Below, piece by piece: positions 1 through 38,469 of a stretch of 38,469 nt of DNA (the stretch's first letter is position 1; each line of letters starts with the position of its first letter). The position numbers were made by a program, and so were the translations under genes. The notes beneath the pieces are model-generated. The model searched no databases. It was not told the origin of the DNA and saw only the letters and a list, made by a program, of their open reading frames with translations. Source of the stretch: Bacteroidales bacterium (lineage in GTDB: Bacteria > Bacteroidota > Bacteroidia > Bacteroidales > UBA12170); contig JAFGAK010000328.1 of NCBI GenBank assembly GCA_016933745.1, forward strand, positions 1-38,469. Reading direction: 5' to 3'.

Positions 1-90
1 GCGAGTAAATTGTACATGCGCATCATCGAGAATAAGGAGGAGCGCAAGAGAAAGTCGACAGTTAATTGGGTATCCATAAAGTTATTTTAC

Positions 91-138
91 TATGCATGCA
101 TTGCAAATATACTAAAAAACAAGTATGCATGCATTGCA
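91..138. repeat. Two 15-bp direct repeats TATGCATGCATTGCA (91-105, 124-138)
   Basis: Exact match, 33-bp period, each containing the palindrome TGCATGCA. Confidence 0.85.
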
Positions 139-344
139 TTTATCAATTCCTAAAAAAAAAAATTCAAACGATTGCGAAAGCAAAAGAAAACACCAAGAAA
201 TTACATGTTTCTGGATGTCGAAAAAGTGAGATTTTATGCCTCTTTGGTGAATAAACAAACTCGAAACAGAGTCAAATCTATTTCTTTCCCATAGGAATTA
301 ATTTATAATCAGTCTAACCAAATCTTGCCTAAATACGACTACTT

Positions 345-1838
345 TTAATTCCCCCATTGGAGTCTTCCCGACTTGTCTCCACATGCTTTATTAAAACTTC
401 CTCTAGCTCTACACTTTCCTTTAAACAACTGCAATTTGGTTGTAAAGTAAAAATCCATCCCATAAAAATCTTGGTTACTGATTAAGGAAGTCAGCCAGTC
501 TGATCCTACACCAAAAATTCCATAACGCAAATAAATTCCAATATGAGGATATTTAAAACGATAAAGGCTCATTGGCAAACTAAATTCGATTAATCGCGTT
601 TCGTATCTTGGCGTGAATGAGATTTGACTAGGACGATGCAGTGCAGCGATTTTTTGTGGAATCCCATAAATGACAGAAGCATTAAAATAGAGATTCAATT
701 GCTCCAAATTATAATCGAACTGTGCGCTTGCAGCCATAGGCAGCGCTAATTTCATCGAGTTATCGAGCAAACTGGCTGTTGATGAACCGTAAAATTGATC
801 GCTCATCAATTGGATTACTTGATTGACGTTATCCAGATTCACACCATTCATATCACCACGAACTTTAACACTATTTGAAAAGTCATGAGTTTGTGCATTT
901 TCGAAATATTTTATAGAGCCAATATCAAGCAAAGCGAAACTCAATCTAAATTTATAAGGAATGATTGCTTGCTCGCATAACCTTTTGGAATTAAGTTTTG
1001 GTTGATGTTTATTCAAGTATTGAAAGGTAAATCCCAAATCAAAAGCCCATCCCCTTCCATTGAGCATATTTTGATTGATAAATTCGTTGGTAGTATAATC
1101 GATTGGCAAAGCAAAGCCCATTTGTGCCTGTTGATTTTCGACATCGATGGTTTTAGAATCGATTAAAGTATAGGTACTGTTATCAACTTTGAGATAAGCA
1201 CCACCAGCACCAAATAATTTTTTTACCGAAATTCCAAATGACCAACTATTCCAAGATTCATTATTCAAACGATAAGCATATGAAAATCCGATTTCCGACC
1301 AAGCCATCGTTGAACTGCTAAAATGATCCACTTTATAATCATAATTATATTGTGGAAAATACGAGAAACCATAAGCTAATATATTAGCTAAATCGGGCGT
1401 TAAATTAACCACATTGCTTTGCACTCTTACCGAGGTGCTAATTGCAAAAGCATGCTGATTAAACATTAACATTGCTGATGGGCCCAAAATCCGAATATTT
1501 TCATCAAAAGTGGTGTTCTTTTCTGAGTTGTAAGAGTAAAAAGACCGAAGCTCAGTACCATAACCCGTTGGATGTTCAATAAGCTGAATAGTAGAGTTTA
1601 ACAAATCAGTATATTTAAACTCATTCTTGTCGAAATAGGCAAAATCGGTATGCAAAAAAAGATTTCCTGAAAAGAAATTGATCGAAAGCCATACTTTTTG
1701 ATTATGCATGGCCGACGGATTTAAGAATAGTGAGTTAACTCCTGCCGTATTGGAAGCATTGGCTCCAATCATTTCGCCTTGTGCATGCAGATCGATTATA
1801 AAAAAGAAACAGATTATCGAAATTAAATAAAATCTCAT
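345..1838 (-). CDS. DUF5723-like outer-membrane/periplasmic hypothetical protein with signal peptide
   Basis: ORF with N-terminal hydrophobic signal (MRFYLISIICFFFIIDLHAQ), then 'GANASNTAGVNSLFLNPSAM' typical of Bacteroidota DUF5723/PorV-like barrels. The ORF-track start at 1853 is a TTG; an ATG follows at 1838. Confidence 0.6.
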   Translation of the reverse strand: MRFYLISIICFFFIIDLHAQGEMIGANASNTAGVNSLFLNPSAMHNQKVWLSINFFSGNLFLHTDFAYFDKNEFKYTDLLNSTIQLIEHPTGYGTELRSFYSYNSEKNTTFDENIRILGPSAMLMFNQHAFAISTSVRVQSNVVNLTPDLANILAYGFSYFPQYNYDYKVDHFSSSTMAWSEIGFSYAYRLNNESWNSWSFGISVKKLFGAGGAYLKVDNSTYTLIDSKTIDVENQQAQMGFALPIDYTTNEFINQNMLNGRGWAFDLGFTFQYLNKHQPKLNSKRLCEQAIIPYKFRLSFALLDIGSIKYFENAQTHDFSNSVKVRGDMNGVNLDNVNQVIQLMSDQFYGSSTASLLDNSMKLALPMAASAQFDYNLEQLNLYFNASVIYGIPQKIAALHRPSQISFTPRYETRLIEFSLPMSLYRFKYPHIGIYLRYGIFGVGSDWLTSLISNQDFYGMDFYFTTKLQLFKGKCRARGSFNKACGDKSGRLQWGN

Positions 1839-1886
1839 TTCATACTCTTTCAATCAAAAGTACGGAATAAAATTTGTTTTTTGCAA

Positions 1887-2783
1887 TTAGCCTTTTCCTT
1901 TAGCCAGATGTTCCATCAACCAAATGGTAAGAATTCCGATGAACATGAAACCGATTGCTAAGAAGAATTGCGCATCCATTTGCGGCACTAACCAATTATA
2001 TCCCACTACTTTTGACTTATCGCCAAACTGTTGAATAATTTCATCTTTCCAAGGCCAAATAATTCCTAAAGACCCAAAAATAAATCCGGTTAAGATACCA
2101 ATGGTTTGATTGCGAAAACGCTTAAAAACCCAAGAAAGCAAATAAGAAAAGCCGAGTAAACCTCCACCTGCGCCAATTGCAACAGGAATCAAAACATCCA
2201 AACGCAATTGATTGATCGCATCAATCATAACTAATTGATAGTTGCCCATTAAAATAAGAACAAAGGAGCCTGATAATCCGGGAAGGATCATACTACAGAT
2301 GGCAACAACGCCACAAATAACCAAATAAAAGAAACTATCATCTTCAGTGGCAGGAGTTAGAAAAGTAATAGCCAGTGCTGCTATAAACCCGATAATAAAT
2401 ACCACGACCACCGCAAAAGTCCATTTTTCGATGGTTTTTCCAACAAAATACACGGATGCTAATATCAATCCAAAAAAGAAAGACCAAATATAAACAGGGT
2501 AATTGACGAATAGGAAATCGAACAAACGAGCTAAAGAGATGATAGAAACACCAACTCCAAGAAAGAGTGAAACTAAAAAAATGAGATCAGTATGTGCAGC
2601 AAATTTTTTAAAATCTCTGGCTGCTAACAGCTTAATCGCTTTTAGGTTAAATGATTTGATACCATTTATTAAACGTTCAAAAATACCAGTGATTAAAGCA
2701 ATTGTACCACCAGAAACTCCTGGAATAACATTGGCAGCGCCCATGGCCATCCCTTTAAAAAAAACACCGATTAACTCTTTCAT
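1887..2783 (-). CDS. DUF368 membrane protein (PopT-type undecaprenyl phosphate translocase family)
   Basis: N-terminus GMAMGAANVIPGVSGGTIALITGIFERLI and internal ILPGLSGSFVLILMGNY are DUF368 hallmarks; polytopic membrane protein. Confidence 0.88.
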   Translation of the reverse strand: MKELIGVFFKGMAMGAANVIPGVSGGTIALITGIFERLINGIKSFNLKAIKLLAARDFKKFAAHTDLIFLVSLFLGVGVSIISLARLFDFLFVNYPVYIWSFFFGLILASVYFVGKTIEKWTFAVVVVFIIGFIAALAITFLTPATEDDSFFYLVICGVVAICSMILPGLSGSFVLILMGNYQLVMIDAINQLRLDVLIPVAIGAGGGLLGFSYLLSWVFKRFRNQTIGILTGFIFGSLGIIWPWKDEIIQQFGDKSKVVGYNWLVPQMDAQFFLAIGFMFIGILTIWLMEHLAKGKG

Positions 2784-2861
2784 TTGTGTGCGGTTTATTG
2801 TTCGAATAGAATTTCGAAGATACTACGTTTTGGGGAAAAATAAAATAGGCAAATCAAGCAA

Positions 2862-4286
2862 TTACTCAAGCTCGATATTCAGATTGTGTTTTTTGATTAA
2901 GAGACTTAATTCTTCGATTTCAACATTTTGCAACTCACTCTGTAGAATTGGATTATTGAATTCTGATTTATCCAATAATATCGCAAATTCAAAATCTCTT
3001 AATCCATCTTCTCGATTTCCTTCGAGGAGATTATACAAACCTTTGAAAAAATACAACAACGCTTTTTGACTATCGAGTTTGGCTTTATCCATTCCAATCA
3101 CGATCGCATCCAGAGCTTGGGAATAATCATCTTCAAAAACACTTAGTTGTGCCAGATTCACATAATAAAGTGGTTCCTCGGAATAATTTTTAATTAGCTG
3201 CTTGATTAAATACTTAGCTAATTGTCCGTAACCTTGTTCTTGTAATCGCAAAGAACGTAAGTTCCAAATCAAAGGCATCGATTCTTCGATTAAAGTACTT
3301 TTTGCAATTTGTTCATAAGCCGATTCTAAATCACCTAATTTAAAATAAGTACGTGCTAAACCTAAAAATGCCTCAATGAAAGTAACATTTATTTCGACTG
3401 ATTTCTTGTAATTTTTCAAAGCTTCTTCTAGCATTTCCTTTTGCTCATAAGCTTCGGCAAGAAAATAAAAGGAAACGGTATCGGGATCTTCTCGTTTGAT
3501 GGTTTCCTGATAGTAGAAAATTGCTTGATCGTAATTGCCTAAACTAAAATGAATATTTGCAATATTAAACCAAGCAGATGCATATTCTTCATCAATCGCT
3601 AAAACAAATTCGTACGCATCAATGGCTTTTTCATTGTTTCCTGTAGAATTATAAGCAATGGCTAAATTAAACCAAGCACCTTTGCTGTATGGATTTTCTT
3701 CTACAAATTTCAAATAAAAATCCACGGCATCCTGAGAACGATTTGCCATTTCGAAACACAAACCTATTTCGCTCAAAGTTTGCTCACTATCCGGTTCAAT
3801 ATCAAGAACTTTAAACAAATACTCTAAAGCTTTATCGTATTGTTCTAAATTTTCGTATTCAAAAGCAATATTACTATAGACTTCAGTTAAATCATGATTT
3901 TGATTCAAAGCATGTGTAAATTCATCAATAGCTTCGCGGTATTGCTGCAACTGACTCAAGATAGAACCTTTGGTCATATAAAAATCAGAATCACCAATAT
4001 TTCCTAACTCATCCAATAATTCCAAGCCTTTTTCAGGTTGATCTGCCAACGCATAATATTGAGCTTTTTTTAGGAGAAACTCATAATTGCCGGGATATTG
4101 GTTAAGCGCGTATTTAATTGACTTGGCAAGCAAATCTAAATCGCCACTTTCAAAATAATTATCAATGATAGCCGACAGTTCATCAATATCAAAAAAAAGA
4201 GTGGAATTGGTTTTCAATACTTTTTGAAACCGATTAACCAGTTCTTTCAATGCCTCTTCAGAATAGAAATCAAATTCTTCGCTCAT
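2862..4286 (-). CDS. Tetratricopeptide repeat protein
   Basis: Multiple TPR units (AYSNIAFEYENLEQYDKALEYLFKVLDIEPDSE, AWFNIANIHFSLGNYDQAIFYYQETIKREDP). Confidence 0.9.
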   Translation of the reverse strand: MSEEFDFYSEEALKELVNRFQKVLKTNSTLFFDIDELSAIIDNYFESGDLDLLAKSIKYALNQYPGNYEFLLKKAQYYALADQPEKGLELLDELGNIGDSDFYMTKGSILSQLQQYREAIDEFTHALNQNHDLTEVYSNIAFEYENLEQYDKALEYLFKVLDIEPDSEQTLSEIGLCFEMANRSQDAVDFYLKFVEENPYSKGAWFNLAIAYNSTGNNEKAIDAYEFVLAIDEEYASAWFNIANIHFSLGNYDQAIFYYQETIKREDPDTVSFYFLAEAYEQKEMLEEALKNYKKSVEINVTFIEAFLGLARTYFKLGDLESAYEQIAKSTLIEESMPLIWNLRSLRLQEQGYGQLAKYLIKQLIKNYSEEPLYYVNLAQLSVFEDDYSQALDAIVIGMDKAKLDSQKALLYFFKGLYNLLEGNREDGLRDFEFAILLDKSEFNNPILQSELQNVEIEELSLLIKKHNLNIELE

Positions 4287-4502
4287 ATATGCTTTAAAAT
4301 TCTTGTCAAAAATACACTTTTTTTATATGCAAAATGCTAACACAGAACCTATCACTTATGCACATAATTACTCACAATTAAACTTCGGAAAAGGTGTTGA
4401 AAACAATTGATTTTTCTTACATTTTAGATTTTTCTAATTTTTAGTTTAACGTATCTTTGCAAAAACAAATTCGTTTTTAATTCGCTAGAATAACAACTTA
4501 TT

Positions 4503-5894
4503 ATGACCTTAATTAAATCTATTTCCGGCTTTAGAGGCACAATTGGAGGAGAGCCTATCAAGAATTTAACTCCGATCGACATTGTAAATTTCACATCTGC
4601 ATTTGCTTCGTTTATTCAAGAAGAAAGTCAGAACAAAAAGCCAAGCATAGTGGTTGGTAGAGATGCTCGTCTATCCGGCGAAATGTTAGAAGGTTTGGTT
4701 AATCAAACTTTAGTAGCGATGGGTGTTCATGTTGTTTCGTTAGGATTATCAACAACTCCAACTGTAGAAATGGCTGTTGTGGATTTGAAAGCAGATGGAG
4801 GAATCATTCTAACGGCCAGTCACAATCCAAAACAATGGAATGCCTTAAAGCTTTTAAATAAACAGGGCGAATTTATTTCTGCGAAAGAAGGCGAAGCTTT
4901 ATTAGAACTGGTTGACAAACAATCAGTTTCTTTTGCTAGCATAGATCATATTGGAAAGATAACATATGATAACACGCAGATAACCAAACACATCGAAAAG
5001 ATTTTAGCACTTGATTTGGTAGATGTAGAAGCCATCAAGCAAGCTCATTTTAAGGTGGCTGTAGATGCTGTTAATTCTACCGGCGGAATAAGTATTCTTC
5101 CTCTATTGGAAGCTCTAGGAGTGGAACAAGTATTCCCAATTTATTGCGAACCAACAGGAATTTTCCCACACAATCCTGAGCCATTACCAGAGAACTTAAC
5201 AGCACTTTCTGATTTAGTGGTATCAAAAAAAGCCGATGTTGGTTTTGTGGTTGATCCCGATGTGGATCGTTTGGCCATTGTAAGCGAAAACGGAATCCCT
5301 TTTGGCGAGGAATATACTTTGGTTGCTATCGCAGATTATATTTTATCCATCAAAACAGGAAATACGGTTTCCAACCTCTCTTCTACTCGTGCTTTGCAAA
5401 CTGTTACGAATATCCACAAAGGAAATTATAAAGCATCAGCCGTTGGCGAAGTTAACGTAGTTACTTTGATGAAGGAAACAAATGCCATCATAGGTGGTGA
5501 AGGAAATGGCGGAGTTATTTATCCAGAACTTCACTACGGACGAGATGCATTGGTTGGAATTGCTTTGTTTTTGAGTTTGATGGCTAAGAGAAAGCAAAAA
5601 GTTTCGATGATTCGATCTACTTATCCTGATTTTTACATCAGCAAGAATAAAATCAATTTAGACGACAGCATAGATGTAGATATGATTCTTGTTAAAATTG
5701 CAGAAAAATATAAGAATGAACGAGTTACAACCATTGATGGCGTGAAAATTGATTTTGAAACCGAATGGGTTCATCTTCGTAAATCGAATACGGAAGCGAT
5801 TATACGTATTTATGCAGAAAGCAACGATCTATCCAAAGCCAACCATTTAGCCGATAAAATCAAATTAGATATTGGCGAATTAATAAAAGGTTAA
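4503..5894 (+). CDS. glmM: Phosphoglucosamine mutase / phosphohexomutase (GlmM-like)
   Basis: SGFRGTIGG N-terminus, catalytic-loop TASHNPKQWNALK, metal-binding DPDVDRLA, GGEGNGGVI sugar loop. Confidence 0.85.
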   Translation: MTLIKSISGFRGTIGGEPIKNLTPIDIVNFTSAFASFIQEESQNKKPSIVVGRDARLSGEMLEGLVNQTLVAMGVHVVSLGLSTTPTVEMAVVDLKADGGIILTASHNPKQWNALKLLNKQGEFISAKEGEALLELVDKQSVSFASIDHIGKITYDNTQITKHIEKILALDLVDVEAIKQAHFKVAVDAVNSTGGISILPLLEALGVEQVFPIYCEPTGIFPHNPEPLPENLTALSDLVVSKKADVGFVVDPDVDRLAIVSENGIPFGEEYTLVAIADYILSIKTGNTVSNLSSTRALQTVTNIHKGNYKASAVGEVNVVTLMKETNAIIGGEGNGGVIYPELHYGRDALVGIALFLSLMAKRKQKVSMIRSTYPDFYISKNKINLDDSIDVDMILVKIAEKYKNERVTTIDGVKIDFETEWVHLRKSNTEAIIRIYAESNDLSKANHLADKIKLDIGELIKG

Positions 5895-5901
5895 ATAGCG
5901 G

Positions 5902-6468
5902 ATGGATTTTGCAACTCTATTCCTGATTGCGCTCGGGTTATCGCTCGACAGTTTTGCAGTATCTTTAGCAAATGGACTATCAATTAAAGAGTTGAGTGCT
6001 TGGTTGATTTTTAAATCTTCCACCAATCTGGCCTTATTCCAAGGTGGTATGACTTTTATTGGATGGTATTTGGCTGTTGGATTTCAGCAAGCTATTATGG
6101 CATATGATCATTGGATTGCTTTTACACTTTTATTTTTGATTGGCGCCAAAATGATTTATGAAAGTCTTCAACCGGCGGAAGAAATTAAAACAAGTAATGA
6201 TCCTTTAAGCAAAATTAAATTAGTTGCACAAGGCATTGGAACAAGTATTGATGCACTTGCGATTGGTATTAGTTTTGCTTTCCTAGAAATAGAAATAATT
6301 ACTCCGGTAGCAATTATTTTTGCTGTCACTTTTCTATTCAGTTTGATTGGAATTCAAATTGGAAAACATTACGGCCAAAAACTCGGGCGAAAAATGGAAA
6401 TTTTAGGAGGAATTATTCTAATCGGGATTGGAATAAAAATACTAATCGAGCATCTTTATTTTCAATAA
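5902..6468 (+). CDS. mntP: Manganese efflux pump MntP family
   Basis: LIALGLSLDSFAVSLANGL and GIGTSIDALAIGISFAF repeats typical of MntP (UPF0059); six TM segments. Confidence 0.88.
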   Translation: MDFATLFLIALGLSLDSFAVSLANGLSIKELSAWLIFKSSTNLALFQGGMTFIGWYLAVGFQQAIMAYDHWIAFTLLFLIGAKMIYESLQPAEEIKTSNDPLSKIKLVAQGIGTSIDALAIGISFAFLEIEIITPVAIIFAVTFLFSLIGIQIGKHYGQKLGRKMEILGGIILIGIGIKILIEHLYFQ

Positions 6469-6489
6469 AAACATCCTTTTAAAAACCTT

Positions 6490-7941
6490 TTAAACTGATT
6501 TTAAAATGTCTAAAGTCAAATCCCAAAACATTTGAACTGTTTTTATTTCGATTCTTTCGTCGGGAGAATGTGCGCCTTTAATTGTTGGGCCGTAAGAAAT
6601 CATATCCATTTTAGGATAGGTTGTACCGATTAAACCACATTCCAAACCTGCGTGAATAGCCAATACTTTAGGTTCTTTTTTAAATAATTTCTGATAAGAC
6701 GATTTGGTAATTTCCATGATTTCGGAATTGGGATTTGGTTTCCAACCTGGATAACCTTCGCTATTTTTTACGCTTGCTCCTGCCAATAAAAAAACCGAAG
6801 TAACCATATTAACTACATCTCTTTTTTCAGTTTCGGAACTAGAACGCTGACTGGTTGTAATTAAAATATGATCGGAATTAGTTTTGACAGCAGCCAAGTT
6901 TGTAGAAGTGTCAACAAAATTAGGGATGTCTTGCGACCAAGCAATTACACCATGCGGACAAGCATATATTGTATGAATCAAACGATGTTGTAAAGCCAAA
7001 GAAACAACTTCTTTTTGAGCAGTAATTTCTGTTAAATTAATGTTTAGATTTGGTTCGGTTACATGAAGTTCAATCTTAATTTCATCAGTCATTTTTGAAA
7101 CTAAATACTCGAAATCACATACGGCATTCGCAGGGACACAGATAGCTGCATACGCTTCGCGCGCAATTGCATTTCTTAAATTACCACCATCAAATTTTGC
7201 CAATCGAAGACTAAAATCGTCGGTTGCTTTTTTAAGTATTCGATTTAAAACTTTATTTGCATTCCCATATCCTTTGTGAATATCGTCGCCGGAATGTCCA
7301 CCTCTTAATCCTGAAATATCAATCCGATACCATTTATAATCGAGCGGAGCTTCTTCTTTTTCTAACGCTAAAGTAGCAACAGTATCCATTCCGCCGGCAC
7401 ATCCAATAAACAATTCACCTTCATCTTCTGAGTCCAGATTTAAAAGCAATTCGCTTTTTAGAAATCCAGGTTTTAAACCAAAAGCACCAGTCAATCCTGT
7501 TTCTTCATCAATCGTAAATAGACATTCAATCGGTCCGTGATCGATATCGGCGGAAGCCAAAATAGCTAATTGAGTTGCAACACCAATTCCATCGTCGGCA
7601 CCTAATGTTGTCCCGATTGCTTTTACCCAATCGCCTTCAATTTTTGTTTTAATCGGATCGTTTTCAAAATCATGAATTACATCGCTGTTTTTTTCGCAAA
7701 CCATATCAATATGACTTTGCATTACAACCCAAGGCTTTGTTTCGAAGCCTTTCACAGCTTCTTTCCGAATGAGAATATTTCCTACTTCATCTTCAAGGAT
7801 TTCTAGATGATGCTGAATTGCAAATTGGCGTAAAAACGCTTTTATTTTTCCCTCTTTTTTTGAAGGTCGAGGTATTTGGCAAATATCATCAAAGAATTCC
7901 CATACAAGGCTTGGTTGTAACTGTCTGATTGAATTGTTCAT
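6490..7941 (-). CDS. pepD: Aminoacyl-histidine dipeptidase (PepD, M20 family)
   Basis: MQSHIDMVCEKN, LGADDGIGVA, TIDEETGLTGAFGL, GLRGGHSGDDIHKG, HAGLECGLIG. The track start at 7959 is a TTG; an ATG follows at 7941. Confidence 0.92.
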   Translation of the reverse strand: MNNSIRQLQPSLVWEFFDDICQIPRPSKKEGKIKAFLRQFAIQHHLEILEDEVGNILIRKEAVKGFETKPWVVMQSHIDMVCEKNSDVIHDFENDPIKTKIEGDWVKAIGTTLGADDGIGVATQLAILASADIDHGPIECLFTIDEETGLTGAFGLKPGFLKSELLLNLDSEDEGELFIGCAGGMDTVATLALEKEEAPLDYKWYRIDISGLRGGHSGDDIHKGYGNANKVLNRILKKATDDFSLRLAKFDGGNLRNAIAREAYAAICVPANAVCDFEYLVSKMTDEIKIELHVTEPNLNINLTEITAQKEVVSLALQHRLIHTIYACPHGVIAWSQDIPNFVDTSTNLAAVKTNSDHILITTSQRSSSETEKRDVVNMVTSVFLLAGASVKNSEGYPGWKPNPNSEIMEITKSSYQKLFKKEPKVLAIHAGLECGLIGTTYPKMDMISYGPTIKGAHSPDERIEIKTVQMFWDLTLDILKSV

Positions 7942-7975
7942 AGTAGATTTTTTATGCAAAAAATTAAGGTTTAAA

Positions 7976-9343
7976 TTATAGCTTTTCCGGAATAAAACGC
8001 AGGGTTGGAGTTAGCATTGCAATGATAGATAGATATACCACGTTTTGAGTAAAATCATTGGCGTTATAACCCAACAAAAATAAAATTCCAATACCAACTA
8101 AGATTGGAATGTAGAAATAAATCCATTTGTAAAAGAGCTGCGGTAATACACTATCGATAAAACGGTCGGAATGCCTGAATGCTAGGAATTTTCGTCCGGC
8201 TTTGTATCCTATAACCCACAACATGATAACGGATAAAAGTGCCATAGGAACTTCAACAACCCAAGGAATATAAAGCCATCCCATCACATAACCAAAACCT
8301 CGATCAGTAAAAACGCCAGCCAAAAAAGTTCCAAATACTATGATGTATGAATGCAGATAAATCCACATATAAAACAAACTTTTGAAGGAACCCTGATCGC
8401 TTTGCTTTCTTTGTAAACGCTGAAAAACCAAACCTACAATTGCCAAAGCAAATGGTCCTACACTATATACGGAAAGAACTGAAGAGTAAGTCCAAAGTAA
8501 AGAAGGATCTGGAATGGTAAAGGTTACTTGTCCGTTACGCCAAACTCCTGGGATTCCAAAAGCCGCGGCAACAGAAAATTTTAGCAACTGAAAAAAAAGA
8601 AAAGCCATGCTGAAAGTCAAAACAAAAACGATGGTCATGGCAAGCATATTCTGAAATTCTCTTGTTTTTTCCCACGGTAATGCTTTCCAAGTGTCTTTCA
8701 TATGATTGATTTCTTCGCGGAGCGAAAACACTCGCTTGTCTTCTTCTACCACAAAGCTCAACGATTTCCGCACGACACGATCGAGGTGCTTGCGTTGCTT
8801 CTCCGTATCACTGGTTTCTTTATATTCCAACCAAAGTCGCTGAAAAAAATTGGGTTGAGGAAAACGATTTTTACGTAGTCTTTTTTCTTCTCTTTCGGCT
8901 CTTATTTCATCTCTCAAATCTAATATCGGACCAATAAAAAAGGAAAGTAAAATCACCCAAAACCAATTTTGTTGCTTTTTCTTTTTTGCTTGTTTGTTTT
9001 TCCACGATTGTTCTTTTCGATATTCCGCAAAATCGTACTTAACGCGTTTAAAAAAATTAGGTTGTTTATTTTTAAGTTTGGCTTTTTCTTTACGAATCTC
9101 GCGCCTTTCAGCCTGAGAAGTTTTAAAATCAAACAAGAGACGCTGAAAAAAATTGGGAGTCATGCGTTTCAACTTTTGCCTTTCAGCACGACGAAGCCTT
9201 CGCTCATTTCGATTGAACTTAGCATTTTGCTTTTGCCGCCGACGCATTCTTTTCCACCAGCCTTCCTTTCTGCGCTTTTGCTCAGGCGGAAAGTCGCTAA
9301 TATTCAACTTTTTCGGATTTGCTAAAGTTGTTTGATTCTCCAT
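7976..9343 (-). CDS. Integral membrane protein with Arg/Lys-rich N-terminal repeat region (unknown function)
   Basis: Long ORF; residues ~20-180 extremely basic with PNFFQRL/PNFFKRV/PNFFQRL repeats, followed by several hydrophobic segments. Confidence 0.75.
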   Translation of the reverse strand: MENQTTLANPKKLNISDFPPEQKRRKEGWWKRMRRRQKQNAKFNRNERRLRRAERQKLKRMTPNFFQRLLFDFKTSQAERREIRKEKAKLKNKQPNFFKRVKYDFAEYRKEQSWKNKQAKKKKQQNWFWVILLSFFIGPILDLRDEIRAEREEKRLRKNRFPQPNFFQRLWLEYKETSDTEKQRKHLDRVVRKSLSFVVEEDKRVFSLREEINHMKDTWKALPWEKTREFQNMLAMTIVFVLTFSMAFLFFQLLKFSVAAAFGIPGVWRNGQVTFTIPDPSLLWTYSSVLSVYSVGPFALAIVGLVFQRLQRKQSDQGSFKSLFYMWIYLHSYIIVFGTFLAGVFTDRGFGYVMGWLYIPWVVEVPMALLSVIMLWVIGYKAGRKFLAFRHSDRFIDSVLPQLFYKWIYFYIPILVGIGILFLLGYNANDFTQNVVYLSIIAMLTPTLRFIPEKL

Positions 9344-9537
9344 TGTAATATCTTGATAAGCCTCAAAAAGATAAAGAGGTAAAAATATCCCTTTTTATGT
9401 AAAGAATCAAGGAAATAAATTAGAATTGCCCCAAAGATTGGCATAATCTCGATTAATTAAATAAAAGATGTTAAAAACTTTAAGAGATTTTCATTTTTTT
9501 CGTTCATTCGTCCTTTATTTTTGAATAAATAAAAAAA

Positions 9538-10719
9538 ATGCGTCTATATAAAAGTTTTCTTTCCTTGTTTTTGATCGTGCTATTCAGCCACCCTCTTGGT
9601 ATGAGCGCATTGATGGTGGATGGAAAACCACTTTTGGAACCTGCTATCGACAATAGATTAACAATTCCTAGGGAGATTCTAAAGCAAACAAATGAAAAGA
9701 TAGAGCAATCGCTGAAGAAATATCGATTTAATGGAACTGCATTGATTGCGATCAAAGGCGAAGTAGTGTATGAAACAGCGAAAGGATATGCAAATTTTTC
9801 GACTAAAACTCCCATCGAATTAGAATCAAGCTTTCAGCTTGCATCCGCCAGCAAACCTTTTACTGCACTTAGCATCATGATGTTAAAAGAAAGAAACTTA
9901 TTAAATTACGACGATAAAGTAACGCAGTATTTAAGTGATTTCCCATACGCAGATGTTAGTATCAGAAATTTATTAAATCACACGGCTGGTCTTCAGAATT
10001 ACATGTATCTCATCGATAATTTTTGGTCCAATGATAAAACCATATCCAATCAGGATGTTTTGGATTTGATAAATAAACATAATCTCCCTTTAAATCATCT
10101 TCCGGGTAGGAGGTTTGCTTATTCAAATACAGGGTACGCCATTTTGGCTTTAATTGTTGAAAAGATTACGGGAGCGCCTTTTGGAGCTTTTTTGCAAATT
10201 GAAATTTTTGATAAGTTAGGAATGCAAAATAGTTTTGTTTACGATCGGAAAAGGATTGAAGAAAATCCATATCAAGTTATTGGTTACAATGCTACCGGAA
10301 GGCGCTTGCGACCATTTTATCACGACGCAAATAACGAAATACTTGGAGACAAAAGCGTTTACTCAAGCGTACACGATCTTTTAAAGTTTGAACAAGCTTT
10401 AAATAATTACGAATTGGTTGATCAAAGCACCTTAGAAGAAGCCTACTCCAAAGCGATGTTGTTAAACCACAATTTTGTTAATTATGGTTTTGGATGGAGA
10501 CTGAAAGAAGATGGAGCACGTTCGTATATTTTTCATAATGGAGCATGGCACGGATTTATGTCGACCATCACTTATGAACCAAAAACAGAACTTACTTTGG
10601 TACTTTTAAATAATACAAGTGCTTCTATTTCAACAGTTAAACAAGATTTATTGTCCATTCTACACCATCAATTTAGTCCTTACTTAACGGAGAATTCTGA
10701 TTCGGATTTGGTAGAATAA
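9538..10719 (+). CDS. Serine hydrolase, beta-lactamase/class C (AmpC-like) family
   Basis: SxxK motif (LASASKPFTALS), YAN/YSN motif (FAYSNTGYAIL), HNG-containing C-terminal motif (IFHNGAWHGF). Confidence 0.85.
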   Translation: MRLYKSFLSLFLIVLFSHPLGMSALMVDGKPLLEPAIDNRLTIPREILKQTNEKIEQSLKKYRFNGTALIAIKGEVVYETAKGYANFSTKTPIELESSFQLASASKPFTALSIMMLKERNLLNYDDKVTQYLSDFPYADVSIRNLLNHTAGLQNYMYLIDNFWSNDKTISNQDVLDLINKHNLPLNHLPGRRFAYSNTGYAILALIVEKITGAPFGAFLQIEIFDKLGMQNSFVYDRKRIEENPYQVIGYNATGRRLRPFYHDANNEILGDKSVYSSVHDLLKFEQALNNYELVDQSTLEEAYSKAMLLNHNFVNYGFGWRLKEDGARSYIFHNGAWHGFMSTITYEPKTELTLVLLNNTSASISTVKQDLLSILHHQFSPYLTENSDSDLVE

Positions 10720-10839
10720 ATAAAATAGTAAATGTTTTTTTTGTAAAGTATGTAATCAGATTTAAAAATTTAAGTCATAATAGCTAGAAACAATACAGGA
10801 TAATCATTAAATTTGTAGAAATTAAAAACTCAGCACCCC

Positions 10840-11679
10840 ATGAAAGATAAATTAAACAACCTCATTCTAGTCCCAACAGATTTTTCCGAAGTGTGTGATA
10901 ATGCTATGCATCAAGCCGCTGAAGCTGCTCGCTTTTTTAAATATGAACTCTGTCTTTTACATGTGATAGATAAAAGCACTACTGCCTATCTCAAAGCAGA
11001 AAATGCAGGTGTAGAAACGATTTATTCAAAACTCCAAGATCTCGCTGACAAGCTTGTTGCTGAATTTGGAATTACGGTTAAAATTAAAGCTGAAGATGGA
11101 GATATCTTTACAACGATAAGTGCAGTTGCTCAACATCTTGGTGCCAACTTAGTTTATCTGGGAACACATGGTAAAGTTGGAATGCAAAAATTAACCGGAA
11201 GCTTTGCATTGAAGGTTATTACTGAGTCGCCAGCTCCAGTAATTGTTGTTCAAAAGCGAAAATTCGCTGATGGATTTAGAAATATCTTACTTCCAATTAC
11301 CAGCAATGCAGGTCCTTGGGATAAAACAAAATGGGCAACTTTCATGGCCAAACAGCTAAATGCCAAAATCCATTTAATGAGTATTCCTGGCAAAGCGATC
11401 GAAGAAACTACCAATACACTCACCACTTATTTCGACGAAAATCAGGTAGATTATACCGTAACTATTGTAGAAAAAGCTTCTAATTTCTCTCAGCAAGTAA
11501 TTGATCACGCTACCGCGAATAATTACGATTTAATCATGATCATGACAAATCCGGATACTGGATGGACACAATATTTACTAGGTTCGTACGACGAAGAAAT
11601 TATATTTAATAAATCGCAGATCCCTGTCATGTGTATCAATCCAAGAAAATACAATTGGGAAAAAATTACCAACTATTAA
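10840..11679 (+). CDS. Universal stress protein (two UspA-like domains)
   Basis: ILVPTDFSEVCDNAM start; GTHGKVGMQKLTGSFALKVITESPAPVIVV in domain 1; second half FRNILLPITSNAGP...LLGSYDEEIIFNKSQIPVMCI. Confidence 0.88.
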   Translation: MKDKLNNLILVPTDFSEVCDNAMHQAAEAARFFKYELCLLHVIDKSTTAYLKAENAGVETIYSKLQDLADKLVAEFGITVKIKAEDGDIFTTISAVAQHLGANLVYLGTHGKVGMQKLTGSFALKVITESPAPVIVVQKRKFADGFRNILLPITSNAGPWDKTKWATFMAKQLNAKIHLMSIPGKAIEETTNTLTTYFDENQVDYTVTIVEKASNFSQQVIDHATANNYDLIMIMTNPDTGWTQYLLGSYDEEIIFNKSQIPVMCINPRKYNWEKITNY

Positions 11680-11687
11680 AAAACTGA

Positions 11688-11716
11688 AACCGGAGCCAAT
11701 AACTTCGGTTTTTTTA
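11688..11716. terminator. Bidirectional intrinsic terminator between convergent USP and WbqC genes
   Basis: AACCGGAG-CCAATAA-CTTCGGTT stem-loop (one G-U) flanked by T-run on + and by an A-rich run on the other side; the minus-strand stop codon lies inside the T-tract. Confidence 0.75.
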
Positions 11717-12334
11717 TACGCTTAATTTCATCAGATAAGACTCTGCTTCTGGACCCAAATTAAAAATCAAATCTAAAATGCTTAGATTCGCTTGGAAAGG
11801 ATATTGATCAGAGAAAACTTGGATATAGGATGGAAATTGATACGTTGGTTTTTTCTTAGGAGTTAACAGATAACGCTTATCATTCACATCTGCTAGTTTT
11901 TTTGGAAACAGAAAATCTACCGTTTTGTTTGTACTTATCTCCCACTCCATCAATTGGTTAATCAGATTTATGATTGCATCATTCAAATCGAGCAATGTTT
12001 CGAAACGAGTACTAAAAAACTCGGCAATTTCATCCTGATAAAAAAGAAAGAAAGGCGAAGAATTATAAGCCGTTTTAATTGCTTTCCAATGGAGCATTTG
12101 CCAAGGTGTATCGTACGCAATTTGAATATCTCTAGTTAGTGTATTGGTTCCTGAGACTTTAACAACCGGAACACTCAAAACCTGCACACCATGCGAAGTT
12201 AGAATTTCGCAGCGATTTCGATAGGTTTGTTTTGGAAAACTTTCAAACAGCTCAATAACAATTGGAGCATTTTGCAATAACCAAGCATATTGCGCAATTG
12301 GAGGAAAATAAGCGGTGGATAAAATGGTTTCCAT
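11714..12334 (-). CDS. WbqC family protein
   Basis: METILSTAYFPPIAQYAWLLQ...YRNRCEILTSHGVQVLSVPV matches WbqC-like proteins. The track start (12376) lies inside an upstream terminator hairpin, so METILS at 12334 is preferred. Confidence 0.82.
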   Translation of the reverse strand: METILSTAYFPPIAQYAWLLQNAPIVIELFESFPKQTYRNRCEILTSHGVQVLSVPVVKVSGTNTLTRDIQIAYDTPWQMLHWKAIKTAYNSSPFFLFYQDEIAEFFSTRFETLLDLNDAIINLINQLMEWEISTNKTVDFLFPKKLADVNDKRYLLTPKKKPTYQFPSYIQVFSDQYPFQANLSILDLIFNLGPEAESYLMKLSV

Positions 12335-12353
12335 AGCTGACAAAATTAGGCAT

Positions 12354-12378
12354 AAAAAAAGCATGACCAAGGCCATGC
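12354..12378 (-). terminator. Intrinsic terminator downstream of thioredoxin
   Basis: Minus strand reads GCATGGCCTTGGTCATGC followed by TTTTTTT: stem with one G-U and a CUUG tetraloop. Confidence 0.75.
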
Positions 12379-12402
12379 TTTTAAAATTCTCTCCAAAAAA
12401 TC

Positions 12403-12753
12403 TTACTTCAATAAAACGTCGTTGATGGCTTGAATTAAAGTGTCTTTTGGTAAAGCACCTTGAGCCATTTGAGGCTGACCATCTTTTGGGCAGAATAACA
12501 AAGAAGGAATACTGCGAATTCCAAATGCTCCTGCTAATTCTTGTTGATCTTCTGTATCAATTTTATAGATATTGATTTTTCCTTCGTATTCTTTAGATAG
12601 CTCTTCTAAAATTGGAGCTACCATTTTACAAGGCTGACACCAATCAGCGTAAAAATCGATTAAACATGGAAGCTCACCTTCGAATTTCCAATCTTTGTTT
12701 GCTTCGTAATTAAAAACTTTTGCTAAAAATGTTTCTTTTGTTAAATGTTCCAT
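12403..12753 (-). CDS. Thioredoxin (cytosolic, CQPC active site)
   Basis: LIDFYADWCQPCKMVAPILEELSKEY, FGIRSIPSLLF; no signal peptide. Confidence 0.92.
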   Translation of the reverse strand: MEHLTKETFLAKVFNYEANKDWKFEGELPCLIDFYADWCQPCKMVAPILEELSKEYEGKINIYKIDTEDQQELAGAFGIRSIPSLLFCPKDGQPQMAQGALPKDTLIQAINDVLLK

Positions 12754-12793
12754 TCTACTTAAATGTTTCTTTGTTTCTATTTATTTATCTTTA

Positions 12794-13303
12794 TTATTCT
12801 ACTGGTTTGTTACCGAGAACGAATTCTTCGATAATTTTTTTGTACTGTTCAGCCTGCATCGCGCCAGCTTGCATGGCTGGTTTTCCTGATTTAGGAATAA
12901 ACATGACAGATGGAATTGAGCGAATGCCAAAAACGGCACTTAATTCGCGGTTGGCATCTGTATCAACTTTATAGATGACCACTTTACCCTGATACTCTTT
13001 TGCAAGATCTTCCATAATTGGAGCAACCCGCTTGCATGGTCCACACCAATCAGCATAAAAATCAATCACTGCAGGCAATTCGCCATTATATACCCAAGCA
13101 TCAGGATTTTGGTTATAATCCCAAACCAAATCGCGAAAGCTAGTTTCGTTCAAGTAAATAACGGCGGCTTCGCTCTTTGCAGAAGTTTCCGTTTTCGCTT
13201 GATTTTTTTCTCCGTTAGATTTTTCAGCAGCATTGCTATTGCAAGCAGAAAAGCTTAAGTTTACTAGCAAGGCAAATATCAGAATTCCAGTCTTTTTCAT
13301 CAT
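12794..13303 (-). CDS. Thioredoxin-domain lipoprotein (CGPC active site)
   Basis: Signal peptide with lipobox (ILIFALLVNLSFSAC) then thioredoxin fold VIDFYADWCGPCKRVAPIMEDLAKEY, FGIRSIPSVMF. Confidence 0.88.
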   Translation of the reverse strand: MMKKTGILIFALLVNLSFSACNSNAAEKSNGEKNQAKTETSAKSEAAVIYLNETSFRDLVWDYNQNPDAWVYNGELPAVIDFYADWCGPCKRVAPIMEDLAKEYQGKVVIYKVDTDANRELSAVFGIRSIPSVMFIPKSGKPAMQAGAMQAEQYKKIIEEFVLGNKPVE

Positions 13304-13475
13304 AAAGGCTATTTTTTGTTTAAATAAAGCGTGCAAAAATACAAATCTTTTTTAAATCGCTTTAATATCACTCGATTTGTCAATATTTATGCCAAAAGTA
13401 TTTTATCTTTGCTTACGACACATTGGCAGAACCAAAATTGTCATATTTTTAACTTTTGTCCACTTTGTCAAGAAA

Positions 13476-13916
13476 ATGAAGAAAATATTTAATACACTCG
13501 ATCAAAAAGAATTTGAGAAGCGTTTTTCAAGCGATGAGCAATGCTTGAAGTTTTTAGTAGATGAAAAATGGAAAAACGGCTTTATTTGTCGTAAATGCGG
13601 TCATACCAATTATTGCGAGGGTGCTGCGCCTTATTCAAGAAGATGCACCAAATGCAAGCATCAAGAATCGGCAACTGCTCATACTATTTTTCATCGTTGC
13701 AAGATTCCGATTCATGAGGCATTCATGATTTCGTTTTTAGTTTGTAGTTTGCCCGAAGTTTCGAGTCATGAAATTTCCCGAAAATTAAATATCCGGCAAA
13801 TGACTTGCTGGAACTTTAAAAAGAAAATAAGTAAATGTATCGACGAACGCGGCGATTTGAGTATACTTCAAAAAGAAGAGCTGAAAAAAGAAATCAAATC
13901 AAATCCTGCCGATTAA
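13476..13916 (+). CDS. Stand-alone IS1595-type transposase zinc-ribbon domain protein (no catalytic domain)
   Basis: EQCLKFLVDEKWKNGFICRKCGHTNYC...RRCTKCKHQESATAHTIFHRCKIPIHEAF matches the transposase zinc-ribbon family; ORF ends 28 nt before menA. ATG at 13476 preferred over the 13377 start. Confidence 0.75.
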   Translation: MKKIFNTLDQKEFEKRFSSDEQCLKFLVDEKWKNGFICRKCGHTNYCEGAAPYSRRCTKCKHQESATAHTIFHRCKIPIHEAFMISFLVCSLPEVSSHEISRKLNIRQMTCWNFKKKISKCIDERGDLSILQKEELKKEIKSNPAD

Positions 13917-13943
13917 TTACTTTAGAAATAGTTGTAGATCATT

Positions 13944-14849
13944 CTAAAAAACCATCAAGCAAACACCATAAGTTACCACAAACAGCAGCGTTTTTAGAGC
14001 TAACTTTTTTAAAAATGGATCTAGTTCCTGAAGATTCGTAATTTTTGAAATCGCAATTAAATCGAACAGAAATAACGGGAGGATTGGAATCATCCACAAC
14101 AACATCCAGAAAGTTTGGTAATTTAAAAGATCAAACAGCAAAGCGGAAAGCATACCGCCTAGAATCAATGCATAATGATAGCATTTACCTAGCTTCACTC
14201 CTAAGCGGACAGCAATCGTATTTTTACCTGAATTCCGATCGTTCTGAATATCTCTTAAATTATTTAGATTTAATACGCCCGTACTAAAAAAGCCTAAACT
14301 AATTGCCGGCAGCAAAACATCCCAACGCATGGATTGTGTATTTAAGAAATAGGTTCCTAAAACAGCTAACAACCCAAAAAAAACAAATACAAAAATATCT
14401 CCTAAACCAGAATATCCATAGGCCTTTTTCCCAACGGTGTACATGATTGATGCAGCAATTGCTAAGATTCCGAGTGCTAAAAACAGTAAACCAACTTGTA
14501 AATCCATTCCTTTGGTTGCACGAGCAATGAGAACAATTCCACTAATTAAAGAAAATCCAACGAACAAGACCATTGCTTTTCGCATGGCTGCTGGCGATAT
14601 TTTTCCACTCTGAACGGTTCGCTCCGGCCCAATTCGATGATGATTATCCGTTCCTTTTTGGGCATCTCCATAATCATTCGCTAGATTGGAAAGGATTTGC
14701 AGAAATAAAGTGGTTAATGCAGCTAATAAGCTAATTTCCCATCTAAATCCATCAAAAAAAACAGCTAAAAAAGCACCCATTGCAATACTTGATAAAGCAA
14801 GCGGCAAGGTTCTTAATCTAAAAGCGTGAATCCAAGTTTTTATTTGCAT
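13944..14849 (-). CDS. menA: 1,4-dihydroxy-2-naphthoate polyprenyltransferase
   Basis: WIHAFRLRTLPLALSSIAMG, ILSNLANDYGDAQKGTDN, NNLRDIQNDRNSGKNTIAVRLG; adjacent to menB. Confidence 0.93.
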   Translation of the reverse strand: MQIKTWIHAFRLRTLPLALSSIAMGAFLAVFFDGFRWEISLLAALTTLFLQILSNLANDYGDAQKGTDNHHRIGPERTVQSGKISPAAMRKAMVLFVGFSLISGIVLIARATKGMDLQVGLLFLALGILAIAASIMYTVGKKAYGYSGLGDIFVFVFFGLLAVLGTYFLNTQSMRWDVLLPAISLGFFSTGVLNLNNLRDIQNDRNSGKNTIAVRLGVKLGKCYHYALILGGMLSALLFDLLNYQTFWMLLWMIPILPLFLFDLIAISKITNLQELDPFLKKLALKTLLFVVTYGVCLMVF

Positions 14850-14857
14850 CAGTCGGA

Positions 14858-15682
14858 TTATGGGAATTTAGGGTATTTATGAAAATCAGGATCTCGTTTT
14901 TCCAAAAAGGCATGCTTACCTTCTTGCGCTTCATCAGTAAGATAATAAAGAAGTGTTGCATTACCCGCAAATTCCTGAATACCAACTTGTCCGTCTAATT
15001 CAGCATTCATACCAAGTTTAATCATACGAAGCGCCATTGGACTACGTTTGTGCATTGTTTCGCACCACTCTACTACTTCGTCTTCAAGCTTCTCCAGTGG
15101 AACAACTTTATTTACCAAACCCATTTCCAAGGCTTCTTGCGCCGAATATTGTTTATTCAAAAACCAAATTTCTCGTGCTTTTTTTTGTCCGACAATCGCA
15201 GCTAAATACGAAGAACCAAAACCTGCATCAAAACTACCAACTTTAGGTCCAGTTTGTCCGAATACGGCATTTTCAGAAGCAATTGTTAAGTCGCACACCA
15301 CATGCAAAACATGTCCACCGCCAATGGCAAAACCATTCACCATTGCAATAACTGGTTTCGGCATCGAGCGAATTTTTCGTTGAACATCTAAAACATTTAA
15401 TCGTGGAATTCCATCTTTTCCAATGTAACCACCTTTCCCTTTTACATTTTGATCGCCTCCGGCACAAAAAGCTTTTTCGCCTTCTCCAGTTAAAACCACC
15501 GTTAAAACATCTTGATTCTCTCGGCACATATCCATTGCAACCGACATTTCAGTAGTGGTAGTTGGTGTAAAAGCATTGTAATATCGAGGTCGATTGATGG
15601 TTATCTTAGCTATTCCATTCCAATATTCTAATTTAATTTCTTCAAAATTGAACAAACTAACCCAATTTCTCTTTTCTGACAT
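14858..15682 (-). CDS. menB: 1,4-dihydroxy-2-naphthoyl-CoA synthase
   Basis: [62 protein letters not shown]-terminus [11 protein letters not shown]. Confidence 0.97.
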
Positions 15683-15786
15683 AATTTTAAAATTTGATGA
15701 GCAAAAATAAACATTTCCTTTGCAGACGCGCCTATTTTAGTTCTTAAATCACACGAATTTTCTACCTTTGATAGAAAAAGAAACAG

Positions 15787-16413
15787 ATGGCGAATTCCGA
15801 ATCATTGAATAGATGTGCTTGGGCAGGAAATGATCCTCTTTATCAGAAATATCATGATGAAGAATGGGGCGTTCCGGTATATGACGATCAAACTTTGTTC
15901 GAATTTCTGCTACTTGAAACGTTTCAAGCCGGTTTGAGTTGGATTACAATTTTAAGGAAAAGAGAAAATTTCCGACAAGCATTTGATCAATTTGATTACC
16001 AAAAAATTGCTGTTTACGACGAAAAAAAGGAATCTGAGTTAATGGAAAATGCAGGAATTATCAGAAATAAGCTTAAAATAAAATCGGCAATAAGCAATGC
16101 GCAAGCTTTTATTCAAATCCAAAAGGAATTTGGTTCTTTTAGCAAGTATATATGGACTTTTGTTGATGAGCAACCAATCCAAAACAAATTTCAGGAACTA
16201 AAAGAATTGCCTGCAAAAACGCCTCTTTCAGATAAAATTAGCAAAGATTTGAAAAAAAGAGGATTTAAGTTTGTTGGTTCCACGGTGATTTATGCGCATA
16301 TGCAAGCTTGCGGCATGGTGAATGATCACTTAACAACTTGTTTTAGGCATTCTGAAATTAAACTATGTACTCCTACGATATTATTGCAAAATAAAGAATT
16401 AGGTAACTTATAA
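15787..16413 (+). CDS. tag: DNA-3-methyladenine glycosylase I
   Basis: RCAWAGNDPLYQKYHDEEWGVPVYDDQTLFEFLLLETFQAGLSW; C-terminal FKFVGSTVIYAHMQACGMVNDH. Confidence 0.95.
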   Translation: MANSESLNRCAWAGNDPLYQKYHDEEWGVPVYDDQTLFEFLLLETFQAGLSWITILRKRENFRQAFDQFDYQKIAVYDEKKESELMENAGIIRNKLKIKSAISNAQAFIQIQKEFGSFSKYIWTFVDEQPIQNKFQELKELPAKTPLSDKISKDLKKRGFKFVGSTVIYAHMQACGMVNDHLTTCFRHSEIKLCTPTILLQNKELGNL

Positions 16414-16436
16414 AATCTATTTTACAGAAAAAATAA

Positions 16437-17408
16437 ATGGCAAAAGTAATTATCGGTATTCATGGTCTAGGCAATAAACCACCAAAAGAACTTCTTGAAA
16501 AATGGTGGAAACTTTCTATTTTGGAGGGATTTAAACATGCCAGATTGCAAGTTCCAAAATTTAAATTCGAATTGGTTTATTGGGCCGATTTGGTTTACGA
16601 TCAGCCGGAAAGCGCAGAAATCATTGATGAAAACAATCCTTATTTTTTGGATGAACCTTATTTACCTTCCAGTCAAAAAGCAGTGGAAGAAAAAGATCTG
16701 AGTTTTCGTAAAAAAGTACTTCAATTTATTGATAGTCAAATTGAAAAGGTATTTTTAAACGATGATTTCAGCTTGAATTACCACGCTGTTAGCGATGCCA
16801 TCATGCATTCTTATTTTAAGGAATTAGAATTGTATTACGGAACAGCAACAGATCAAACGGATTTAAAAAAACAAACAAGAGCAAGATTGAAGACAATGCT
16901 GGAAAAATATCGCTTTGATGATATTCTCTTGATTGGTCATTCCATGGGCTCGATAATTGCTTATGATACGCTTCAATTCGAAGCTTGCAAAATACCTATT
17001 CAAAGTTTCTTTACCATTGGATCACCGCTAGGTTTACCCTTTATTCGAGCAAAAATTGCAGAAGAAATGAGACAAAAAACCACAGAAGTGGTTATTGGAA
17101 CTCCCAACTGCATTCACACAAGCTGGACTAACTTTTCCGATTTAGAAGACAAAGTGGCGTTGAATTTCGCATTGCAGAAATATTTTGTTGCAAATAAGAA
17201 AGGCATTCGTGTTGAAGATTTCGAAGTAGTGAATGATTATGAAATAAATGGAGAAAGAAATCCTCATAAATCCTTTGGTTATTTAAGAAGTAAAGAGTTT
17301 ATCTATCAAACGAATACTTTTCTAAGCTCACGAAAAAAAATCAATCTTTCTTTGCTAAAAAATATTGTTCAGAAATCAATTCATAGCGTTATTCAGCAAA
17401 TAAAATAA
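16437..17408 (+). CDS. Alpha/beta-hydrolase-like protein
   Basis: IIGIHGLGNKPP and nucleophile elbow LLIGHSMGSIIAYDTL. Confidence 0.75.
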   Translation: MAKVIIGIHGLGNKPPKELLEKWWKLSILEGFKHARLQVPKFKFELVYWADLVYDQPESAEIIDENNPYFLDEPYLPSSQKAVEEKDLSFRKKVLQFIDSQIEKVFLNDDFSLNYHAVSDAIMHSYFKELELYYGTATDQTDLKKQTRARLKTMLEKYRFDDILLIGHSMGSIIAYDTLQFEACKIPIQSFFTIGSPLGLPFIRAKIAEEMRQKTTEVVIGTPNCIHTSWTNFSDLEDKVALNFALQKYFVANKKGIRVEDFEVVNDYEINGERNPHKSFGYLRSKEFIYQTNTFLSSRKKINLSLLKNIVQKSIHSVIQQIK

Positions 17409-17424
17409 GATTTTTCGTTGGTAT

Positions 17425-18150
17425 TTATGAGAACGAAAGCAAAGCTTTCAAAATCACAAAACAAGCTGAAAGTGCTGAAATAAGAAGGATTGCTGCTCTG
17501 GTATATCCTTTATCTAAATACTTAGTAACGTATTTTGAAAGCAGAAAACCAATGGTAAATGCAGGAAACATCCAAGCATAAAGCTTCCATTCAACCAGTG
17601 TCAATTTACCAACAAAACTCAAAGTGAGAATCGAAATGAGCGTTCCCAACGTAAAATAAGCCGATAAAGTACCGCGAATTACTTTTCCACTTTGATGCTG
17701 ATACAACAATCCCATTGGTGGACTTCCGATAGAAGCCAAAGTTCCCATGATTCCTGATAATAATCCTGCTAAAAATAATCGAGGTTGATTGATCTCCCAT
17801 TTTCCTCGCATCAAACTAAAAATGACCGCTAACAATATCAATGCTCCAAAAACAAGTGCAAAATATTTAGGCGCAATTAAAACAATTAAATAGGTTGCGA
17901 TAATTGCGCCAAGAACTCGACCAACTAGAGAGAATCCCAAGCCTGTTACGATGATTGATTTTCGTTCGCGAATCATCAGATAAACAGACAAAGTAAAACC
18001 ACTCATCAAAATAGGAACCGGAACAAAATCGGGATTTATTAGCATCAAAACTGGAGCAACTGTTAAAGCATATCCCATACTTGTAGAACCCTGAACAATT
18101 GCACCAATTAAAGCAACCACAAATACGATTAAGAATGCAGATAAATCCAT
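17425..18150 (-). CDS. TauE/SafE family sulfite exporter-like membrane protein
   Basis: ALIGAIVQGSTSMGYALTVAPVL and LLSGIMGTLASIGSPPMGLLYQ; polytopic. Confidence 0.85.
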   Translation of the reverse strand: MDLSAFLIVFVVALIGAIVQGSTSMGYALTVAPVLMLINPDFVPVPILMSGFTLSVYLMIRERKSIIVTGLGFSLVGRVLGAIIATYLIVLIAPKYFALVFGALILLAVIFSLMRGKWEINQPRLFLAGLLSGIMGTLASIGSPPMGLLYQHQSGKVIRGTLSAYFTLGTLISILTLSFVGKLTLVEWKLYAWMFPAFTIGFLLSKYVTKYLDKGYTRAAILLISALSACFVILKALLSFS

Positions 18151-18365
18151 GTTTCAATTTTAGTCAAATGTAAACAATAAAGTCTAATCGCCAATCATGC
18201 TTCGATTCTAAGCCATTTCATTTTTACACCAAATAACTACATATACGAACTAGCAGCTAACACTTATTAATTCCAGGAATCTATTGCAAAACATCTGCGT
18301 AATAATCTTTAACCAGAAGGACTCAAACGAAATAATACACATTACGCACCAAACTAAAGTTGCAA

Positions 18366-21300
18366 ATGAATAAATTGATCCTATCTGTTGTCTTCTCAAT
18401 AATCGGTCTGCTACTAGCAACTTCTCAGGATGCAATATCGCAAAATACTTTTTATATCAATGCGAATCAAACTTACTTACTTCCTGAAGATTTCACTCCT
18501 AGAATTACTGGTGGCGACACGATTAAAATTAAAGCAGATCGAACTGAAACTATACAATTTAAAGGTTTTGAAGGAAACGAGAATAACCCAATCATTGTTA
18601 TTAATGACGGTGGACAAGTTCATATCACTACCGAATTATGGGGAGCCATTCGTTTTCTGAATTGCAAATACATCAAAGTAACCGGAACGGGAGATTCCAA
18701 TTTCTATTATGGATTCAAACTAACTGGAAGAACAAGTGGTTTGAGTTTTGAACAATATAGCAGCGATGTTGAAGTAGAAAATGTTGAGATAGAAGGATCC
18801 GAAGAAACTTTCTTCGGCATTTATGCTAAAAAAGACTTTATAGGAAACCCTCCTTTTCCTTATCCTATTTTTAAAAATCTAAGTATTCACAATAATTACA
18901 TTCACGATTTAGCAGAAGGAATGTATGTTGGAGAAACAACATCTCCGGGGATGGAATTTCGTCATTTACGGATTTATAATAATATAATCGTTAATACTAG
19001 ACGAGAATCAATGCAAATTGCTAATTGTATTGATGATATTGAAATTTACAATAATTTCTTTATGAATTCGGGTTTGGAGAAAATGTACACGCAAGACAAT
19101 GGATTGCAAATTGGAATTAACACCATTGCCAACGTTTATAATAATATCATGATTAATGCCAATGCATATGGTATCATCGTTCTAGGAAATGGCGATATTC
19201 GTTTAAACAATAATTACATCCAAAACTCCAAAGGCCTTTTTATCGATGATCGTTTCGAGCCGCTTCCTTTTGCTTCTATCCATATCGAAAATAACTTTAT
19301 TCATCAAGTAAATCATAGCAAAGTCATTGAAAATCAAAACGAATTCAACGATTTGTTCATCGCTAATAATAGTTATAATTCGGATTCTGTGTTCTTTAAA
19401 AACTCCATTACTACAACTCAAACTGAAATTGTTTTAGAAAATAACCTATACACCGAAGTCACTGCTTTTGATTACACTTTAGAAAACGGTATTTTTACAA
19501 ATTCAGCAAATAATTCGATTGCTTATCAACAAATGGGACCAATCAAAGGATTAAGTCACATGTATAATAGCACACCTATTTTAGACTCAATTGATAATGT
19601 ATTGATTACATTTCGCGAAAGCAAAATCATTAATTTACATGCCACAACAGAAGATGTTGACGCTATTCATTTTGAAAGTGATAATTTACCTGATTTCATC
19701 CAATTAACTGAAATTTCTTCCGGAAATGCTCAATTAGCAATCACTCCTACTACTGAAGATAAAGGAGTTTATATCATTGGAATTAAAGTGTACGACGAAA
19801 GTCACCATGCATACGATCGTCAAGCGGTTAGAATTGCAATTAAAGATCCGATGAACGAAAGTCCTGTACTTAGTTTTGTCAATAACTTTAGTCTTGAAGC
19901 AACCAATAGAGCCCTATTCGAAATTACAGCTACGGATAACAACAACGACAGCATTTACTATTCAATGGATAATGAGTTAGCTTTTGTTAGAATCGATTAT
20001 GTTGGAAATCAAGCCTTTTTAAACCTACAACCTAAAATTGAACATCAAGGTGTTTATGTAATTAAAGTGACTGCAGATGATTACTACGGAAATCCTACAA
20101 GCCGGTTTTTAACTTTAACGATTGCTCCAACAACATTAACTCCAGGACATTTAATGTATCGTATCAATTTTGGCGGACCGGAAATCGAAGACGTGGATAT
20201 GAATTGGCAAGCAGATATCGATCGCGAAGCAACTTATGGAACCACCCATTTTTTAAGAACGGGTAGTTGGTTTTTTAAAGGCGTAAATAATACTTCGGCT
20301 CCCAATGCTTTATTTGGACCTTATCGCTACGATGGTGCAGAAGGCGTTGAAATGAAATTTGCTTTTCCTCTGCCGGGAGCAGGAATTTACGATGTTAAAT
20401 TATTTTTCGCAGAGCGAAATAAAGAAGTTGAAGAAAATACAACAGGCGTTTTTAACGTCAGCTTGGAAAATGAAAAAATGCTCGACCATTTCAATATCTA
20501 TTCAGTTGCTGAAATGGAAGCCTATGAAATAAGTTACGAAGTATCGGTAACCGACGGCTTTTTAAATTTAGATTTTGAACAAATCGAAAATAAAGATAAA
20601 ATCAACGGAATTGAAATCAAATACAAATCGGAATTAGCTGTTAATCAGGCACCTAAAATTCAAACTGCTACTACCTTTAGCATGAATGAAAACGAAACAC
20701 TAACTGTCCCTGTATATTTAATGGATGATTATTTCGAAGGTTCTGATTCGCTCAGCTTAGTGCTATTAAATGCGCCTGAATTTATTCAACTAAATGCCGT
20801 TAGCAACGCAGAATATTCACTTATTATTCAGCCAAGTTTCCAAGATGCTGGAACCTATAATCATCTTCTTTTGGTTTCTTCGGATGGCATGCTTACAGAT
20901 ACACTGGCTTTAAATATCTTGATTAAAAATGTAAATCATGTTCCAACTTTGAGCTATATCAAACCAATCAATATTGAAACCGGAATGACTACAAACCTAA
21001 GTATCCAAGCACTAGACGAAGACCTAGAACCTTTGGTAATGCAAATTATCAATTCTCCTTCTTTTGTCACTTTTACGGATTTAGGAAATGGCGAAGCATA
21101 TTTAGAAATGAATCCTCTATCAGAACATGTTGGTAATTACGATTTTGAAATTAGCGCAAAAGATCCTTTCAATGCAAGCGCCAGTACCATGATTACTATT
21201 CAGGTTTTTGAACGACCAACCGTTGAACGCATTATTTTAAATAGTAGCATGGTAACGGATTTAGTAGCAGGTGGTTCTCGCAATACTCCGCTCAATTTAG

Positions 21301-22940
21301 TTGATGAGCAAAACTTAGATCCATTTCAAAATGAACATCCAACAAGTAAAAGTTGGGTTCCGCTGAGAAAAGTGACGAATGGAACTTTCGAAACCATGAT
21401 TGACTTGGGTCAGGTTTATTACATCGATTTCGCCATGCTTCACGATCAGTTAAATTCATCTGATTTAAATATCTCTGTCGGTGAGCCTGGTAACTGGACT
21501 GAATTTGCTACTTACACTACTTCTTCTACCAATTTTTGGTACGAATTACCTATGATGATTCAAACGCGTTATGTCCTTCTTTCGATGGTGAATACAATTG
21601 ATGCTCAAATTAATGAAATTGCCTTGTACGGCTATTTATCGGAACTAATTCCAGATATCACACCCAACCAAGCTCCAAGTATTCAAACACTTTCAGAACT
21701 TAGAATTGGTGAAAATGAAACAGAAACTATTTCTATTTCCATTCTTGACGATGCATACTCAACTTGCAACGAATTGAGCTTAAGTTTAGAAACCGAATAT
21801 CCTTTCATCACGCTAGTAAAAATTGATTCCATTAACTACTCACTCAACATTCAACCACAAGCTGGCGATGCAGGAAACTATCAACTTACTCTTTTTGCTT
21901 CTGATGGTTGTTTAAACGATACGCTATCCATTGCACTTACGGTAACTATTCCAAACGTATCGAACACAGCTCCTACAATAAATCAGATTGATTCTTTGAT
22001 CGTCGAAGTTGGAATTCCAATTACAGTTGATATAATGAGTAGCGATATGGATGGAGATGCTCTATACTTGTACACCATCAATGCTCCTAGTTTTGTGGTA
22101 TTGACTGATAACGGCGACGGAACAGGTTCCTTATCCATTCATCCAACAACAGAAGATATCAACTTTTACGAAATGGAACTTTTGGTGGAAGATGAATGGG
22201 GAGCAAACACATCAACTTTCTTCACCATCGATGTTAGAACTCCTCCAGCCGTTCAACGAATTATTTTAAACAGCAGCATGATCACCGATTTGGTTGCTGG
22301 AGGGTCGTTTTATGCACCCACAAATCTTGTTGACGAACAAACCAAGGATCCGCTTTTGAATGATCATCCTTCAAGTAAAAGTTGGGTTCCATTGAAAAAA
22401 ACAACCAACGGAACTTTTGAAGTAATTATTGATTTGGGACAAGAACATTACATCGATTTTGCGATGTTTCACGATATGCAAAATACAGGCGATCTTCATA
22501 TTTCAATTGGCGAACCCGGCAACTGGACTGAAATTGGCGTAAACTCTACCTATTCTTTTAAAGTTTGGAATCAAATTGATTTTCAATTGAATACAAGATA
22601 TATTTTACTTTCGATGGTGAATACCATTTATGCGCAAGTGAATGAAATTGCACTTTACGGATATCCACTAAATCCTACAAAGAGAAGTTCTTTTTATGCC
22701 GCAATTGAGGAAACTTTAAAGTACACCATCTATCCAAATCCTTCGTCTGATTTTATTCAGATTAACAATAAAAAAGAAGAACAAGAAATTGAAATTTATT
22801 CGTTAAGCGGAAGTTTGGTTTACAAAACAACTGACTCAGAAATTAATATTTCAAGCTGGATAAACGGACTTTACTTACTTCGAATTATCCAAAACAATGA
22901 GCTAATTTTTCAAGATAAATTCTTAAAAACAGGATTTTAA
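18366..22940 (+). CDS. Large secreted T9SS-type protein: parallel beta-helix, malectin-like, cadherin/Ig-like and discoidin-like modules
   Basis: Signal peptide; Asn-rich beta-helix region (IYNNIIVNTRRESMQIANC..); malectin-like YRINFGGPEIEDVDMNWQADI...NGIEIKY; duplicated modules; C-terminal TIYPNPSSDFIQI...LYLLRIIQNNELIFQDKFLKTGF type IX sorting domain. Track start at 18360 is TTG; ATG at 18366. Confidence 0.85.
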   Translation: MNKLILSVVFSIIGLLLATSQDAISQNTFYINANQTYLLPEDFTPRITGGDTIKIKADRTETIQFKGFEGNENNPIIVINDGGQVHITTELWGAIRFLNCKYIKVTGTGDSNFYYGFKLTGRTSGLSFEQYSSDVEVENVEIEGSEETFFGIYAKKDFIGNPPFPYPIFKNLSIHNNYIHDLAEGMYVGETTSPGMEFRHLRIYNNIIVNTRRESMQIANCIDDIEIYNNFFMNSGLEKMYTQDNGLQIGINTIANVYNNIMINANAYGIIVLGNGDIRLNNNYIQNSKGLFIDDRFEPLPFASIHIENNFIHQVNHSKVIENQNEFNDLFIANNSYNSDSVFFKNSITTTQTEIVLENNLYTEVTAFDYTLENGIFTNSANNSIAYQQMGPIKGLSHMYNSTPILDSIDNVLITFRESKIINLHATTEDVDAIHFESDNLPDFIQLTEISSGNAQLAITPTTEDKGVYIIGIKVYDESHHAYDRQAVRIAIKDPMNESPVLSFVNNFSLEATNRALFEITATDNNNDSIYYSMDNELAFVRIDYVGNQAFLNLQPKIEHQGVYVIKVTADDYYGNPTSRFLTLTIAPTTLTPGHLMYRINFGGPEIEDVDMNWQADIDREATYGTTHFLRTGSWFFKGVNNTSAPNALFGPYRYDGAEGVEMKFAFPLPGAGIYDVKLFFAERNKEVEENTTGVFNVSLENEKMLDHFNIYSVAEMEAYEISYEVSVTDGFLNLDFEQIENKDKINGIEIKYKSELAVNQAPKIQTATTFSMNENETLTVPVYLMDDYFEGSDSLSLVLLNAPEFIQLNAVSNAEYSLIIQPSFQDAGTYNHLLLVSSDGMLTDTLALNILIKNVNHVPTLSYIKPINIETGMTTNLSIQALDEDLEPLVMQIINSPSFVTFTDLGNGEAYLEMNPLSEHVGNYDFEISAKDPFNASASTMITIQVFERPTVERIILNSSMVTDLVAGGSRNTPLNLVDEQNLDPFQNEHPTSKSWVPLRKVTNGTFETMIDLGQVYYIDFAMLHDQLNSSDLNISVGEPGNWTEFATYTTSSTNFWYELPMMIQTRYVLLSMVNTIDAQINEIALYGYLSELIPDITPNQAPSIQTLSELRIGENETETISISILDDAYSTCNELSLSLETEYPFITLVKIDSINYSLNIQPQAGDAGNYQLTLFASDGCLNDTLSIALTVTIPNVSNTAPTINQIDSLIVEVGIPITVDIMSSDMDGDALYLYTINAPSFVVLTDNGDGTGSLSIHPTTEDINFYEMELLVEDEWGANTSTFFTIDVRTPPAVQRIILNSSMITDLVAGGSFYAPTNLVDEQTKDPLLNDHPSSKSWVPLKKTTNGTFEVIIDLGQEHYIDFAMFHDMQNTGDLHISIGEPGNWTEIGVNSTYSFKVWNQIDFQLNTRYILLSMVNTIYAQVNEIALYGYPLNPTKRSSFYAAIEETLKYTIYPNPSSDFIQINNKKEEQEIEIYSLSGSLVYKTTDSEINISSWINGLYLLRIIQNNELIFQDKFLKTGF
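20643..22664 (+). repeat. In-frame tandem duplication of a ~341-aa module (two cadherin-like units plus a 140-aa discoidin-like unit) inside the T9SS protein
   Basis: Copies start at NQAPKIQT (20643) and NQAPSIQT (21666); the 420-nt discoidin-like units are 21216-21635 and 22245-22664 with long shared stretches (RIILNSSM.TDLVAGGS, SKSWVPL.K.TNGTFE). Confidence 0.9.
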
Positions 22941-23055
22941 GAGATTAAATAAACACAAAAAATCAACCAAACTTTACTCTTTATACCTTGGGAAAAAGTA
23001 AAAGCTTTTATTTCAAGATCGATTTATTAAAACACAGTAATGCAAGATTACAATC

Positions 23056-23088
23056 ATAAAAAAAGGGAGCCATTTGGCTCCCTTTTTT
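23056..23088. terminator. Bidirectional intrinsic terminator
   Basis: AAAAGGGAGCC-ATTT-GGCTCCCTTTT perfect stem-loop with A-tract and T-tract, between convergent T9SS protein and GH13 genes. Confidence 0.9.
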
Positions 23089-23105
23089 CTTGCAGTTTAA
23101 AGTTC

Positions 23106-24464
23106 TTATTTCTTAACTAGAATAGCATAAGACCAAGGATTTAACATCAATTCTTTATTATCAGAATCAAAAGAGAATCCTTCTTGCATATACATAGTGT
23201 AACTTTCTAAATCAAAATTTTCGATGCTGCAATTAACTTCTTTATCAGAAAGGTTTAAAACGACACTTACATTTCCTCTAGTGTAAGCAAAAACTTGCTC
23301 ATCGGCGGATGTTGTTAAACGAACAAATCGCTGACCATAAGCGCCATTCCACAAGGCTTCTTCTTGATGTTTTAAAGCTGCTAGACTCGTATAAAAAGCG
23401 GTTTTAGGATAATCGCCCCAAACAATAGGATCTTTTTCAAAAAACAACAAGCGCTTGTTTAAACCTGCTTCTTGTCCGGAATAGATCAAAGGCATGTCTC
23501 CTACTGTAAAAGTCAATACAGCTAAAGCATCTGCAGCATCACCTAAGCGTTCTGCAATGGTTCCATTCCACGAATTTTCGTCGTGATTGGTAATAAAATA
23601 CATTTTATAAGCTCGTGCAGGATACTCTTTGTCTTTTTGATCAAAATAAGCATTCATCTCGTTTGCATCAATCTTGCCTTTGGCAATTTCATTCATTAAA
23701 TGGTGTTGATGCCAACCGTAATCCATATCAAAAGCTTTATTTAACAATTCTGATTTTTCGGCTTCGGCAAGCATAAAAACAGGCTTTACTTTATCCAATT
23801 CAACTCGAACATCTTCCCAAAAATCGATTGGTACTTCGCTAGCAACATCGCAACGGTAACCGTCTAAATCCATATCGCGCACCCAAAACAGCATATCGTT
23901 TTTCATGGCTGTGCGCATTTCTTCATTTTTGTAATCAAAAGAAACAACATCACTCCAATCAAATGGAGAGATCATTTTTCCGGTGCTGTCTTTTTCGTAA
24001 TACTCCGGATGTTCTTTTACCCACGGATGATCCCAAGCACTGTGATTTGCTACCCAATCAAAAATAACATACATTCCTAAGGCATGCGCTTTTTCTATAA
24101 AAGCTTTCATGTCTTCGAGCGTACCAAATTCCGGATTTACTTTGGTATAATCCTGAACAGCATAATAGGAGCCCAAACTTCCTTTTCGGTTTTCTAAACC
24201 AATTGGATGTACTGGCATCATCCACAAGATATCTACACCCAATTCTTTCAATCGCGGTAGCTGAGCCTCAAACGCTTTGATTGTTCCCTCTTCGGTATAT
24301 TGCCGAAGGTTTACTTCGTAAATAACGGCATTTTTCGACCAATCAACGGGCAATTTTGCCTCAGCAACAGACTCTTGACTTTTTTTGTTAGAAGCTTGAT
24401 TGCCACAAGCATAAAAAACAATAACTATCGCAACAAGTCCAATAAGAATTAAAACATTTTTCAT
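23106..24464 (-). CDS. Alpha-amylase family (GH13) lipoprotein
   Basis: Lipobox VIVFYACGNQ; IYEVNLRQYTEEGTIKAF; GYRCDVASEVP, MLAEAEKSE, FITNHDENSWNGT catalytic motifs. Confidence 0.9.
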   Translation of the reverse strand: MKNVLILIGLVAIVIVFYACGNQASNKKSQESVAEAKLPVDWSKNAVIYEVNLRQYTEEGTIKAFEAQLPRLKELGVDILWMMPVHPIGLENRKGSLGSYYAVQDYTKVNPEFGTLEDMKAFIEKAHALGMYVIFDWVANHSAWDHPWVKEHPEYYEKDSTGKMISPFDWSDVVSFDYKNEEMRTAMKNDMLFWVRDMDLDGYRCDVASEVPIDFWEDVRVELDKVKPVFMLAEAEKSELLNKAFDMDYGWHQHHLMNEIAKGKIDANEMNAYFDQKDKEYPARAYKMYFITNHDENSWNGTIAERLGDAADALAVLTFTVGDMPLIYSGQEAGLNKRLLFFEKDPIVWGDYPKTAFYTSLAALKHQEEALWNGAYGQRFVRLTTSADEQVFAYTRGNVSVVLNLSDKEVNCSIENFDLESYTMYMQEGFSFDSDNKELMLNPWSYAILVKK

Positions 24465-24592
24465 TATTAAATTATTTTGAATTAATAAATGGTAAAAAAC
24501 AAATATACAATAAAATTTTATTGAGCTTTACCAAGAATAAGATCGAACTAAGTAGAAATAAAAACTTTCTTAACTTTGTTAAAAACAGGTGT

Positions 24593-25504
24593 ATGTCTAA
24601 TTGGCAACGTTATATCATTGGATTTAAAGATTATTTAAGACTTGAAAAATCGCTCTCCAAAAACTCGATTGAAGCGTATTTAAGAGATATTGATAAACTG
24701 ATCAATTATTTCGATTATTTAGAAAAACCTTTGTCGCCATTGGAGGTGAAGCTTGAGAACCTTCAACATTTCTTAAAATGGGTTACGGAACTAGGCCTCA
24801 GCGCAAGATCGCAAGCTCGAGTTATTTCAGGAATTAAGGCTTTTTATAAGTATCTGATCTTAGAAAATTATTTAAAAGACGATCCAACTGATTTGCTCGA
24901 TCCTCCCAAATTAGGACAAAAACTTCCCGAAACTTTATCACTCAAAGAAATTGATTCCATCATTCAGCAAATAGACTTAAGCAAAGCCGAAGGAGAACGA
25001 AACAAAGCAATTATTGAAACTTTGTATGGCTGCGGTTTACGTGTTAGTGAATTGGTTAATTTAAAACTATCGAATCTATATGTAGAAGAAGGTTTTATTC
25101 GAGTTACTGGGAAAGGCGATAAAGAGCGATTGGTTCCTATTGGCAGTCAAGCTTTAATGCAAATCTCTTTTTACGTGCATCAAAGCAGAGTTCATTTGGA
25201 GATTGAACGTGGCTACGAAGATTATGTTTTTTTAAATCGGCGAGGAAAAATGCTAACGCGAAATATGATTTTTTTAATTGTAAAAGACTTAGTTGCAAGA
25301 GCCGGAATTCGGAAAAATATAAGTCCGCACACATTTCGACATAGCTTTGCTACTCATTTAGTGGAAGGAGGTGCTAATTTACGTGCCGTGCAAGAAATGT
25401 TAGGTCATGAAAGCATCATCACCACCGAAATCTATACACATCTAGATCGAAATTACTTAAAAGAAGAAATCATGGTGCACCACCCGCGTGGCACAAAAGC
25501 TTAA
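24593..25504 (+). CDS. xerD: Site-specific tyrosine recombinase XerD
   Basis: LYGCGLRVSELVNLKLSNL, VTGKGDKERLVPIG, SPHTFRHSFATHLVEGGANLRAVQEMLGHESIITTEIYTHLD. ATG at 24593 (MSNWQRY) preferred over the upstream 24521 start. Confidence 0.93.
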   Translation: MSNWQRYIIGFKDYLRLEKSLSKNSIEAYLRDIDKLINYFDYLEKPLSPLEVKLENLQHFLKWVTELGLSARSQARVISGIKAFYKYLILENYLKDDPTDLLDPPKLGQKLPETLSLKEIDSIIQQIDLSKAEGERNKAIIETLYGCGLRVSELVNLKLSNLYVEEGFIRVTGKGDKERLVPIGSQALMQISFYVHQSRVHLEIERGYEDYVFLNRRGKMLTRNMIFLIVKDLVARAGIRKNISPHTFRHSFATHLVEGGANLRAVQEMLGHESIITTEIYTHLDRNYLKEEIMVHHPRGTKA

Positions 25505-25956
25505 ATTTCTTTGTCGATGGTGCCATCGTCTTTGATATAGACACCAAAATTAACAGCTTGTAATTTTTCATCAAGAAAATAGAAATCCATGAGCGCATCT
25601 TCGCAACTTAAGCGACGTTCGCCCCACTCTTCTTCGTCTTCTTCAAAAACGCTGTAGCCATTATCAATCATCAATTGTTTGATTTCAGCTTCTGTTTTTT
25701 CAAACACTTTGACACCAAAAAGAGTAGCATCTTCATTATCACAATCAAAATTAGACACAATAGGCTCAACAAGACCTTCTAGAAAAACAGTAATTCCTTC
25801 GTTAGGGAACGTTAAAATAGTTGTTTTTAAATCGTCATCGGTACGGATTTCTTCAGCTGTTTCAGGCTCTCCCATAATTTTGGTTAGATTTTCAGGGATT
25901 TCGCCAAATAAAATATCGCCCAATCCTTCTTTAGGCTTCATTTCAAGATTTAACAT
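25501..25956 (-). CDS. Small acidic hypothetical protein
   Basis: 151-aa ORF with coding-like composition, convergent with xerD and overlapping its stop. Confidence 0.65.
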   Translation of the reverse strand: MLNLEMKPKEGLGDILFGEIPENLTKIMGEPETAEEIRTDDDLKTTILTFPNEGITVFLEGLVEPIVSNFDCDNEDATLFGVKVFEKTEAEIKQLMIDNGYSVFEEDEEEWGERRLSCEDALMDFYFLDEKLQAVNFGVYIKDDGTIDKEI

Positions 25957-26096
25957 GATTTATTCATTAAGTTAATAATTTGTACTTTTCTTGCTAAGTA
26001 AACAAATATAAAATAATTTCTAGGAATGTCTTATTTTTTTTGAAAAATTAAGGAGATGAAAAAAGAAAAATCGGTATAAAAATCAAAATTTAATTT

Positions 26097-26104
26097 TATC
26101 TTTG
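26097..26104 (+). promoter_or_regulatory. Bacteroidota -7 box (TATCTTTG) for tRNA-Arg
   Basis: TATCTTTG matches TAnnTTTG and ends 12 nt before tRNA position 1. No clear -33 TTG found. Confidence 0.6.
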
Positions 26105-26116
26105 CACCCTCAAAAC

Positions 26117-26190
26117 GGTCTAGTAGCTCAGTTGGATAGAGCAGCAGCCTTCTAAGCTGCGGGTCGTGGGTTCGAATCCCGCCTAGATCA
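26117..26190 (+). tRNA. tRNA-Arg (anticodon TCT)
   Basis: GGTCTAG/CTAGATC acceptor stem, D-arm TAGCTCAGTTGGATAGAGCA, anticodon arm GCAGC-CTTCTAA-GCTGC, T-arm GTGGGTTCGAATCCCGC; CCA not encoded. Confidence 0.95.
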
Positions 26191-26202
26191 CTTTGGTTTA
26201 TT

Positions 26203-26232
26203 AGCCTTTGACTTCCTTCAAAGGCTTTTTTT
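26203..26232 (+). terminator. Intrinsic terminator after tRNA-Arg
   Basis: AGCCTTTG-ACTTCCTT-CAAAGGCT followed by TTTTT. Confidence 0.85.
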
Positions 26233-26475
26233 GTAGATAGATTTTGAAAAGCTTGCAATAACTATAACTGCTACCTTTTTATAAACACTTCTTAATTTGG
26301 TTTTTAAGTAATTTCTTAACTTCGATATCACTTTTACTTCTTAATAATCCTTAAAAAAACAACCGTTCTCATTCCTTTTTACGTTCTTTGATTAGAATAA
26401 TTCCAAATAACAGAATTAAACTTAAAAATACAAAGCAGATTATTTTGAATCCCCTAAAATTAAGTATCACAAAAT

Positions 26476-27564
26476 ATGACCTCTAATAAGCTAAAATTTA
26501 GCCCTAAATATCAAGCAGAATTTATCAATGAGCTTCGGTTAAAAGTAAAAGAATACTTTGAAACCAATAAAATCTCAAAATTTGGAAATTCCGAGAGCTA
26601 TTTAAAATCAACCTTCATGGTTCTTCTCTATTTACTACCTTTTATTTTCATGTTGACTGGTGTAACAAGCTCGCTACTTGGAACTTTATTTAGTTGGATT
26701 TTAATGGGATTCGGGATGGCTGGCGTTGGTATGGTACTAATGCATGATGCTAATCACAAAAGCTTTTCCAAACATGCTTCGCTTAATAAATGGCTTGGTA
26801 AATCGCTCTATTTTTTAGGTGGTTTTCCACCTAATTGGCGTCATCAACACAACATGCTACACCATGGTTTTACAAATATTGACGGTCATGATGAAGATAT
26901 TGATGCCGGCCCGGTGCTTCGACTATCGCCAAACAAGCCTTTGCTTAAACTCCATAAATACCAACATTTTTATGCTTGGTTTTTATATTCCTTGATGACA
27001 TTAATGTGGGTTACCACCAAAGATTTCAAGCAGCTTTTCCGACATCATAAGAAAGGCATTTTAAAAACAAACAACCTGAACTATTCCAAACTGATGATTG
27101 ATCTCATTCTTTCAAAAATAGTTTATTATGGTATTTTTATTGTTTTACCCATGCTTTTTATTCCTGTTGCTTGGTATTGGATCATCCTATCGTTTTTACT
27201 CATGCATTTAGTAAGTGGATTTATTTTAACTATCATTTTCCAAACGGCTCATGTCATGCCTACTTCAATCTATCCTGTACCAGATAATCAAGGCAATATG
27301 GAAAATAATTGGGCAATCCACCAACTTCTTACAACTTCAAATTACGCTCCAAAAAGTCGTTTTTTTTCTTGGATGATTGGAGGCTTAAATTATCAAGTAG
27401 AACATCATTTATTCCCCAATATAAGTCACGTGCATTACCGCAAAATTTCTACATTGGTTAAAGCTACTACTGAGAAATACAAACTACCTTATTACGTACA
27501 ACCGAATTTTCTTGCTGCTTTGCTCAATCATTTTAGAATGTTAAGAAAGCTCGGTAGCGCCTAG
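26476..27564 (+). CDS. Membrane fatty acid desaturase
   Basis: Histidine boxes HDANHKSF, HQHNMLHHGFTN, NYQVEHHLFPNI. Confidence 0.93.
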   Translation: MTSNKLKFSPKYQAEFINELRLKVKEYFETNKISKFGNSESYLKSTFMVLLYLLPFIFMLTGVTSSLLGTLFSWILMGFGMAGVGMVLMHDANHKSFSKHASLNKWLGKSLYFLGGFPPNWRHQHNMLHHGFTNIDGHDEDIDAGPVLRLSPNKPLLKLHKYQHFYAWFLYSLMTLMWVTTKDFKQLFRHHKKGILKTNNLNYSKLMIDLILSKIVYYGIFIVLPMLFIPVAWYWIILSFLLMHLVSGFILTIIFQTAHVMPTSIYPVPDNQGNMENNWAIHQLLTTSNYAPKSRFFSWMIGGLNYQVEHHLFPNISHVHYRKISTLVKATTEKYKLPYYVQPNFLAALLNHFRMLRKLGSA

Positions 27565-27584
27565 GTCTAATAACACGAGTGAGG

Positions 27585-27785
27585 TTAATCATCCTCATCT
27601 AAAACAAATATATCATTTACATTTTTCTCAAATAATCTGGCAATTTTTAGCGCAAGAATTGTAGAAAGATTGTATTTTCCTTGCTCTACGGCGTTGATAG
27701 TTTGACGACTCACACCCACTAATTCGGCCAATTCTGCTTGGGTTATATTTTTGATGGCTCGTTCTACTTTCAGGCTATTTTTCAT
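27585..27785 (-). CDS. XRE-family helix-turn-helix regulator (66 aa)
   Basis: ITQAELAELVGVSRQTINAVEQGKYNLSTILALKIARLFEKNVNDIF. Confidence 0.92.
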   Translation of the reverse strand: MKNSLKVERAIKNITQAELAELVGVSRQTINAVEQGKYNLSTILALKIARLFEKNVNDIFVLDEDD

Positions 27786-28251
27786 CCTTCACTCCTTTCT
27801 TCAATTTGTATAAGGACCAGTTAAAATGAATCATGAAGAAAATTAGAATAGTAAACATGTTGATAATCATCACTGTAAAGAAAGCCATGTTATAAATAAA
27901 CATCAAAGCAAATATAAGTACCGCATAATTTAGATAAGTGGCTCTGACCAAAGACTACAATCGAATTCGAGTAATGAACTCATCTTCTTTCTTTTCCTTA
28001 GCAAAGACAATAAACGAAGCACTAACGATAATCAGAATACCAATAATTTCATTCAGTAAATTATTTTCAGTAATCGAAACAAAAGTAAGATCCTCTAGTA
28101 TTTCATCATTAAAAAAAGCGATTACCTTGCAATCCAAAAAGGCAGGTTCTAAATCAAAAATTAAATAGAGTATTCCAAAAATAAAGGAGGGAATAAAAAG
28201 GATCCAACCTATTTTCTTGAACGAATGAGGTAATAAATAATTTGTATTCAT
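27775..28251 (-). pseudogene. Small membrane protein interrupted by in-frame TAG at 27955-27957 (possible pseudogene or sequencing error)
   Basis: N-part MNTNYLLPHSFKKIGWILFIPS...DEFITRIRL, TAG, then 59 further open codons in the same frame (SLVRATYLNYAVLIFALMFIYNMAFFTVMIINMFTILIFFMIHFNWSLYKLKKGVKDEK) ending at a stop that overlaps the XRE start by 11 nt. Confidence 0.75.
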
Positions 28252-28443
28252 CTTTTTTCGATTTAAATTAAAACCCAAAATTAAAGTATTATTTTCATTA
28301 TGTCAACTATATTTTACATTTAATCTAACTTAGTTTACATTTTATAACTCAAAGCTTTTTCGAATCGCTATTGCTAATTCTCAAATTAAACGTACTTTTA
28401 TTTTCAGATACTCACCAGGTTATATTCAAAACAAGTGATAATA

Positions 28444-30978
28444 ATGAATTCCATATCCAAAATAAAAAAATCAGCTACCGCGATTATTATTCTTCTTATC
28501 ATCGCTTTTATTAGTTGTAAAACGGCTACAAACAACAACAAAACCTTGCTTTCGGTAGATGAAAACGGGGTGCTCCGATGGGAAAACAAAGAAGAAGTGC
28601 ATGGTTTTGGAGTCAATTATACTGTGCCATTTGCCCACGCATTTCGTTCTGCCAAAAAACTCGGAATTGACCCTAAAGCAGCCATAAAAAACGATGTTTA
28701 TCATTTTTCTCGTTTGGGATTTGATTTATTCAGAGTACACGTTTGGGATACTGAAATTAGCGATACGCTTGGGAATCTGCTTGATAATGAGCATCTAAAT
28801 ACTTTTGACTTTCTACTTTACGAACTCAAAAACAAAGGCATTCACGTGGTAATGACCCCAATCGCTTTTTGGGGAAATGGCTGGCCTGACCGAGATGAAG
28901 ATACCCCTGGATTCTCGCATAAATACGGACATGCTGATTGTTTAACAAATCCTGATGCAATCAAAGCGCAGCAAAACTATCTGCAACAAATTCTAAATCA
29001 CGTAAATCCATACACAGGTATTGCGTATAAAGACGAACCCACTATCCTTGCATTCGAAATTAGTAATGAACCACATCATTCAGGCGAAGCCTCTTTAGTT
29101 ACAGAATTTGTAAAAGGCATGGTTCAAGCCATGAAAGATACTGGACTCGAAAAACCAATCTTCTATAATATTAGTCACGGTGTTCATTTTATAAATGATT
29201 ATTTTGCTGCTGGAATTGATGGCGGTACTTTTCAGTGGTATCCAACCGGATTGGGTTATCAACATGAACTATCAGGCAATCTTCTTCCAAATGTAAATGA
29301 CTATACTATTCCTTTTGAACAGGAGATTAAAAAAGATCATGGTGCTAAAATTGTGTATGAATTTGATGCTGCAGATGTAGGAAAATCATATATCTACCCT
29401 GCTATTGCTCGAAGTTTTCGGAAAGCAGGAATTCAATTGGCAACGCATTTTGCTTATGATCCTACTTTTTTAGCTTACGCCAACACCGAATACAATACGC
29501 ATTATATGAACTTGGTTTATGCTCCGCAAAAAGCATTGAGCTTGATGATAAGCGCTGAAGTTTTTCATCAAATTCCCATATATCAAGATTTTGGTCTTTA
29601 TCCGAAAAACTTAGCGTTTGATAATTTTAAAATTGATTACGAAAATGATTTGGCAGAATATAATGCAACAGAAAAATTTATTTACACCAATACAACAAAC
29701 TCCATTCCAAAAGACGAAGCGAAGTTAAATCTGATTGCCGGTTTTGGGAATTCGAAACTAGTTCGCTACGATGGAGTTGGCGCCTATTTCCTAGATAAAA
29801 TTAAAGATGGAACTTGGCGTCTGGAAGTACTTCCGGATGCTATATGGGTTGATAATTTATTTGGAAGAAACAGTTTAGGAAAAACAGTTGCCGTCATAAA
29901 ATGGGAAACGCATTCAATGATCGTTCAGATCGAAAACTTGGGAAAAGAATTCGAGCTAATTCCAATTAATTCAGGAAATGATTTTAAGAGCAAAGTGAAA
30001 GATGGACAATTTGATATTCGTCCGGGCACTTATATTTTAAGCCGCTCTGATAGCATGAAGGATTGGTTGCCAAGCGATGCTTGGAAATATGGGAAATTGA
30101 ATGATTTTTACGCCCCAGAAACCACGGTGAATAAAGCCTGGATGCAGCACTTTCCGCTTGATGAAGTTTCTGCTAACCGAGACTTAAAGCTTATCGTTCA
30201 ATATGTTGCTCCAATTCAACCAAAAGAAATTCAGCTAGAAATATCCAATGGCAGTGCAAGCAAAACCTTGGTCATGGAACAAACGAATCCTTATCAGTAT
30301 TCAGCTAGTATTTCTGCCGATTTTTTAATTCCCGGAACTTTGGAGTATCATTTCCTTGTGGAACAAGAAAATAATTACAAATTAAGTGTTAAGAAAAGCA
30401 CAGATCGAATAGTCTTGTTTAGTGCTGAAAAAGATGGTGATTTACTCGTAAAACCTTGGCAAAAAGGCGTAAAATTCGGAAAAATAGAAAATGTCAATCC
30501 TGTTGAATATCAAATCAATGTAGAGAATCTTTTTGTTAAAGACAATGAAAATCTAAATGCGACGCCTATTTACGATTACAGTTTTAAGCATTTTGTTTTG
30601 AAGCAAATTGAAGGCAGAAAAAAAGATTTATTGCTAAAGAAACAACTTGTTGTTCAAGGATATGCGTTAAATCAAAAAGCTAACAAAATGCAAGTTGCTT
30701 TTGTTTTAAAGGATGGAAATGCATTCGGAAGTCTACTAACTATCGAGCCAAAATCAGGAGAATACTCAATCGATTTAAATAATTTGAAACCTGTTAAAAC
30801 GGTCACATTGCCTCGTCCCTACCCAAGCTTTTTGCCTTTTTATTTTGAACACAACTTAACTTCTCAATTTGATATCCAAAACATCGAAAGTATTCAATTT
30901 TCCTTCGGTTCAGGATTAACATCTGAAGAAATAATGGAGCCACAAGGAATCGCTTTGCAATCAATCTATCTTAAATAA
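28444..30978 (+). CDS. GH5-like (cellulase/mannanase superfamily) lipoprotein with C-terminal accessory domains
   Basis: Lipobox IIAFISCKTA; GVNYTVPFAHAF, FSRLGFDLFRVHVWD, ILAFEISNEPHHSG. Track start at 28435 is GTG; ATG at 28444. Confidence 0.8.
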   Translation: MNSISKIKKSATAIIILLIIAFISCKTATNNNKTLLSVDENGVLRWENKEEVHGFGVNYTVPFAHAFRSAKKLGIDPKAAIKNDVYHFSRLGFDLFRVHVWDTEISDTLGNLLDNEHLNTFDFLLYELKNKGIHVVMTPIAFWGNGWPDRDEDTPGFSHKYGHADCLTNPDAIKAQQNYLQQILNHVNPYTGIAYKDEPTILAFEISNEPHHSGEASLVTEFVKGMVQAMKDTGLEKPIFYNISHGVHFINDYFAAGIDGGTFQWYPTGLGYQHELSGNLLPNVNDYTIPFEQEIKKDHGAKIVYEFDAADVGKSYIYPAIARSFRKAGIQLATHFAYDPTFLAYANTEYNTHYMNLVYAPQKALSLMISAEVFHQIPIYQDFGLYPKNLAFDNFKIDYENDLAEYNATEKFIYTNTTNSIPKDEAKLNLIAGFGNSKLVRYDGVGAYFLDKIKDGTWRLEVLPDAIWVDNLFGRNSLGKTVAVIKWETHSMIVQIENLGKEFELIPINSGNDFKSKVKDGQFDIRPGTYILSRSDSMKDWLPSDAWKYGKLNDFYAPETTVNKAWMQHFPLDEVSANRDLKLIVQYVAPIQPKEIQLEISNGSASKTLVMEQTNPYQYSASISADFLIPGTLEYHFLVEQENNYKLSVKKSTDRIVLFSAEKDGDLLVKPWQKGVKFGKIENVNPVEYQINVENLFVKDNENLNATPIYDYSFKHFVLKQIEGRKKDLLLKKQLVVQGYALNQKANKMQVAFVLKDGNAFGSLLTIEPKSGEYSIDLNNLKPVKTVTLPRPYPSFLPFYFEHNLTSQFDIQNIESIQFSFGSGLTSEEIMEPQGIALQSIYLK

Positions 30979-30984
30979 CAGAAG

Positions 30985-31827
30985 ATGAACATTAAAATGA
31001 AATTCTATATTGGTGCATTTTACATGCTTTGTAGCCTTTTAGCAATCGGACAGACAACTAATCTAATGACCTACAATATTCGCTACGACAATAAAAACGA
31101 CAGCGTGAATAATTGGGAAGATCGAAAAACTGGACTCGTAAATCAGATTTTAAAATACGAGCCTGCTATACTAGGCACTCAAGAAGGATTAATTCACCAA
31201 ATCGAATTCATAAATTCCAATCTATCCAATTACAACTACCTTGGAGTGGGAAGAGATGACGGTAAAATCCGAGGCGAATTTTGCGCTATTTTTTACGACA
31301 GCACGCAATTTCATGTTCTTGAATCAGCCACTTTTTGGCTATCCGAAACTCCAGACAAAGCTTCGATTGGTTGGGATGCTGCTTTAGAGCGCATTTGTAC
31401 CTATGGTTTATTTCGGGATCAGGATTCGCACCAATTGATGTGGGTTTTCAATACACATTTCGATCACATGGGTGTTTTGGCAAGAGAAAAATCAGCGGAA
31501 CTTATTTTAGAAAAGATTCGAGAAATTAATACGCAAAATTATCCGCTCATTTTAATGGGAGATTTCAATTTAACTTCCAACGAAAAACCAATACAAAATA
31601 TTGAAAAACAGCTCGATAACGCGATGCTGATTTCTATTAATCAAGATCTTGGTCCCGTAGGAACATTCAACGATTTCACGCCAATTGCAAACGAAAAGAT
31701 TGATTACTTTTTTACAAAAAACGTAGAAGTAATTTCCCATCAACATCTAAATGATCTGCTAGCAAATGGAAAACAAATCTCAGATCATTTAGCAGTTCTT
31801 ATTACAATAAAAAGAGAAGTTAAATAA
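30985..31827 (+). CDS. Secreted endonuclease/exonuclease/phosphatase (EEP) family protein
   Basis: LMTYNIRYDNKND, ILGTQEGL, FNTHFDHMGVLAREKSAELIL, LMGDFNLTSNEKPI, ISDHLAV; N-terminal signal. Confidence 0.9.
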   Translation: MNIKMKFYIGAFYMLCSLLAIGQTTNLMTYNIRYDNKNDSVNNWEDRKTGLVNQILKYEPAILGTQEGLIHQIEFINSNLSNYNYLGVGRDDGKIRGEFCAIFYDSTQFHVLESATFWLSETPDKASIGWDAALERICTYGLFRDQDSHQLMWVFNTHFDHMGVLAREKSAELILEKIREINTQNYPLILMGDFNLTSNEKPIQNIEKQLDNAMLISINQDLGPVGTFNDFTPIANEKIDYFFTKNVEVISHQHLNDLLANGKQISDHLAVLITIKREVK

Positions 31828-31962
31828 TGTAAAAGAAACTCTAATTACTTCCAAATTTTGTTTCACATGCTTGGTCGGGAAAATAAAACAGAATCAAAAA
31901 AGATCCTTATTTTTGAACAATTGAAAACACAATAAGAACCAATAACTAATTAAAAAGGTCAA

Positions 31963-32481
31963 ATGAAAACCTTACTTATTCGTCGAGTATTCGAATCAGA
32001 ACTTCCACAATTGCAACAAATAAGTATCCAAACTTTTGAAGAAACTTTTCGAGATCATTGCTTAGCAAGCGATTTAGATCTATTTCTTAACGAAGCTTAT
32101 AACCAACCAAAACTTCTTGAAGAATTTCAAAACCCGGAAAGTGAATTTTTCTTTGCTACGATAAACAACCAAATTGTTGGTTATTTAAAAATCAATCGCA
32201 ATTTAGCACAAACCGAATTTCTACTTGAAAACGCCTTCGAATTGGAACGAATTTATTTGCTATCAGACTTTCAAGGACAAGGCATTGGTCAAGCTCTTTT
32301 TAATAAAGCACTAGATCTCGCTAATTCCGCAAAGAATAAATACATTTGGCTTGGTGTATGGGAAAACAATCATCGCGCAATTCAGTTTTACAAGAAGAAT
32401 GGTTTTGAAGTATTCGACCAGCATCTTTTTAAGGTTGGAAACGATCCTCAAACAGACCTTTTAATGAAGCGCCAATTATAA
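31963..32481 (+). CDS. GNAT family N-acetyltransferase
   Basis: ELERIYLLSDFQGQGIGQALFNKALDLA, WLGVWENNHRAIQFYKKNGFEVF. Confidence 0.93.
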   Translation: MKTLLIRRVFESELPQLQQISIQTFEETFRDHCLASDLDLFLNEAYNQPKLLEEFQNPESEFFFATINNQIVGYLKINRNLAQTEFLLENAFELERIYLLSDFQGQGIGQALFNKALDLANSAKNKYIWLGVWENNHRAIQFYKKNGFEVFDQHLFKVGNDPQTDLLMKRQL

Positions 32482-32687
32482 AACAAAATCAATCACCTAC
32501 TTATCCAATAAAAGGAAAGTCTACTTTTCCTGAACTCTTAATTTTCAAGAGCAAATAAATCGAAAAAATATATTTTTTCTAAAATATTTCAAAAAACTTT
32601 CTCTAACTTAGTGGCAAGTAAACACATAGGCACTCGATACCCAATTAATTAGTTTAAAGGAAAAAATTCTTATCTAAAAAAACAACC

Positions 32688-33122
32688 ATGGAAGTTTGGC
32701 ATATTTTAATTACGATTGGCATTGTTGCCTTTATTTTTGAAATTTTTACAGCAGGTTTCATTTCTGCCTCCGTTGGAATCGGGTTTATTTTTGCTGCTAT
32801 TGGTAACTACCTCGAATTGGAAGTAAAATGGCAAATTCTACTTTTTTCGCTTGGATTAATTCTTACCTACTTTCTTATTCGTCCAATTATGCAAAAAGTG
32901 GGTTATAACAAAGACTTAATTAAAACCAACCACGATGCATTGGTTGGAAAAACAGGAAGAGTTACACAGGAAATTAATACAAAAGAAAATACCGGAAGAG
33001 TGGCTATTGATGGTGATGATTGGAAAGCTGCCACCAAAAACAACGAAATTATTAGCATTGGAGCTACCGTTAAAGTAGTTGCATTGGAAAGCATTATATT
33101 AATTGTCGAACCTCTAAATTAA
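32688..33122 (+). CDS. NfeD family membrane protein
   Basis: N-terminal TM region, C-terminal OB-like LVGKTGRVTQEINTKENTGRVAIDGDDWKAATKNNEIISIGATVKVVALES; adjacent to SPFH gene. Confidence 0.88.
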   Translation: MEVWHILITIGIVAFIFEIFTAGFISASVGIGFIFAAIGNYLELEVKWQILLFSLGLILTYFLIRPIMQKVGYNKDLIKTNHDALVGKTGRVTQEINTKENTGRVAIDGDDWKAATKNNEIISIGATVKVVALESIILIVEPLN

Positions 33123-33127
33123 TCACC

Positions 33128-34108
33128 ATGGGACTAATTATTATTTCCGGGGCTATTGCCCTTTTTGTCTTAATCTTTGCTATTGCAGGATTTAAAATTG
33201 TACAACAATCCGAAGTTATGATTATTGAACGACTTGGGAAATACAGTCGTACGCTTACTTCCGGCATCAATATTATTTGGCCTGTTATTGATAAGCCCAG
33301 AGAAATTACATGGCGTTTTGTGATTGAAGGAATGGATGATCAAAAATACATTCGATTTAAGCAAAAATCAAAAATTGATATGCGTGAAACCGTGTATGAT
33401 TTTCCAAAGCAAAACGTAATCACCAAAGACAATGTAAATGTTCAAATCAACGCATTGCTTTATTTCCAGATCATGGATCCTGTAAAAGCAATGTATGAAA
33501 TCGAGAACCTTCCCGATGCGATAGAAAAACTTACGCAGACAACTTTGCGCAATGTAATTGGAGAATTGGAATTGGACGAATCTTTAAGCTCACGCGATAC
33601 AATCAATACTAAATTACGCTCAATTCTAGACGATGCCACTAACAAGTGGGGTGTAAAGGTAAATCGTGTGGAACTTCAAGATATCAATCCGCCTGAAGAT
33701 ATTAAGCAAGCGATGGAAAAACAAATGCGCGCAGAACGAGATCGCAGAGCCGTTGTTTTGGAAGCCGAAGGACAGAAAAAATCTAAAATATTGGAAGCGG
33801 AAGGTTTCAAAGAAAGTGAAATAAAGAAAGCTGAGGGCGACCGACAATCAGCCATTTTAAAAGCAGAAGGAATCGCGCAAGCACGCATCAACATTGCTGA
33901 AGCCGAAGCTGAAGCCATTCGTTTGGTCAGTCAGGCAATTACAACAAAAAATGGCGATCCGGTAAATTATTTAATCGCAACAAAATACATCGAAACATTA
34001 CGTGAAATGGTTAAAGGAGAAGATACCAAAACCGTATATATTCCTTTTGAAGCTACCGGAGTTTTGAGTTCTTTGGGTGGAATTAAAGAAATGCTAAACC
34101 AAAAATAG
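33128..34108 (+). CDS. SPFH/Band 7 (stomatin/slipin-like) protein
   Basis: FKIVQQSEVMIIERLGKYSRTLTSGINIIWPVID, NPPEDIKQAMEKQMRAERDRRAVVLEAEGQ; long Glu/Ala coiled-coil. Confidence 0.94.
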   Translation: MGLIIISGAIALFVLIFAIAGFKIVQQSEVMIIERLGKYSRTLTSGINIIWPVIDKPREITWRFVIEGMDDQKYIRFKQKSKIDMRETVYDFPKQNVITKDNVNVQINALLYFQIMDPVKAMYEIENLPDAIEKLTQTTLRNVIGELELDESLSSRDTINTKLRSILDDATNKWGVKVNRVELQDINPPEDIKQAMEKQMRAERDRRAVVLEAEGQKKSKILEAEGFKESEIKKAEGDRQSAILKAEGIAQARINIAEAEAEAIRLVSQAITTKNGDPVNYLIATKYIETLREMVKGEDTKTVYIPFEATGVLSSLGGIKEMLNQK

Positions 34109-34134
34109 ATTCAATTATAGAACATTCAATCATG

Positions 34135-34169
34135 CAAAAGAAGTCACATTTGACTTCTTTTGTTTTTTT
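34135..34169 (+). terminator. Intrinsic terminator after the nfeD-SPFH pair
   Basis: 12-bp perfect stem CAAAAGAAGTCA-CATT-TGACTTCTTTTG followed by TTTTTTT. Confidence 0.92.
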
Positions 34170-34240
34170 AGGCGTATTATATCGATGCTAAAATCAACGC
34201 TTTTTATTTAGATTCAACACTAAACTTGCCACATAAAGAA

Positions 34241-34248
34241 TATCTTTG
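34241..34248 (+). promoter_or_regulatory. Putative -7 box TATCTTTG
   Basis: Matches TAnnTTTG, 6 nt upstream of the ATG at 34255. No clear -33 element. Confidence 0.5.
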
Positions 34249-34254
34249 CAACGC

Positions 34255-35508
34255 ATGAATACATACGATGTAATAGTAGTTGGAGCTGGACCAGCCGGAC
34301 TTTTAGCTGCAGGGAGAGCCGCAGAATTAGGAGCAAAAGTATTGATCTTAGAAAAAATGCGTTTGCCTGGCAGAAAACTTTTAATTACAGGCAAAGGCCG
34401 ATGTAATATTACCAATGATAAACCCATTTCAGAATTCATTCCTCATGTTTTTCCAAATGGTCGGTTTTTGCGAACAGCATTTTCTTCTTTTTTTTCTGAG
34501 GATATCATCCAATTACTTCAAAGCTTTGGAGTTGAATCTATTTTGGAGCGAGGTGGAAGGTATTTTCCGGTAAGTAATAAATCCAAAGATGTTCTCGACG
34601 CCTTGTTACGTTGGAATGAAAAATTTGGAGTCGTAATTCAAACGGGCATGCGAGTAGAGAAGCTACTTACAGAGAACAATGAAATTCATGGACTTACGGC
34701 AAACGGACAGCCTTTTTATGCACCAAAAATAATTTTAGCAACTGGCGGAAAATCATACCCTGCAACAGGTTCTAATGGTGATGGATACGAATTAGCTAAA
34801 CGTGTTGGACATACCATCGAAACACCTATTCCCGCTTTAGTTCCCATAGAAACCAGAGGAAATTTAGCGCAAAGTTTGCAAGGTTTGAATTTGCGAAACG
34901 TGAAAGCCGTAGTTTGGGTAAACGGTAAAAAATTGGGCGAAGACTTTGGCGAAATGCTATTTACACACTTTGGACTCTCAGGTCCTATCATTTTAACTTT
35001 GAGTCGGATTGTTGTTGCTGAATTAAGAAAAGAAAACGAGGTCAAAATTACAGTTGACCTTAAACCTGCTCTCGATGAACAAAAATTGGATGCACGTTTG
35101 CTTCGCGATTTGAATGAACATGGAAAAAAGAAAATCGGGAATATCTTCCGATTTTGGTTACCCGCCTCAATGGTGCCTGTGTTCATTGACTATTTAGAAA
35201 TGGATCCTGAAAAAGAATGTCATCAAGTAGCAGCCAAAGAGCGAAAAATAATCAGACACCTTTTGAAGAATTTACCATTTGATGTTAGTCATCATCGTTC
35301 CTTTAAAGAAGCAATAATTACTGCAGGAGGTGTTGTAACGAGTGAAATCTCGCCTAAAACGATGGAATCTAAATTGATTAAAGGATTGTATTTTGCCGGA
35401 GAAATGATTGATTTAGATGCCGAAACTGGAGGCTACAATCTCCAAATAGCTTATTCAACAGGTTGGTTAGCGGGAAATTCTTGTTTAGAAAAAAAGGATG
35501 ATAGATAA
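34255..35508 (+). CDS. HI0933/BaiN-like NAD(P)/FAD-dependent oxidoreductase
   Basis: DVIVVGAGPAGLLAAGRAAELGAKVLILEKMRLPGRKLLITGKGRCNITN; LYFAGEMIDLDAETGGYNLQIAYSTGWLAG. Track start at 34246 is TTG; ATG at 34255. Confidence 0.92.
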   Translation: MNTYDVIVVGAGPAGLLAAGRAAELGAKVLILEKMRLPGRKLLITGKGRCNITNDKPISEFIPHVFPNGRFLRTAFSSFFSEDIIQLLQSFGVESILERGGRYFPVSNKSKDVLDALLRWNEKFGVVIQTGMRVEKLLTENNEIHGLTANGQPFYAPKIILATGGKSYPATGSNGDGYELAKRVGHTIETPIPALVPIETRGNLAQSLQGLNLRNVKAVVWVNGKKLGEDFGEMLFTHFGLSGPIILTLSRIVVAELRKENEVKITVDLKPALDEQKLDARLLRDLNEHGKKKIGNIFRFWLPASMVPVFIDYLEMDPEKECHQVAAKERKIIRHLLKNLPFDVSHHRSFKEAIITAGGVVTSEISPKTMESKLIKGLYFAGEMIDLDAETGGYNLQIAYSTGWLAGNSCLEKKDDR

Positions 35509-35693
35509 ATGCTTCCCTTTATTGGTTTATAAATCCATCAACCAAATTTTTCATCCAACTTGACTTTAGCTATTTCAGATATGTAACTTTGGTATTCACT
35601 GTTTATTATACTTCGGGGAGACATTTTATTTTGCGTTATTTTTGGGGGGAGATTAACTAAAATTAATCATTTATATAACTGAAATATAACAAG

Positions 35694-36359
35694 ATGAAAT
35701 ACAGATCGTTTTTTTTAAAATTAAGCTCAATCTTTCTTATTAGCCTTATTTTTAATACTTGTACAAAAAAAAAAGAATCTAATCCAATTGAATTTATGAA
35801 AGGCGAGTGGGTATTGGAGGAGATGGAAATAACCGTTTTTCATAGTTACGACTTCTACGCTTCAAGCAGATCGTCAAAGAGCTACAAATACAAAAACGAC
35901 AGTATTTATTATACAAGTTCATATAGAACTGGTTATGATCCTAATGATATCGATTACATCTATAATGATTCCTCCTCAAAAATTGCTTTTCATCTAGAGC
36001 TGAATATAAAAGACGCTGCACTTTTCCGTATCAAAAAGAATAATATTAATCTTAATTTAGAAGTAGACTCCAGTTTTACATGCCCCATTGAATTTGGGGA
36101 ATTTGACATTGTAGATGATTATTATATTCGAAACCAATTATCAAAAACTTTTTCAATCCGAATTCATTTAAGTGATATTGGGTGTATGATTATAGGAGAT
36201 CAACCACCAATTAGCCCTGGATATGAGCATATCAAAAACTTATATATTGACGAACCCCAAGATTTAAATCAGTTAATTCTTGAATACGAATATAAATTTG
36301 TTGGTGGTGATGCATACGACCATAGCCAACATTATTATACTTTTAAACGTAAAGAATAA
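35694..36359 (+). CDS. Hypothetical lipoprotein
   Basis: Signal with lipobox IFLISLIFNTCTKKK; lipocalin-like 'FMKGEWVLEEMEI'. Confidence 0.65.
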   Translation: MKYRSFFLKLSSIFLISLIFNTCTKKKESNPIEFMKGEWVLEEMEITVFHSYDFYASSRSSKSYKYKNDSIYYTSSYRTGYDPNDIDYIYNDSSSKIAFHLELNIKDAALFRIKKNNINLNLEVDSSFTCPIEFGEFDIVDDYYIRNQLSKTFSIRIHLSDIGCMIIGDQPPISPGYEHIKNLYIDEPQDLNQLILEYEYKFVGGDAYDHSQHYYTFKRKE

Positions 36360-36576
36360 TAGTATTTACTAATCCAAAATAAAAATTCTATTCAATTTTT
36401 CTATTGATACCATCTTTTAAGAAAGAAAAGCGTGTATTAGCGCAATCTCACAAGGATGCTGTACTTCGAAGGATTATTCAAAAGCAATCGCATAATTTGT
36501 ACTCTGTAGTGTAAATAAATTTTTAAACAAAAGAGCAATAATTTCTTAGAAATAAGAGATCCATTAAAGCCTAATT

Positions 36577-36975
36577 TTAAATAAAATTAGCAACCTTTTC
36601 GGTCATCAGATATTTCTTAAAATCGTTGGTGAGTTTATGAATAACTCCTCCCATAATGCATTTATCAAATGGACAAATTGGACGATCCAGCGGACAATGT
36701 TCCAACTCAATTGGTCCTTCAACAGCAAAATAAATGTCGTACAAACTTATGTCTGAAGCTGATTTCTTAAGAACAAAACCACCAGCAGGACCTCTAGTAG
36801 AACTTACAAGATTGCTTTTAACCAAACGTTGCATTACTTTGGCCAAATGATTTTTGCTAGAAGCAGTCGCTTCTGCAATTTTATTCACGTTCACTAACTT
36901 ATCCGTGCTAGCAATCAATACAATTGCATGAATTGCTAAGGAGGCAGCTTCTGAAAGTGTTACAACTTTGGCCAT
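36577..36975 (-). CDS. Rrf2-family transcriptional regulator with three-cysteine motif
   Basis: ASLAIHAIVLIAS, VNKIAEATASSKNHLAKVMQRLVKSNLVSSTRGPAGGFVL, EHCPLDRPICPFDKCIMGG. Confidence 0.93.
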   Translation of the reverse strand: MAKVVTLSEAASLAIHAIVLIASTDKLVNVNKIAEATASSKNHLAKVMQRLVKSNLVSSTRGPAGGFVLKKSASDISLYDIYFAVEGPIELEHCPLDRPICPFDKCIMGGVIHKLTNDFKKYLMTEKVANFI

Positions 36976-37062
36976 TTAAAAATTTTTAGTCAACAAAAGT
37001 ACTAAACAATTAAGCAATTCATATCTGAATTACTAATTTAGAATAATTTTAAAGAGAGAGGG

Positions 37063-37099
37063 AAAAAAGAGAGTAACTTATTTGTTTTAAGTTACTCTC
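37063..37099 (-). terminator. Intrinsic terminator downstream of aconitase
   Basis: GAGAGTAACTTA-TTTGTTT-TAAGTTACTCTC perfect 12-bp stem, T-tract on the minus strand. Confidence 0.9.
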
Positions 37100-37106
37100 C
37101 GATAAT

Positions 37107-38469
37107 TTAATTATTTTGCAATTTAATCAAATTCAATGCACTTCCTGCTTTAAACCAATCAATCTGATTTTTATTATAGGTATGATTTACTTTGAATTCA
37201 TCCTTCGTTCCGTCGGCATGATTTAAAACTACTGTCAATTGTTTTCCAGGAGCAAAATCTTTCAATCCTAAAACATCAATGGAGTCATCTTCACGAACAA
37301 GGTCGTAATCTGATTTATCAGCAAAAGTCAATCCTAACATACCTTGTTTTTTCAAGTTGGTTTCGTGAATACGAGCAAAAGAACGAACTAAAACAACTTT
37401 AACGCCTAAATTACGTGGTTCCATCGCTGCATGTTCGCGGCTTGAACCTTCACCATAATTCTCATCACCAATGACAATAGAACCCATTCCTGCTTCTTTG
37501 TAAGCACGAGCAGTTGCAGGAACTTCTCCTTTTTCTCCAGTCAATTGATTCACCACTTGGTTGGTTGCTTCACCAAAATAGTTTACTGCACCAATCAGCA
37601 TATTATTCGAAATATTATCTAAGTGTCCGCGATAACGCAACCAAGGTCCAGCCATGGAAATATGGTCAGTTGTGCACTTGCCTTTGGCTTTGATTAATAA
37701 TTTCATGCCTTTATAATCTTCGCCATTCCAAGGAGCAAATGGAGTTAAAATCTGCAAACGATCCGAAGTTGGACTTACAGCCACTTCTATTCCACTTCCA
37801 TTCTCGGCAGGAGCAACAAAACCATTGTCTTCAACCGCATAACCATTTTTAGGCAAAGCATCACCTGTAGGTTCTTCCAACATCACCTCTACTCCATCTT
37901 TGTTTACCAATTTATCTTTCATTGGATTGAAACGCATATCGCCCGCAATGGTCATAGCGGTTACCATTTCTGGACTCGCTACAAATGCATAGGTATTTGG
38001 GTTTCCATCTGCACGTTTTGCAAAGTTTCTGTTGAATGAGTGAATAATCGCATTTTTCTCTTGTTTTTCAGCACCTTCTCTAGCCCACTGACCAATACAA
38101 GGTCCACACGCATTCGCAAGAACCTGACCACCAATACTCTCAAAGATTGAAACCAAACCATCGCGTTCAACAGTATAACGTACTTGTTCAGAACCAGGAG
38201 TGATCTGAAAATCAGCTTTTACTTCTAGGTTTTTATCAGCAGCTTGTTTTGCAACAGAAGCTGCACGACTAATATCTTCGTAAGATGAATTGGTACAAGA
38301 ACCGATTAAACCTACTTCCATTTTTGTTGGCCAACCATTTTCTTCAACAGCTTTAGCAAATTCAGAAATTGGAGTAGCTCGATCTGGAGTAAATGGTCCG
38401 TTTAAGTGGGGTTCCAACTCACTTAAATTTATTTCGATGATTTGATCAAAATATTTTTCTGGATTTGCA
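37107..38469 (-). CDS. Aconitate hydratase, C-terminal part (5' end beyond window)
   Basis: [59 protein letters not shown]. Reading frame stays open to the window edge (..[26 protein letters not shown]); the track start at 38417 is an internal TTG. Confidence 0.95.

Follow-up and report, generated by a model that had tools for sequence, protein, structure and literature searches.

A premature amber codon in the membrane-protein gene of a conserved Bacteroidota membrane protein/XRE regulator pair

We examined an in-frame TAG codon in a 38,469-nt contig of a Bacteroidales bacterium (JAFGAK010000328.1 of assembly GCA_016933745.1; this whole stretch is called the window below). The best explanation, to which we assign a probability of roughly 0.64, is an isolated, evolutionarily recent nonsense mutation in the membrane-protein gene of a two-gene unit conserved in Bacteroidota; a strain polymorphism is an alternative form of the same isolated change, and the two together are the most likely account. 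This reading fits the published finding that in-frame stops in bacteria are widespread and mostly short-lived (PMC7918605). The TAG is known from one assembled genome, and its base call comes from the assembly alone.

On the minus strand, positions 28251-27775 form a single 158-codon frame whose sole interruption is a TAG at codon 99; the translation reads MNTNYLLP...ITRIRL-stop-SLVRATY...KGVKDEK-stop. Ninety-eight codons (28251-27958, residues 1-98) are followed by the premature TAG (27957-27955), then by 59 open codons (27954-27778, residues 100-158) and by the ancestral terminal stop, also a TAG (27777-27775), which overlaps the start of the adjoining XRE gene. This downstream gene (27785-27585, minus strand) is intact, encodes a 66-aa regulator matching HTH_3 (E=6e-13), and shares 11 nt with the membrane protein frame, an overlap that is conserved. 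The frame, the position of the TAG, the 59 open codons and the overlap given in the preliminary description were all reproduced exactly by translation. An open frame of at least 58 codons has a chance probability of ~0.013 at 34.7% GC (from composition alone), and the length of the open stretch past the TAG is only suggestive of one gene. The single-gene reading is settled by homologues of full length, whose alignments to the frame pass through the TAG and span residues 1-158. The genome's own assembly contains one copy of the membrane protein gene, with one internal stop, a TAG.

The homologue set consisted of 17 loci from genome contigs plus further loci from genus- and order-level searches. 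Identity to the window protein was 61-70% within the genus (L019-L024) and ~30-50% beyond it, and the alignments cross the TAG. At codon 99, the six same-genus relatives in which the gene is present all carry GAA (Glu), and ~30 more distant Bacteroidota homologues carry GAA/GAG, TCN, AAC, TAT, CAA and other codons; among all these aligned loci, none has a stop at this position. Since the relatives show a sense codon at the site and a frame open throughout, the uninterrupted frame is, on this comparison, the ancestral state. We looked for homologues that end at RIRL, just before the TAG, and saw none; they run full-length past it. The possibility of two unrelated ORFs was thereby ruled out. The idea of one membrane protein of ~158 aa, interrupted by an amber codon and overlapping the XRE gene, is thus borne out, the homologues being uninterrupted with the overlap kept. 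One further locus (L039, a weak 25% match with one TAG and one TAA inside) gave no convincing homologue on its frames and was left out.

The TAG lies within KEKxEDEFIxxIRLxSL, the most conserved motif of the membrane protein, in which E89, D90, E91, I93, R97, S100 and L101 are invariant in a 15-sequence alignment. Apart from the TAG, the window copy can be aligned over the whole ~158-aa frame and carries this motif, and most loci retain the 11-nt overlap with a short XRE gene (~66 aa, typically MKN-KVERA...). The conserved motif, frame and overlap therefore define a two-gene module, represented in the window by an interrupted copy. The pair is widespread in Bacteroidota (loci L002-L034), with the 11-nt overlap conserved. 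Pfam and NCBIfam searches returned no significant family for the membrane protein (one homologue matched DUF6442 at E=0.027, which is not significant), and literature searches for the membrane protein/XRE pair returned nothing specific. Judged from the gene arrangement only, the pair probably acts as a regulator linked to the membrane, with the XRE protein modulated by its membrane-protein partner. This unnamed, conserved regulator-membrane protein module merits family definition.

Four membrane helices, two before the TAG and two after it, are suggested by hydropathy and by a structural model of low confidence. The AlphaFold2 model, built with 12 sequences, had a mean pLDDT of 62.8, which suggests four helices and is too low for a fold search; the small protein probably has four helices. 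Two of them are predicted in the N-terminal part (at ~13-36 and ~63-87), together with most of the motif, and two more, conserved in homologues, in the C-terminal part. The preliminary description had suggested that truncation could remove the transmembrane segments; this holds for two of the four predicted helices, while the other two remain.

We next consider whether TAG acts as a stop in this organism, whose metagenome-derived Bacteroidota assembly consists of 368 contigs and is 76% complete. Reassignment of TAG to an amino acid was suggested by the absence from this assembly of prfA (release factor 1), for which the only match was RF2 by translation. The gene is present in 10 of 10 genus relatives, where it adjoins pyrF. 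In the present assembly, pyrF breaks off at the very end of contig C23 (30767-30925), and the gene that in relatives flanks prfA on the other side is truncated at the very start of contig C311 (3-1154; loci L181/L182 cover these C23/C311 ends). The missing prfA is explained by the truncation of both neighbor genes at contig ends, and it appears to fall in an assembly gap between C23 and C311. Stop usage was sampled over roughly a quarter of this genome (~0.56 Mb) and a quarter of a relative's (0.67 Mb); TAG terminates 11 of 85 genes (~13%) in the former and 13 of 89 in the latter. No other in-frame stop was found within plausible real genes in ~43,000 aligned codons of the sampled DNA, the remaining internal stops sitting in short ORFs that by appearance resemble shadow frames. 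A pattern of the code 15 type, in which TAG seldom ends genes and often occurs within them, was not seen in this sample. A tRNA with a CTA anticodon (amber suppressor) was absent among the ~20 tRNA genes recovered from the 76% complete assembly. We concluded that TAG is an ordinary stop in this organism. Genome-wide recoding was rejected on the stop usage, the absence of further in-frame TAGs from plausible real genes in the sample, and the contig-gap explanation for prfA, and we regard its probability as negligible.

Selection on the branch leading to the window gene was estimated with a branch codon model fitted to eight sequences, the N and C parts being treated separately. On this branch omega came to 0.027 in the N part and to 0.007 in the C part (59 codons past the TAG); with omega fixed at 1, the fit worsened by 6.6 log units for the former and by 3.5 for the latter. 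The segment past the TAG has been under purifying selection for most of the branch. Because synonymous change is saturated, omega shows only constraint over most of the branch, and the test does not distinguish readthrough of the TAG from its recent origin. The TAG is either young or functionally bypassed. Relaxed selection after the TAG, by which an established pseudogene would be recognized, was not seen; omega there is well below 1, as expected if the mutation is recent, and the term pseudogene is therefore not yet earned.

Programmed or tolerated amber readthrough would yield some full-length protein at lowered expression, perhaps tuning the XRE regulator. The purifying selection on the C-terminal part is consistent with it, and bacterial genes with in-frame stops often have dN/dS below 1, many of them being interpreted as read through (Belinky et al., PMC7918605). 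Selection before the mutation accounts for the same pattern, however; no relative has the stop, so that there is no conserved readthrough site, and the tRNA genes recovered include no suppressor. We consider readthrough unlikely. Termination followed by reinitiation offers another form of bypass: a TTG-started ORF of 58 aa (27951-27775) begins two codons past the TAG, and two two-helix chains could reassemble, keeping the coupling to the XRE gene. Such a split would fall inside the most conserved motif (E89 D90 E91 R97 S100 L101), and no relative is split at that point; we hold this to be even less probable than readthrough. Both are possible explanations that lack positive support. It is similarly improbable that the species maintains the amber codon as a means of keeping the full-length protein low, through readthrough or reinitiation, and of thereby altering expression of the coupled XRE gene.

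The main rival to a recent nonsense mutation is a TAG produced by an error of base calling, assembly or strain mixing, the real gene being intact, which we regard as a minority possibility, well behind the mutation and ahead of any bypass of the stop. The fragmented assembly points in this direction, and the rest of the gene looks intact, including the selection on its C-terminal part. Against it, the absence of any further in-frame stop in plausible real genes of the sampled DNA indicates that such errors are uncommon in this assembly, and two wrong bases would be needed from the genus codon GAA unless the species has GAG. The same codon also weighs against the mutation, as an ancestral GAA in the species would require two substitutions to reach TAG. 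The preliminary description was correct in placing TAG a single substitution from GAG; the codon of every same-genus relative, however, is GAA, which differs from TAG at two bases. Among the causes it listed, nonsense mutation is now favored, sequencing error is less probable, and readthrough has gained no positive support.

If the recent nonsense mutation is real, the product would be 98 residues long, terminating within the conserved motif and lacking helices 3 and 4, and the truncated membrane protein would probably be inactive. The XRE gene would probably lose its translational coupling because ribosomes stop ~170 nt upstream of its start, and it may be expressed at a lower level or by independent initiation.

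Nonsense-interrupted bacterial genes described previously resemble the window gene in having one in-frame stop, a conserved frame and low dN/dS; that survey relied on stops shared by at least two genomes, whereas the window TAG is found in one genome only (Belinky et al., 2021; PMC7918605). Relative to the uncharacterized Bacteroidota membrane-protein/XRE pair, the window copy shares the length, the motif, the 11-nt overlap and the ~66-aa XRE protein of the MKN-KVERA type, and differs in carrying the premature TAG. Other small XRE-membrane protein pairs, of the DUF2975, DUF2178 and DUF6442 types, consist of a small multi-helix membrane protein adjoining a short XRE regulator. The window pair has the same layout and no significant sequence match to them. 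At present the interruption has little importance outside annotation, where gene callers will give a shortened product of 98 aa and may overlook the C-terminal part.

Other features were noted elsewhere in the window. Its only tRNA gene is a tRNA-Arg (TCT) at 26117-26191 on the plus strand. The ORF at 13377-13916 (plus strand) starts with a zinc ribbon like those of IS1595-type transposases and is short; from its translation, it may be a remnant or a stand-alone domain. On the minus strand, two thioredoxin-like genes lie next to each other at 12403-12753 and 12794-13336, and the N-terminus of the second product resembles that of a lipoprotein; as read from the translations, the two look like a tandem duplication.
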